From Desulfobacterales bacterium (GTDB taxonomy: Bacteria > Desulfobacterota > Desulfobacteria > Desulfobacterales > JARGFK01): DNA of 52,276 nucleotides. This document shows positions 1 through 52,276 of this stretch, piece after piece. The position numbers and the translations under genes were made by a program. The notes beneath the pieces were generated by a model. That model ran no database searches and was not told the DNA's origin. It saw only the letters and a program-made list of their open reading frames with translations. Each line of letters opens with the position of its first letter. The stretch's first letter is position 1. Location: assembly GCA_029211065.1 (NCBI GenBank), contig JARGFK010000020.1, positions 1 through 52,276 on the forward strand, read 5' to 3'.

Positions 1-150
1 TATCCAATCCTCCCGGGTTGATTATGAAGCATACTTACCACATTTTTTACGACATTACAAGGTTGACGTGACACTAGCCTCTTCCTCTTAAAGCATATTT
101 TCATTTTCCCGGAACCATAGAACCCTCGACCCCTTGGCCCCTTTTTCTTC

Positions 151-960
151 CTACACATTATACACCCGCAGGATCGCTTCCAGCAAAGACCCGCCAATGG
201 CTCTGGCTTTATCTGAAATTGTATAGCAATAGCTCTTGTCCTTCCGGGGATCGATATCACCAATTTTTAACCCCTTGCTGACCCGGCTTCCGGATCGAAG
301 CAGCCCCCGGAGTACGCCGTCAATTCCGGCGTAAACCTTTTCGCTTTCCACCGTTCCGATAACATCGCCCGACTTTACCATATTGGTAATGGAATGCCTC
401 GTTTTGAATATCCCCTCCAACGGCGCCCGCAAAACACGCTGATCCGTATGACCACCGATATTTCCGGGAATTCCTGTGTTCAATGCAGCGCTTCCGTCAG
501 TGATGATACTTCCCAGATAATGCCCCCTGTTTGTTTCTATCACCATATGAACGTCTGAGGGTGCGGTGAATCCGGGGCCCAGCCCAATGACCAATGGGGC
601 CTCGGTTTTTGCCGTTCCCATATTGGTTTTGGCCAGAATGGCATCGATAACGACCTGGGGGCGCATCGTTTTAAGGGCTGTCCAGTGTGGATCGACCAAA
701 ACGGCAATCGCTTTTTTATGCCAGGCCGCCCGGATTCCATCCGCATCCCCGGCTTTTCTGGCTTCAACCCCTTCGACTGTTGCGGCGCCCTTATAAACCG
801 CTTCAGAAAAAGATACCGACCGCCTGACCGCTAACGGGTGGGGCATCTCCAGCATGAAGATGGTCTTAATGTTAGCCATATAAAGGCGCCAGGCAACCGC
901 ACTTGCCATTTCCCCCGCCCCCTTGATTCCGACAACGAGCCGGTTCAATTCGGTTTTCAT
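151..960 (-). CDS. yqeB: YqeB/EF2563-family selenium-dependent Mo hydroxylase accessory protein
   Basis: 269 aa, close to the usual length of the family. An N-terminal Rossmann-like glycine motif (GIKGAGEMAS, residues 11-20) is followed by the conserved middle block VIGLGPGFTAP (about residues 123-133) and a C-terminal half with GIPGNIGG and a biotinyl-like hairpin (KSGDVIGTV...GVLRGLLRSG). The family is known from comparative genomics as a companion of selenium-dependent molybdenum hydroxylases (with YqeC and SelD); its biochemical step is unsettled. That matches the three xanthine-dehydrogenase-family subunits further along on the same strand. It lies last in the minus-strand group with the molybdopterin-binding protein and PadR regulator. 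Family call firm, role inferred. Confidence 0.88.
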   Translation of the reverse strand: MKTELNRLVVGIKGAGEMASAVAWRLYMANIKTIFMLEMPHPLAVRRSVSFSEAVYKGAATVEGVEARKAGDADGIRAAWHKKAIAVLVDPHWTALKTMRPQVVIDAILAKTNMGTAKTEAPLVIGLGPGFTAPSDVHMVIETNRGHYLGSIITDGSAALNTGIPGNIGGHTDQRVLRAPLEGIFKTRHSITNMVKSGDVIGTVESEKVYAGIDGVLRGLLRSGSRVSKGLKIGDIDPRKDKSYCYTISDKARAIGGSLLEAILRVYNV

Positions 961-1089
961 TTTTTTCCCTCAAGTTCACCATGATGTTGCATAAGCCTTT
1001 AATCGTTCAAGACAAGGCTGTTCTTTCCATTGGGGAATCAAGTCAAATTCCTTAAAGGGAAGTTTTTCTTTATAACTTTTATTCATTCA

Positions 1090-1125
1090 CTTGATCCCTT
1101 GAATCCCTGAATCCTTGAACCCTTT
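1090..1125. repeat. CCTTGAATCC-type intergenic repeat
   Basis: A short run of CCTTGAATCC / CCTTGAACCC units lies in the gap between the yqeB-like gene and the molybdopterin-binding protein gene. The same motif forms the arms of the inverted repeat at 11491-11678. It looks like a degenerate member of a dispersed intergenic repeat. Confidence 0.45.
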
Positions 1126-1199
1126 GATGTGAATCTACCAATTTGAAGCTAATCCTTTTTTTACTTTACATTGTCATATTTTATAGTCAACTCCAGAAC

Positions 1200-2228
1200 T
1201 CATTTTCCGAACGGACACACCGGATAGCGGCATTCCTTGCAATTCATGCAAAGACCGCCATGGCCCAGTGCGGCAATATCATTTTTGGTGATGCTGTCCC
1301 CGGCCAGAACCCGCGGCAGCATCAAGTCAAATACGGTGGTGGCATGATAATACACGCATGCCGGCAAACCCATGATCGGGACTGTGTCAAGATAGGCATA
1401 CAGAAACATGGCGCCCGGCAGAATCGGCGATCCGTAGAACATTATCTTTGCACCGGCCTGCTGGATGCCGATGCGCGTGACATCGTCCGGATCAACGGAT
1501 AGTCCCCCCGTCGTTACAATCATGTCACATCCCAGGGCAATTAATTTCCGGATGGCATCGGCAATTTGTCCGGGATCATCCGGCACCAGAATTTTCTTAA
1601 GAATGGTTGAACCGAGACCGCTGATTTTAGAACCGACATATTTGTCGAATTCATCTTTTATCAATCCATCATAAAGTTCACTGCCGGTAACGACCGCCCC
1701 GACTTTTTTCTTCCCATAGGGTAATACTTCTATCAGCGATTTAAATCGTTCAGCAATCGTTTCCAGACGCTCAATCTTTTTTTTCCGGATAATCAACTGG
1801 ATGATCCGGGTCGCAGCCACGGTTTGTTCGGCTTTACAGGGAAAGTTGTTTTTCAGGGTTGAAATGACAATACTGCCGATGCTGTTTATTTTCAGCAACC
1901 CGCCGGTGTGGATTTTAAGAACGCCATCGGTTTTGGCAATAAGATTTGTCTTGCCCTCGCACGGATCGGTCCACTTGAGCGCTTTGCCGGCAACAGCCCG
2001 GGCAATTCTCAATGCAGCCGTATCTTCGTGAACATAAGTATTCGACAGGTTCAGCACATAGAGGTGCTGCTTTCCCAGTTTCAATAACTCCGGAATATCT
2101 TTTTTCTGGACGATGTGTCCTTTTTTAAAACCCACGCCTTTAAATTTACCGGGTATGATCCAGGTAATATCATGGGGCAGGACCATCCCGACCGCATCTT
2201 CAACTTTGATTTTTTTCATTCTATCCAT
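1200..2228 (-). CDS. molybdopterin-binding protein (MoCF_biosynth domain) with C-terminal Cys cluster
   Basis: 342 aa. The middle holds a MoeA/MoaB-type molybdopterin-binding fold: AVVTGSELYDG (about residue 178) and IVTTGGLSVDPDDVTR (about residue 238), the motifs that bind molybdopterin in MogA/MoeA. The N-terminal ~150 residues (KVEDAVGMVLPHDIT...) resemble the start of MoeA, but the protein is shorter than canonical MoeA (about 400 aa). The C-terminus carries four Cys (C327, C330, C333, C338), a probable metal or FeS site not found in MoeA. It starts 12 bp after the padR stop, so the two are probably cotranscribed, and it precedes the yqeB-like gene. Likely role: handling or inserting the Mo cofactor for nearby molybdoenzymes. 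A molybdopterin sensor is an alternative. Confidence 0.8.
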   Translation of the reverse strand: MDRMKKIKVEDAVGMVLPHDITWIIPGKFKGVGFKKGHIVQKKDIPELLKLGKQHLYVLNLSNTYVHEDTAALRIARAVAGKALKWTDPCEGKTNLIAKTDGVLKIHTGGLLKINSIGSIVISTLKNNFPCKAEQTVAATRIIQLIIRKKKIERLETIAERFKSLIEVLPYGKKKVGAVVTGSELYDGLIKDEFDKYVGSKISGLGSTILKKILVPDDPGQIADAIRKLIALGCDMIVTTGGLSVDPDDVTRIGIQQAGAKIMFYGSPILPGAMFLYAYLDTVPIMGLPACVYYHATTVFDLMLPRVLAGDSITKNDIAALGHGGLCMNCKECRYPVCPFGK

Positions 2229-2240
2229 TCTGTTCCTTAA

Positions 2241-2774
2241 TCAATCTCTTATTTGCGCCATAAACGGACGGGCTTTTTGCGACAGCCATTTCATCCGCAG
2301 CTCTACCGTTGCCAGTTTAAATCCATAAACCAGCCGGGTATACGGATCGGTCTCGGCAGCGTGATTTTGCTTTATTGTTAACCGAACGTTTTTAAGCAGT
2401 TCAATCTGGGCGTCGATCAGTTTTTTCCCTCCCAGGAGGGAGAGCTGGTAAAAAAAGAAAAGCTTTGCCATAAATTCGATCCGAAAATCCCTGACATGCC
2501 GGGTGGGTTCATGCAGCCATTTCAGAAAAGCGTCTTTTCCCTCCGGACTTATCGTAAAGATACGCTTGGCGGGACGTGCGTCCTGATGTTCCAGAGTGGA
2601 TTGAACCAGTCCCTGCTGCTGGAGTCTTTTTAACAGCGCGTAAAGCTGGCTGGTGCCTACAAACCAGGTCGCTCCAAGGGCTTTTTCGGTGAACTGCATG
2701 ATTTCATAGCCGTGCCTGGGGCCGGACATCAAGGCCCCCAGCAAGACATATTCGCTGGAAGGTTTGGTCTTCAC
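2241..2774 (-). CDS. PadR-family transcriptional regulator
   Basis: 177 aa. The N-terminal winged helix has the PadR signature (YVLLGALMSGPRHGYEIMQF, then a wing with LYALLKRLQQQGLV and the RIFTISPEGK strand, residues 9-80), followed by an alpha-helical C-terminal dimerisation region, as in PadR subfamily 2. PadR proteins are repressors that often respond to phenolic acids or other small aromatics, which would suit the catabolic content here. The upstream region (2791-2824) holds two overlapping palindromes that could be its operator. It lies divergent to the molybdoenzyme gene at 3127 and upstream of the molybdopterin-binding protein gene, so it may control either side. Family call firm, ligand unknown. 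Confidence 0.9.
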   Translation of the reverse strand: MKTKPSSEYVLLGALMSGPRHGYEIMQFTEKALGATWFVGTSQLYALLKRLQQQGLVQSTLEHQDARPAKRIFTISPEGKDAFLKWLHEPTRHVRDFRIEFMAKLFFFYQLSLLGGKKLIDAQIELLKNVRLTIKQNHAAETDPYTRLVYGFKLATVELRMKWLSQKARPFMAQIRD

Positions 2775-2790
2775 TGCGTCAATCCCCTTT

Positions 2791-2824
2791 ATATTCCATT
2801 TTAGAATATTTTAAAGTAAAATAT
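2791..2824. promoter_or_regulatory. two overlapping palindromes upstream of padR (candidate operator)
   Basis: ATATTC-N7-GAATAT spans 2791-2809 and ATATTTTA-AAG-TAAAATAT spans 2806-2824. Both are perfect inverted repeats. They sit 17-50 bp upstream of the padR start, where a repressor would cover its own promoter. They are not the ATGT-N8-ACAT type described for some PadR proteins. Confidence 0.45.
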
Positions 2825-2912
2825 AAAGTCAATAAAAATGTACGAACGGCGCCGTTGTTTTTTCTTGCATTCAGCGACTTTGAAATGTACGTTATTTGAT
2901 CGAAATGCTCAA

Positions 2913-2992
2913 TGTCCGTTGAAAATTGTCTGTTGTCCGTAATCAACAAGATTAAATGTATAAAAGAATGTCATTCCTGCGAAAGCAGGAAT
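2913..2992. repeat. intergenic repeat remnants in the 2775-3126 gap
   Basis: The 352-bp gap between padR and the molybdoenzyme gene holds two repeat types. At 2913-2945 there is a degenerate GTCCGTTGAA...TTGTCCG copy related to the elements at 17381, 22273 and 27639. At 2973-2992 there is a perfect hairpin, ATTCCTGC-GAAA-GCAGGAAT, of the ATTCCTGCGAAAGCAGGAAT type found dispersed in many proteobacteria. No gene was seen. The promoter of the 3127 gene must lie here but no clear -35/-10 pair stood out. Confidence 0.5.
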
Positions 2993-3126
2993 CCAGAAAG
3001 CAATGCCGGGTTAAGCCCGTAATGACAAAACCCATAATAGTTATGTCGCTCTGAGTAATTTATTTAGACATCTGACAATCCCAACAAAAGAAGACGGCAA
3101 TCGCATCGTTTGAAGGAAACCTACTA

Positions 3127-5493
3127 ATGAAATCGACCATTCAGACCTATGACCCCCAGTGCAAATCCCGTTGCGGCGTGATCTGTCATATTGAAGACGG
3201 AAAACTTGTGAAAGTCCGCAAGGATCCCGACCATCCCAACTTTACCAATCTATGCCCCAAGGGGCTTGCCAGCCCGGAGCTGGTCTATCATCCGGAGCGG
3301 TTGAAGTATCCCCTGAAGCGAACCCGACCCAAAACAGACCCGGACCCCGGCTGGAAGCGCATCACCTGGGAAGAAGCGCTGGGTACCATCGCGCAAAAAC
3401 TCCTCCGAATCCGGAAAGAGTACGGCGCAGAAGCCGTTGTTTTCGGCAAAGGCTCTTCCGGCGGAGGACCTGCCAATGATTTCAAGGGGTGGATCTCCCG
3501 CCTGGGCCTGGCATTCGGCAGCCCCAATTATGACCACGGCACCATCCATATCTGCAGCTGGCATAAATCACAGGGCTCCCGATACACCTACGGCGTAAGC
3601 ATGCCCAAGCCCGATTTTGAAAACACCAACTGCCTCCTCCTCTGGGGGCATAATCCGGCCGTATCCTGGAAAAAACATCTGGAGGATGTCAACGCGGCCC
3701 GCAAGCGCGGCGCAACTGTCATCATTATCGATCCCCGCCGCAATGAAACCTGGAAAAAAGGCGACCTGTGGCTGCCGGTCCGTCCGGGAACCGATACGGC
3801 CCTGGCACTGGCCATGCTGAATGTGGTCATCCATGAGAAGCTCTATGACCGCGAGTTTGTCCGCAGCTGGACCAATTCGCCGTTTCTAGTACGAACGGAT
3901 AACGGCCGGTTTATCCGGCAAAACGAAATCGGACCTGCTTCACAAAACAACCCTTACCTGGTATGGGACGAGTCCGCGGACGATCTGCTGGGCTATGACC
4001 CCCAGAAAAGGAATTACCTGAAAGAAGGGAGACCGGCCCTGTCGGGCGAACACCGCCTGAAGCTTACGGATGGTAAAACCGTCACCTGCCGTCCGGCCTT
4101 TGCGTACCTGATTGAACGGGTCAATCAGTTTCCCCCGGAAAAATCAGCCGAAATAACATGGGTGGATGTGGACAGCATAAGAGAAGCCGCCCGTGCTTTT
4201 TATACCCAAAAACCGTCCTGCTATTACGCCTACAACGGCGTTGAGCAGCACACCGGCGCCATGCAGAACAACCGGGCCATCTGCACTTTCTTTGCAATCA
4301 GCGGCAACTTCGACAGACCCGGCGGCAATGTCATTTTCCCGAAACCCCAAACAAATCACATCGACGGCAAAAAAGAATTCAAGCTCGATAAACTGCCCCT
4401 GGGCAAGGAAAACCGTCCCCTCGGTCCCACGAATGTTCAGGCCAGAGACCTATACCGGGCCATCCTGGAGGAAAAACCTTACCCTGTCAAAGCACTGGTT
4501 TCTTTTAGCGGCAATTCCCTTACTGCCAACGGCGACAGCAAAAGGGGCAAGGCCGCTTTTGAAAAACTTGAGTTCTTTGTTTTGGCCGAACTCTTTGAAA
4601 CCCCGGCCGCCAAAATGGCGGATATTCTGCTGCCGGCTACCACTGCTTGGGAATCATTCTTTGTGAAACCAACCTTTGAAGGAACCGCAAAGCCCTGCTG
4701 CCATCTTCAACTGATGCCCCAGGTTATAAAACCCCTGTATGAATCAAAGCCGGATATCACTATCATTTTCGAGTTGGCCAAAAAACTGGGGCTCTCGGAC
4801 AAGTTCTGGAATGGAGACATTGAAGCGGCTTTTAATCATCAGCTTGCGCCAAGCGGCCTTACGGTGGAGGACTTGAGAAAAAATCCGGTCGGCATCTCTC
4901 TGCCGCAGCCGGTCAGGTATGAAAAATACAAAGAAATCGATGGGGTCGGCGTCAAAGGTTTTTCAACTCCTACCGGCAGAATCGAGGTGTATTCTGAAAT
5001 ATTCCTTGAAAATGGTTTTGATCCCCTGCCCGTATATGAAGAACCGCTCATGAGCCCTTTCAGCCGTCCGGAACTGACAGAGAAGTTTCCCTTTATCCTC
5101 ACCAACGCCAAACTGCTGTCCTATTGCCACGGCCAGCATCGCGGGGTCCCTGCCCTGCGAAAAATGGCGCCCCATCCCTATGTGGAAATCCATTCCGACA
5201 CTGCCGAGAAGCTGGGCATTAAAGCAGGCGACTGGGTCAAAATGTCAACCCCCCACGGGTCCATCCGCGTAAAGGCAAAATTACAGGAAGGCATCCACCC
5301 CCAGGTGGTCTCCACCCAGCACGGCTGGTGGCAGAGCTGTAAGCAACTGAACCTGCCCGGCTATGATCCCTTCAGCGATGCAGGCGCAAACGTGAACCTG
5401 ATCGTAACCAACGATTTGGCCGACCCCATCACCGGGGCGGTCCCCCATAAATCCTATATCTGTAACATTGAGAAACTTCAGGAGCCTGCGTGA
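3127..5493 (+). CDS. molybdopterin-dependent oxidoreductase, DMSO reductase superfamily
   Basis: 788 aa catalytic subunit. An N-terminal 4Fe-4S site is seen as C12-x3-C16-x3-C20-x22-C43 (ending LCPKG), followed by YPLK, a molybdopterin domain (LLLWGHNPAVSW, IIDPRRNET, RPGTDTALALAML) and a C-terminal molydopterin dinucleotide-binding domain (FILTNAKLLSYCHGQHR ... HGSIRVKAKL). C143 in HICSWHKSQG sits where superfamily members carry the protein Mo/W ligand, so a Cys-ligated enzyme is likely. Order and motifs resemble the thiosulfate/polysulfide reductase and acetylene hydratase branch. There is no Tat signal, so it is probably cytoplasmic. No FeS or membrane partner subunit is adjacent, so the electron partner is unknown. 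RBS AAGGA at 3113-3117 supports this start. Substrate not assignable. Confidence 0.87.
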   Translation: MKSTIQTYDPQCKSRCGVICHIEDGKLVKVRKDPDHPNFTNLCPKGLASPELVYHPERLKYPLKRTRPKTDPDPGWKRITWEEALGTIAQKLLRIRKEYGAEAVVFGKGSSGGGPANDFKGWISRLGLAFGSPNYDHGTIHICSWHKSQGSRYTYGVSMPKPDFENTNCLLLWGHNPAVSWKKHLEDVNAARKRGATVIIIDPRRNETWKKGDLWLPVRPGTDTALALAMLNVVIHEKLYDREFVRSWTNSPFLVRTDNGRFIRQNEIGPASQNNPYLVWDESADDLLGYDPQKRNYLKEGRPALSGEHRLKLTDGKTVTCRPAFAYLIERVNQFPPEKSAEITWVDVDSIREAARAFYTQKPSCYYAYNGVEQHTGAMQNNRAICTFFAISGNFDRPGGNVIFPKPQTNHIDGKKEFKLDKLPLGKENRPLGPTNVQARDLYRAILEEKPYPVKALVSFSGNSLTANGDSKRGKAAFEKLEFFVLAELFETPAAKMADILLPATTAWESFFVKPTFEGTAKPCCHLQLMPQVIKPLYESKPDITIIFELAKKLGLSDKFWNGDIEAAFNHQLAPSGLTVEDLRKNPVGISLPQPVRYEKYKEIDGVGVKGFSTPTGRIEVYSEIFLENGFDPLPVYEEPLMSPFSRPELTEKFPFILTNAKLLSYCHGQHRGVPALRKMAPHPYVEIHSDTAEKLGIKAGDWVKMSTPHGSIRVKAKLQEGIHPQVVSTQHGWWQSCKQLNLPGYDPFSDAGANVNLIVTNDLADPITGAVPHKSYICNIEKLQEPA

Positions 5494-5611
5494 ATACTGT
5501 TTTCCTCTTTCGCCCCTGACTGCGCAGGAAACAACTCTGGTAGGTGGCAATAATTTTCGTATGACGTTCTTAACTGTTTTTACTTCAATAAAAGAAACAT
5601 GAGGAGGGATA

Positions 5612-7150
5612 ATGGCGGTGATCAGTGCTTTTGATAATAAGAAATATATTGCCGAGCAAACAGATGAGATTCTTAAACGCGTTAATAAATTTAACGATAA
5701 GCTCTATCTCGAATTCGGGGGGAAACTTCTTTATGATTATCATGCTTCAAGGGTTCTGCCGGGATATGATCCGAATGTCAAGATGGCGCTTCTGCAGAAA
5801 TTGAAAGACAATGCCGATGTTCTGCTTTGCATTTATGCCGGGGATATTGAAAGAAAAAAAATCAGGGCGGATTTTGGCATAACCTATGACGCCGATGCCC
5901 TTAAATTAATAGATGACCTGGTAGAATGGGAAATAAACGTCCTGGGAGTAGTCATTACCCGTTTTGATAACCAACCCAGCGCTAAATTATTTAAGAACAA
6001 ATTAGAAAGAAGAAACATAAAAGTCTATACCCATCAATACACAAAAGGTTATCCTACGGATGTGGATTTAATCGTAAGCGACCAGGGCTATGGGGTTAAT
6101 GAATATATTACGACGGAAAAACCGCTGGTTATTGTTACCGGGCCCGGGCCGGGTAGTGGAAAGCTGGCGACATGCCTTTCCCAGGTTTATCATGATTACA
6201 AAAAGGGGTTAAAATCCGGGTATGCAAAATTTGAAACCTTTCCTATCTGGAATCTGCCCCTCAAACACCCGGTCAATGTAGCTTACGAGGCGGCAACCGC
6301 TGATATTAAAGATTTCAACCTAATTGATCCATTCCATCTGGAAGCCTACAACAAAAAAGCCGTTAACTATAATCGCGATGTGGAGGTATTTCCTATCCTA
6401 AAAAGAATCTTAAAAAAAATAAGCGGCGGTGAGTCATTTTATCAATCGCCAACAGATATGGGTGTAAATCGAGTCGGATTTGCGATAACCGATGATGCAC
6501 TGACAAGGGAGGCTGCCAAGCAGGAAGTGATTAGGCGATACTTTCGCTATCAATGTGAATATGCAATGGGATTAACGGATAAAGAAACAGCCCAGCGGGT
6601 AGAGCTTTTCATAAAAGATTTTAATCTTTCCCCCGAGTACAGAAGGGTTGTTGAACCTTCCCGAATGGCCGCTTTTGAAGCACAGAAAATACATAAGGGA
6701 AATGAGGGTGTTTATTGCGGTGCGGCCATAGAGCTGAAAGACGGAACGATAATAACGGGCAGCAATTCCCCGCATCTTCATGCAACATCCAGCCTTATTC
6801 TGCATGCCATTAAGCATCTCTCTGAAATTCCTAATAAAATTAAACTATTGCCGCCAAATATCATCGAATCGGTTAAAAATCTCAAAACAAAAGTTCTAGA
6901 TGAAAAAACCCTGAGTCTGGATTTGTTAGAAGCACTTATTGCTCTCAGTATCAGCGCCACGACAAACCATACGGTTCAGCTGGCAATGGAAAAACTAACT
7001 GATTTAAAGGGGTGTGAAGTTCATATGACGCATATCCCCACGCCCGGTGACGAAGCAGGTTTGCGACGTCTGGGAGTAAATTTGACAAGTGATCCTAATT
7101 TTTCGACAAAAAACCTTTTTATTGCATCCACATCTTATGATCGCCTGTAA
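5612..7150 (+). CDS. DUF1846 domain-containing protein
   Basis: 512 aa, the typical length of DUF1846 proteins. The N-terminus (FDNKKYIAEQTDEILKRV, then KLYLEFGGKLLYDYHASRVLPGYDPN) and the KPLVIVTGPGPGSGKLATCLSQVYHD segment (about residues 171-195), with a nucleotide-loop-like glycine stretch, are family hallmarks. Members have known structures but, as far as I know, no proven function. A strong AGGAGG lies about 5 nt upstream. It follows the molybdoenzyme by 118 bp and precedes the alpha/beta hydrolase by 26 bp. Its codon use looks more AT-rich than the neighbouring genes, which may point to a different history. Confidence 0.88.
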   Translation: MAVISAFDNKKYIAEQTDEILKRVNKFNDKLYLEFGGKLLYDYHASRVLPGYDPNVKMALLQKLKDNADVLLCIYAGDIERKKIRADFGITYDADALKLIDDLVEWEINVLGVVITRFDNQPSAKLFKNKLERRNIKVYTHQYTKGYPTDVDLIVSDQGYGVNEYITTEKPLVIVTGPGPGSGKLATCLSQVYHDYKKGLKSGYAKFETFPIWNLPLKHPVNVAYEAATADIKDFNLIDPFHLEAYNKKAVNYNRDVEVFPILKRILKKISGGESFYQSPTDMGVNRVGFAITDDALTREAAKQEVIRRYFRYQCEYAMGLTDKETAQRVELFIKDFNLSPEYRRVVEPSRMAAFEAQKIHKGNEGVYCGAAIELKDGTIITGSNSPHLHATSSLILHAIKHLSEIPNKIKLLPPNIIESVKNLKTKVLDEKTLSLDLLEALIALSISATTNHTVQLAMEKLTDLKGCEVHMTHIPTPGDEAGLRRLGVNLTSDPNFSTKNLFIASTSYDRL

Positions 7151-7176
7151 TTCGTAATAAGGATCGCCTACAAATC

Positions 7177-8079
7177 ATGGGTTGTTTTTTTATGAATGAT
7201 GCTAAAATATTGGTTCCACCGCGTCCGGATGAGGAACCCATTGCAGCGGTGGCCGGGATTGAATCATTATCGCAAAAACGTCTGACGCCCTGTGGTTCGG
7301 GGAACATGATATGGCATGTGTGGGGCGAGGGAAAGCCGCTGGTGTTGCTGCACGGGGGATTCGGTTCCTGGCTGCATTGGATCCGCAATATTCCGGTATG
7401 GGCGAATCGGTTTACCGTTTTCGCAGCTACCCTGCCCGGATTCGGCGATTCAGATGATCTGCCGGAACCTCAAACCGTGGAAAATATCGCAGCGAGCGTA
7501 TCTGCCGGAATTGATCAGATTCTGCCGCCCGGTGAACCGTTTCACATGCTCGGGTTTTCGTTCGGCGGCATCGTGGGCGGGCTTGTGGCAGCCTTGCAGG
7601 GCGACCGGCTGTTGTCGCACACGTTTTCAGGTTCGGGCGGGATGGGTCTTACGCGCAATCCCATGGAACCCCTCAAAAACTGGCGCAGGGCTAAAACGGA
7701 AGAGGAACGCCTGCAAGCCCACAGGCGGAATCTTGAAATATTAATGATTGCTGATCCTCAAAAGGTGGATGACCTGGCCGTTTACATTCAAAACTGGAAC
7801 ACGCCGCGCTGCCGTGTGCGAACCTACAAATACTGGCATCAGGATATTTTGCGAGAATCGCTCCACATGGCGAAGGGGCGGTTGATGGGACTTTACGGCA
7901 GCCGCGATGCGATTGTCAGCGGCCATATGCATGAGCGGATCAATTATCTCAGGGCTATTCAACCGGATCTGGTCTTTCGAGAGATTGAAGGCGCCGGGCA
8001 CTGGGCCTGTTATGAGGCCCCAGAAACCTTTAACAAAACCTATTTTGAAATGCTGCACGCAATCAATATCAAGAAATGA
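7177..8079 (+). CDS. alpha/beta hydrolase
   Basis: 300 aa alpha/beta-hydrolase fold protein. Visible elements: the oxyanion strand LVLLHGGFGSWLHW, the nucleophile elbow GFSFGG (Ser nucleophile), the acid loop GSRDAIV (Asp) and the catalytic His in GAGHWACYE. The layout resembles meta-cleavage product hydrolases and other C-C or ester hydrolases, but the substrate cannot be read from sequence. No signal peptide. The ATG at 7177 follows an AAGGA 13 nt upstream; an in-frame ATG at 7192 has no RBS. It ends 10 bp before the permease start at 8090, so the two are probably co-translated. Confidence 0.85.
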   Translation: MGCFFMNDAKILVPPRPDEEPIAAVAGIESLSQKRLTPCGSGNMIWHVWGEGKPLVLLHGGFGSWLHWIRNIPVWANRFTVFAATLPGFGDSDDLPEPQTVENIAASVSAGIDQILPPGEPFHMLGFSFGGIVGGLVAALQGDRLLSHTFSGSGGMGLTRNPMEPLKNWRRAKTEEERLQAHRRNLEILMIADPQKVDDLAVYIQNWNTPRCRVRTYKYWHQDILRESLHMAKGRLMGLYGSRDAIVSGHMHERINYLRAIQPDLVFREIEGAGHWACYEAPETFNKTYFEMLHAINIKK

Positions 8080-8089
8080 CCTTCAACCC

Positions 8090-9481
8090 ATGGCGATAAA
8101 ACCTTTCATCAATTTCAGGTTGATTTTTTTTGTCTTGGCAATAGCCTTGGGGCTTGGGTTGCTGCTATTCTCTCCGGCATCACTTTCAACTGAAGAATCA
8201 AAAACTGCAGCCCTTGTGATCATTATCATAAGTTCCTGGGCAACCGGAATTTTCCATGAACATTTGACCTCGCTGTTTTTCTTCTTTTTTGCCATGCTGT
8301 TCTCAATAGCGCCGGCGCAAGTAATTTTTTCAGGATTTGGAACAACTGTTTTTTGGTTGGTTTTCGGCGGCCTTGTAATAGGAATCGGGATTACGGACAC
8401 AGGTTTAGGCAATAGAATCGCCGGCAAAGTTGTTGCCTATCTGGATGGGAGTTATTTCAGGTTGATAAGCGGCTTGGTTGTCATGGGCATCTTGTTTGCC
8501 TTTTTGATGCCGTCGCCCATAGGAAGGGTGCTGCTTTTAATACCCATTGCACTTAAAATATCAAGCTACTTCGGCTTTAAAAAAGGATCAAATGGTCAAA
8601 CCGGCGTTATTCTATCGGTCATAGTGGGCACCGTTGTTCCGGCATTTGCCATTTTGCCGTCGAATGGGGTAAACATGATCCTTGCCGGTCTGTCTGAAAC
8701 ACAATTTCACATATCGATTTTATATGGAGATTACCTTTTTCTGAATTTTCCGATTTTCGGTATATTGAAAGCATTGGTTATTGTCTTTCTGATTCTGATG
8801 CTTTATCCGGACAAACCGAAAAAAAACAGAACAGAAGAGCTGATAGCCGCCGGACCCATATCGTCGAAAGAAACCGTATTGTTCGTCATCATCATATTAC
8901 TTTTAGCACTGTGGATGACGGATTTTATTCATAAGGTCTCACCGGCGTGGATTTCACTGGGAGGCGCCATACTGCTGCTGATTCCCGGAATCCAAATCGT
9001 CGGCACGCATGAATTCAATAAAAAAATAAATTTTGGATCACTGTTTTACCTGGCAGGTGTTTTGGGCGTCGGCGGATTGGTCAGCCATTCGGGTTTAGGC
9101 AACGTGCTGGCCAATAAGCTGATTGCGTCATTGCCCTTTGGCGTGGACAAACCGTTTTTAAATTATGTTTTGCTCAGCCTTGTGTCTTCGTTCACGGGGA
9201 TGATCGCCACGCTCCCCGGCGTTCCGGCAGTGATGACGCCCATTGCGGACAGTTTATCACAGGTTACGGGACTGCCTTTAAAAACTGTTTTAATGACGCA
9301 GGTACTGGGATTTTCAACCATATTTTTCCCGTATCAAATACCGTCAGTTGTAGTCGGGCTTCAAATAGCAGGTGAAAAATTGTCGGTGTCGGCAAAGCTC
9401 TTTTTGGCCCTGGCGGTAATAACTTACGTTTTCCTCTTGCCCATCAATTATTTTTGGTGGAAACTCGTTGGCGGGATATAA
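8090..9481 (+). CDS. SLC13/DASS-type anion permease
   Basis: 463 aa when started at the ATG at 8090; the frame is open further upstream but there it overlaps the hydrolase gene and lacks hydrophobic character. About 11-12 hydrophobic segments are visible, starting with FINFRLIFFVLAIALGLGLLLF. Repeated halves show the DASS family pattern: a first half with FFFAMLF and GTTVFWLVFGGLVIGIGI, and a second half with LFYLAGVLGVGGLVSH and ATLPGVPAVMTPIADSL. The family carries dicarboxylates, citrate, sulfate or other anions with Na+. Cotranscription with the hydrolase suggests an organic acid substrate. It ends 19 bp before the convergent PrpF-family gene, with no clear terminator between. Confidence 0.8.
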   Translation: MAIKPFINFRLIFFVLAIALGLGLLLFSPASLSTEESKTAALVIIIISSWATGIFHEHLTSLFFFFFAMLFSIAPAQVIFSGFGTTVFWLVFGGLVIGIGITDTGLGNRIAGKVVAYLDGSYFRLISGLVVMGILFAFLMPSPIGRVLLLIPIALKISSYFGFKKGSNGQTGVILSVIVGTVVPAFAILPSNGVNMILAGLSETQFHISILYGDYLFLNFPIFGILKALVIVFLILMLYPDKPKKNRTEELIAAGPISSKETVLFVIIILLLALWMTDFIHKVSPAWISLGGAILLLIPGIQIVGTHEFNKKINFGSLFYLAGVLGVGGLVSHSGLGNVLANKLIASLPFGVDKPFLNYVLLSLVSSFTGMIATLPGVPAVMTPIADSLSQVTGLPLKTVLMTQVLGFSTIFFPYQIPSVVVGLQIAGEKLSVSAKLFLALAVITYVFLLPINYFWWKLVGGI

Positions 9482-9500
9482 TGGGGACCGGTTATATATT

Positions 9501-10649
9501 TCAAAAATACTTTTGCGGAACACACACATATCCTTCCATCAGACGCCGGGCGGTACGCCCCACGACAGCCTCGACATATTCGTATGCATTCCCGTTTCTA
9601 TTAACCTTGACGCCGATCTCCATGACCCCGCCGGGATGGCCGATCCGGATGGTTTCGGCTTGATCGTCGCCGCCGAACATCTCATTGACGATCGTGCCTT
9701 TGATTTTTGCCGCCCCGGCCGTGCAGATAGCACCGGTGCCGGCATAGGCTTTGTGAAGCTCCCCCATGGATATGATCCGCCCCACCAGATCGATCTCATT
9801 TTTCCGGACCATTTTGCCGGTAATGGTTTGATAATCCCAAGGCTTGCTTACAAACGCAATTTTGGGGACTGCCTGCACTTTTTCCGTAGCTTCCTGGGGA
9901 GACGACGCCATGCCGATCATCACTGCTGTCATACTGCGAATGGACTCCAGTGTTTTCCGGATGTCGGCCGAAGCATCGATCTCATGAATCTCTATCCCTT
10001 TCAGCCCCAGATCGGCAGCCCGCACAAACACGATGGGATTGGCGGCATCCACGATGGAAACCACCATCTTTCCGAGCCCGGACACATCAACCGTATCGAC
10101 CACATTTCCGGTGGGCAGCAGCCGGCCGGTTACTGACCCGCCCGGGTCCACAAAGTGAAGCGCAATTTTTGCACCGGTTCCGGGAACACCGTCGATGGTG
10201 TAATCGCCGCTTTCATCGAACCGGCCGTCTCTGACCGGAACCTCCGCCACGATACGTTTCTTGGTATTGACCTGATAGATGCGGACTTGGGTTAACGGCT
10301 CCTGGGCTTTTACCAGGTCCTCGTCAACGGCGAACGGACCCACCGCTGCTGAAATATTGCCGCAATTCCCCCGGAAATCAATCAGGGGGCTGTCAATGCC
10401 GACCTGCCCGAAATTGTAATTAACATCATAATCCGGATCATCAGCAGGACTGATGATGGCCACTTTGCTGGTGCTGGAAACCGCACCACCCATCCCGTCG
10501 ATCTGGCGCCGGTTGAGGTCAGGGCTGCCATAAGCCGCAAGGATGACGCGATCCCGGACTGCCGGATCTTTTGGCAGATGGTTTTCATGAAAAAACACCG
10601 CCTTGCTGGTGCCGCCCCGCATGAAAACAGCCGGTATTCGTTTTTGCAT
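9501..10649 (-). CDS. PrpF-family (aconitate-type) isomerase
   Basis: 382 aa with the start at 10649, which has GGAGA just upstream and gives the family N-terminus MQKRIPAVFMRGGTSKAVFF. Family marks: RGGTSK (11-16), the loop GMGGAVSSTSKVA, and the central FRGNCGNISAAVGPFA motif with the conserved Cys, followed by a second similar domain. The family moves double bonds in unsaturated tricarboxylates (2-methylaconitate cis-trans isomerase, 4-oxalomesaconate tautomerase). Methylitaconate delta-isomerase of anaerobic nicotinate degradation also belongs here. No propionate (prp) genes are nearby, so a catabolic role at the end of the adjacent island is more likely than the methylcitrate cycle. Exact substrate unknown. 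Confidence 0.87.
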   Translation of the reverse strand: MQKRIPAVFMRGGTSKAVFFHENHLPKDPAVRDRVILAAYGSPDLNRRQIDGMGGAVSSTSKVAIISPADDPDYDVNYNFGQVGIDSPLIDFRGNCGNISAAVGPFAVDEDLVKAQEPLTQVRIYQVNTKKRIVAEVPVRDGRFDESGDYTIDGVPGTGAKIALHFVDPGGSVTGRLLPTGNVVDTVDVSGLGKMVVSIVDAANPIVFVRAADLGLKGIEIHEIDASADIRKTLESIRSMTAVMIGMASSPQEATEKVQAVPKIAFVSKPWDYQTITGKMVRKNEIDLVGRIISMGELHKAYAGTGAICTAGAAKIKGTIVNEMFGGDDQAETIRIGHPGGVMEIGVKVNRNGNAYEYVEAVVGRTARRLMEGYVCVPQKYF

Positions 10650-10708
10650 CGAGGGTCTCCCTATCGCCGAACTTGAATACATGTTTTTCATAATTACGGT
10701 GACGTTCT

Positions 10709-10755
10709 AAAATCCCTCCCGACCTCCCTTTTAATAAAGGGGGCAAGGGGGATTT
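10709..10755. repeat. palindromic intergenic repeat (AAATCCC...GGGATTT)
   Basis: Imperfect hairpin with arms AAATCCCTCCC / GGGGGATTT and CTCCCTTT / AAAGGGGG around TTAATA, in the gap between the prpF-like and OPRT-like genes. This type of element is dispersed in many deltaproteobacterial genomes. It may act as a transcript-stabilising hairpin. Confidence 0.5.
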
Positions 10756-10777
10756 TCAAATTTGATATACCCTGGAT

Positions 10778-11401
10778 TTAAAGGCTCCCTTTTTCCAGAT
10801 AAGAACGGATGACCGCCATTTCCTTCTCGGACAGATAACCCTTTTTTAACCCCACGTCGAAACACTGATCCATTGTCACCACGGCATAGAGCTTGACATT
10901 TTCTTCCGCCAGTTTTTTTTCTCCGCCTTCCAGCCGGTCCAGCACCACCAGACAATGTTCGACCTTGCCGCCGGCATTTCGGATGCCTTGAAGAAAGTTG
11001 ATTTTACTCAAGCCGTCGGTGATTAAGTCCTCATACAGCAGGACAGATTGGCCGGGTTCGATCCTGCCTTCCACCTGGGATGTCAACCCGTGTCCTTTGG
11101 GCTTTTTACGCACATAGACAAAGGGCAGATTCATTTTCTCGGCAAGCCAGGCTGCAAAAGGGATCCCGGCGGTTTCACCGCCGGCGATACTATCCACCGC
11201 TACTTTTTTTTCAGCCAACATCCACTGAGCGTATGCAGTAATGCTGTTTCGCAGCAGCGGATAAGAAATCAACAGCCGGCAGTCGATATAAAAGGGGCTG
11301 AGCTTGCCGGATGTCATTTTGATGGGGTTGTCCACCGAGACCTTGATTGAACCGGTTTCCCACATTGATTCCGCAATCATTTTCGGCAAATCTTTGTACA
11401 T
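10778..11401 (-). CDS. orotate phosphoribosyltransferase-like protein
   Basis: 207 aa type I phosphoribosyltransferase. The N-terminus FKVS-like segment (SIKVSVDNPIKMTSGKLSPFYIDCR) and SIAGGETAGIPFAAWLAEKM, VYVRKKPKGHG and the PRPP loop VLLYEDLITDGLSK are the OPRTase order. OPRTase (PyrE) makes orotidine 5'-phosphate in pyrimidine synthesis. It lies in a catabolic cluster without pyrF or carB; the only other possibly pyrimidine-linked gene is the cyclic amidohydrolase at 27754. It could be the genuine housekeeping pyrE or a paralogue that ribosylates or salvages a heterocycle handled by the island. Fold call firm, role open. Confidence 0.8.
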   Translation of the reverse strand: MYKDLPKMIAESMWETGSIKVSVDNPIKMTSGKLSPFYIDCRLLISYPLLRNSITAYAQWMLAEKKVAVDSIAGGETAGIPFAAWLAEKMNLPFVYVRKKPKGHGLTSQVEGRIEPGQSVLLYEDLITDGLSKINFLQGIRNAGGKVEHCLVVLDRLEGGEKKLAEENVKLYAVVTMDQCFDVGLKKGYLSEKEMAVIRSYLEKGSL

Positions 11402-11490
11402 GTTGATAGACTCCTTTACCTTGTTCGTTTTTGGTCATTAGAATTTGCTTGTTATTAAAATCTCTCGATGAGTTTGAAGAAAGGGTTCCA

Positions 11491-11678
11491 GGATTCAAGG
11501 GGTCAAGGATTCAAGTGGCAAAGCGCTCCTCATTTGCCGCCTGCCTACCCGTTACTATTTACTCGTCACTCGTTACTATTTCCTCGCCCCGATCCCCGAC
11601 CCATAGTCCTTTCCCTTTCAAAGCTTCATCGTTTATTTTATTTCACTTGAACCTCGGAATCCTTGAACCCTTGAATCC
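11491..11678. repeat. inverted repeat of 21 bp flanking ~146 bp
   Basis: GGATTCAAGGGGTCAAGGATT (one base more than 20 if read whole, so: GGATTCAAGG + GGTCAAGGATT) at 11491-11511 is the reverse complement, with one mismatch, of 11658-11678. Between the arms lie low-complexity GTTACTATTTACTCGTCACT units. It occupies the gap upstream of the OPRT-like gene. It looks like a non-coding dispersed element. Confidence 0.6.
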
Positions 11679-11744
11679 TCAGCAGTTCACTACTTCAACT
11701 GAAGGTCGTCCAAATATGATCACTTGATAATTCTACGAAACTGA

Positions 11745-14000
11745 TTACCTTTTTGCTTCTTTCAGCATTTCAAGAATCCGCTCCTGGCCGGCGGGCAGAT
11801 CTGTTATCTTTAAGCCGACTGCGTCACGAATGGCATTTAAAATCGCTGCCGCCACCGGCGTCACCGTAACTTCACTGAACCCCTTGGCGGAAAAGGGTCC
11901 GCTCGGTTCTTCTGCTTCAACAATACGGGCCGACAAAACGCCCGCATCCATGGAAGTCGGTATTTTATAATCGATAAAATTCGGATTGGTGATCACCCCG
12001 GACGCAATCTTAATTTCCTCCAGCAGGGCGTAACCGATACCCATACTGGTCCCGCCATGAATCTGGCCTTCGACGCTTTGGGGATGAATAGCTTTGCCGA
12101 CATCCACAATATTGACCAGTTTGTCAACTGTAATTTTTCCGGTTTCTGTGTCCACTTCGACTACGGCAACCCCGCCGGCAAAAGAATAGGTGCCGCAGGG
12201 GCTTCCCAATCCGCACTCAGGATCCAGCGAAGCGGTGCGGGGAATAAAGTCCCCCACCCCCGATATGCCCTGCATGTAATTTTCCTTTAAAATATGGGCA
12301 ACGCTTATCTTGTTCTCAGGATTACCGTCGACAACCACCATGCCGTTTTTGAGTACCATCTTTTCCACCGGCACATTCAAATGGATAGAAGCTTTTTCGA
12401 ACAAAGTCGCCTTTACATTCCGGGCCGCCAGTTGAACCGCTTTGCCGGATATATACGTCACCCGGGAACCGGAAGTGGATTCGCAGTCCGGCGTCATGTC
12501 CGAATCGGTTGTCATTACCCTGATTTTTTCCAGGGGTACGCCGAGTTCCTCTGCCGCGATCTGGGCAAAGATGGTATCAGACCCCTGACCGATATCCACC
12601 GAACCGCAAATGACGGTGGCGCTGCCGTCAATGAGCAGGTTCACATAAGCCGTTCCCTGGGACCCTCCCCGGGTGCTGCCGATACCGTGATAAGCCAGCC
12701 CCACCCCGACGCCGCGCATTTTTCCGGGTGTTCCGGCAGACGTTTGCGACTTTATTGAATCAACAACCGCCCGGACAGTCTTTAAAACCTCCGGCATCCC
12801 CACACTGTCTTCCAGAATCTGGCCGGTTGCAGTTGAAGATCCGACCCTTAAAATATTTTTTTCCCTTAATTCGATGGGGTCCATGTTCAGCTGCCGGGCC
12901 AGTTCATCCATCTGGCGTTCATGGGCCAGTGCCCCCTGGGGTCCGCCGTATCCCCGCATAGCGCCACAGTTGGGATTGTTGGTATAAACCACGTACCCAT
13001 CAATTTTAACATGGGGGATGTCATAAGGACCGGCCGCCTGAATGACGGAGCGGGCCAGCACGCCTTTTCCCACAACCATGTAGGGGCCGGTGTCGCTTGT
13101 CATGGTGACTTCAATGGCCTTGATCCGTCCGTCCCGGTTCGCCCCGGTTTTATAATGGATGATATAGGGATGCCGCTTGGTGGTGGTCAGGATCGATTCA
13201 TCCCGGGCATAGACCACTTTCGCCGGCCGCCCGGTTTTAAAGGCCAGCAGGGCCGCATAACAGGGACACAGGCTCCATATCTTGCCGCCGAAGGCCCCGC
13301 CGGTAACCATCTGAATAATGCGAACCCTGTTCTGACTCAATCCCAGCATGGCGGCGATGGCCCGGCAATCAAAATGGGTATGCTGGGTGCTGGCCCAGAC
13401 TGTGATATTGCCGTCCCCTTTCATTTCGGCAACGGCCGATTCAGGTTCAAGGTAGGCATGCTCAACCCGCTGGGTCCGGTATTCACCCTCCACAATGATA
13501 TCGGATTCCGCAAAACCTTTTACGATATTTCCTTTACGGATTTTAATGTAGTCCGCCAGATTGCCCCCGGCATGAATGGCGGGCGCTCCCTCTTTTTGGG
13601 CGGCCATGGGATCGAAAACCGCTTCAAGTGGTTCGTATTCAACCTGGATTAAATCAAGAATTTCTTCAGCCGCCGCTTCCGTCTGGGCGCCCACCAGAGC
13701 CACCCCTTCGCCATAGAAATTGACTTCCGCACCCGCCAGAATCGGCTGATCGGCAATCATGGGGCCCATGGCATTCTTTCCGGGAATGTCCCGGTGCGTT
13801 AAAACCGTCACCCCGATCGCTGAGGCTGCACGGGAAGTGTCTATTTTCAATATCTTTGCCCGGGGATAAGGACTGCGTAAAACCTTGCCGTAAATCATAT
13901 CATGAAAATGCAGATCGTTGGCATAGACCGCTTTTCCGGTTGTTTTACTTTTCGCATCGATCCGCGGAACGCTGTGACCGACAACGGCAAGGTTGTTCAT
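11745..14000 (-). CDS. xanthine dehydrogenase family Mo-binding (large) subunit 1
   Basis: 751 aa molybdenum hydroxylase large subunit. Visible are the aldehyde oxidase/xanthine dehydrogenase a/b hammerhead domain (residues 1-130), then the cofactor-binding domain with GGAFGGK (234-240), GAMRGYGGPQ (346-355) and VDIGQGSD (468-474), and the catalytic Glu710 in AKGFSE. Such subunits hydroxylate N-heterocycles or aldehydes with water and pass electrons to FeS and FAD subunits. Neither partner is adjacent; the only small and medium subunit genes in the window are at 24670 and 25436. It diverges from the two other large subunits (18141, 22364), for example in the MRGYGGP loop, so a different substrate is likely. 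Cytoplasmic; no Tat signal. Confidence 0.9.
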   Translation of the reverse strand: MNNLAVVGHSVPRIDAKSKTTGKAVYANDLHFHDMIYGKVLRSPYPRAKILKIDTSRAASAIGVTVLTHRDIPGKNAMGPMIADQPILAGAEVNFYGEGVALVGAQTEAAAEEILDLIQVEYEPLEAVFDPMAAQKEGAPAIHAGGNLADYIKIRKGNIVKGFAESDIIVEGEYRTQRVEHAYLEPESAVAEMKGDGNITVWASTQHTHFDCRAIAAMLGLSQNRVRIIQMVTGGAFGGKIWSLCPCYAALLAFKTGRPAKVVYARDESILTTTKRHPYIIHYKTGANRDGRIKAIEVTMTSDTGPYMVVGKGVLARSVIQAAGPYDIPHVKIDGYVVYTNNPNCGAMRGYGGPQGALAHERQMDELARQLNMDPIELREKNILRVGSSTATGQILEDSVGMPEVLKTVRAVVDSIKSQTSAGTPGKMRGVGVGLAYHGIGSTRGGSQGTAYVNLLIDGSATVICGSVDIGQGSDTIFAQIAAEELGVPLEKIRVMTTDSDMTPDCESTSGSRVTYISGKAVQLAARNVKATLFEKASIHLNVPVEKMVLKNGMVVVDGNPENKISVAHILKENYMQGISGVGDFIPRTASLDPECGLGSPCGTYSFAGGVAVVEVDTETGKITVDKLVNIVDVGKAIHPQSVEGQIHGGTSMGIGYALLEEIKIASGVITNPNFIDYKIPTSMDAGVLSARIVEAEEPSGPFSAKGFSEVTVTPVAAAILNAIRDAVGLKITDLPAGQERILEMLKEAKR

Positions 14001-14123
14001 AAGAAAACACCTCTGTTATAAAAATATCGTTAATTTGGAGCCCTTCAGCCCGCCCCGGACCGCCACACTGTGCGCCGCGAAAAAAAACGCCGACAACAGA
14101 GCGAACAGTATTTCCCGCATAAA

Positions 14124-14843
14124 TCACGATCCATCCGGCAAGGCCAGGCCGCATCTTTGCAGTTTCCTGACGAGATAGCGCCAAATCATATCATACCGCT
14201 TCGGGTTGCGGCACTGTCTATACATCTTCAGGGCGGTCTCTTCTGAAATAGCCCTGATCTCCCCGAACTGCGCGGCCCTCTGCTGAATGCCCAGGGCGCC
14301 TTCAAAAAACAGAGCGTTCAGGCAGGCCTCTTCGATCCTGGGGCCGACGGTCACGATGCCGTGATTTCTCAAAACAACCGCGTTGTGGTCGCCCAGGGTC
14401 CGGGCAAGGCTGTGGGCCTGTTCCGGGGTTGTGACCAGCTCGGGACTCTCAAAGACCGGAACCCCCCTGGCAAAGATAACCCCATCCTGATTCAAGGGTT
14501 TGAAAGCCGCCCGGCTGGCGCTGAAAGCTGTTGTAAGGGCCGGATGAACATGCACCACACTGCCGACGTCGTCACGGATGTTATAGATGCCGGTATGAAT
14601 CGGATTTTCGCCATGGGCCGGATGATCACCCGCGATGATATTCCCGGCAAAGTCAATCACGATCAGGTCATCGGGCGTCACCTCTTCCAAACCGAGCCCC
14701 TGGGGTTTGATATAGATGATTTCTTTTTCAGAAACCCTGAAGCTGGCATGGCCCAGATTATAATCGGCCATCCCCTCCATGAAAAGAACCCGGCAGGCCT
14801 GGGCCAGCTTCAGCCTGTTTTCAGCCGTATCTTTGTCCGTCAT
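14124..14843 (-). CDS. class II aldolase/adducin family protein
   Basis: 239 aa, the usual length. The zinc-site His residues appear in VVHVHPALTTAFS (about residues 97-109) and in LRNHGIV; the N-terminal KLAQACRVLFMEGMADYNLGHASFRV is the family start. Members are L-fuculose-phosphate-type aldolases, but many act as decarboxylases or lyases in aromatic catabolism (for example 3,4-dihydroxyphthalate or related decarboxylases), which fits the neighbours. It lies 15 bp after the Pht5-like gene and is clearly in the same transcription unit. Substrate not assignable. Confidence 0.85.
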   Translation of the reverse strand: MTDKDTAENRLKLAQACRVLFMEGMADYNLGHASFRVSEKEIIYIKPQGLGLEEVTPDDLIVIDFAGNIIAGDHPAHGENPIHTGIYNIRDDVGSVVHVHPALTTAFSASRAAFKPLNQDGVIFARGVPVFESPELVTTPEQAHSLARTLGDHNAVVLRNHGIVTVGPRIEEACLNALFFEGALGIQQRAAQFGEIRAISEETALKMYRQCRNPKRYDMIWRYLVRKLQRCGLALPDGS

Positions 14844-14858
14844 ACAATATTTCCTTTT

Positions 14859-15851
14859 TTATTTGAGCTTTTTCAGATCGATCAGATAATGCGGGCTCTT
14901 TTCAGCCGCATGCTCGATAAACAATTCGCCCAGTTTAAACTTACGGGGGATCAGGCCCTGCTCATGGGCATAGGCCACCATGCTTTCCAGGCTTTTTTGA
15001 TTCTCCTTAAGACCGTACACCCAGGGGTCCGGCCCCAGGATCTGCTTCTGCTCTTCCCAGTGGTGCATGAACCAGGCCAGTGACACTTTGCGCGGGTCTT
15101 CCATGCGGTGAAAGCAGATGTCCTTGGACTGATGAAATGCAACCTGCAGGTTTTTGGCAATCCAGGGATATGTTTCCACCAGATCCTGCTTCATCACAAC
15201 GGTATGCATAATCGGAAAAAAACCGGTGTCCTTGAAAAAGCGCTTTTCCTCTGCCACCGGATCATCAAAAAGGCGCCTGACAGCCTTGTCTCCTCGGGAA
15301 AACGACGGCAGGATATCCGGGTAAATGGCTGCCGCCAGCTCGCCCCGGACGAGCATGCTGTCGATATCACCCCCCGGGGCAACCCGTTCTACCTTCAAGC
15401 CGGCTTTAGTTTTGGTTTGAACCGGCTCCTCATCCTGGGTAACCCATGTTATTTTTTTCAGTGAAACATTGTAATAGTGCTGCAGCATTCCCCTGAGCCA
15501 GAGGCCGGCGGTGTTCTGGGATGATCGCAGCCCCACCTTTTTCCCTTCCAGGTCCTTGGGTTTCCTGATTCCAGCCTTTGCGTTCACAAAAATATAGGAA
15601 TGTCGAAAGCGGCGATGGGGAAAAACCGGGATCGCCACAAGAGGCTCCCCCTTTGCCTTTGAAACCAGATACTGGCACATGGAAAATTCACACACATCAA
15701 ATTCCCTGTTCCGGATCATGCGCCAATGGCGCTCGGGAGAGGGCATGGTCAGAGATATTAATTCAATTCCCTCCGGCTGAACCCTGCCGTCCACCAGCGG
15801 GCGCGTCAGGTCATAGTCGCCGCATGCCAGCGTCAATCGCAGCTTTGCCAT
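14859..15851 (-). CDS. 4,5-dihydroxyphthalate decarboxylase-like (periplasmic-binding fold) protein
   Basis: 330 aa. The start LRLTLACGDYDLTRPLVDGRVQPEGIEL and the middle FRHSYIFVNAKAGIRKPKDLEGKKVGLRSSQNTAGLWLRG are typical of the Pht5-like family, which has a type II periplasmic-binding fold. No signal peptide is present, so it is not an exported binding protein; cytoplasmic enzymes of this family decarboxylate 4,5-dihydroxyphthalate. It is packed between a class II aldolase (15 bp) and a UbiD decarboxylase (18 bp). Whether it is a decarboxylase or a ligand-binding helper cannot be decided from sequence. Confidence 0.75.
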   Translation of the reverse strand: MAKLRLTLACGDYDLTRPLVDGRVQPEGIELISLTMPSPERHWRMIRNREFDVCEFSMCQYLVSKAKGEPLVAIPVFPHRRFRHSYIFVNAKAGIRKPKDLEGKKVGLRSSQNTAGLWLRGMLQHYYNVSLKKITWVTQDEEPVQTKTKAGLKVERVAPGGDIDSMLVRGELAAAIYPDILPSFSRGDKAVRRLFDDPVAEEKRFFKDTGFFPIMHTVVMKQDLVETYPWIAKNLQVAFHQSKDICFHRMEDPRKVSLAWFMHHWEEQKQILGPDPWVYGLKENQKSLESMVAYAHEQGLIPRKFKLGELFIEHAAEKSPHYLIDLKKLK

Positions 15852-15869
15852 TGTTTTTTTTCCTCCTTT

Positions 15870-17303
15870 TTATTTCGCCGGAAAAAGATCCGGAAATTTC
15901 TCTTTGACCGTCCGGATCTGTTCATCGCTCGGTTTGACCACCGGTGCAAAGGTTTTCAATTTTTCCCAGGGCCGGCAGGCGTCGATAACCATGCGTGAAT
16001 TCAACACACGGGAATCGTCGGGATAGCTCATGGGATCCAGACGGGTGCTCCAGCAGCGTTTCAGAATCTCCACATCCTCGCGGGGATCGGTGCGCGTGCA
16101 GATCGCCCACAGAACCTGATTGGTGTTGGAGGGATCAATATCATCATCCACGACAATGCTCAGACGGTTGGCATATGCGCCGGACTGGCATTGCGACGCC
16201 ATCAGGACCACCTGCTTGGAATGACCCGGATACAGCTGTTTGATGGATGTCGTCAGCATAAACCGTCCGCCGCCGGCTTCATGGGCCCAGACCCCCTGAA
16301 TCCCGGGGATTCCGGCTTTCTCAAGCTCGTCCAGAACCGCCGCACTTCTTAAAAAACTACGGTAATAGCAGTCATCATTGGGCGGAATCCGGGGCATGGC
16401 CCCCAGCATGATGGGGTCGTTGCGATGGTAAACCGCCAGGGTCGTGATCCTGGGCTGGGGTTTGCTGCCGCCGGCATAATACCCGGTCCGCTCGCCGAAA
16501 GGCCCTTCTTTTTCCACCAGGTCATCCGGGCGGATTTCTCCTTCAATCGTTATTTCCGCTGTTGCCGGCAGCGGCAGGCCTGTTCTGGGGCCTTTCACGA
16601 TCTCCACCGCTTCGCCCCTGATCCCGCCGGTGACATCATATTCACTGGTGCCGTAGGGGATCTCCATCCCCCCCACCAGGTACAGCAGAATGTCCTGGCC
16701 GAATGTAATGGCCACCGGGCAGGGCTCGCCTCTGTCAAAGTATTTCTGCATGATAATGGCGCCCTGCTTCCCCTTTGAGATCATCACGGATAGGGTCTTG
16801 GGATCATGCACCTGCACCCGGTAGACACCCAGGTTGACCCATTCCGAATCCTGATCCTTCATGATGACCAGACAGCCGGTCCCCATGAACCGGCCCCCGT
16901 CAAGCTCGTGCCATATCGGGGAGGGAAATTTCAGCAGATCGATAGCGTCCCCTTCCTGGACATTCTCGAAAATCGGCCCGCCATTAACCGTCTTTGGCGG
17001 AACCAACTTAGCGCTGCGCAAATATCTCAGCCAGGCCCGGATTAAATCCTGGGCGTTCGACTCCGGCGGCATCCCCAGAGTATGGGCCACCCGCTTAATG
17101 GACGTCAATGAATTGGCCAGGATCCTGAACCCCGGCGGATACCCTTTTATCTTGTCAAAGAGAAGTGCCGGCAGCCCCATCTCCTCCTGGTAAATATCGG
17201 CGATCGTTCCGATCTCCAGATTCCAGTCCGCGCCCTCCACATGCTTGAGCTCGCCCATGGCATCAATTTCATCGATCCACTGTCGGCAGTCATGAATACT
17301 CAT
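15870..17303 (-). CDS. UbiD family decarboxylase 1
   Basis: 477 aa, the length expected for UbiD enzymes, which use prenylated FMN to (de)carboxylate aromatic or alpha,beta-unsaturated acids. The NLGVYRVQVHD segment (R162) and PATAEITIEGE (E250, E254) correspond to the region of the catalytic Arg/Glu residues, and EGPFGERTGYY is the family loop. The prenyltransferase UbiX that supplies the cofactor is not in this window. The neighbours are a Pht5-like protein and a cupin. It is about as long as UbiD 2 (20751) but clearly diverged, suggesting two different decarboxylation steps or two subunits. Confidence 0.9.
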   Translation of the reverse strand: MSIHDCRQWIDEIDAMGELKHVEGADWNLEIGTIADIYQEEMGLPALLFDKIKGYPPGFRILANSLTSIKRVAHTLGMPPESNAQDLIRAWLRYLRSAKLVPPKTVNGGPIFENVQEGDAIDLLKFPSPIWHELDGGRFMGTGCLVIMKDQDSEWVNLGVYRVQVHDPKTLSVMISKGKQGAIIMQKYFDRGEPCPVAITFGQDILLYLVGGMEIPYGTSEYDVTGGIRGEAVEIVKGPRTGLPLPATAEITIEGEIRPDDLVEKEGPFGERTGYYAGGSKPQPRITTLAVYHRNDPIMLGAMPRIPPNDDCYYRSFLRSAAVLDELEKAGIPGIQGVWAHEAGGGRFMLTTSIKQLYPGHSKQVVLMASQCQSGAYANRLSIVVDDDIDPSNTNQVLWAICTRTDPREDVEILKRCWSTRLDPMSYPDDSRVLNSRMVIDACRPWEKLKTFAPVVKPSDEQIRTVKEKFPDLFPAK

Positions 17304-17380
17304 ATTGCTCTCCGGTTATTTTTGTATTTTTCTCCAAAATGGAATCAGAATCTTCATGACCACCCGGTTTTTCCTTGTCT

Positions 17381-17432
17381 GTTGTCCGTTGTCCGTTGAA
17401 GTTCTGTCCCTGGACTACGAACCACGGACAAC
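17381..17432. repeat. GTTGTCCG...CGGACAAC intergenic hairpin, copy 1
   Basis: Arms GTTGTCCG (17381-17388) and CGGACAAC (17425-17432) enclose GTTGAAGTTC and TGGACTACGAACCA. The same element recurs at 22273-22317 and, less exactly, at 27639-27678 and 2913-2945. Here it fills the gap between the cupin and UbiD 1 genes. Confidence 0.7.
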
Positions 17433-17499
17433 TGGCCTTCAGCCCTTCATTCTGACTCCAGGCTCTGGTCTCTGATCCCTGGCCCCTGACACCTTTTAC

Positions 17500-18078
17500 T
17501 TAAAGATACTTAAACCCCTCTCCGTTCTTCACCCCCCCCTCCGGCGTAATTGAAACCCAGGAGTACGGCGACGGCTCAATGGTCTTGAGCTCTTTTTCAT
17601 ATTCTTCCTGGGTAACGTTTTTACCCACCTCGATCCAGCGGTCCAGTCCCAGAAAGTTCAGCAGCCGCTTATTGGTAATCCCCAAATAAATGACCCGGTC
17701 CGGTCCTTCATTCACGTGGGAATGCCAGTTCATGGTGGGCATGTAAAGGGCGTCGCCCTGCTCCCAGTCATAACGCTCGCCCTGAACAATGGAATAGCCT
17801 TTGCCCTCCAGAATAAATACCAGCGCCTCGTTGTGGTGCTTGTGCATCCGGGAGCTTTTTCCGGGGACCAATTCCGACAGATGGATATTAATGGTTCGCA
17901 TGGGAAGATCGATATCCCGGCTGCGGTGCTTGCGTTCCTTGCAGTCGTACATGTCCTTTAAGGGGCTTTTCTGAACAATATTCTTCACCAGAATCGGCCG
18001 GACAACTTCTTCATGGCGATGAATCTTGCCGGTTTCTCTCGGGTTGACATCTTTTGGGTCGGTTTTCTTTGCTGTCAT
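17500..18078 (-). CDS. cupin-domain protein
   Basis: 192 aa single-domain cupin. Motif 1 is MHKHHNEALVFILEGKGYSIVQG (His pair and Glu as metal ligands, about residues 78-100) and motif 2 is ALYMPTMNWHSHVNEG. The Lys/Arg-rich N-terminal ~50 residues precede the barrel. Related cupins accompany UbiD and Mo-hydroxylase genes in aromatic degradation clusters; some are dioxygenases, others isomerases or binding proteins. An oxygenase role is unlikely if the host is strictly anaerobic. It is cotranscribed between UbiD 1 and the second Mo subunit. Confidence 0.8.
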   Translation of the reverse strand: MTAKKTDPKDVNPRETGKIHRHEEVVRPILVKNIVQKSPLKDMYDCKERKHRSRDIDLPMRTINIHLSELVPGKSSRMHKHHNEALVFILEGKGYSIVQGERYDWEQGDALYMPTMNWHSHVNEGPDRVIYLGITNKRLLNFLGLDRWIEVGKNVTQEEYEKELKTIEPSPYSWVSITPEGGVKNGEGFKYL

Positions 18079-18140
18079 TTCTATCCTCCATTTAAAAATT
18101 GCTGATGTAAAACACCAAAATTCAGGGCGGTTGCCGTATT

Positions 18141-20462
18141 TTAATCATGTTTTACTTTAAGACCCTTCAGGACTTTCTCCGGCGTGATGGGCAGGTCTTT
18201 AATGCGAACCCCGACGGCATCATAAATGGCGTTGGCAATGGCCGGCGCCACCGGCACCAGGGAAATTTCGCCAAGGCCCTTGGCCCCGTAAGGTCCCTCC
18301 CGATGGGGTTCTTCCACCAGTATGGCCTGGATCTCGGGGATGTCCAGACTTCCCAATATCTTGTAGTCTGAAAAAGAGGGATTCAGGAGTCGACCCTTTG
18401 CGCCAAAGCGCATTTCTTCGATCATACAGCCCCCCATGGCCTGTATAAAACCACCCTGGATCTGCCCCAAGCAGTTTGACGGGTTGAGCGCCCGGCCGAC
18501 ATCATGGGCCGCGAAAACCTTCTTCACGCTGACCTTGCCGGTATCCGTATCAACGACAACCTGAACCCCGTGAGCGGCATACTGCCAGCAGAGCGACGGC
18601 TCGACTTCGAGTTTAACATGTTCGGGGACTTTGCCCGGCCAGTAATGGCAATAATTCCCTCTCCCCATGATATTGGCGCCGCCGGCATAGGTCATCTGGA
18701 TAAAATCTTTCAAGGACATCCGGCTTTGGGGATGGGTCGTGTCGGAAATTGTGCCGTTTTCCAGGATCAGATGGCTGCGGTCTGTTTTAAAAATACGTTC
18801 GGCCAGGGAGAATAGCTGGTTTCTGATGTCCCGGGCAGCTTCTTTAACGGCATTACCCATAAAAAAGGTCGTCCGGCTGGAAGTGCTGGCCGGAAACATC
18901 GGGGTGGTGTAAGTGTCCGGCGGCATGACCCGCATGTTCCGGATGTCGATACTCAACTCTTCGGCCACAATCTGACAAAGGACGGTGTTGATGCCCTGCC
19001 CCATTTCAGTGGAGCTTACCAGGATATCGGCGCCGCCGTCCGGACTTAATTTTACAAACGCGTCCGCACCTGATGGCGTCCGTGAAATTTTATACCCGCA
19101 GGCAATGCCGGATCCGGTCTTCAGGTTTCCACGAACCGTCGCCTCGGTTTTGCTTTTTTTCATATGCGTCCGTACCTGATGGAGGCATTCTCCCAGGCCC
19201 ACGGCATGGTGGGCCGTCTTTTCAGTTCCGGACACATAGCCTTCATCCACGATGTTCTTCAGCCGGATTTCAACCGGATCCATTCCCAGCTTCCGGGCAA
19301 TGATGTCCATTTGAGAATCATGCGCCCAGCAGACCTGGGGAATCCCATATCCCCTGAAGGCGCCCCCCGGCGGTTTATTGGTATAGATGAGCTGTCCCTC
19401 CACCTTTACGTGGGGGATTTTGTAGGGACCGATGACCGCGTAGCGGCCTTTTCCCAGAACCGTGGCCCCCCGGTCGCAGTAGGCGCCGTTTTCATAAATT
19501 AAAATTGCATGGCGGGCGATTATCGTTCCGTCCTTTTTCACACCGGTCTTTAAGGTAATCCGGGCGGCATGCCGGGTCGTGGTGGAGGTAAACTCTTCCT
19601 GCCGGGTCAATAAAAACTTGACCGGCCGGTAATTGGCCTTCCATGCCAGGGGCAGGCCGGCGATCAGGCCGGTCATTCTGATTTTGGTGCCGAACCCGCC
19701 GCCCACATACGGCGGAACGACAATTCGGACCTTGCTGGGCGGGATATTCAATGCTTCGGCCACATTGCTGCGGGCGCCGTAGGGCGCCTGATCGGACGTC
19801 CAGATAGTGACGCCGCCGTTATGGTGAAACTGCGAAATGGCGGCACGCGGCTCCATGGCGGTGTGCTGGATGATCTGGGTCGTAAAGGTGTCTTCAAAAA
19901 TATGGTCGGCTTCCCTAAAACCCTTTTCAATATCCCCGGCTTCGATAACCGTCCGGTCGCAGATATTAGACCCGGCCAGGGGATTCATATTGGCGGAGCG
20001 TTTGTAGTCCATGAGGTTTTCATGGATGACGGGCGCATCGGCCTTGAGCGCATCGTCAAGGGACAAAACCGGCGGGAGTTCTTCGAGTTCTACAACGAGC
20101 AGGTCGATGGCCGCTTCCGCCGCTTCCTCAGAGGTCGCCACAACGCCGGCAATGGCTTCGCCGGCAAAACGAATGCGGTCCACAGCCAGAAAGGGCTGAT
20201 CTTTCATGGGGTTGCCGCAGAGGGGATTGGAAAAACGTTCGGCAAACGCTTTGCCGGTTACCACAGCCCTGACCTCCGGAACTTTTTCGGCCAGGGACGT
20301 ATCCACAGCGAGTATTCTGGCATGGGCCACGGTGCTGCGTTTCACCTTGCCGTAGAGCATACCGGGAAAGCGCAAATCATTGACAAACTGGGCCTGGCCC
20401 GTGACCTTATCGATTGCGTCTATCTTAATCAGCGGTTTGCCGATGGATTTGTATTCGACCAT
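18141..20462 (-). CDS. xanthine dehydrogenase family Mo-binding (large) subunit 2
   Basis: 773 aa. It has the a/b hammerhead start (SIGKPLIKIDAIDKVTGQAQFVNDLRFPGMLYGK), then GGGFGTK, GGAFRGYGIPQ and STEMGQGINT in the Mo-cofactor domains, and catalytic Glu732 in AKGLGE. It is closer to large subunit 3 (22364) than to subunit 1: both end with nearly the same run VGVRIKDLPITPEK. This suggests a duplication followed by divergence, or an L/M-like pairing. No FeS or FAD subunit of its own is present. It lies 62 bp upstream of the cupin gene in transcription order. Confidence 0.9.
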   Translation of the reverse strand: MVEYKSIGKPLIKIDAIDKVTGQAQFVNDLRFPGMLYGKVKRSTVAHARILAVDTSLAEKVPEVRAVVTGKAFAERFSNPLCGNPMKDQPFLAVDRIRFAGEAIAGVVATSEEAAEAAIDLLVVELEELPPVLSLDDALKADAPVIHENLMDYKRSANMNPLAGSNICDRTVIEAGDIEKGFREADHIFEDTFTTQIIQHTAMEPRAAISQFHHNGGVTIWTSDQAPYGARSNVAEALNIPPSKVRIVVPPYVGGGFGTKIRMTGLIAGLPLAWKANYRPVKFLLTRQEEFTSTTTRHAARITLKTGVKKDGTIIARHAILIYENGAYCDRGATVLGKGRYAVIGPYKIPHVKVEGQLIYTNKPPGGAFRGYGIPQVCWAHDSQMDIIARKLGMDPVEIRLKNIVDEGYVSGTEKTAHHAVGLGECLHQVRTHMKKSKTEATVRGNLKTGSGIACGYKISRTPSGADAFVKLSPDGGADILVSSTEMGQGINTVLCQIVAEELSIDIRNMRVMPPDTYTTPMFPASTSSRTTFFMGNAVKEAARDIRNQLFSLAERIFKTDRSHLILENGTISDTTHPQSRMSLKDFIQMTYAGGANIMGRGNYCHYWPGKVPEHVKLEVEPSLCWQYAAHGVQVVVDTDTGKVSVKKVFAAHDVGRALNPSNCLGQIQGGFIQAMGGCMIEEMRFGAKGRLLNPSFSDYKILGSLDIPEIQAILVEEPHREGPYGAKGLGEISLVPVAPAIANAIYDAVGVRIKDLPITPEKVLKGLKVKHD

Positions 20463-20545
20463 TTATATACCCCCGAAGATTTTTAATTTGTGTGACAACT
20501 TTCATCTCTTCGCATTTTTACCCCCCAAGAGACTGTCTGGTAACT

Positions 20546-20634
20546 CCCTCTCCCATCTTGGGAGAGGGTCGGGGTGAGGGTGTAACTAACTGAATTCCCC
20601 CCCTCACCTAACCTCTCCCCACAAGGGGGAGAGG
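20546..20634. repeat. CCCTCTCCC...GGGAGAGGG double hairpin repeat
   Basis: Two neighbouring hairpins: CCCTCTCCC (20546-20554)/GGGAGAGGG (20560-20568), and CCTCTCCCC (20612-20620)/GGGGGAGAGG (20625-20634). They are linked by GGTGAGGG and CCCTCACC, which also pair, so the whole unit can fold as one cruciform. The type is widely dispersed in bacterial intergenic DNA. It sits in the 288-bp gap between UbiD 2 and large subunit 2. Confidence 0.7.
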
Positions 20635-20750
20635 AATTAAAGATTGTCGGACAGCCTCCAAGCCCTTCTTTATCAAAGGGGGATTTTTAAAAAAATCAAC
20701 TGGCAGGCCATGTTTCAAGTTATGACTCCCGATGCTTAAGGCTGAATTTC

Positions 20751-22181
20751 TCAAAAAAGCTCTTTGAACTTTTCCGTCAATTTCCCTTTCAACTCCTCGC
20801 TGACGCCCACCACCGGCGGGAAATCCCCCCGCAGGACGCGGTGATAAGGCCGGCAGGCATCCACCAGTATCCGGTTATTGTAGTTGCCGAATTCCGGCAG
20901 GACCAGGGGGTCTCTTCCGGAAGACCAGGCCTTCCTGATGATGTCGATGTCTTCAACTGCATCCACCCGGGTGGTCATGGCCCAGAGGACCTGATCGATG
21001 TCGGACGGATCAATATCTTCATCCACCACCACCACCCATTTCCCGTTGTAGGCGGCCGCCTGAATGGCGGATGAGGCCACGTGCAGAACCTGACGGGCGT
21101 GCCCGTGATAGCGCTGCTTTATGGAAATCACCAGAAACCGGACGCCCATGCCGGCCTCATGCTGCCAGACGCCCCTGACCTCCGGGATGTCGCACCTGTT
21201 CAGGTTCTCCCAGATCGCGGCGCTTCCGGTAAAGGATTTAAGCAGGACGGTTTCGTCAATGGGTTTATGCTGGGGCGCGCAGCATAGTATGGGGTCGTTG
21301 CGATACATAATGGATTTAACCCGGACATAGGGCCGCCTTTTAGCCTGGCTGCAGTAATAACCGGTCCATTCACCAAAGGGGCCTTCCTCTTTTTTATCCC
21401 CGGGGAATGTATCCCCCTCGATCACAATTTCAGCCGACGCCGGTATGGGAAACCCGGTGTACGGGCCCCGGACCACCTCAACCGCTTTTCCGCGTACACC
21501 GCCGGCAAAATCCAGTTCAGAGATATTCTCCGGCACCGGCGACGCCCCCAGCATGTAAAACAGCGGGTCCTGCCCCACCATGATGGCCACCTTCATGGGT
21601 TTGTCCTGGGAAAAGTACTTGTCACGATGGATGCGGCCATGCTTTCCGCCGGTAATCTGCAGGCCGACGGTTTTTTCATCATATACCGTTGAACGATACG
21701 TCCCCAGGTTGTACCATTCCCTGTCAGGGTCCCGGGTAATCACCGCACAGGCTGTCCCGATATAACGGGCCTTGTCCCGTTCATGGTGCCGCGGGCTGGG
21801 AAACTGCAAGACATTGACATCTTCCCCCGTCTGTATATTTTCAAGGACCGGCCCGTCCTTAACGAATTTAGGAGGGATGGGCTGGAGACTGTTGATTTTT
21901 TCCTGATAGGCCCGGACCATGTCAATCCGGTTTTGGTTCAACGGCAGGCCCAGGGTCAACGCCACCCGGTTGGGGGTGCTGAAATGGCCGTACAGCGTCC
22001 GAAAGCCTTTGGGATAATCCGGAATTTCGTCAAACAGGAGCGCCGGCGTGCGGGTCTTGTACTTTTCATGCATGAGCTGGGTCAGCGGCCCCATTTCCCG
22101 GTCCCAGTGGGCCCCGCTGATCCGTTTCAGTTCGCCGATACTCTCCACCTGCTCCAGCCACTCTCTCAGGTCCACGTACAT
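20751..22181 (-). CDS. UbiD family decarboxylase 2
   Basis: 476 aa. It carries the same family marks as UbiD 1: NLGTYRSTVYD (R163), PASAEIVIEGD (E251, E255), EGPFGEWTGYY, and the C-terminal VVVDEDIDPSDIDQVLWAM. prFMN-dependent. It stands between the large subunits 2 and 3, so hydroxylase and decarboxylase genes alternate in the island. A reverse (carboxylase) function is possible, as UbiD-type enzymes also carboxylate phenol-like substrates in anaerobes. Confidence 0.9.
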   Translation of the reverse strand: MYVDLREWLEQVESIGELKRISGAHWDREMGPLTQLMHEKYKTRTPALLFDEIPDYPKGFRTLYGHFSTPNRVALTLGLPLNQNRIDMVRAYQEKINSLQPIPPKFVKDGPVLENIQTGEDVNVLQFPSPRHHERDKARYIGTACAVITRDPDREWYNLGTYRSTVYDEKTVGLQITGGKHGRIHRDKYFSQDKPMKVAIMVGQDPLFYMLGASPVPENISELDFAGGVRGKAVEVVRGPYTGFPIPASAEIVIEGDTFPGDKKEEGPFGEWTGYYCSQAKRRPYVRVKSIMYRNDPILCCAPQHKPIDETVLLKSFTGSAAIWENLNRCDIPEVRGVWQHEAGMGVRFLVISIKQRYHGHARQVLHVASSAIQAAAYNGKWVVVVDEDIDPSDIDQVLWAMTTRVDAVEDIDIIRKAWSSGRDPLVLPEFGNYNNRILVDACRPYHRVLRGDFPPVVGVSEELKGKLTEKFKELF

Positions 22182-22272
22182 GGTATGCCCTTTCGTAATT
22201 ATTTTAAATCATTTACGATTTAAGGGTTTACATTTTGGATGACATAACCAAAATGTCCGTTGTTGGTTGTTT

Positions 22273-22317
22273 GTTGTCCGTTGAAGTTCCCGCCACGGAC
22301 TACGGACCACGGACAAC
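22273..22317. repeat. GTTGTCCG...CGGACAAC intergenic hairpin, copy 2
   Basis: GTTGTCCG (22273-22280) and CGGACAAC (22310-22317) flank TTGAAGTTCC and ACGGACTACGGACCA. This is the best-preserved copy of the repeat also seen at 17381 and 27639. Confidence 0.7.
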
Positions 22318-22363
22318 ATACCTTCTATCTCTTGTTCGACGTAACCCGGAAGGCTAAGCAGAA

Positions 22364-24673
22364 TCAGTCTTTCTTTTCGACCCCTGGCCCCTGATCACTG
22401 ACCCCTTCCTTCATCGCCTTCAGCAGCTTTTCCGGCGTAATGGGCAGATCCTTGATCCGTACCCCAACGGCGTCATAAATGGCATTGGCAATGGCCGGCG
22501 CAATGGGCACGGTGGTCATCTCGCCCAGGCCCTTGGCGCCCCAGGGACCCTCGCTGCAGGGCACTTCAACGATGATCGGAATTATCTCCGGAATATCCAT
22601 GGCCGTCGGCAGCTTATAGTCCAGAAAGTTCGGATTGCGGACTTCGCCCTTTGCGCCGATGAGCATTTCTTCCATCAGAGTGGGCCCCAGTCCCTGGATG
22701 ATCCCGCCTTCGATCTGCCCTTCACAGGCGTTGGGATTGATGGCCTTGCCCACGTCGTGGGCGCCGACAATCTTTGTCACGCGCACCTGTCCGGTTTCAA
22801 TATCCACCTCGACCTCGACATAATGGGCGCCGTACATCCAGAAAATACTGGGGGACGACCAGGGCCCGGCGCAGACGCCTTCGTCGTCGGGATGATACGA
22901 CCCCCGGCCGATGATATCGATCCCGGCCCGGCATTGGTTTTTAAGCACATCAGCATATGACATCCGATTTGTTTTGTTCTTGAGCACAAACACACACCCC
23001 GTTTCAATGCCTAGCGCCGTTGGCTGCTCTCCCAGTACCTGGGCGGCAATTTGAAATATCTGGTCCCGGACGTCTCTGGCCGCGTTTTTAACGGCATTAC
23101 CCATATGAAAGGTGCTTCTGCTGGAGGTGGTGGACGCGTCATAGGGGGTGATGTCTGTGTCCGGAGTGGAGACGGTAATCGCCGCCACCGGAACCCCTAT
23201 CTCCTCGGCCACCATCTGGGCCAGGATGGTTTTGGCTCCCTGGCCGATTTCAACGGTGCTGGTGAGCAGCTCAACGCTGCCGTCCTGGCTGACCTTGACA
23301 ATGGCGGATGACCCGGACGGAGTTTTGGTGTTCTTGTATCCGCAGGCAAACCCTTTGCCGTGAAACTTTTTTCCGGGTTCTTCCCAGCGGACGTCCGCTG
23401 TGGCTTTTTCAATGCATTCGGTCAGGCCGACGCTGTTAAGGATCTGCTGGCCGGTGGGGGATATATCGCCCTCGCGGACGGCGTTCTTCAGGCGGATTTC
23501 CACCGGGTTAATACCCAGTTCCGCGGCGATGATGTCCATCTGGGATTCATGGGCCCAGGCTGCCTGGGTATGGCCGTATCCCCGAAATGCGCCGGCAATG
23601 GGCCTGTTGGTATAGACGCAATAGCCGGTCACTTTGACGTGGGGAATGTTATAAGGTCCGGCCGCAGCAGTGCTGGCCTGCTGGCAGACCGTCGGCCCTT
23701 TTTCGGAATAGGCGCCGGTATCGTAAATGAGATCCACTTCCCGCGCCAGAATCCGGCCGTCTTTTTTAACGCCGGTTTTCATTTTAATGACGCTGGGATG
23801 CCGCACCAGCGACGACGTAAACACCTCTTCCCGGGTCAACACCATCTTGACCGGACGTCCTTTGGTTTTCAGGGCTAGGGCAATGCAGAGGGTCTCGACC
23901 TTCAACCCGCCCTTTGCGCCAAACCCGCCTCCCATATAAGGGGGAGAGATCACCCGGATTTTTTTCAACGGAAGGCCCAGCGCTTCGGCCAGATCTTTGC
24001 GCAGCCGGTGCGGTCCGTCATTGGTCACCCATATGGTGATGCTGCCGGAGGCATCGACCCGGGCAATGGCCATATGGGGTTCGATGGCGCCGTGCTGGAC
24101 CATCTGGGTGGTGAAGGTGTCTCTAAAGATGGCATCGCTTTCGGCAAACCCCTGTCCAATGTCGCCTTTGATAAAACTTACATGGTGGCAGATATTGGTC
24201 CCTGCTATCGGTTGAATCACGGGTAGATGATGATAGTCCCCTAAACGTTCATGCACCAGGGGCGATTTTGGCGCCATGGCTTTTTCAGGATCCACCACAA
24301 CCGGCAGCTCCCGGTATTCAACCCGTATCAGGTCAAGCGCCTTTTCAGCGATTTCCACTCTTATCGCCGCCACCACTGCCACCGGTTCGCCGGCGTAGCG
24401 CACCTTTTCCACTGCCAGAAAGGGATAATCCTTCAGGGCCTCGCCCCCCAGGGCCTGGATGTCTTTACCCGTCACAATGGCTTTTACGCCCGGCAGGAGC
24501 AGGGCTTCACGGATATCGACAGCGACGATTTCGGCGTGGGCAAACGGGCTCCGCAGGGCCTTGCCGTAAAGCCCCCTGCTGAAATCCATATCGTCACCGA
24601 AAACAGCGCTGCCGGTAACCTTTTCAACCGCATCGATTCGGGGAATCGACTGCCCGACGGATAATTGCTTCAT
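22364..24673 (-). CDS. xanthine dehydrogenase family Mo-binding (large) subunit 3
   Basis: 769 aa. N-terminal hammerhead domain (VGQSIPRIDAVEKVTGSAVFGDDM), then GGGFGAKGG, GAFRGYGHTQ and STVEIGQGAKT, and catalytic Glu718 in AKGLGE. The start codon overlaps the stop of the 2Fe-2S subunit gene (ATGA, 24670-24673), so the two are translationally coupled and form the core of one enzyme. With the FAD subunit at 25436 this makes a standard three-subunit heterotrimer. The other large subunits probably borrow the same small and medium subunits or use products encoded elsewhere. The last ~15 residues (SDQGPGVEKKD) are an unconserved tail. Confidence 0.92.
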   Translation of the reverse strand: MKQLSVGQSIPRIDAVEKVTGSAVFGDDMDFSRGLYGKALRSPFAHAEIVAVDIREALLLPGVKAIVTGKDIQALGGEALKDYPFLAVEKVRYAGEPVAVVAAIRVEIAEKALDLIRVEYRELPVVVDPEKAMAPKSPLVHERLGDYHHLPVIQPIAGTNICHHVSFIKGDIGQGFAESDAIFRDTFTTQMVQHGAIEPHMAIARVDASGSITIWVTNDGPHRLRKDLAEALGLPLKKIRVISPPYMGGGFGAKGGLKVETLCIALALKTKGRPVKMVLTREEVFTSSLVRHPSVIKMKTGVKKDGRILAREVDLIYDTGAYSEKGPTVCQQASTAAAGPYNIPHVKVTGYCVYTNRPIAGAFRGYGHTQAAWAHESQMDIIAAELGINPVEIRLKNAVREGDISPTGQQILNSVGLTECIEKATADVRWEEPGKKFHGKGFACGYKNTKTPSGSSAIVKVSQDGSVELLTSTVEIGQGAKTILAQMVAEEIGVPVAAITVSTPDTDITPYDASTTSSRSTFHMGNAVKNAARDVRDQIFQIAAQVLGEQPTALGIETGCVFVLKNKTNRMSYADVLKNQCRAGIDIIGRGSYHPDDEGVCAGPWSSPSIFWMYGAHYVEVEVDIETGQVRVTKIVGAHDVGKAINPNACEGQIEGGIIQGLGPTLMEEMLIGAKGEVRNPNFLDYKLPTAMDIPEIIPIIVEVPCSEGPWGAKGLGEMTTVPIAPAIANAIYDAVGVRIKDLPITPEKLLKAMKEGVSDQGPGVEKKD

Positions 24674-25140
24674 TTAGCTGAACCTTTAGCTGCGGCGCTT
24701 GAAACCGCCTGGATGATTTTTACATACCCGGTGCAGCGGCATAAATTTCCGGAAATCGCCTCCTTGATTTCCCCCTCGCTGGGGTGGGGATTCTGATCCA
24801 GAAGCGCTTTGGCGGAAAGGATCATCCCCGGGGTGCAATAACCGCATTGAACGGCGCCTTCGTTGACAAACGCCTCCTGCAGGGAATGCAGCGAGCCGTT
24901 ATCCGCCAGCCCTTCAATGGTCAGGATTTCGCTCTTTTTTACGTCTATTGCCAGCATCAGGCAGGACGTAACCGGTTTGCCGTCGAGCAAAACCGTACAG
25001 GCGCCGCACTGGCCGGTGTCACACCCTTTTTTGGTTCCGGTCAGACCGATCTTATCCCTTAACACATCCAGCAGGGTTTCGTTGGGCTTGACTGAAACCG
25101 CGTGGATTTCTCCGTTCACCTTTAACTCGATTGAAATCAT
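24670..25140 (-). CDS. (2Fe-2S)-binding subunit of Mo hydroxylase
   Basis: 156 aa from the ATG at 25140 (a GTG at 25146 is possible; GAGGAG just upstream suits the ATG). It has the two 2Fe-2S sites of the family: a plant-ferredoxin-type cluster (C40, C45, C48, C60) and a helical-domain cluster (C99, C102, C134, C136, in QCGYCTPG and NLCRCTG). Full-length. It moves electrons from the Mo site to FAD. It is the only such subunit in the window for three large subunits. The FAD subunit gene lies upstream in transcription, separated by an unusual 289-bp spacer (see 25194-25422). Confidence 0.95.
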   Translation of the reverse strand: MISIELKVNGEIHAVSVKPNETLLDVLRDKIGLTGTKKGCDTGQCGACTVLLDGKPVTSCLMLAIDVKKSEILTIEGLADNGSLHSLQEAFVNEGAVQCGYCTPGMILSAKALLDQNPHPSEGEIKEAISGNLCRCTGYVKIIQAVSSAAAKGSAK

Positions 25141-25193
25141 AGCCACTCCTCTATCGTCCCTTTTTTGAAGCCCGGTTATCTACAAAGGACAAG

Positions 25194-25422
25194 TTAACTC
25201 CAACGCGGTCGCCATGGTGATCCGATTCGGAGCGTGTGACTGTCTGAGCGCATTAGCGTGCGTTGGATGGAACCGCATTGAGATCGTTTCTGAATCCAAC
25301 ATCATTCGATTCGTGCTGGAAAGCCCGCTGCAGGCTCGATCCGGTTCCGCACTACGCACGCTTATGCATGAGTTTCACACGCGCAGAAGCGGATTATCAT
25401 GGCGGCCAAGTGCCATGCTTAA
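25194..25422. repeat. ~229-bp foldback element with TTAA ends
   Basis: Left arm 25194-25275 and right arm 25342-25422 are imperfect reverse complements over about 80 nt. Shared blocks include GG(T/C)CGCCATG, ATCCG, GCGTGTGA, GCGTGCGT and GGAACCG. A 66-nt loop separates the arms. Each end is TTAA. No ORF of note inside. It fills the gap between the 2Fe-2S and FAD subunit genes, which are normally adjacent. It is probably a non-autonomous inserted element; the TTAA could be a target duplication. Confidence 0.65.
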
Positions 25423-25435
25423 GCCTTCATAATAC

Positions 25436-26308
25436 CTAATTTTTTGAAACTTCTTCCAAAGACCGCCGAACCAGAACCATAACCATCTCCTTGCGATACC
25501 AGGCCGAAGCCCGCAGATCCGAGATGGGGCGGGCTTCTTCCGACGCGGTCCGGGCGGCCTCGGCGATGGCGCCGGCATCGACCTTTTTCCCCGCCAGGAC
25601 CTTTTCAGCCATCAGCGCCCGCATGGGCGTCGGCGCCACCGCTCCCAGGGCGATTTTAACCTTTTTCCATTCCCCGGCCTTGCCGTCGATCCGGCCGGCC
25701 ACCGCAACCCCGACGATGGCAAGATCCACTGCATTGCGGCGGCTGATGCTTTTATACAGGCTGAAACTTTTGGGCGCCGGAGGGGGAACCACGACTTCCG
25801 TCAGGATTTCCCGGTCAATGACGGTTGACCCCGGCCCCTGGAAAAATTCCTCCAGGGGCAGGACCCGCTCCCCCCTCAGGCCCCTCAGCTTGACCCTGGC
25901 CCCCAGTGCCAGCAGCGGGGGCGCCAGTTCGGCTGCCGGCGACGCCGTGGACAGATTGCCGCCGATGGTGGCCAGGTTGCGGACCTGGATGGATGCAAGC
26001 GCTTTTGCCGCCTGATGGAGGCCGGCAAATTTTTCCTTGATGATGTCCGCGGTCTCGATCTCCCTCACGGTTGTCAGGGCGCCGATCCTGAGCCCTTCGG
26101 CCTCGTTGAAGTGGATGTGCCGGACGCCGGGGATATGCTTGATGTTGATCATATATGTCGGACTGCGGGCGCCTTCTTTCATCCACACCAACAGGTCCGT
26201 TCCGCCGGCAAGGACCTTTGCCTCGTCGCCGTACTTGTCCAGTAACGAAACCGCTTCAGATAAATTGGAAGGTTCGAAGTATTCAAACTCCTTCAATTTT
26301 CTAAGCAT
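25436..26308 (-). CDS. FAD-binding (medium) subunit of Mo hydroxylase
   Basis: 290 aa from the ATG at 26308, which has AGGGGG upstream; the frame is open beyond but overlaps the previous gene. FAD-binding PCMH motifs: AGGTDLLVWMKEG (about residues 33-45) and ATIGGNLSTASPAAELAPPLLAL (about residues 108-130), then a CO-dehydrogenase flavoprotein C-terminal domain. It lacks the extra 4Fe-4S insertion known from 4-hydroxybenzoyl-CoA reductase. It starts 8 bp after the C45-family gene, so it is cotranscribed with it. Confidence 0.92.
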   Translation of the reverse strand: MLRKLKEFEYFEPSNLSEAVSLLDKYGDEAKVLAGGTDLLVWMKEGARSPTYMINIKHIPGVRHIHFNEAEGLRIGALTTVREIETADIIKEKFAGLHQAAKALASIQVRNLATIGGNLSTASPAAELAPPLLALGARVKLRGLRGERVLPLEEFFQGPGSTVIDREILTEVVVPPPAPKSFSLYKSISRRNAVDLAIVGVAVAGRIDGKAGEWKKVKIALGAVAPTPMRALMAEKVLAGKKVDAGAIAEAARTASEEARPISDLRASAWYRKEMVMVLVRRSLEEVSKN

Positions 26309-26316
26309 GTGTCCCC

Positions 26317-27534
26317 CTAACGTTTGGGTTCTTCCGTATAATATTTCTTCCAGGCCTCGCCCGTGCGAAGTTCTTCGGGAATGTCTTTCGACTTCAGCGT
26401 CATGTCCGCAATCAGGTGCCCGTCTTTTGACGACCACGAATGGCAGGGTTTACCCAGGGCGATGGCGATTCGGGATTTCAGCGGATCCGTTGCGTTGATC
26501 TCCATCACCATGGAAGACAGGGATGTCTCTTCCGAAAAGTGGTTTCCGTGACGGCAAATCGAATTCGGTCCGGGCCCGTTGGCATGGTCCTGGGAAAACT
26601 CGATCATTTTTTCCAGGGTGACCTTCCCCTTGTTGGCATGGAGCAGCTCCAGACAGCGCAAATACCGGCAGATGCTGGAAAGATCGTCATCCCGGGCAAG
26701 CGCCTTGAGAATGACAAAGCGGTTGGACCGGGCCGCCACCGCATCCCGGACGATTTCGGTTGCCATTTCAGCGTAGGACCCTTCAATAATGACGGCTTCC
26801 TTGGCATCGGCGAATTCGATGTTTCCCGGCGTGCTCATGGGGCTTGCCAGAAGTCCCGGCAATATGGTCTGGGCGGCCTCGACGGCGTTGTTGCCGGCCT
26901 CCAGACCGTCCCGCATCATCGCCCCCCTGTCCAGCGCCTTTAACTGCGTGGCGTCCTTTTCCGTTCCCCTCTGGGTCAACTCTTTGGTCCGGGAAATGTT
27001 GCAGCCGGCGGCAACGCCTTTGTCGTTCATTCCCATTTTCAGGGCGGTCTGGCCGGCGGCAGTGACGCCGATGGTTTTGTTGGCCCCTTTGGGTTCGGTG
27101 GCGATGGCGATATTGATCTCCTTGTTCAGGTAGGCCAGGGGCCCGACATACTTTTCAGAACCGACCTTGTCGCTTTGCTTGAAAAAAACCGTGCTGCCGT
27201 TGGCGCCGGTTTTGCCGACGGCCATCATCACCGTGCACCCTTCCGGGAACACCACGTCATGAAACACATTGTAGGCCAGCAGCTCCGGATAGGGCAGTTT
27301 CACCCCCCGGGCCATTCCTTCGATTTCCTCCAGGCGGGATGCCCGCCATATCTTTTCGTGCCCCAGGGCATTCCGGAGTATCGCCTTTTTCTGCCGGCCC
27401 TGTTTTTTTAATTCCTTCCAGAAAGCAGCCAGGTTGTGTCTAATTTCAGCGCTGAGGAGCTCCCCCTGTTTCCTTCCTATTTCCCCATGACTGCCGTCGC
27501 AGTATAACATTTTTTCGATCATCGATTCCTCCAT
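26317..27534 (-). CDS. C45-family peptidase/acyltransferase (Ntn hydrolase)
   Basis: 405 aa. It resembles the acyl-CoA:6-aminopenicillanate acyltransferase (peptidase C45) family. The family makes an active N-terminal nucleophile by autocleavage before a Cys in a G-C-T context; here FPEGCTVMM places C100 in exactly that position. Downstream are SDKVGSEKYVGP, MNDKGVAAGCNI and the NGPGPNSICRH...ETSLSSMVMEIN segment typical of the beta chain. No signal peptide. The family cleaves or transfers amide bonds, so it might hydrolyse an amide produced from the heterocycle. It opens the FAD-subunit transcription unit. Start choice: an internal ATG at codon 5 is also possible. Confidence 0.8.
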   Translation of the reverse strand: MEESMIEKMLYCDGSHGEIGRKQGELLSAEIRHNLAAFWKELKKQGRQKKAILRNALGHEKIWRASRLEEIEGMARGVKLPYPELLAYNVFHDVVFPEGCTVMMAVGKTGANGSTVFFKQSDKVGSEKYVGPLAYLNKEINIAIATEPKGANKTIGVTAAGQTALKMGMNDKGVAAGCNISRTKELTQRGTEKDATQLKALDRGAMMRDGLEAGNNAVEAAQTILPGLLASPMSTPGNIEFADAKEAVIIEGSYAEMATEIVRDAVAARSNRFVILKALARDDDLSSICRYLRCLELLHANKGKVTLEKMIEFSQDHANGPGPNSICRHGNHFSEETSLSSMVMEINATDPLKSRIAIALGKPCHSWSSKDGHLIADMTLKSKDIPEELRTGEAWKKYYTEEPKR

Positions 27535-27562
27535 TCCTATTTCAAATCACGATTTTTGTGAA

Positions 27563-27576
27563 GGGTAACATTACCC
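27563..27576. promoter_or_regulatory. GGGTAA-CA-TTACCC palindrome upstream of the C45 gene
   Basis: Perfect 6-bp arms, 29 bp upstream of the start of the C45-family gene. There is no T-run, so it is an operator rather than a terminator candidate. It shares the GTAAC half-site core with the LacI-type operator at 30459 but differs in spacing. Confidence 0.3.
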
Positions 27577-27638
27577 CTTAACCCGGTGATTGGCTGATGG
27601 TTCAGGTGAAGGATATGCTCCTCCGTTATTTTCCTTGA

Positions 27639-27678
27639 CCGTTGAAGTTCTATCCACGGACTACGGACCACAGACAAC
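27639..27678. repeat. GTTGTCCG-family intergenic repeat, degenerate copy 3
   Basis: GACCGTTGAAGTTC followed by CACGGACTACGGACCACAG and ACAAC. It matches the inner part of the elements at 17381 and 22273, with a decayed left arm. A low-complexity CTGCCTACCGCTTACTGCC stretch follows to 27752. Confidence 0.55.
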
Positions 27679-27753
27679 TTACCTTCTGTCTTTACCTGCC
27701 CTTTCCTGCTGCCTACCGCTTACTGCCTACTTTTTTTCCTGTCTCCTGCTCCA

Positions 27754-29103
27754 TCACACTATTGCTTTGATATGCTTCCCCTTGGGCTTGCCCACGATTT
27801 CACCGTCTTTCATCACGATGTTGCCCCGCACCACTGCGTATACCGGCATCCCCTTTACCTTCCAGCCGTCAAACGGCGTGACGGTGTTGCGGCTGTGGAG
27901 CTTTTTGCTGTCGATAACCCCTTCCTTGTCCATATCGATAATCGTGAAGTCCCCGTCCGATCCCACGGCAATGGTCCCTTTCTGGGGATACAGGTTAAAC
28001 AGCCTGGCTGGATTTTCAGTAACCAGTTTCACGTATTGGTTCAGGGAAAGCATGCCGGCATTGACCTGGGTCAACATGAGGGGCACCTTGGTTTCAACCC
28101 CCACAAAACCGGGGGTGACTTTCCAGATATTATCGTTGAACTTTTCCTCCTTGCTGTGGGGCGAATGATCCGTATCGATCACCTCCACGGTTCCGTCCAG
28201 AATGGCATCCCACAAGGCCTCGCCATGTTCCCGGGAGCGGATCGGCGGATTCATTTTCAAAACGCCGCCCACCTTTTTCATATAGTTTTCATCCAGCATC
28301 AGATAATGCGGGCCGGTTTCCGCCGAAACATCGATCCCCCGGTCCTGGGCCTCCCGGATCATCTCCACCCCTTCCATTGAGCTGAGATGGTAGATATGCA
28401 GTTTGCACCCCGCCACCCGGGCGAACAGAATGGCCCGCTGGATGGCTTCGGCCTCGGCAACGGCCGGCCGCGCCTCAACATGGGCCAGGGGATCGGTCCG
28501 GCCGGCGGCTTTCAGTTTGGCGGTCATGTAATCCATGATGGGGTTGTTTTCGGCATGAACCCCGATGCGCAGTCCCGTCTCCCGGACCAGTTCAAACGCC
28601 CGGAGCATGCCCCCGTCGTCCGGCGCCGGAACCCCGCCGACAGTAGAGCCCATAAAAATTTTAAAAACATTTGCGCCGCCCTTGGCCAGCGCAGGAATCA
28701 TCTCCACCGTCTCCCCCACAACGGCGACCACCAAACCGTAATCCACATACGCTTTGGGTTTTATCATTTTGAGTTTTTCCTTGAGTGCTTCGGGTGTCGA
28801 ACAAAACGGCAAATTGTTGGGCATGTCGAGAACCGTCGTGACGCCGCCGCAGGCAGCAGCCGTCGAACCGGTTCCGAAATCTTCCTTGTATTCATACCCC
28901 GGTTCCCTGAAATGAACGTGGGCGTCGATGATTCCCGGCAGAACATATTTACCGGTTGCATCAATGGTCTTCTTGGCATCGGAAAAACTTCCGCTGCGGC
29001 CAATCGCCGCAGTCTTGCCGTCCTTTACCGCAATGTCGTCGCCTTCATAGGTTCCCTGTGATGATACGATTTTGCCGTTCTTGATAACCAGATCGAATCG
29101 CAT
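27754..29103 (-). CDS. cyclic amidohydrolase (allantoinase/dihydroorotase/hydantoinase family)
   Basis: 449 aa. Metal ligands of the binuclear amidohydrolase fold are all visible: H62 and H64 (DAHVHFREPG), carboxylated K148 (VFKIFMG), H183 (GVHAENN), H239 (IYHLSS) and D312 (DTDHSPH). The GYEYKEDFGTGSTAAACGGVTTVLDMPNN segment is typical of allantoinase (AllB) and class I dihydroorotases. It opens cyclic amide rings. In the island it could open a ring hydroxylated by the Mo enzymes, as enamidase does in nicotinate degradation, or be a dihydroorotase partner of the OPRT-like gene. Exact substrate not decidable. Confidence 0.85.
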   Translation of the reverse strand: MRFDLVIKNGKIVSSQGTYEGDDIAVKDGKTAAIGRSGSFSDAKKTIDATGKYVLPGIIDAHVHFREPGYEYKEDFGTGSTAAACGGVTTVLDMPNNLPFCSTPEALKEKLKMIKPKAYVDYGLVVAVVGETVEMIPALAKGGANVFKIFMGSTVGGVPAPDDGGMLRAFELVRETGLRIGVHAENNPIMDYMTAKLKAAGRTDPLAHVEARPAVAEAEAIQRAILFARVAGCKLHIYHLSSMEGVEMIREAQDRGIDVSAETGPHYLMLDENYMKKVGGVLKMNPPIRSREHGEALWDAILDGTVEVIDTDHSPHSKEEKFNDNIWKVTPGFVGVETKVPLMLTQVNAGMLSLNQYVKLVTENPARLFNLYPQKGTIAVGSDGDFTIIDMDKEGVIDSKKLHSRNTVTPFDGWKVKGMPVYAVVRGNIVMKDGEIVGKPKGKHIKAIV

Positions 29104-29125
29104 TTAAAATTCCTCCTTGTTCTGG

Positions 29126-29269
29126 GGAGACCTTTGCAAAACGCCCCCTTTTGCCCAATCTCCGCGTCAGGCTCAAATTTTAATCCTCGAAATACTCCGT
29201 GTAATCCTGTGGTTAAAATGATCGCCTTCCTTGATCTTGAACAAAATTGTGCATTTATCAAAGGTCTCC
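29126..29269. mobile_element. MITE-like element with 11-bp terminal inverted repeats
   Basis: GGAGACCTTTG at 29126-29136 is perfectly inverted at 29259-29269 (CAAAGGTCTCC), and similarity continues a few bases inward. The 144-bp unit holds no gene. It lies between the amidohydrolase and LacI genes. The ends resemble short-IS termini, but no matching transposase is in the window and no clear target duplication is seen. Confidence 0.5.
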
Positions 29270-29364
29270 AAGTTTAGATTGAAAGTTTTTCTTAATTGCC
29301 CCTAATTATAAATAACTTATTGATTCACCTCTCTGCGCCCTTTGCGCCTCTGTGGTGAATCATT

Positions 29365-30417
29365 TTAAATGTTTACGGCTGCAGTCCGGGCCGCTCTGCC
29401 GCGCAGCTTGCAGCCGCAGGATTCCCGGATCACCAGCTTCGATTCCAGCACAACTTTATGGATATAATCCCCTTCCTTGTTTTCGATATAGTCGATCAGG
29501 ATCTGGACGCCCAATCCCCCCATGGTATATTCGCGCTGACTGACCGTTGTCAGGCGGATCCGCTGATTCGACGCAAACTCCGTATCGTCAAACCCCACCA
29601 GGGCAAGGTCATCCGGTATTTTCAAACCCAGTTCTTCGGTCGCGTCGAAAACGCCCATGGCGATATAATCGCTACCGCTGAAAATGGCTTCGGGCTTTTC
29701 GGCCATCAGCAGCAGCTTTTTGGCGCCTTCATAACCGGTTGCCCGGGCAAAATTGCCCTGGAATATGTAATCGGGCCGGATGTCGATGGCATGATCCTTC
29801 AAGGCCCGCTGATATCCCTTTAACCGCTCCAGGCCGGTGAATACATTGGAGGGCCCGTCGATAATCGCAATTTTCTTGTAACCGAGGTCAATGAGATGCT
29901 TGGTAATATCATAGGCGCCCTTGAAATTATCCAGAACCACGTAACTGTAGTTTTCGCTCTTGAGTTTTCGGTTGACCAGCACCAGAGGAAACCGTTTTTC
30001 AATCAGTTTTTCCACTGCGGGCTCGTGCAGGCGGGAAGAGGCAAAGATGAATCCGTCCACACCCACATCGAGCATGAGATCGACATAGGAATCCATCCTT
30101 TCGGGTTTGTGATCGGTGCTGCAGAATATGACATTATATCCGACCTGATGCGCTTTATCTTCAATCCCCCTGGCCAGGTCGCCGTAGAAGGGATTGCGAA
30201 TATCGGTCACCACCAGCCCGATGATCTTGGATTTTTTCAGGGCCAGGTTGCGCGCCCGGGCATCCGGTTTAAACCCCAGTTTTTTGACAAGGCCCAATAT
30301 GCGCTTTTTAGTCTTGTCCTGAACCCTGGGATCGTTATTCAGCGCACGGGAAACGGTGGTGTGCGACACCTTTGCCATGCGCGCGATGTCCCGGATGGTC
30401 ATGCTGTTTTTGGGCAT
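29365..30417 (-). CDS. LacI-family transcriptional regulator
   Basis: 350 aa. An N-terminal LacI HTH (MTIRDIARMAKVSHTTVSRALNND, about residues 6-29) and hinge helix are followed by a type I periplasmic-binding-like sensor domain (KIIGLVVTDIRNPFYGDLARGIE..., DGFIFASSRL, SDYIAMGVFDATEELG, LVGFDDTEFAS). Full-length. It heads the minus-strand island, so it is the likely repressor of it. A perfect 22-bp palindrome 42 bp upstream of its start (30459-30480) has the shape of a LacI-family site and suggests autoregulation. Effector unknown. Confidence 0.92.
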   Translation of the reverse strand: MPKNSMTIRDIARMAKVSHTTVSRALNNDPRVQDKTKKRILGLVKKLGFKPDARARNLALKKSKIIGLVVTDIRNPFYGDLARGIEDKAHQVGYNVIFCSTDHKPERMDSYVDLMLDVGVDGFIFASSRLHEPAVEKLIEKRFPLVLVNRKLKSENYSYVVLDNFKGAYDITKHLIDLGYKKIAIIDGPSNVFTGLERLKGYQRALKDHAIDIRPDYIFQGNFARATGYEGAKKLLLMAEKPEAIFSGSDYIAMGVFDATEELGLKIPDDLALVGFDDTEFASNQRIRLTTVSQREYTMGGLGVQILIDYIENKEGDYIHKVVLESKLVIRESCGCKLRGRAARTAAVNI

Positions 30418-30458
30418 TCGGCAGCCTCGATGGAGATTTGGACCGGTTGAAAAGATGA

Positions 30459-30480
30459 TTTATGTTACCGGTAACATAAA
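30459..30480. promoter_or_regulatory. LacI-type operator (perfect palindrome)
   Basis: TTTATGTTACC followed directly by its reverse complement GGTAACATAAA, 22 bp with a central CG, as expected of a LacI-family operator. It lies 42 bp upstream of the lacI-type gene. Confidence 0.75.
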
Positions 30481-30670
30481 CCTTACTTCAGACTGGATGT
30501 CAATTCTTTTTTTGGGAAAAATGAAAATATCGAAATTTACATGGCAGCTGATGCTTGTCTCTTCTCTGAAAGACACATTGCAGGGAAAAATCAAAGCGTG
30601 GCGGCATTCGACCGTAGCGCACCCCAAAAATGATCCATCCGTAAAACCAATTTCTGGAAAATCCTGGTTC

Positions 30671-30940
30671 CTATGCGGTCGGTTTGTGCCTGTCCAGCGG
30701 ACTGCACACCGCCCTGCCCCCCTTGTTCAAGACATGCGTATAGATCATGGTCGTACTTACATCTTTGTGACCCAGCAGTTCCTGAATGGTGCGAATGTCA
30801 TATCCGTCCTGCAACAGATGGGTGGCAAAGCTGTGGCGGAACGTATGGCTACTGACGGGCTTGTGGATGCGGGCAAGTTGCACTGCGGTTTTGATGGCCG
30901 TGTGAAGGGAATTTAAATGCACATGATGACGCCTTAGCCC
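30671..30940 (-). pseudogene. integron integrase (IntI) C-terminal remnant
   Basis: About 88 codons match the C-terminal half of IntI-type tyrosine recombinases: the [21 protein letters not shown] helix, the H-x2-R box [30 protein letters not shown] with the nucleophilic Tyr, and the IntI-like tail [10 protein letters not shown]. The N-terminal half with the first catalytic Arg is gone; residues upstream of 30940 in the frame look unrelated. Inactive remnant. Its orientation, with a small plus-strand cassette-like gene pair to the right, is the classical integron layout. Confidence 0.85.
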
Positions 30941-31093
30941 TATTACAATCTTGATCCTATAAAAGTTTACGATATAGTTGAAAAAATTGAAGCTTGGATC
31001 AACTACGTTGAAGGCGGTCATAACAAAAGCTTTGAGTCAGACGACTAATACCGTGCGGTTTTGGAAAGCAGTTGGTTATTCTTCATTCCTTCG

Positions 31094-31146
31094 GTTTAAC
31101 AATATTTTTGCTTGATAGTCGGCGCTGCTCAAACTTGGCGTTAGCT
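31094..31146 (+). other. possible degenerate attC-like site
   Basis: GTTTAAC (31094-31100) fits the R'' consensus RYYYAAC, and GTTAGCT (31140-31146) fits R' GTTRRRY except for one base. GCTTGA and TCAAAC between them can pair (5 of 6). At 53 bp it is shorter than known attC sites and the spacer pairing is asymmetric. Supported mainly by its place between an IntI remnant and a toxin-antitoxin pair. Confidence 0.25.
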
Positions 31147-31173
31147 TTCGAAAATTTGCTTTCGATAATTTGC

Positions 31174-31202
31174 TTGACAAAACAGGCATTCCTGCATATA
31201 TT
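31174..31202 (+). promoter_or_regulatory. sigma-70-type promoter of the toxin-antitoxin operon
   Basis: TTGACA (31174-31179), 17-bp spacer, TATATT (31197-31202), near consensus and 28 bp upstream of the antitoxin start. Confidence 0.75.
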
Positions 31203-31211
31203 GTAATACAA
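31201..31211. promoter_or_regulatory. TTGTA-A-TACAA palindrome (candidate antitoxin operator)
   Basis: Perfect 5-bp arms overlapping the last bases of the -10 element and the likely start of transcription, where a ribbon-helix-helix antitoxin would repress its own operon. Confidence 0.5.
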
Positions 31212-31230
31212 AAATGACAGGAGATGCATT

Positions 31231-31449
31231 ATGAATACAGCAATATCAGTACGGCTACCCAAGAATCTTGCCAGCCAACTCGATAGCATAGCCAAAGAGA
31301 CCGAAAGGCCTCGCTCTTTCATCATTCAGAAAGCCCTGGAGTTTTATATCGAAGATTTCGCAGATCTCCAGATCGCCCTGGACCGACTCCACGACAAGGG
31401 GGATGAGATTATTTCAGCTAAAGAGATGAGGAAGTCCCTTGGCCTATAA
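31231..31449 (+). CDS. ribbon-helix-helix (CopG/RelB-type) antitoxin
   Basis: 72 aa. The N-terminus NTAISVRLPKNLASQLDSIAKETERPRSFIIQKALEFYIED is a ribbon-helix-helix DNA-binding domain; the C-terminal ~25 residues (DRLHDKGDEIISAKEMRKSLGL) would wrap the toxin. AGGAG at 31219-31223 precedes the ATG. The gene overlaps the toxin gene by 11 nt. It neutralises the toxin and represses the operon in known systems. The pair has its own promoter, as expected of a self-contained module in an integron or mobile region. Confidence 0.9.
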   Translation: MNTAISVRLPKNLASQLDSIAKETERPRSFIIQKALEFYIEDFADLQIALDRLHDKGDEIISAKEMRKSLGL

Positions 31450-31699
31450 TATCGTCTACAAGAAGTCGGTCCACCGCGACCTCAAAAAGCTATCGAAGCC
31501 CGAGGCGAAACGCATCCTTTACCTAATTGAGAAGGAACTGATTAAGCAGCCTGAATCCAATCCTATGCTCAAGGGTCAGTTTGCCGGTCTTCGCAAGTAC
31601 CGCGTCGGTGACTATAGGGTGATTTATGCCCTGCTGGGTCTTGATATCCTTATCCTTAGAATCGGCAATCGTAGGGATGTTTACAAAGGCGAAATCTAA
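31439..31699 (+). CDS. RelE/ParE-family toxin
   Basis: 86 aa from a TTG at 31439 that overlaps the antitoxin end, typical of translational coupling. The RelE fold is readable: VYKKSVHRDLKKLSKPEAKRILYLIEKEL, then GQFAGLRKYRVGDYRVIYALLGLDILILRIGNRRDVYKG. The conserved basic residues (R/K in KYRVGDYRVIY and the C-terminal GNRRDVY) are present, so it is probably active. RelE members cut mRNA on the ribosome, ParE members poison gyrase; this one looks more RelE-like. Confidence 0.9.
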   Translation: MAYNIVYKKSVHRDLKKLSKPEAKRILYLIEKELIKQPESNPMLKGQFAGLRKYRVGDYRVIYALLGLDILILRIGNRRDVYKGEI

Positions 31700-31714
31700 C
31701 CTTTAAGGATTGAC

Positions 31715-31735
31715 ACGACCTGTAGGGTCGTTTTC
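31715..31735 (+). terminator. rho-independent terminator after the toxin gene
   Basis: ACGACC-TGTAG-GGTCGT hairpin (31715-31731) followed by TTT, 16 bp after the toxin stop. The rest of the 319-bp stretch to 32018 holds no gene I can support. Confidence 0.65.
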
Positions 31736-32018
31736 AATCTATTGTTCAAGAAGCCCGGACAGGGCGCACTATTTATTAGGGGTAATGCTTCGGGATGTAT
31801 TGGGGGTGATTTGCCGGAGTATGGTGCCGCCGGTCAAAATCGGAGCTGTCCGGTAATATCGAAGCGTCTATTTTTCAGAATCAGCTAAAAACTGCTCGTT
31901 CTTTGACAAGTAGAGCCGGACATTCCACCGTTTTGGCCACCACAGATCGCAGCTATCCTGTGCCTCCGGGTTGTCGGACAGCGGAGTAATGAAAATAGAG
32001 CAGTCTTAAATCCTCCTT

Positions 32019-32567
32019 TTAGCCGGGCCTTGCCGGAACCATCATAAAGGGCAGCACCGAATAGAGGTATGTGAGCTTTCCGCCGCAATGAGGGCATGTC
32101 GGCGGCGGGTCGAGAGCAAGGGTTGGTTGGCAGCAGGTGATTTCAAACCCGTAAGCCAGCTCTATGAGCGAACGGATCCTATCGAGCGGGACAGACGCGG
32201 CCGGGTTTAAAAACCCGTAGTAGCGCACCTTCATAAAGCCGGTTGGCAAAGCGTGCTGTAAAAAGCGTCGTAGAAATTCCATGACATCAAGGGTCATGAT
32301 GCGTCGGCGGTTGCTGTGCGATTTTTTATATGTAAAGGAGACCTTACGGTCTTTGACTTTGACGATGCGGCTGTTTGAGATGGCGACCTTAAACACATAG
32401 GGGGCCAGATACCGGACGCTGTGCGAGCTGCTGCCCACGGGCTGGCAGTTGACATTCCAGTCGATTTTCCAGACTTCGGCGGGAATGGAGCTTGGAAAAT
32501 CTGTCTTTTTGATTTCATCACGGAACTTGGCTTTCCATTTCCCTCTGCCCCTCTGGGGTCGGACCAC
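32019..32567 (-). pseudogene. IS91-type transposase, C-terminal fragment
   Basis: 182 codons matching the C-terminal half of IS91-family (Y2/HUH) transposases: IPAEVWKIDWNVNCQPVG, the signature VRYLAPYVFKVAISNSRIV, FTYKKSHSNRRRIMTLDVMEFLRRFLQHALPTGFMKVRYYGFL and a final CPHCGG zinc knuckle. The N-terminal zinc finger, the HUH motif and probably the catalytic Tyr region are missing. The break is exactly where the GGGGTCGGACC repeat at 32555 begins, so that element or a recombination at it removed the 5' half. Inactive. Confidence 0.85.
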
Positions 32568-32830
32568 GATAAGTAGTTGATATTTTATAAAAAGAGTTCT
32601 AAAAAATGGCTGTTTTTTAACTTAAACATACGTTTTTGGGTACAAAATTGCTGTTCTAAGGATTTTTAACAAAATACTGTTTAGCTTAAACGGTCCTTTT
32701 TGGGGTTAAAAAGCATCGTTTTAGACGGTTTTAGGGCCTATTTTAGGATTCTTTCGCTGGTATTATAGTAAGTTACCGTGGTCCGACCCCGTACTGCGTG
32801 GTCCGACCCCGTACTGCGACCCCGTACTGC
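32555..32830. repeat. REP-like inverted repeat pair with tandem 20-bp units
   Basis: GGGGTCGGACCACG at 32555-32568 is perfectly inverted at 32777-32790, flanking ~208 bp of AT-rich DNA. On the right the unit GTGGTCCGACCCC-GTACTGC is tandemly repeated at 32778-32797 and 32798-32817, with a third partial copy at 32818-32830. The interior shows two diverged direct copies of a TTTAACTTAAAC...TTTTTGGG motif (near 32617 and 32680). No gene. It lies exactly between a truncated transposase and a truncated membrane protein gene. Confidence 0.65.
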
Positions 32831-33559
32831 GGAAAAAACAAGGAAGCGACAGTTTGTTTTTTTATGTATCGGCTTCTCCCTGCCTGTCATCCTTGGCTTT
32901 ACCATCGTCGATATTCTTGAAGGTGATGCATTAGAAGTATTAATCAATATCCTGATGGCTGCGGTCTTTGTTTCCGGATTCATTTGCATAAAAAAATGGG
33001 AGGCAGATATACTGGTATATCGGTTGGGAATGGTCCTGCTGAGCGTTATGTTTCTCTATAATGTATCAATTGGCTCGGGGCATGGAACGGCGATTTACTG
33101 GCTTTTTTCTTTTCCCCTGGTGTATGTGTTTTTTTAGGGAAAAAGGAAGGCGGCGTAACCTCTGCCATCTTTTTCATCCTTTTATGCATTTTGCTGATCA
33201 ATCCATTCGGGTTCGACGTTTACGCTTACAGGATTGAAATCAGTTTACGCTTCCTCACCTCCTTGCTGCTGGTTGCGCTGATGGCCTACGGATTGGAAGC
33301 CTCCCGTGAAAAATACGGACGCCTTTTAATTGAAAAACATGCAAGGTTGCATGAGGAGAAACAAAATCTCGAGCGTGCATTGAAAGAGGTTAAAACGCTG
33401 AGCGGATTAATACCTATCTGCAGCAGTTGTAAAAAAGTGCGCGACGATAAAGGTTTTTGGCAGCAAGTTGAAATCTATGTGCGTGATCGTTCTTCAGCAG
33501 ATTTCACTCATGGCATCTGTCCTGACTGCTACGAAAAGTTATATCCAGACTTTAAATAA
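32778..33559 (+). pseudogene. frameshifted membrane protein with C-terminal CxxC tail
   Basis: Two frames together read as one protein of about 250 aa. The first (to the stop at 33135) has several hydrophobic helices (FVFLCIGFSLPVILGFTIV, VLINILMAAVFVSGFICI, IYWLFSFPLVYVFF). The second resumes at LGKKEGGVTSAIFFILLCILL, then a coiled coil (KHARLHEEKQNLERALKEVKTL) and the tail PICSSCKKVRDDKGFWQQVE...HGICPDCYEKLYP, a Cys4 tail common on deltaproteobacterial sensor proteins. A T7 run at 33129-33135 needs one more T to keep frame. The first ~18 codons are repeat sequence, so the true 5' end is also lost or replaced. Likely dead sensor remnant, unless the T-run slips. Confidence 0.7.
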
Positions 33560-33573
33560 TCAGCATAAAATAA

Positions 33574-34137
33574 ATGAAAGTTCTCAACATTCACGAGTGC
33601 GAAATTGATGCCACCCCCGGGCAGGTCGGCGCGCTCATTGATTCACTTGCTTCAGCAGGTGACGCCTTATGGCCCAATCATTTGTGGCCCCGGATGAAAT
33701 TTGACCGTCCACTGGATCTCGGCGCAACCGGCGGGCATGGCCCGATAAGGTACTTTGTCGAGAATTACACACCAGGCCAATCCATAAAATTTCGCTTCAC
33801 CGGTCCGAAAGGCTTTGATGGTTTTCATGGCTACGAAATCGTGAGCGGCCTTAAACAAAAGGTTGTCCTGGGGCATACGTTGAAAATGAATACTTATGGG
33901 CCGGCGATGGTGTCATGGCCTTTGGTTTATCGGCCCATGCATGACGCTTTGATTGAGGACTCCCTTACGACCGCCCAGGTATCCCTCGGACTGACCCCGA
34001 AAATCCAGGCATGGTCGCTTTGGGTTAAGATTCTTCGTTGGATTGTTTCAGGCGGAAAGGCGCGTTCTCAGGTTACACCCCACCACAGACGCATGCAAAA
34101 ACGCACCGCTAATCGAGCGTCTGACCAAGAAGATTAA
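33574..34137 (+). CDS. SRPBCC-family protein
   Basis: 187 aa. MKVLNIHECEIDATPGQVGALIDSLASAGDALWPNHLWPRMKFDRPL followed by GHGPIRYFVENYTPGQSIKFRFTGPKGFDGFHGYEIV fits a START/SRPBCC-like ligand-binding fold, of the type often annotated as hypothetical or SRPBCC. The ~40 C-terminal residues are basic and unconserved-looking. No signal peptide or catalytic motif. It lies 14 bp after the frameshifted gene and 123 bp before the flavodiiron gene. Function unknown. Confidence 0.6.
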   Translation: MKVLNIHECEIDATPGQVGALIDSLASAGDALWPNHLWPRMKFDRPLDLGATGGHGPIRYFVENYTPGQSIKFRFTGPKGFDGFHGYEIVSGLKQKVVLGHTLKMNTYGPAMVSWPLVYRPMHDALIEDSLTTAQVSLGLTPKIQAWSLWVKILRWIVSGGKARSQVTPHHRRMQKRTANRASDQED

Positions 34138-34260
34138 AAGATTATATGAACCAACCATCATCGAAAGTTAATGAACTTGATCCTAAAAGAATAGTCAGAC
34201 GCACTTTTTTCACTCCGAACGTATTTCATTGCGCCGCATAAATTATATAAGGAGGAAAAT

Positions 34261-35442
34261 ATGAAGCTGAAAAACAATGTCCAGTGGGTTGGAAAAATTG
34301 ATTGGGAATTAAGAAAATTTCATGGCAATGAATATTCAACTCATCGAGGCTCGACGTATAATTCGTATCTGATAAAAGAAGAGAAAAAGGTGCTTATCGA
34401 TACGGTATGGCTGCCGTTTGCAAAAGAGTTTGTTCAAAAATTGCGGGAGTCGATCGAGTTAAGCGACATAGACTGCATCGTCGCCAACCATGCGGAAATA
34501 GATCATAGCGGCGCACTGCCGGAAATAATGGAACATATCCCTGAGACCCCGATATATTGCACCTCGACCGGCATCAAGTCCATCAAAGGCCATTATCATA
34601 AGGATTGGAATTTCATTTCCGTAAAAACCGGCGATAGTCTTGATATGGGGAATGAAAAGAAGCTGATTTTTGTCGAGATGAAGATGCTCCATTGGCCGGA
34701 CAGCATGGCCTGCTATCTGACAAAGGACAACATCCTGTTCAGCAATGATGCTTTCGGCCAGCATTATGCCAGCGAGTACTTATTCAACGATATGGTGGAC
34801 CAGGATGAGCTGTTTAGTGAATGTATAAAATATTACGCGAATATTTTAACACCTTTCAGCGCCCTGGTTCGGAAAAAAATCGATGAGGTTCTAGAACTTA
34901 AAATTCCCATTGATATGATTGCCACGAGTCATGGCGTGATCTGGCGAAAAGATCCCACCCAAATAATCAAGAAGTATATCGAGTGGTCGGAAGCATACCA
35001 GGAAGACCAAATTACCATTATATATGACACCATGTGGGGTGGAACGCGCAAGATGGCGGAATCCATCAGCCAAGGAATAAAAAAAGCCGACGGTACGGTC
35101 AATATAAAACTGTTCAATGCTGCCCGAACGGATAAAAACGACATCATTACCGAAGTTTTTAAATCCAGATTGATTTTAGTCGGCTCCCCTACCATAAACA
35201 AAGGGATATTAACTTCTGTCGCCGGTTTGATGGAAGAACTCAAAGGGCTGGGATTTAAGAATAAAAAGGCGGCGGCCTTCGGTTCATATGGATGGAGCGG
35301 AGAATCCATAAAAAATATTACAAAGTTACTGGAAGATTCCGGTTTTGAAATCATCGACCAGGGAATTAAAGCGCTATGGAACCCAAATGAGGATGCCGTC
35401 AAGGAATGTATTGAATTTGGCAGTCGAATTGCATCGGCCTGA
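34261..35442 (+). CDS. flavodiiron protein (FprA-type A flavoprotein)
   Basis: 393 aa. The metallo-beta-lactamase-like N-domain has the diiron ligands H77-x-E79-x-D81-H82 (NHAEIDHSG), H144 (KMLHWPDS), D163 (FSNDAFGQ) and H224 (TSHGVIW). A flavodoxin domain follows from about residue 252 (ITIIYDTMWGGTRKMAESI), with FMN-binding loops GSPTINKG and GSYGWSG. It reduces O2 or NO to water or N2O and protects anaerobes. It usually takes electrons from rubredoxin; no rubredoxin gene is adjacent. A strong AAGGAGG lies 5 nt before the ATG. Confidence 0.95.
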   Translation: MKLKNNVQWVGKIDWELRKFHGNEYSTHRGSTYNSYLIKEEKKVLIDTVWLPFAKEFVQKLRESIELSDIDCIVANHAEIDHSGALPEIMEHIPETPIYCTSTGIKSIKGHYHKDWNFISVKTGDSLDMGNEKKLIFVEMKMLHWPDSMACYLTKDNILFSNDAFGQHYASEYLFNDMVDQDELFSECIKYYANILTPFSALVRKKIDEVLELKIPIDMIATSHGVIWRKDPTQIIKKYIEWSEAYQEDQITIIYDTMWGGTRKMAESISQGIKKADGTVNIKLFNAARTDKNDIITEVFKSRLILVGSPTINKGILTSVAGLMEELKGLGFKNKKAAAFGSYGWSGESIKNITKLLEDSGFEIIDQGIKALWNPNEDAVKECIEFGSRIASA

Positions 35443-35504
35443 TATGGCACCTGCCGCTTTAATCGAACTGCACAAACAGGAAAAATAACCCTGCCGGAGG
35501 AATA

Positions 35505-35561
35505 ATGAAACCCGTCAGTCCAGACAAAACCATCGTCAGTTGGGTTCGGAAAGGGGTTTAA
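35505..35561 (+). CDS. possible 18-codon leader ORF before the SDR gene
   Basis: ATG at 35505 with GGAGG 5 nt upstream, encoding MKPVSPDKTIVSWVRKGV and ending 3 nt before the SDR start. Its last codons contain the AAAGGGG that serves as the SDR ribosome site, so translation of the two could be coupled. No family recognised; may be chance. Confidence 0.25.
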   Translation: MKPVSPDKTIVSWVRKGV

Positions 35562-35564
35562 CGT

Positions 35565-36347
35565 ATGAGCAAAACCGCATTGATCACAGGCGCAACATCC
35601 GGCATCGGATATGAATTAAGCAAGGTTTTTGCAAAAAACCATTACAATCTTGTCATCGTTTCCAGAAACAGGGAGAAACTCGACGCTGTCGCCGGAGAAT
35701 TAAGCCGTTTATATGACATTCAGGTTAAGGTCATTGCAAAAGACCTGTGTAAGTACCCCGCACCCCAAGCGCTCTATAATGAAACCACTGACGGCGGCAT
35801 CCAAATCGACGTGCTGGTAAACAACGCGGGTGTTGGCATCAACGGCCGTTTGGTTGATTTAAGCGCAGCAAAACACATGGATTTGATCCAGCTCAACATT
35901 GCTTCCCTGACCATTCTCTGCAAGCTGTTCGGCGCAGACATGGTTAAAATGGGTTCCGGCGGCATTCTCAATGTTGCATCAACAGCGGCATTTCAGGCCG
36001 GCCCGTTCATGAGCGCGTACTATGCTTCAAAGGCGTATGTGCTTATGTTTTCAGAAGGATTGAGCGCGGAATTAAAGGGGACCGATGTGACCGTAACTGC
36101 CCTGTGCCCCGGCCCGACCCGGACGGATTTTTTTGACAGCGCCGGCATGAAAGGCTCAAAACTGGAGAAAATCCCTTTCATGATGACCCCGGCTAAAGTG
36201 GCTGAGATCGGTTTTTCCGGCTTGCAAAAAGGTAAAACGATTGTCATACCCGGGCTGGTCAACAAGATCCTGGCCTTTTCGTCGAGGTTGTTTCCCCGTG
36301 GCATGATCACGGCAATAACCTCATATTTGAACTATGAAAAAAACTGA
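35565..36347 (+). CDS. short-chain dehydrogenase/reductase
   Basis: 260 aa classical SDR. Cofactor motif TGATSGIG (residues 8-15), NNAG (86-89), catalytic S139, Y152 and K156 (YYASK), and CPGPTRTDF after the active site. An R at residue 34 (VSRNREK) suggests NADP(H). The last ~50 residues (VIPGLVNKILAFSSRLFPRGMITAITSYL) are hydrophobic, a feature of the DltE/YqjQ-like SDR subgroup. Substrate unknown. It is not clearly linked to neighbours. Confidence 0.9.
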   Translation: MSKTALITGATSGIGYELSKVFAKNHYNLVIVSRNREKLDAVAGELSRLYDIQVKVIAKDLCKYPAPQALYNETTDGGIQIDVLVNNAGVGINGRLVDLSAAKHMDLIQLNIASLTILCKLFGADMVKMGSGGILNVASTAAFQAGPFMSAYYASKAYVLMFSEGLSAELKGTDVTVTALCPGPTRTDFFDSAGMKGSKLEKIPFMMTPAKVAEIGFSGLQKGKTIVIPGLVNKILAFSSRLFPRGMITAITSYLNYEKN

Positions 36348-36661
36348 TTCATTTTCTATGCGGAAACAAACATATCCATTATTTTCGTTGAAGGATCATT
36401 TTTTCTCATTATTTTCAACCTTCCAGGCCTTTTTTGAGGTTTCGCTTCCGAATATAAAAAACCTGCCGACCACCGCCTTCCTGAATTGTAAAACTTTTGT
36501 CATCGCCCATTTTTTTCTTTGTAATTTCAAAAACTTTTCCTTATAAATACTCATTTTCCATTTTCGTTCTTATGTCATTGCTAAACTGATGCAGACAGGA
36601 AACCTCCTACACCTGCAAACGACTGTAATGCTGCGTTTCGATTACAACAAGGAGAGCAAAT

Positions 36662-37738
36662 TTGAACTTCCCAACCCTTCAAATGAATAACCTGGTCTGC
36701 CGCATCCCCATTATCCAGGGCGGCATGGGCGTCGGCATTTCCATGGCCGGTCTGGCTTCTGCCGTGGCAAATGAGGGCGGCGTCGGCGTGATCGCCACCG
36801 CCATGATCGGTATCAATGAATCGGATGTCGCCAGCAATCCGGTTGAAGCCAATATCAGGGCCTTAAAGCGAGAAATTCGCAAAGCCCGTTCCCTGACCCG
36901 CGGGATCATCGGCGTGAATATCATGGTCGCCCTGACCAATTATGCAGATCTTGTCAAAGCCGCCATAGAAGAGTCGGTCGACATCATTTTTTCAGGAGCC
37001 GGCCTTCCCCTGGATCTGCCCTCCTATATTACAAATGGCGCCAGAACCAAACTCGTTCCGATTGTATCATCCGCCCGCGCGGCCCTATTGATCTGTAAAA
37101 AATGGCTGGCCAAATATAACTATCTGCCGGATGCCTTTGTGGTCGAAGGTCCCAAAGCCGGCGGTCACCTGGGGTTTAGGGTGGAACAGTTGGACGACTC
37201 TGACTTTACCCTGGAAAAACTGGTGAAAGAAGTGATCGCTGCAACAAAATCGCTGGCTGCCGAAAAGGGGGCTTTTATTCCCGTTATCGCGGCCGGCGGC
37301 ATCTATACCGGCCGTGATATTCGCGACATTTTAGAGCTGGGGGCATCCGGCGTTCAGATGGGAACCCGGTTTGCAGTTACCGTTGAATGTGATGCCGCCC
37401 CCGGCTTTAAGCAGGCCCTGCTTCTCGCTAAAAAAGAAGACTTGATCGTCATCAATAGCCCGGTGGGCATGCCCGGTCGGGCTGTCCGCAATCACTTTCT
37501 AGATGAAGTTGGGAACGGCAAAAAACATCCCTTCAACTGCCCCTATAAGTGTCTCAAAACCTGCCGCCAGGCTGAAAGCCCCTATTGCATCGCCCTGGCC
37601 CTTGCAGCCGCCAAAAAAGGAAAGCTGAAAAACGGTTTTGCCTTTGCCGGCAGCAATGCCTACCGGGTCAATGAAATTATTCCGGTAAAGACCCTGATCG
37701 CATCCCTGCAGCAGGAATTTTCCCTGACCTATTCTTGA
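36662..37738 (+). CDS. nitronate monooxygenase / enoyl-reductase-like flavoprotein (NPD family)
   Basis: 358 aa FMN TIM barrel. The start IPIIQGGMGVGISMAGLASAVANEGGVG is the 2-nitropropane dioxygenase/FabK family pattern; DAFVVEGPKAGGHLGFR, IPVIAAGGIYTGRDI and GASGVQMGTRF are its flavin- and phosphate-binding loops. An extra C-terminal Cys segment (CPYKCLKTCRQAESPYC) is seen in a subgroup common in anaerobes. It starts at a TTG with GGAG 7 nt upstream; an in-frame ATG at 36683 is the alternative. The 314-bp gap before it (36348-36661) is T-rich with nothing recognisable except this ribosome site. Confidence 0.88.
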   Translation: MNFPTLQMNNLVCRIPIIQGGMGVGISMAGLASAVANEGGVGVIATAMIGINESDVASNPVEANIRALKREIRKARSLTRGIIGVNIMVALTNYADLVKAAIEESVDIIFSGAGLPLDLPSYITNGARTKLVPIVSSARAALLICKKWLAKYNYLPDAFVVEGPKAGGHLGFRVEQLDDSDFTLEKLVKEVIAATKSLAAEKGAFIPVIAAGGIYTGRDIRDILELGASGVQMGTRFAVTVECDAAPGFKQALLLAKKEDLIVINSPVGMPGRAVRNHFLDEVGNGKKHPFNCPYKCLKTCRQAESPYCIALALAAAKKGKLKNGFAFAGSNAYRVNEIIPVKTLIASLQQEFSLTYS

Positions 37739-37836
37739 CTTTTGCGCCCTCCCGGCATTATCTTTCCAAAACCCGAATATCGACCGGACGGGTATAATGC
37801 CGTCCGGGCCGCTTCTACACTATAAGAACAAATACA

Positions 37837-38325
37837 ATGAGATACGCCAAATCAGATGACCTGCCTGACATTGTGGCCATATATAACTCGGCCGTTGCAA
37901 CGCGCCTGTCTACGGCTGACACGCAAAAGGTAACCATTGGCGCCAAAGCGGATTGGTTTCAAAAACATACCCCCGACAAACGGCCCATATTCGTACATGA
38001 AGAAGATGGCGAGGTCGTCGCATGGGTCAGTTTTGAATCGTTTTACGGCCGCCCTGCTTACGACCATACTGCTGAAATCAGTATTTATGTCTCTCCCCGG
38101 TGCCAAGGCCGCGGAATGGGTCGGCTACTTCTGCAAAATTCCATTGAAACAGCCCAAAGACTTGACATAAAAACCCTGATCGGGTTTATTTTCTCCCACA
38201 ATGAACCGAGTCTAAGACTGTTCAAATCATTTGGATTCAGACAATGGGGCATGCTCCCGGATATTGCAGAGATGGACGGAACGGAATACAGCCTTTCGAT
38301 ACTGGGGAAACGGGTCAAGCCCTGA
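37837..38325 (+). CDS. GNAT family N-acetyltransferase
   Basis: 162 aa. It resembles the phosphinothricin/methionine sulfoximine acetyltransferase-like subgroup: MRYAKSDDLPDIVAIYNSAV, GEVVAWVSFESFYGRPAYDHTAEISIYV, and the acetyl-CoA loop RCQGRGMGRLLL (about residues 88-99), then NEPSLRLFKSFGFRQWG. Full-length. Possible substrates are amino acid analogues. Cytoplasmic. Confidence 0.92.
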   Translation: MRYAKSDDLPDIVAIYNSAVATRLSTADTQKVTIGAKADWFQKHTPDKRPIFVHEEDGEVVAWVSFESFYGRPAYDHTAEISIYVSPRCQGRGMGRLLLQNSIETAQRLDIKTLIGFIFSHNEPSLRLFKSFGFRQWGMLPDIAEMDGTEYSLSILGKRVKP

Positions 38326-38445
38326 GTCCTTTAACCGTTAAAAGTCGGAAGGGGTTAAAAAAAACAGACCACTTTAGAAAAACCCATCCGCCCCCGGGAT
38401 CTTATTCATAGATAATCAGGGGCGGATCAACAACGGGAATGTAAC

Positions 38446-38847
38446 ATGGATATCACCCTTACAACACCGGCGTTGCTGTTTCCCGCAACCTGCCTGCTGT
38501 TATTGGCCTTTACCAACCGGTTTCTGGCTTTAAGCGCCCGCATTCGTACGCTGAGCGCCCAGTATAAAATCAACCCCGAAGACATCATTGTGAGCCAGAT
38601 TGTCAGTTTGCGTAAACGGGTGGTATTAATCCGGAATATGCAGGCATTCGCCGCGGCCAGCCTGTTTTTATGCGTCCTGTGCATGTTTGCCATTTTCGGC
38701 GGCTTGAATATGCTGGGGAAAATCATCTTCGGCATCAGTATGCTGCTGATGCTGGTTTCCATCGGCATTTCCATTAAGGAAATTGCCGTATCGGTTGAGG
38801 CATTAAATATGGAGCTGAGCGGCATGGAAAAGCAGAGAAAGCCTTGA
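38446..38847 (+). CDS. DUF2721 family membrane protein
   Basis: 133 aa. Three hydrophobic helices (TPALLFPATCLLLLAFTNRFLAL, AFAAASLFLCVLCMFAIFGGL, IIFGISMLLMLVSIGISIKEIAVS) separated by a basic cytoplasmic loop with an RIRTLSAQY motif, and a C-terminal helix. This is the DUF2721 pattern. Function unknown. Confidence 0.8.
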   Translation: MDITLTTPALLFPATCLLLLAFTNRFLALSARIRTLSAQYKINPEDIIVSQIVSLRKRVVLIRNMQAFAAASLFLCVLCMFAIFGGLNMLGKIIFGISMLLMLVSIGISIKEIAVSVEALNMELSGMEKQRKP

Positions 38848-38956
38848 ATATGTGAAAGAAGGCTCTTCAGACTTTAAGTGAAGTTTGAAGTGGGTCTCGG
38901 GAAGCGACTGCTTCCTGGTTTAGGGTTGAAATAGTGTCGGGCATCAAAGGCGAACC

Positions 38957-39595
38957 ATGCAAAAAAAAGCGCTATTATGGGATAACGACGGCGTACTGGT
39001 GGATACGGAAATCTTGTACTTTCAGGCGACAAGACAGGCGTTCCAAACAGTAGGCGTCGAATTGACCGAGGAGCGGTACCACAGGTTCTTCCTCAAGGAA
39101 TCGTCGGGTACGCTTCACCTGGCAAATGAAAACGGACTGCCGTCGGAAATCGCGGAGAAGCTTCGGGCCGAACGCGATCGGATCTACAGCCGGAAGCTGC
39201 AAACCGAAAACCTCACCCGCGCGGGCGTTGAGCAGGTTCTCACCCGCCTGCAGAAAAAGGTCATAATGGGGGTGGTGACGAGTTCCCATGCCGATAATTT
39301 TAAAATCATCCATGACCGCACCGGGTTCGGCCGATTCTTTGATTTTGTCATCACCGGGGATGACGTTACTGAAACCAAACCCAGTCCGGAACCTTACCTG
39401 GCGGCACTCCAAAGGACAGGCTGCACCCCCCGGGAATGCGTCGCCATCGAAGACTCCGAGCGCGGTCTGCTGTCGGCCAAAGCCGCCGGGATTGCGTGCT
39501 GGGTCATTCCGACGGAACTGACCCGGTACGGAGATTTCAGTATGGCCGATAAGGTATTAACCTGCGTGGCGGATGTGGTCCGATTCATGCCTTGA
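38957..39595 (+). CDS. HAD family hydrolase (phosphatase/phosphoglucomutase-like)
   Basis: 212 aa. HAD motif I DNDGVLVDTE (residues 9-18), motif II GVVTSSHADN, Lys in ETKPSPEPYLAAL and motif IV AIEDSERGLLSAKAAG. A helical cap lies after motif I, as in the beta-phosphoglucomutase-like subfamily. The first residue of motif I is D with N in the second position instead of the usual F/M/L, a mild variation. Substrate unknown. Confidence 0.9.
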   Translation: MQKKALLWDNDGVLVDTEILYFQATRQAFQTVGVELTEERYHRFFLKESSGTLHLANENGLPSEIAEKLRAERDRIYSRKLQTENLTRAGVEQVLTRLQKKVIMGVVTSSHADNFKIIHDRTGFGRFFDFVITGDDVTETKPSPEPYLAALQRTGCTPRECVAIEDSERGLLSAKAAGIACWVIPTELTRYGDFSMADKVLTCVADVVRFMP

Positions 39596-39663
39596 AAATT
39601 TAGCGCCGATATGACATATACGCCCTGATCATTTCAGCCTAAACCCGGAAGGAGATTTTTTCA

Positions 39664-40962
39664 ATGACACTGTATTCGGACCGGACCCTCATGATCGGTA
39701 CGGAAAACGCTTTTAAAATAGGCCCTCATATTGCTAAAGTCGAATCCCAGGAAAATCCCGTTGCCAAACTGAACCTGGGAGAACCTGATTTCAACGCACC
39801 CCCATGGGTCAAGGATGAAGTCATCCGCCAGATCGAAAAAGACAACACCCATTACTGTGACCCCAAGGGGATTCTTTCCTTTCGAAAAGCCGTGGCCGAC
39901 CAGGTAAATGCCACCCGTGGACTGGATGTCAGCCCGGATCAGGTTTGCGTTTTTCCCGGCGGCAAGCCCTCCATCGGCTTTTCACAGCAGATTTACTGCA
40001 ATCCGGGCGACGAAGTCATCTATCCCAGCCCCGGCTTTCCGATATACGAATCGTTTATTCGCTACTTCGGATCTGTTCCGGTTCCACTGCACCTCAAGGA
40101 AGAGCAGAATTTCACCTTCACGCCCCGGGAGCTCGAACGCCTGATTACACCGAAAACAAAGCTCATTTTCCTGAATTTTCCGTCCAATCCCACCGGCGGG
40201 GTAGCCACCGAGGAACAACTGCATGCCATCGCCGATGTCATTATGTCCAGGTGCGGCCCGGACGTACGCGTATATTCCGATGAAATATACGAAAACATCG
40301 TTTTCGATGATCAGCAGCACCATTCCATCGCATCGGTCAGCGGAATGGAAAAGCGAACGATTATCAGCAGCGGCCTGTCTAAATCCTTTGCATGGACCGG
40401 GGGCCGGATCGGTTATGTGGTGACGCCGACGGCTGCGGAAGCCGATACGTTTAAAAATATGAACATCAACTATTTTTCGTGCATCCCCCCCTATAACCAG
40501 GAGGGCGCCCGGGAGGCGCTGCAAAACCCACAGTCCGGCCCCTGGATCGCCCAAATGGCGCAGACATTTCAACAGCGCCGTGATGTCATCCTGGAAGCCT
40601 TGAACAGCATCGACGGTGTCTCCTGCCAGAAGGCCGGCGGCGCCTTCTATCTCTTTCCCAACATCAGCGGGCTGTGTAAGCGGCTGGGCGTCTTTAGCGC
40701 CTTTAACAGTCTGCCGGCTGCAATTAAACGGACGACCTCACCCGCCACCCTGTTCCAGATGTTCGCTCTCTACCATCACAAGGTAGCGGTAATGGACCGG
40801 CGCTCCTTTGGCGCCATCGGCACCGAAAACATGCATTTTCTGAGGCTCTCAATTGCGGCAAATCTTGAAACCCTGAAAGAGGGCGTCCGGCGAATTTCCG
40901 CCGCCGGTGATGATACTGAAGGGTTTCGACGTTACATCGCTGCCGCTGAAAATCTTTTCTGA
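39664..40962 (+). CDS. PLP-dependent aminotransferase, class I/II
   Basis: 432 aa fold-type I enzyme. LNLGEPDFNAPPW, GGKPSIGFSQQIY, NFPSNPTGG (N176), SDEIYE (D206, Y209), the PLP Lys K240 in SSGLSKSFAWTGGRIGY, and the C-terminal substrate Arg in MHFLRLSIA. It is close to aspartate aminotransferase-like enzymes. It is longer than usual at the C-terminus and has a small insertion around residues 338-360. RBS AAGGAG lies upstream. It precedes the FKBP gene by 22 bp. Confidence 0.9.
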   Translation: MTLYSDRTLMIGTENAFKIGPHIAKVESQENPVAKLNLGEPDFNAPPWVKDEVIRQIEKDNTHYCDPKGILSFRKAVADQVNATRGLDVSPDQVCVFPGGKPSIGFSQQIYCNPGDEVIYPSPGFPIYESFIRYFGSVPVPLHLKEEQNFTFTPRELERLITPKTKLIFLNFPSNPTGGVATEEQLHAIADVIMSRCGPDVRVYSDEIYENIVFDDQQHHSIASVSGMEKRTIISSGLSKSFAWTGGRIGYVVTPTAAEADTFKNMNINYFSCIPPYNQEGAREALQNPQSGPWIAQMAQTFQQRRDVILEALNSIDGVSCQKAGGAFYLFPNISGLCKRLGVFSAFNSLPAAIKRTTSPATLFQMFALYHHKVAVMDRRSFGAIGTENMHFLRLSIAANLETLKEGVRRISAAGDDTEGFRRYIAAAENLF

Positions 40963-40984
40963 AACCGGATCAAAAGGAAGCATC

Positions 40985-41419
40985 ATGTCAAAGGCAAAAA
41001 AAGGCGATAACGTAAAAGTTCATTATACCGGAACACTGGCAGACGGCACCTGCTTTGACTCTTCCCTGGAACGTGCCCCCCTGGCGTTTACCATCGGTAA
41101 GGGTATGCTGCTGCCTGCATTTGAATCGGGGGTAATCGGACTCCGGACGGGTGAATCCATAAACATACATATTCCGGCGAAGGATGGCTATGGATTGCGG
41201 GATGAACAGCTCATCGGCAGCATCCCCCTGGATCGGCTGCCCCAGGATCTGAATCCGCAAGTCGGCATGAAACTCCAGATGAAGACGCCGGAAGGAGAAA
41301 TAATGATTATGGCCATAACCGAATTGCGCAAAAGCAGCATCACCGTCGATGGAAATCATCATCTGGCCGGTCAGGATCTGAATTTTGAGATCAAGCTTGT
41401 TGAAATTCTGCCGCATTGA
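40985..41419 (+). CDS. FKBP-type peptidyl-prolyl isomerase, SlyD-like
   Basis: 144 aa from the ATG at 40985, which has AAAAGGA upstream. KGDNVKVHYTGTLADGTCFDSS and PLAFTIGKGMLLPAFESGVIGLRTGES form the FKBP domain, with an inserted-in-flap region (GYGLRDEQLIGSIPLDRLP ... QMKTPEGEIMIM) as in SlyD-type proteins. It lacks the His-rich metal tail of E. coli SlyD. Likely a cytoplasmic folding helper. Confidence 0.92.
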   Translation: MSKAKKGDNVKVHYTGTLADGTCFDSSLERAPLAFTIGKGMLLPAFESGVIGLRTGESINIHIPAKDGYGLRDEQLIGSIPLDRLPQDLNPQVGMKLQMKTPEGEIMIMAITELRKSSITVDGNHHLAGQDLNFEIKLVEILPH

Positions 41420-41456
41420 TTAACCCCTATTTTTGATCGAATCCGTTACCGGTCGC

Positions 41457-41497
41457 AAGGCCCTTCCCGCTTAAAAAAACAGGAAGGGCCTTTTTTT
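41457..41497 (+). terminator. rho-independent terminator after the FKBP gene
   Basis: AAGGCCCTTCC (41457-41467) pairs with GGAAGGGCC (41482-41490) across a short A-rich loop and is followed by T7. A second large hairpin, CCCCGCAGC (41517-41525)/GCTGCGGGG (41551-41559), follows without a T-run. Confidence 0.85.
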
Positions 41498-41680
41498 ATT
41501 CACCTTCGCTTTGATGCCCCGCAGCTTGTCGAAGATCCCGGTTTATCGGGGCTGCGGGGAGCTTCATTTTCAGCGACCATCAATCGAAACACATTTTATT
41601 CTCAATCTTTTTCAAACCGCTATCGAAGTTCAACAGCGTTTGATTCAGAACCTCCATAAACGCCCGTAGTTATTCTTTGC

Positions 41681-41868
41681 GCTCATATTTAACCAATTTA
41701 ATTATTATAATCCGATAAATACTTTTATATATTTTTTTGCTTGTTATGTCTGTTTTAGGCAAATATAGACATATATAAAAATTTAAGCTCATTAATCTTT
41801 TTTCTTGACATTTAGGCTCAATGTAATTATATAAACGCTTAATCGCTCAATATGAATTTATACGCTCA
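41681..41868. repeat. five GCTCA(A/T) repeats upstream of the HTH gene
   Basis: GCTCA followed by T or A occurs at 41681, 41787, 41816, 41845 and 41864 in the same orientation; the spacings are 106, 29, 29 and 19 bp. One copy lies inside the promoter spacer and one touches the start codon. This looks like a direct-repeat operator for the adjacent small DNA-binding protein. The stretch is otherwise AT-rich with no gene. Confidence 0.5.
41805..41833 (+). promoter_or_regulatory. sigma-70-type promoter of the HTH gene
   Basis: TTGACA (41805-41810), 17 bp, TATATA (41828-41833). Confidence 0.75.
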
Positions 41869-42107
41869 TGATGAACAGAAAGGTTGACAACTTAATGACG
41901 CCCACCCCAAAAACCAAAATGGTTTACACTGTAAGCGAATTTTCCAAAGAGCTGGGCGTTCCACAGTCCTCGGTGCGGCGGTGGCTGAAAAGCGGAGAGT
42001 TGCGGGGAACCAAGATGGGAAAAAAATGGCTCATACCTGCTTCTGAAATTGAGAGGCTGGTAAACCCGCCCAAAGGAAGACGTTTGAAGCCATCCGGCGT
42101 AAAATAG
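41868..42107 (+). CDS. small helix-turn-helix protein (excisionase/MerR-like DNA-binding)
   Basis: 79 aa. MVYTVSEFSKELGVPQSSVRRWLKSGELRGTKMGKKWLIPASEIERLV is the helix-turn-helix_17 (excisionase-family) winged-helix domain. An ATG at 41895, preceded by AAAGG, would give a 70-aa protein that begins closer to the domain; the ATG at 41868 has no ribosome site. A canonical promoter and direct repeats sit just upstream. It lies 28 bp before the small Cys protein gene, so the two form an operon. Probably a local regulator; no integrase is adjacent, so excision is unlikely. Confidence 0.82.
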   Translation: MMNRKVDNLMTPTPKTKMVYTVSEFSKELGVPQSSVRRWLKSGELRGTKMGKKWLIPASEIERLVNPPKGRRLKPSGVK

Positions 42108-42135
42108 GGCAACACATGCTGAAAGGAGGAATCCG

Positions 42136-42351
42136 ATGGCCAGGTGTAGAGAATGCAATTTTTATGAAGAAGATGACGAACTCGTTTCATGCAATCATCC
42201 CTATCATCAGCCAAGCCTTTTTGGCTTCGACATTCCCGACGAAATCGATTGCGACGGATTTGAGCGGTTTTATCTTCAGGAGGAGTCCATTATTGATTTC
42301 GCCAAAAGCGACGATATTGATCTGTTTTTGTATTCGCGGGGCTATCGATAG
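42136..42351 (+). CDS. small Cys-containing protein of unknown function
   Basis: 71 aa, acidic. MARCRECNFYEEDDELVSCNHPYHQPSLFGFDIPDEIDCDGFERF shows C4-x2-C7, C19 with H21, and C39, a plausible zinc site. The rest is rich in Asp and Glu. AAAGGAGG about 7 nt upstream of the ATG gives strong support that it is translated. It follows the HTH gene. I do not recognise a family with certainty. Confidence 0.65.
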   Translation: MARCRECNFYEEDDELVSCNHPYHQPSLFGFDIPDEIDCDGFERFYLQEESIIDFAKSDDIDLFLYSRGYR

Positions 42352-42658
42352 GGTTTTAGCGCCTCCCGGGTTTTAATTTTTTTCGAAAAAAATCATCACG
42401 CCGATGCCGGTCGAGGATGTAGTGTTTTGTATTTTTTAAACCCTGCGCCTTCCGATCTAAAACAAATCTTTTTCCCATCCGGAAATCCTTTGACATTTCA
42501 TCTCTTTTGACATACAGGTATAATTATTCATCGTCTTACAGTCCACTTCTGCTCCTCTGGTTCCAACTACTGCCCTATTCCCGCTGCCGTTTGACGAAAT
42601 GCAGTTTACGACCATCTTTCAAACTGCCCGATAGCACCCATAGATGCTTTTTCCTGCG

Positions 42659-42764
42659 AACAAGCGTGGAACGACGGAAATATTTTTTAGCCGTTCATGT
42701 CATGGAGATTGACCAAACCGCTTCTCGGCTGCAGGATCAAACTGTTCCGTTTTCCACGCTTGTT
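42659..42764. repeat. foldback with 13-bp perfect arms in the 42352-43149 gap
   Basis: AACAAGCGTGGAA (42659-42671) is perfectly inverted at 42752-42764; six more bases (ACGGAA) pair after a small bulge. The 798-bp gap around it has no gene I can support. Confidence 0.45.
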
Positions 42765-42921
42765 TTAATTTTACGGCAGTAGAAAGAATTCAGCTTCCCC
42801 ATTATCCACACGAATTTTTATAGTTTCTGCGCCCCCCTGCCCCTTCATCCAAGGCTCAAACATTCAATAAGCCGTTATAGCACCCGAACCGCACCCATCG
42901 TTCCCGCACAGGCATGCATGC

Positions 42922-42947
42922 TATAAATGAATAATAATTCATTTATA
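42922..42947. promoter_or_regulatory. palindrome upstream of the beta-oxidation operon (distal)
   Basis: TATAAATGAAT-AATA-ATTCATTTATA, perfect 11-bp arms, 203 bp upstream of the dehydrogenase start. It shares ATGAAT/ATTCAT with the proximal site at 43102. Confidence 0.5.
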
Positions 42948-43072
42948 ATGAATGACTCTATATTCTTGTCAAGAAATTTATCTGAGCTTCAAACATTTCT
43001 AAAATATATTTAACTAATTGTATTTAATTAATAATATTTTATATGCATTTACCCAACTCGCGCTGTTTTCTC

Positions 43073-43100
43073 TTGACGATTGTCGCCATCTTTGTTATTT
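43073..43100 (+). promoter_or_regulatory. probable promoter of the beta-oxidation operon
   Basis: TTGACG (43073-43078), 16-bp spacer, TTATTT (43095-43100). It is immediately followed by the palindromic operator at 43102, which would overlap the transcription start. Confidence 0.5.
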
Positions 43101-43101
43101 G

Positions 43102-43119
43102 AATGAATGCTCATTCATT
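43102..43119. promoter_or_regulatory. TetR-type operator (proximal)
   Basis: AATGAATG-CT-CATTCATT, a perfect 8-bp-arm palindrome 31 bp upstream of the dehydrogenase start. It matches the ATGAATG-N-CATTCAT style of sites bound by TetR-type fatty acid regulators. No such regulator is encoded in the window. Confidence 0.6.
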
Positions 43120-43149
43120 AATTAACTTTACACTCGGCGGGAGGTTATT

Positions 43150-45552
43150 ATGCGAAGGATCAAGAAGGCGGCCGTCATCGGCTCCGGCGTTATGGGCGGC
43201 GGTATTGCCGCGCTGCTGGCCAGCACCGGAATAAATACGTTACTCCTGGACATCGTTCCACCAGATTTAAAGGACGATCAGAAAAAAGATAAAACCGCCA
43301 GGAATAAAATTGTCAAAGCCGGGCTGGATACCGTCCTCAGATCAAGTCCGGCCCTGATCATGCACCCCCAGAACGCCGCTCGGATCACCATCGGAAACCT
43401 GGAAGATGATTTTGAAAAGCTATCCGGCTGCGACTGGATTGTAGAAGTGATTGTTGAAAACCTGAAGATCAAGCAGGAGCTGTTCAAACGGGTCGAACCC
43501 ATTAGAAAAAAAGACTGCATTGTCTCCTCCAATACCTCGGGCATTCCATTGAAAAAAATGTCGGAGGGTTTGAGTAAAACCTTTAAACAGCACTTTCTCG
43601 GCACCCATTTTTTTAACCCGGTTCGCTATATGAAGCTTCTGGAAATTATCCCGGGAGAAGAAACCCTGCCGGAAATTTTGGACTTCATGGTCGACTTTGG
43701 CGAACGACTCCTGGGCAAAGGGATCGTCTGGGCCAAGGACACCCCCAATTTTATCGGCAACCGCATCGGCGTCTTCGGCATGGTCCGGGCCATGCAGCTC
43801 ATGGTGGAAGACGGACTGGCCATTCCGGAGGTTGATGCCATTTTCGGCCCGGCCATGGGACGGCCCAAAACCGCCATGTTCAGGACCGCCGACCTGGTGG
43901 GTCTGGACACCCTCGGGCACGTGTCCAAAAACACCTATGACCTGGTGGTCGATGATGCCCAACGCAACAGCTTTGTCATACCGGAATTTGTTGAAAAAAT
44001 GATTGCCAAAAAACTTCTCGGCAATAAAACCAAAAGCGGCTTCTATAAAACCGACCTGACCCCGGAATGGAAAAAGGTGTACAAGGTCATTAATCCGGCT
44101 ACCCTGGAATACGCGGAATATGCCAAGCCCGACTTCCCCTGCCTTGCAAACGCGGCCAAGGCCAAAAATCTCTCCGACAAAGTAAAGGCGATTGTTTACG
44201 GCGATGATAAAGGCGCCCGGTTTGCCTGGAAAGTGGTGGCCCATGGACTGATTTATGCCGCCGACCGCATCCCGGAAATCGCCGACACCATTGTCGAAAT
44301 TGATAATGCCATGAAGTGGGGCTACAATTTTGAGATGGGCCCATTTGAATCATGGGACAGCATCGGCCTGACCGAATCCGTCGACAAGATGAAAAAAGAC
44401 GGTTTCAAGGTGCCGCAAAAAGTGCTGGACATGATCGCGGCAGGCCATACGTCCTTTTATAAATTTGAAAACGGCAAAACGCTCTTTTACGACTTTGCTG
44501 CGGCTTCATACAAAGAGATGGTGGTCAGTGAAAATATCATCTCGCTCAAATCCCTCAAAGGCGCCGGGCGGACAATTGAAACCTGCAAGTCCGCCTCCCT
44601 GGTGGATCTCGGAGACGGCGTATTCTGCTGCGAGTTCCACACCAAGATGAACGCCCTCAATGGAGAGATTCTCGAGTTTCTAAATAAATCCCTTGATTAT
44701 GTCGATGCCAACGGTGCCGGTCTCGTTATCGGCAACCAGGCCGGCGGCATGCCCAGCGCGTTTTCAGCCGGCGCCGATCTGATGATGATGGGCAATCTGG
44801 CCAAAGAAAAAAATTACGACCTGATTGAAACAGCGTCAAAAACGCTGCAGGACTCTTTGCAGCGGGCCCGCTATGAAGCCTTTCCGGTAATTGCCGCTCC
44901 CCACGGGCTGGCCCTTGGCGGCGGCTGTGAGGTCTGCCTGGCGGCCGATAAAATCGTTGCCCATGCCGAGCTGTACATGGGCTTGGTCGAAATCGGCGTG
45001 GGACTCCTGCCGGCCGGCGGCGGCTGTTTGAATCTGTGGAAAAACTACCTTTCTTCCATCCCGGCTTCGGTCAACGACATCGACCTTGCCAAATTCTTCC
45101 TGCCGGTCTTCATGAATATCGCCATGGCCAAGGTGTCGACATCGGCGGCCGATGCCAGGGCCAACGGGTTTCTGAAACCCACCGACCGGATTGTCTTTAA
45201 CCGCGACTACCTCATCGGCGAAGCCAAGAAGGAAGTCTTGAAGATGGTGGCGGACGGATACGCACCGCCAATCAAACGCAATGTCAAGGTGCTCGGACAG
45301 GCGGCCCAGGGGATGGTCAATTCGGAAATACTGAATATGCAAAGCGGCAAATTTATTTCAGAATATGACGCGTTTCTGGCCAAACGAATCGCGTTTGTCA
45401 TCAGCGGCGGGGATGTTAGGGATAACAGCGAAGTTTCCGAAGACGTTATCCTTAAACTTGAACGAGAGGCCTTCATGGACTTCTGGAAAGAAGAAAAAAC
45501 CCTGGCACGGGTTGAACATTTGCTAAAGACGGGAAAACCCCTCAGAAATTAG
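43150..45552 (+). CDS. 3-hydroxyacyl-CoA dehydrogenase/enoyl-CoA hydratase fusion
   Basis: 800 aa. The order is dehydrogenase first: Rossmann start AAVIGSGVMGGGIAALLAS (residues 8-26), HFFNPVRYMKLLEIIPG with the catalytic His, then the two C-terminal 3HCDH domains (TPNFIGNRIG..., GARFAWKVVAHGLIYAADRIPEIA). A crotonase domain follows from about residue 500 (SAFSAGADLMMM, GLALGGGCEVCLAADKIV, GLVEIGVGLLPAGGG), with both catalytic-type Glu. This is the FadN-like order, the reverse of E. coli FadB. It oxidises acyl-CoA with the thiolase downstream (52 bp). RBS GGGAGG upstream. Confidence 0.93.
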   Translation: MRRIKKAAVIGSGVMGGGIAALLASTGINTLLLDIVPPDLKDDQKKDKTARNKIVKAGLDTVLRSSPALIMHPQNAARITIGNLEDDFEKLSGCDWIVEVIVENLKIKQELFKRVEPIRKKDCIVSSNTSGIPLKKMSEGLSKTFKQHFLGTHFFNPVRYMKLLEIIPGEETLPEILDFMVDFGERLLGKGIVWAKDTPNFIGNRIGVFGMVRAMQLMVEDGLAIPEVDAIFGPAMGRPKTAMFRTADLVGLDTLGHVSKNTYDLVVDDAQRNSFVIPEFVEKMIAKKLLGNKTKSGFYKTDLTPEWKKVYKVINPATLEYAEYAKPDFPCLANAAKAKNLSDKVKAIVYGDDKGARFAWKVVAHGLIYAADRIPEIADTIVEIDNAMKWGYNFEMGPFESWDSIGLTESVDKMKKDGFKVPQKVLDMIAAGHTSFYKFENGKTLFYDFAAASYKEMVVSENIISLKSLKGAGRTIETCKSASLVDLGDGVFCCEFHTKMNALNGEILEFLNKSLDYVDANGAGLVIGNQAGGMPSAFSAGADLMMMGNLAKEKNYDLIETASKTLQDSLQRARYEAFPVIAAPHGLALGGGCEVCLAADKIVAHAELYMGLVEIGVGLLPAGGGCLNLWKNYLSSIPASVNDIDLAKFFLPVFMNIAMAKVSTSAADARANGFLKPTDRIVFNRDYLIGEAKKEVLKMVADGYAPPIKRNVKVLGQAAQGMVNSEILNMQSGKFISEYDAFLAKRIAFVISGGDVRDNSEVSEDVILKLEREAFMDFWKEEKTLARVEHLLKTGKPLRN

Positions 45553-45604
45553 CGTTTGTTTTTTTAAGCCGATGACCTTTTCATCACCTTTTTTAGGAGG
45601 AAAC

Positions 45605-46783
45605 ATGAAAGATGCATACATTGTAACATCCATCAGGACCCCCGGCTGCAAACGCAGCAAAGGGGCCTTTAAAGACACCCGCCCGGAAGACCTGCTGTCC
45701 TTTATCCTCGGCGCGGCAGTTGAAAAAACCGCTAACCTTGAAAAAAAGGATGTTCAGGACATCATGGTGGGGTGCGCTTTTCCGGAAGCCGAACAGGGCC
45801 TCAACATCGGAAGGATTGCCTCGCAGATGGCGGGCTTTCCCATTGAAGTGTCCGGCGCCACCGTCAACCGGTTCTGCTCATCGGGTCTGGAGGCCATTGC
45901 ATTGGCTTCGCTGCGGGTGATGGCCGGCTGGTCGGATGTTGTCATCGGCGGCGGGATCGAATCCATGACCTATGTTTCCATGCCGGGAAACATGCCCCGG
46001 CCCCATCCCGTATATTCCCGCACAAGCGCGGATCTGTATGTATCCATGGGCATCACGGCCGAAAACGTTGCCAATCGCTATGGCATCTCGCGAAAGGAAC
46101 AGGATGAATTCGCCTTTCACTCCCAGCGCAAAGCAGCCGAAGCCAAGGCCGGCGGCCTGTATACCGAACTCGTGCCGACCCCGGCGACCCGCTTTGTGCC
46201 CCAGGCCGGCGGAACCTCTAAACGCGAAACCTTTATCCAGGACTTTGACGACGGCATCCGCAAAGGAACCACCCAGGAAGCGCTGGCCGGCCTGATGCCG
46301 GTTTTTGCCGCCGGCGGAACCGTCACTGCCGGAAACTCCTCCCAGACAACCGACGGTGCGGCCGCCACTGTCATTGTGAGCGAGTCAAAGGTCAAAGAAC
46401 TCGGATTAAAGCCCATCGCCAAATTGAAGTCATACACCACGGTGGGCTGCAAATCGGATGAAATGGGTGTCGGTCCCCGCTATGCCATTCCCAAGCTCAT
46501 GGAATTGGCCGGAATGGATTTAAAGGATGTGGGTCTCTTTGAAATCAACGAAGCCTTTGCCTCCCAGGCCCTTTACTGCATCCGGGAACTCGGTATCGAC
46601 ATGAACAAAGTCAACATCCACGGCGGGGCCATCGCCCTGGGGCACCCTCTGGGCTGCACCGGCGCCAAGCTTTGTGCCACCCTGCTGGCCGGAATGCAGC
46701 AGAAAGGCGTCAAGTACGGCGTGGAATCCATGTGCATCGGCGGCGGCATGGGCGCTGCGGCCCTGTTTGAACTCTGCGAATAG
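45605..46783 (+). CDS. acetyl-CoA C-acyltransferase (thiolase)
   Basis: 392 aa from the ATG at 45605, preceded by AGGAGG at 45596-45601. Catalytic residues: C91 (NRFCSSG), H347 (GHPLGCTGAK) and C377 (CIGGGMGAA), plus NEAFASQ. Degradative thiolase length and motifs. It cleaves 3-ketoacyl-CoA, finishing beta-oxidation started by the preceding fusion protein. No acyl-CoA dehydrogenase or ligase is in the window. Confidence 0.95.
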   Translation: MKDAYIVTSIRTPGCKRSKGAFKDTRPEDLLSFILGAAVEKTANLEKKDVQDIMVGCAFPEAEQGLNIGRIASQMAGFPIEVSGATVNRFCSSGLEAIALASLRVMAGWSDVVIGGGIESMTYVSMPGNMPRPHPVYSRTSADLYVSMGITAENVANRYGISRKEQDEFAFHSQRKAAEAKAGGLYTELVPTPATRFVPQAGGTSKRETFIQDFDDGIRKGTTQEALAGLMPVFAAGGTVTAGNSSQTTDGAAATVIVSESKVKELGLKPIAKLKSYTTVGCKSDEMGVGPRYAIPKLMELAGMDLKDVGLFEINEAFASQALYCIRELGIDMNKVNIHGGAIALGHPLGCTGAKLCATLLAGMQQKGVKYGVESMCIGGGMGAAALFELCE

Positions 46784-46805
46784 AAAGTCTACGTTTTTCC
46801 TGAAG

Positions 46806-46838
46806 CTGCGATTCCCATCCTTCGGACGGGAATCGCAG
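46806..46838. terminator. hairpin between convergent thiolase and TRAP genes
   Basis: CTGCGATTCCC (46806-46816) and GGGAATCGCAG (46828-46838) form a perfect 11-bp stem with an 11-nt loop. It has no T-run on either strand, so termination may be weak or rho-assisted. Confidence 0.45.
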
Positions 46839-46912
46839 TGGATCCAATAGCTGGGAAAGGCGTCCTCCCCAAATACCATCTCTGCATAGCCTGTAAGGAT
46901 ATCCTTAAATCC

Positions 46913-48187
46913 TTATCGCATCAATGAAGGAAGAAATAGCGTCAAGGGTGGAATATAAGCCACCGCCAGCGTTACTAGAATAAGTACCAGTAGAAACGGC
47001 ATCAGGGGTTTTATCAGATCTGAAACGGGAACTCCGCTTATTCCTGCGCCGATATAAAGTGTAAGGGCTACCGGTGGTGTGACATGCCCAATCGCAACCG
47101 AACAGACAACTACAAGTCCAAAATGAACCGGATCAATTCCGAAAGATGTTGAAACCGGGGCCAGGATCGGGGTCAGGATGATGGTCGCTGCGGCAGGCGT
47201 GAGAAAGGTTCCGACAACCAGGCAGATCAATATCACGTTCAACAAAAACAGAGACTTATAAGGTAAATTGTTCAGGAAAAACTCCGATATGGTGTGGGGG
47301 ATGCGCTCTGCCGTCAGTTTCCATCCGAAGGTTTTGCAAACGGCGATTAACAACATGATGCTGCCGACAGTTGTGCAAACCTGTAGAATCAAGTCTGGAA
47401 TATCCTTCATCTGCAGCCCTTTGTAAAAAACAACCGCAATAATAATACCATAGACCACGGCGATAGACGCAGCTTCAGTTGCGGTAAAAATACCCGTAAA
47501 CATTCCACCAATAATCAGGATCGGCATTACCAATGCCGGAAGCGCTGAAACAAAGGCCTTGGAAAGCTTCGGGAAGGAAAATTTTTCATCGCTTCTATAT
47601 CCCCGCTTCATACAAATCCAGTGTGACAGCGCCATTAATGACAGCCCCACCAGAATCCCCGGTATAATACCACCGGCGAACAGTTCAACAATGGACGTAC
47701 CTGAAATCCACCCATAGAGAATCATGTCGATGCTCGGCGGAATGATAATCCCGATGATGGAAGAAGTCACGGTCACAACGGTTGAAAATTTGGCATCATA
47801 ACCGGCTTTGAGCATCGTCGGGATCAGAACAGAGCCAATGGCGGCGGTATCTGCCGTGGCAACGCCGGATATTCCGCCAAAGAACATGCTGGCAACGATA
47901 TTGGCATGAGCGAGTCCGCCGGTGATGCCCCCCACAAGCCTTTGGGAAAACTCAACCAGTTTTTCGCCGCAACCGCCGCGATTCATGATTTCACCCATCA
48001 TGATAAACAAGGGGACCGCAAGAAGTGGGAAAGAGTCAAGGCTGGTTGCCGTTCTTTGCGCAAGAAGCATCAAAGAAATGTCTCCATTCCATAACAGAAC
48101 GGTCAGACAACTAAGTGCAAGTGAGAATACGACCGGCACCCTGATTAGAACAAAAAAAATAAAAGACCCAAAAAGAAGCAGTGTCAT
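46913..48187 (-). CDS. dctM: TRAP transporter large permease (DctM)
   Basis: 424 aa from the ATG at 48187; the open frame further upstream overlaps DctQ and is rejected. It has about 12 hydrophobic segments and the DctM pattern (LLFGSFIFFVLIRVPVVFSLALS; ATSLDSFPLLAVPLFIMMGEIMNRGG; ASMFFGGISGVATADTAAIGSVLIP; GIIIPPSIDMILYGWISG). It overlaps the DctQ stop by 4 bp. Forms the sodium-driven transport channel. Confidence 0.95.
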   Translation of the reverse strand: MTLLLFGSFIFFVLIRVPVVFSLALSCLTVLLWNGDISLMLLAQRTATSLDSFPLLAVPLFIMMGEIMNRGGCGEKLVEFSQRLVGGITGGLAHANIVASMFFGGISGVATADTAAIGSVLIPTMLKAGYDAKFSTVVTVTSSIIGIIIPPSIDMILYGWISGTSIVELFAGGIIPGILVGLSLMALSHWICMKRGYRSDEKFSFPKLSKAFVSALPALVMPILIIGGMFTGIFTATEAASIAVVYGIIIAVVFYKGLQMKDIPDLILQVCTTVGSIMLLIAVCKTFGWKLTAERIPHTISEFFLNNLPYKSLFLLNVILICLVVGTFLTPAAATIILTPILAPVSTSFGIDPVHFGLVVVCSVAIGHVTPPVALTLYIGAGISGVPVSDLIKPLMPFLLVLILVTLAVAYIPPLTLFLPSLMR

Positions 48188-48687
48188 GCGTTTTTCCTTT
48201 TGTAGGCAATAAATTCCTTTATCCTGAGTATTGTTTCGCGAACATATGAAATCAGCATGAGGGCGGTTGCAAAGGGGACAGCAAAATAGACATAGCTCAT
48301 GCGTATTTCCATCGCCGGCGACCTTTGAGAATGGACGATAGTCGTTAACTGAGTTCCATAGACCACAAAAACTACCAAAATCGTACAAACAAGAAGGTGA
48401 GTGAAAACCGAGACAACCGGCTTCAAGGTGTCAGGTATGCGGTTAAACAAAAAATCGATATCATGGAGTTTTTTTCGTTCAAGGGCGATAAAAGCTCCGC
48501 AAAGGGACGTCCATATAAAACTGAATCTGGCAAGCTCTTCGGGCCAGCTGAAACTAAAATGAAAAATATAACGAGTGAATACTTGCAGAAAAACACAGGA
48601 CGTCATGACGATTAAAAAGGTCCCGGCAAGTAACCAGGCAAAGTAGAACAGGAATTGTTGGAGTTTCCCATCAGTTTTTGTCATCAT
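48184..48687 (-). CDS. dctQ: TRAP transporter small permease (DctQ)
   Basis: 167 aa from the ATG at 48687, which has AAAGGA upstream; a TTG at 48705 is less likely. Four transmembrane helices, the second with the DctQ motif FTRYIFHFSFSWPEELARFSFIWTSLCGAF. It pairs with DctM. Confidence 0.92.
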   Translation of the reverse strand: MMTKTDGKLQQFLFYFAWLLAGTFLIVMTSCVFLQVFTRYIFHFSFSWPEELARFSFIWTSLCGAFIALERKKLHDIDFLFNRIPDTLKPVVSVFTHLLVCTILVVFVVYGTQLTTIVHSQRSPAMEIRMSYVYFAVPFATALMLISYVRETILRIKEFIAYKRKNA

Positions 48688-48764
48688 GATACGATCCTTT
48701 GGCAAGTTACGGCAGAAGGATGATAAGTAACGGTTTTATCAACCCTTCTGCCGCATGAAAGATC

Positions 48765-49760
48765 TTACATTCCTTGAATCTGCTTGATAAGGTCCATGCC
48801 GCCTACGCTTTTGGCGTTGCCCTCATAAACGTCTTTGATTTTTTCGCGCCATTTGTCCATATTCGGTGGGAAATATATTTTTACACCATTATTTTTTGCG
48901 AGATCGTCAAAGAGGTTCTTTTCAGTTTCTACAAAAAGTTTTCTCTCATAGGCCTGAGCAATAGCCGCTGCATCCATGATATCTTTCTGTACCGCGCTGG
49001 ACAGTTTGTTCCATGACAGTTTGGACATCATAAAGTTATGCCAGCTGAAAACATAATTGATCCGGGTGTAATGGGGAGAACTGTCAAAAAATTTCATGGA
49101 TCGATAGCTGGCCCCGGTACCCTCGGCTCCATCCACGACGCCCTGCTTTAAACTCAAGTACACGTCTCCCCAGGGTATGGGAGTCGCAATGGCGCCCAAA
49201 GTGTTCCATGTATCCACCAGAATTTTATTCTCCATGGTTCGGATCTTTTTGCCTTTCAACTCATCAAGATTCTGAATCGGTACGCTTGCATACAGATCCC
49301 GTGATCCGCCGTAAACAAAACCCAGTTTGATCAGCCCGGCTTTTTCCATGTCTTTCTCGAGCTTCTTGCCAATGTCGCTGTCCATAACCCGGAAGAGATG
49401 ATCGGTGTCATTGAACAGAAAAGGAAGGCTGAACACCTTGAAACCCGGGACAAATCCGGCGGTCAATGCCGAAGTGATCGTTGAGATGTCAACAGACCCG
49501 ATTTGAAGCCCCTCGACCAGATCACGCTCATTGCCCAGCTGATTTGCAGGAAAAATGTTAACCGTAACTCCCGGCTGTCTTTTTTCGACTTCCTCTTTAA
49601 ACTTGAGGGCCATTTTATGATAGGGATGTCCGGTCTCAAGTACATGACCAAATTTTAAGGTTATCTTATCAGCTGAAGCATCGGTCGCTACCATGCTGTA
49701 CAAAAAAAACAGAACAGCGACAATGACAATTCCTCTTGCGGATGGTCTGAGCTTGTTCAT
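48765..49760 (-). CDS. dctP: TRAP transporter solute-binding protein (DctP family)
   Basis: 331 aa. An N-terminal signal peptide (GIVIVAVLFFLYSMVATDASA) precedes the mature DctP domain: ITLKFGHVLETGHPYHKMALKFKEEVEKRQPG, FPANQLGNERDLVEGLQIGSVDI, KGKKIRTMENKILVDTWNTLGAIATPIPWGDVYLSLKQGVVDGAEG. The Arg in RTMEN corresponds to the conserved carboxylate-binding Arg, so the ligand is an organic or sugar acid. Its start overlaps the isomerase stop (ATGA). Periplasmic. Confidence 0.95.
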   Translation of the reverse strand: MNKLRPSARGIVIVAVLFFLYSMVATDASADKITLKFGHVLETGHPYHKMALKFKEEVEKRQPGVTVNIFPANQLGNERDLVEGLQIGSVDISTITSALTAGFVPGFKVFSLPFLFNDTDHLFRVMDSDIGKKLEKDMEKAGLIKLGFVYGGSRDLYASVPIQNLDELKGKKIRTMENKILVDTWNTLGAIATPIPWGDVYLSLKQGVVDGAEGTGASYRSMKFFDSSPHYTRINYVFSWHNFMMSKLSWNKLSSAVQKDIMDAAAIAQAYERKLFVETEKNLFDDLAKNNGVKIYFPPNMDKWREKIKDVYEGNAKSVGGMDLIKQIQGM

Positions 49761-50623
49761 TTTTCTCCTCCTTTTTGTTGGGTTAAATAAACATCCTGTA
49801 TGATTTCGATTTTTCGCAGAAATTCAATCGATTCGATTAAGCTATTCCCTCCTTTTGAACTGCCGGAGACTTCGATGACCAATGCCCCGTTGAAACCATG
49901 TTGCGCCAATCGTTTAAAAAATTCTTTCCAGTTTATTTCTCCCTTACCGATCGGCAAATGCTGATCATTAAAAGAATTAAAATGGTTATCACTTGCATGA
50001 ATGGATACAATCCGATTTATATCCAAATGATCCAGAACATCCAGAGGATCCATTCCGGACGCAACGCAGTGCGTGACATCCAGACAGATTCCAACCCGCT
50101 GATCAAGATAGCCCTGTACGATGGCCATGACTTCGATCAGACCCGCACCTATTCTGCTGTTGGAACGAACCGGCAGATTTTCAAGTGCGAGAGCTACTCT
50201 TTTTTCGGCGGCATAGGCCGAAACCTTGTTGATATCAAGAATGATATTCCCGGAATTAGCGGCGGCCGAATGGTTATGTGATAAGGTATCGTAGTAGATA
50301 TGCTGCACAATGAACTCAGCTCCCAAACATGCGGCGAGATCAATTGTCTTAAGTGATGTCGTTGTCGCTTGACTTTGAAGGGATTCGAAACCGATATTGT
50401 CGGTAATATTGATAACAGGAACATGAATCGAACGGATTTGAATGCCAAGATGGCTAATAATCTGAAGAATCTTTTCAGGCGAATAGTTCCAGCAGCTTGG
50501 GTCAGAGTGATGCGGGTCGACACAGAGCTCAACCTGGGCAATTCCTAAATCCGCCATTTTCTGCAAGGCATCCGTAAGGGACAGCTCTCTGAAAGGCAAT
50601 GTCGAACATGCGATTTTCTTCAA
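49757..50623 (-). CDS. sugar phosphate isomerase/epimerase-like TIM barrel
   Basis: 288 aa xylose-isomerase-like TIM barrel. ACSTLPFRELSLTDALQKMADLGIAQVELCVDP, RSIHVPVINI, VALALENLPVRS, GICLDVTHC, IVSIHASDNH and the ALVIEVSG strand with metal-ligand Glu, His and Asp. Related proteins are epimerases or dehydratases, for example of sugar acids or of 3-dehydroshikimate. In this TRAP operon it likely acts on the imported acid. It lies 20 bp after the regulator gene. Confidence 0.85.
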   Translation of the reverse strand: MKKIACSTLPFRELSLTDALQKMADLGIAQVELCVDPHHSDPSCWNYSPEKILQIISHLGIQIRSIHVPVINITDNIGFESLQSQATTTSLKTIDLAACLGAEFIVQHIYYDTLSHNHSAAANSGNIILDINKVSAYAAEKRVALALENLPVRSNSRIGAGLIEVMAIVQGYLDQRVGICLDVTHCVASGMDPLDVLDHLDINRIVSIHASDNHFNSFNDQHLPIGKGEINWKEFFKRLAQHGFNGALVIEVSGSSKGGNSLIESIEFLRKIEIIQDVYLTQQKGGEK

Positions 50624-50643
50624 GTGTTACAACCTCATGAAAA

Positions 50644-52276
50644 TTAGAATACAATCAAATGTGACTTGCCGGATAGACATCCGTTTTTGAACTCCGGTGT
50701 GATAATCTTTTTTTCCTCAAAATATCTTTTGGCACCCGTATGCAGCGGGATCGTAACGCCCCGCAGAGAATTCTTGAAACAGTACTCGGCGCCGGCAGGG
50801 TGCTCTTCGGCTATTTCATCCGTATGTTCCAAAATAGATTTTACAACCGAATAAACGGCGTCTTCACCGACTTCTTTATGTGTAATCAGGATGCAGGGGA
50901 CGCCAAGGGTCGGGATACTTACGTTCTGTTGCGGATAGGTATTCGGTGATATCGCAGAATAAGTCCAGTAGGGACACTGCTCAATGATATCATGCAACTT
51001 TTCAGTTTCGATGGGAAGAAATGAGATAGCGGTTTTTTTAGAAAATGCCGAAAGGGCGCTGCTCGCACCGCCGGACAAATAAAAAACCGCATCGATCTTG
51101 TCTTCATTCAAAGCTTCAATCGCATTGGAAATGGATAAAATTTGGGGCATTATATCGGTTTCGGCTATATCGTAACTCTCCAGAACAATCCGCGAAACCC
51201 ACTGGCTATCCCCGCCGGTTGCCCCTAAAGCTATTTTTTTACCTTTAAGATCTCCTATCGTTTCAATTTTATTTTTCTTCAAGGCAAAAATCTGTATGTC
51301 TAATTGATGCGCACCGCATACAGCCCGAATATTTGAGTAACTTTCCGCAAATTCACGACTCCCCCGATATGCATTAATTGCGACGTCGGATTGTGTTATG
51401 CCGAGTGCGATTCGTTTTTGTCCTGTAAGGATGACGTTCTCTATCCCGCCACCGGTGAGTTCAGCTTTGGCTTTAAGCCAGCTATATCGGTTGATTACCT
51501 TGGACAAAGCACTGCCCACAGAGAAAAACGTTCCAGCGACACTTCCGGTCCCCAGGGCGTCACAATAGATAATGAGGTCGGCCATTCTCTGTGATTGAAC
51601 ATCTTGAATGTGTTCTTCCATGATCCGGCGGGCTTTTTCATTGTTTTTGTTCTTGATCGCCTCGAAAATCTGCTGATGATAATTGCGCGCCTTTTCGATC
51701 CCTCCGGGCATGCGTTGGGTTAAATTTTCATGAAAAAGAAGCAGCTCATTTAAAATATTCAACAGTTCCTGCAATACCAAATTTTTGCCGGCCTTCGCGA
51801 TACAGCTATGGAACTCAACATCCTTTCTTAAAAAAGCTTCTGTATTGTTTTCTTTAAGCGCAGTGTCCATTGCCTGCAGCAGAGATTCAAGCTCCTTGAA
51901 GTCCTGCGCGTCCCCTCTTTCAACGGCATTGGCTACTGTAATGGATTCAATATATTTTCTGGCCTCAAACAGATCAGATAAAGTCGTCCCTTTGGTGATC
52001 AGCCGTGGCGATAGAATTTTAAGGTAATTTGAAATCTGAGGTGTGGCGACAATGGTCCCGAGACCATGTTTTATACGAATTATTCCCTTAGCAGAGAGCT
52101 GTTGAAGACCCTCTCTTAATGAAGCTTTGCTGACCCCCAGCTCTTGGGTAAGTTCTTCGTGGGAAGGAAGTTTATCACCTTCTTTAAGATTCATTTCCAG
52201 GGTGCTGTCAAGTTTTTTGTGTAAAATTTTTATCAGCCAGTTTTTTGAAGAATGGCAGATTCTTGCGCACTTTTCC
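50644..52276 (-). CDS. GntR/FCD regulator fused to a TAXI solute-binding domain (5' partial)
   Basis: The frame runs from the stop at 50644 past the first in-frame ATG (52194) to the window edge; residues before that ATG (NWLIKILHKKLDSTLE) look like the first GntR helix, so the true start is probably outside. Counted from 52194: GntR winged helix 1-50 (DKLPSHEELTQELGVSKASLREGLQQL), FCD domain about 70-203 with metal-site residues D125, H129, H173 and H195, then a complete TAXI-family binding domain 207-505 (LGTGSVAGTFFSVGSAL, LTGGGIENVILTG, IALGITQSDVAINAYRG, DLKGKKIALGATGGDSQWV, IPLHTGAKRYFEEK). No signal peptide, so cytoplasmic. It heads the TRAP operon. Domain calls firm; the fusion is unusual. 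Confidence 0.9.
   Translation of the reverse strand, partial: EKCARICHSSKNWLIKILHKKLDSTLEMNLKEGDKLPSHEELTQELGVSKASLREGLQQLSAKGIIRIKHGLGTIVATPQISNYLKILSPRLITKGTTLSDLFEARKYIESITVANAVERGDAQDFKELESLLQAMDTALKENNTEAFLRKDVEFHSCIAKAGKNLVLQELLNILNELLLFHENLTQRMPGGIEKARNYHQQIFEAIKNKNNEKARRIMEEHIQDVQSQRMADLIIYCDALGTGSVAGTFFSVGSALSKVINRYSWLKAKAELTGGGIENVILTGQKRIALGITQSDVAINAYRGSREFAESYSNIRAVCGAHQLDIQIFALKKNKIETIGDLKGKKIALGATGGDSQWVSRIVLESYDIAETDIMPQILSISNAIEALNEDKIDAVFYLSGGASSALSAFSKKTAISFLPIETEKLHDIIEQCPYWTYSAISPNTYPQQNVSIPTLGVPCILITHKEVGEDAVYSVVKSILEHTDEIAEEHPAGAEYCFKNSLRGVTIPLHTGAKRYFEEKKIITPEFKNGCLSGKSHLIVF

Follow-up and report, generated by a model that had tools for sequence, protein, structure and literature searches.

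A GntR/FCD-type regulator fused in frame to a leaderless TAXI domain in two families of one bacterial order

Why would a GntR-type regulator that already has an FCD ligand domain also carry, in the same frame, a TAXI domain of the kind found in the binding proteins of TRAP transporters, and does such a protein exist outside one assembly? The question is raised by the end of the window, the whole stretch of DNA analysed here (52,276 nucleotides), which is one entire contig (G000:C20:1-52276) of a 4.94-Mb Desulfobacterales genome in 269 contigs. An open frame on the minus strand (50644..52275) runs to the contig edge and comprises 543 codons, or 516 residues when counted from its first ATG at 52194. 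The domain search proposed in the preliminary description of this locus revealed, in the residue numbering of the 543-residue frame, a GntR-type winged helix-turn-helix (wHTH) at residues 28-76 (52048..52194, minus strand; PF00392, E 6.1e-12), an FCD ligand/metal domain containing D152, H156, H200 and H222 at residues 101-224 (51604..51975, minus strand; PF07729, E 5.1e-27) and a TAXI/NMT1_3 domain without a leader at residues 241-522 (50710..51555, minus strand; PF16868, E 9.3e-65), all above their curated cut-offs and in the order claimed. The description was also correct in placing HTH-FCD and TAXI in one frame, with no stop at either the GntR-FCD or the FCD-TAXI junction. Its statement that both parts are complete holds for FCD (profile positions 1-124 of 125) and TAXI (positions 1-288 of 289), whereas the GntR match (45.5 bits against a cut-off of 27; positions 16-64 of 64) is nearly complete, with the first 15 positions unmatched. 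The NCBIfam TRAP_TAXI model (TIGR02122) scored 228 bits against a cut-off of 84.35, NMT1_3 and NMT1 were the only Pfam matches to the C-terminal half at E <= 0.001, and the best NCBIfam regulator matches (NanR, LldR, PdhR and GlcC) all fell below cut-off. By the domains tested, the fused protein is a GntR/FCD regulator.

A scan of one genome per species across 84,980 species returned exactly one close relative, CP070652.1 (G272 in our whole-genome collection, with its regulator locus designated L025), a metagenome-assembled, single-contig chromosome whose source belongs to the same order as the window's bacterium and to another family. The three domains recur in its protein in the same arrangement. 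Identity to the window protein is 67%, and 470 residues align without a gap from the HTH through the junction into the TAXI domain (identity by domain: HTH 82%, FCD 66%, TAXI 64%). With dS saturated between the two fused copies, we quote differences at codon positions 1/2/3 instead of a dN/dS ratio: these are 0.25/0.16/0.61 in TAXI and 0.27/0.19/0.54 in FCD, values by which the two domains look similarly constrained, the TAXI domain being kept about as strictly as FCD. Because two families keep the same junction, a chimeric contig is excluded, and from this comparison the fusion looks like a real, kept design.

The fusion is rare. Draws of genomes (overlapping one another and including the window's own genome) yielded CP070652.1 as the sole further genome with matches to both halves in the class draw (389 genomes, E up to 1e-60), in the order draw (389 genomes, E up to 1e-42) and among 373 genomes of the order with a completeness of at least 70%; the phylum draw (395 genomes, E up to 1e-42) contained none with both halves beyond the window's own, further draws of 1 and 8 genomes added no member, and the remaining matches listed from the draws cover essentially one half of the fusion. 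At least 80% of the query was covered in none of the 1151 matching plasmid records and in none of 27 phage records, and a scan of viral contigs for alignment depth found one TAXI relative and no FCD relative. Other phyla were reached through the 84,980-species scan alone, which detects close relatives only. Seven matches in long frames were inspected and rejected as fusions: in six cases (G003, G146, G102 twice, G029:C3 and G057:C45) a TAXI match in a frame of roughly 500 or more codons is directly preceded by a hydrophobic leader, and for a GntR-FCD match in a 624-codon frame (G029:C30) the ORF stops about 25 codons past the match. The known members number two, each from a fragmentary or metagenome assembly, and a description of the GntR-FCD-TAXI order was not found in the open-access PMC literature searched.

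We then compared the region before the TAXI domain with that of free-standing TAXI genes, taking the highest Kyte-Doolittle mean over 13 residues within the 60 residues that precede the domain. This value was at least 1.9 in 58 of 62 free-standing loci (45/45 and 13/17), the other four comprising one at a contig edge (G486), one masked and two matched only inside the domain, whereas it is 0.47 and 0.67 in the fused pair, bearing out the earlier claim that the TAXI part has no signal peptide; the hydrophobicity maxima of the pair (2.07 and 1.75) sit deep within the TAXI domain. A fused DctQM permease, with which TAXI-type TRAP systems pair, was not found beside the fused TAXI, the window's transporter being of the DctP type with separate DctQ and DctM. 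Since export and permease pairing were both tested and neither was found, the fused protein is not a TAXI transport protein. A TAXI tree of 62 rows (60 free-standing sequences, including the close matches G486 and G739 that an earlier 47-row tree had left out, and the fused pair) united the fused pair in one clade (100/100), as the 47-row tree had done, nested in a five-row clade (97/90) with the TAXI sequences of G541, G486 and G739, among which the sister of the fused clade is unsure (94/54); in G541, the TAXI gene is followed by a gene for a DctM-type permease. The simplest account, we infer, is that an exported TAXI solute-binding protein shed its leader and was joined once to the C-terminus of FCD in a regulator.

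Structure prediction, also proposed in the preliminary description, covered the TAXI domain and the full-length protein. A TAXI-only model had a pLDDT of 59, with blocks between residues 91 and 230 at 70-94, and despite this weakness a Foldseek search recovered the TAXI fold: the top seven matches (E 8e-20 to 4e-16) were chains of TAXI or "immunogenic" proteins, with TM 0.63-0.72 and an rmsd near 5 A to the weak model. The full-length model, built from two sequences, was poor (pLDDT 45) and was set aside. The fused domain thus resembles the TAXI proteins of TRAP transporters (VcGluP, 8S4J; TtGluBP, 1US4) in its near-full-length match, its Foldseek fold and several pocket residues, and differs from them in being leaderless and placed behind a DNA-binding regulator.

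The genes around the two regulators overlap in part. In the window, a gene for a xylose-isomerase-like TIM barrel (AP_endonuc_2, PF01261; 49757..50623, minus strand) begins 20 bases downstream of the regulator and overlaps by 4 bases the gene for a DctP-type TRAP solute-binding protein (PF03480; 48765..49760, minus strand); 59 bases past dctP comes the DctQ small permease (PF04290; 48184..48705, minus strand), and then the DctM large permease (PF06808; 46913..48187, minus strand), the listed ORF of which runs to 48388 and the likely start of which, ATG 48187, gives a 4-base overlap with the dctQ stop. The regulator had been described as heading a DctPQM operon: the three transporter genes do lie downstream on the same strand, but not directly, as the TIM-barrel gene intervenes. 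In CP070652.1, the TIM-barrel gene also directly follows the regulator (the two TIM barrels are 43% identical) and past it lie convergent genes whose products resemble glycolate oxidase GlcD, a lactate racemase and an Fe-S protein, each below its NCBIfam cut-off. No TRAP gene was detected among the 12 other ORFs scanned at L025; close relatives of DctP (76%) and DctM (83%), with a DctQ between them, are found 1.24 Mb from the regulator. The neighbourhood comparison that had been suggested therefore retains the TIM barrel and drops DctPQM: the unit shared across both genomes is regulator plus TIM barrel, and regulation of the transporter in trans is possible, as is a linkage confined to the window genome.

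This layout bears on the further proposal that the TAXI domain reads the substrate imported by DctPQM, a link weakened by the distance in CP070652.1. DctPQM also has a DctP of its own. Because this DctP belongs to a class without sequence similarity to TAXI (as stated in the available part of PMC12344293), the TAXI domain does not seem to derive from the neighbouring transporter. The TIM barrel gave weak matches to sugar and sugar-acid epimerases, and CbiR and endonuclease IV matched about equally. Together with the FCD relatives NanR, LldR, GlcC and PdhR and the YiaMN-like permeases, the TIM barrel would point to sugar or hydroxy acids, all of these matches being below cut-off.

Searches for regulatory sites recognised no convincing operator by shared upstream 20-mers or by the strict and looser patterns. 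The strict pattern TNGT-N3-ACNA occurred twice in L025 (2.8 expected), both times distant from the regulator; a looser FadR-type pattern gave one candidate 7-of-8 match about 150 bases before the L025 regulator start, and no match in the partly masked region upstream of the CP070652.1 transporter. The best shared upstream 20-mers were 16/20 identical among the matches listed, again in a partly masked region, and promoter-like and terminator-like sites numbered 7 (9.4 expected) and 8 (5.4 expected), respectively.

On this evidence, the fused protein is probably a one-component regulator of the GntR/FadR (FCD) type, located in the cytoplasm and equipped with an acquired second pocket, for organic acids. 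Its winged helix would bind an operator as a dimer mediated by FCD, the FCD pocket with its Asp/His/His/His site would accommodate a metal together with a sugar acid or small carboxylate, and the TAXI domain would close on a second (or the same) ligand, altering DNA binding. The likely target would be its own operon, that is the sugar-acid-type TIM-barrel enzyme and, in the window genome, the DctPQM importer. A bolder proposal, which we put forward tentatively, is that the two proteins belong to a new, small family of regulators with two pockets, whose cytoplasmic TAXI domain could act as an allosteric Venus-flytrap on the FCD sensor and respond to two metabolites, or to one at two affinities.

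Whether both pockets are likely to be in use can be judged from their residues. All four FCD metal-site residues (D152, H156, H200 and H222) are present in both fused copies, with a spacing equal to that of N144, H148, H192 and H214 in the Ni site of Ps5454 (from the accessible portion of PMC7674646). For TAXI, we mapped by alignment the pocket residues of VcGluP that are named in the available text of PMC11574862, which singles out Q93 and Y45 and reports Y45A and Q93A as severe mutants. Kept in the fused domain are S40 (S245), Q93 (Q295), H123 (H323), Y200 (Y399) and G203 (G402), altered are Y45F (F250), S75G (G277), E125L (L325), G156D (D356), D157S (S357) and M201L (L400), and V44 and Y46 correspond to T249 and F251. 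At 12 of these 13 positions the two fused proteins are identical, compared to 64% domain-wide (binomial p 0.026), a modest signal because core and pocket positions are conserved in general. It is unlikely that TAXI is a folded, ligand-free add-on (a dimer brace, scaffold or protein-interaction surface) with FCD doing all the sensing: the intact FCD site and the loss of Y45, S75 and E125 from the TAXI pocket would suit such a protein, but the retention of the Q93, H123 and Y200 equivalents and the identity of the pocket between the copies argue against it, and the exchange at position 45, where alanine is so harmful in VcGluP, is conservative and retains an aromatic residue. Quite unlikely is the converse, that TAXI is the true inducer pocket and FCD is left with dimerisation only; AraR, with a GalR/LacI-type domain behind its GntR-type head (according to the part of PMC4494728 available), suggests that a GntR head can work with nothing but a binding-protein fold, but the FCD metal site is complete in both copies and FCD identity is as high as that of TAXI. 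The residues fit a live TAXI pocket with a ligand other than glutamate: in VcGluP, E125 contacts the amino group and S75 the alpha-carboxyl, both contacts are lost in the fused domain, and since L325, G277 and F250 stand in place of E125, S75 and Y45, a hydroxy, keto or sugar acid appears more likely than glutamate. The two-sensor reading of the preliminary description is upheld in part: the regulator has two complete sensor-type domains and no leader, occurs in a second family, and keeps a full FCD metal site and part of a TAXI pocket.

Both copies of the gene have a blemish. The 5' end of the window gene falls at the contig edge: no ATG, GTG or TTG occurs upstream of 52194 in the regulator frame up to that edge, and GntR profile positions 1-15 are unmatched whereas the CP070652.1 copy matches positions 2-64. 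A second frame over the last ~48 bases at the contig edge (52210-52276, minus strand) reads GKVRKNLPFFKKLADK, has a GTG and resembles a GntR N-terminus; a slipped frame or an error of assembly in an A/T run at the edge is possible, and the GntR profile did not separate three readings of the edge (49.5, 49.2 and 49.1 bits). In the CP070652.1 copy, an in-frame TAA close to the C-terminal end of the TAXI domain (L025 9411-9413) would cost about 50 residues, including about 27 TAXI profile positions, the match without the codons after the TAA stopping at profile position 262 of 289. These blemishes could be sequence errors or recent breaks. That they mark a once functional fusion decaying into a pseudogene in both lineages seems very unlikely, for although the TAA, the missing start codon and the GntR-like alternative frame all favour decay, the 470 codons without a gap and the strong constraint on codon positions 1 and 2 since the copies split oppose it, the window's problem lies in the last bases of the contig and may be an assembly error, and about 50 homologous or open codons continue beyond the TAA, extending the match to query residue 498 or 499. 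An assembly or gene-fusion artefact of one genome can be virtually discounted; the rarity of the fusion, including its absence from the plasmid and phage records, would be expected of one, but the junction recurs, at 67% identity, in a single-contig chromosome from another family. The preliminary description had named the lack of any homologue with this domain order as grounds for suspecting an artefact, and CP070652.1 carries that order.

Regulators of the GntR/FadR subfamily with FCD (NanR, LldR, GlcC and DgoR) resemble the fused protein in having a wHTH and an FCD with metal-site residues, and the fused protein adds a complete TAXI domain after FCD, roughly doubling its length. The C-terminal domain of AraR binds the effector. 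AraR joins a GntR-type DNA-binding region to a C-terminal domain homologous to GalR/LacI (available portion of PMC4494728), and like AraR and LacI-type regulators the fused protein places a periplasmic-binding-protein fold inside the cell behind an HTH and, by analogy, would work alike; it differs from AraR in that its binding domain is TAXI (NMT1_3), not of the GalR/LacI type, and in that FCD lies between, giving two candidate pockets. Binding-protein domains as regulator sensors are in general known already: many domains under solute-binding-protein (SBP) Pfam signatures, in a list including PF16868, serve as sensors in kinases or transcriptional regulators, according to the accessible text of PMC9602780, which offers a general parallel and in that text does not name a GntR-FCD-TAXI protein. 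TAXI fusions outside classical TRAP transporters likewise include the TAXI-GltS fusions of Lachnospiraceae and BP0403 (accessible part of PMC12344293), which are extracytoplasmic transporter parts, whereas the fused protein here is a regulator. If our reading is true, nature would here have converted the binding protein of a secondary transporter into a gene switch inside the cell, a parallel to LacI and AraR that is drawn from another class of binding proteins and stacked on a regulator already with a pocket, and two-input sensing in one regulator would become testable. Hand-built biosensors in which the LacI DNA-binding domain was joined to the binding proteins SiaP or SatA (available text of PMC13188862) would then have a natural equivalent in this protein.

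Elsewhere on the contig, the minus strand between 9501 and 24673 encodes three molybdopterin-binding large subunits of the xanthine dehydrogenase (XDH) type (Pfam; 11745-14000, 18141-20462 and 22364-24673), with which two UbiD-type decarboxylases (15870-17303 and 20751-22181) alternate, and a PrpF protein nearby (9501-10691); this is possibly, as a guess, an aromatic or heteroaromatic degradation cluster. The same contig also encodes, at 29365-30417 on the minus strand, a conventional LacI-type regulator that has a periplasmic-binding-protein-like domain, the classic parallel to the fused protein.
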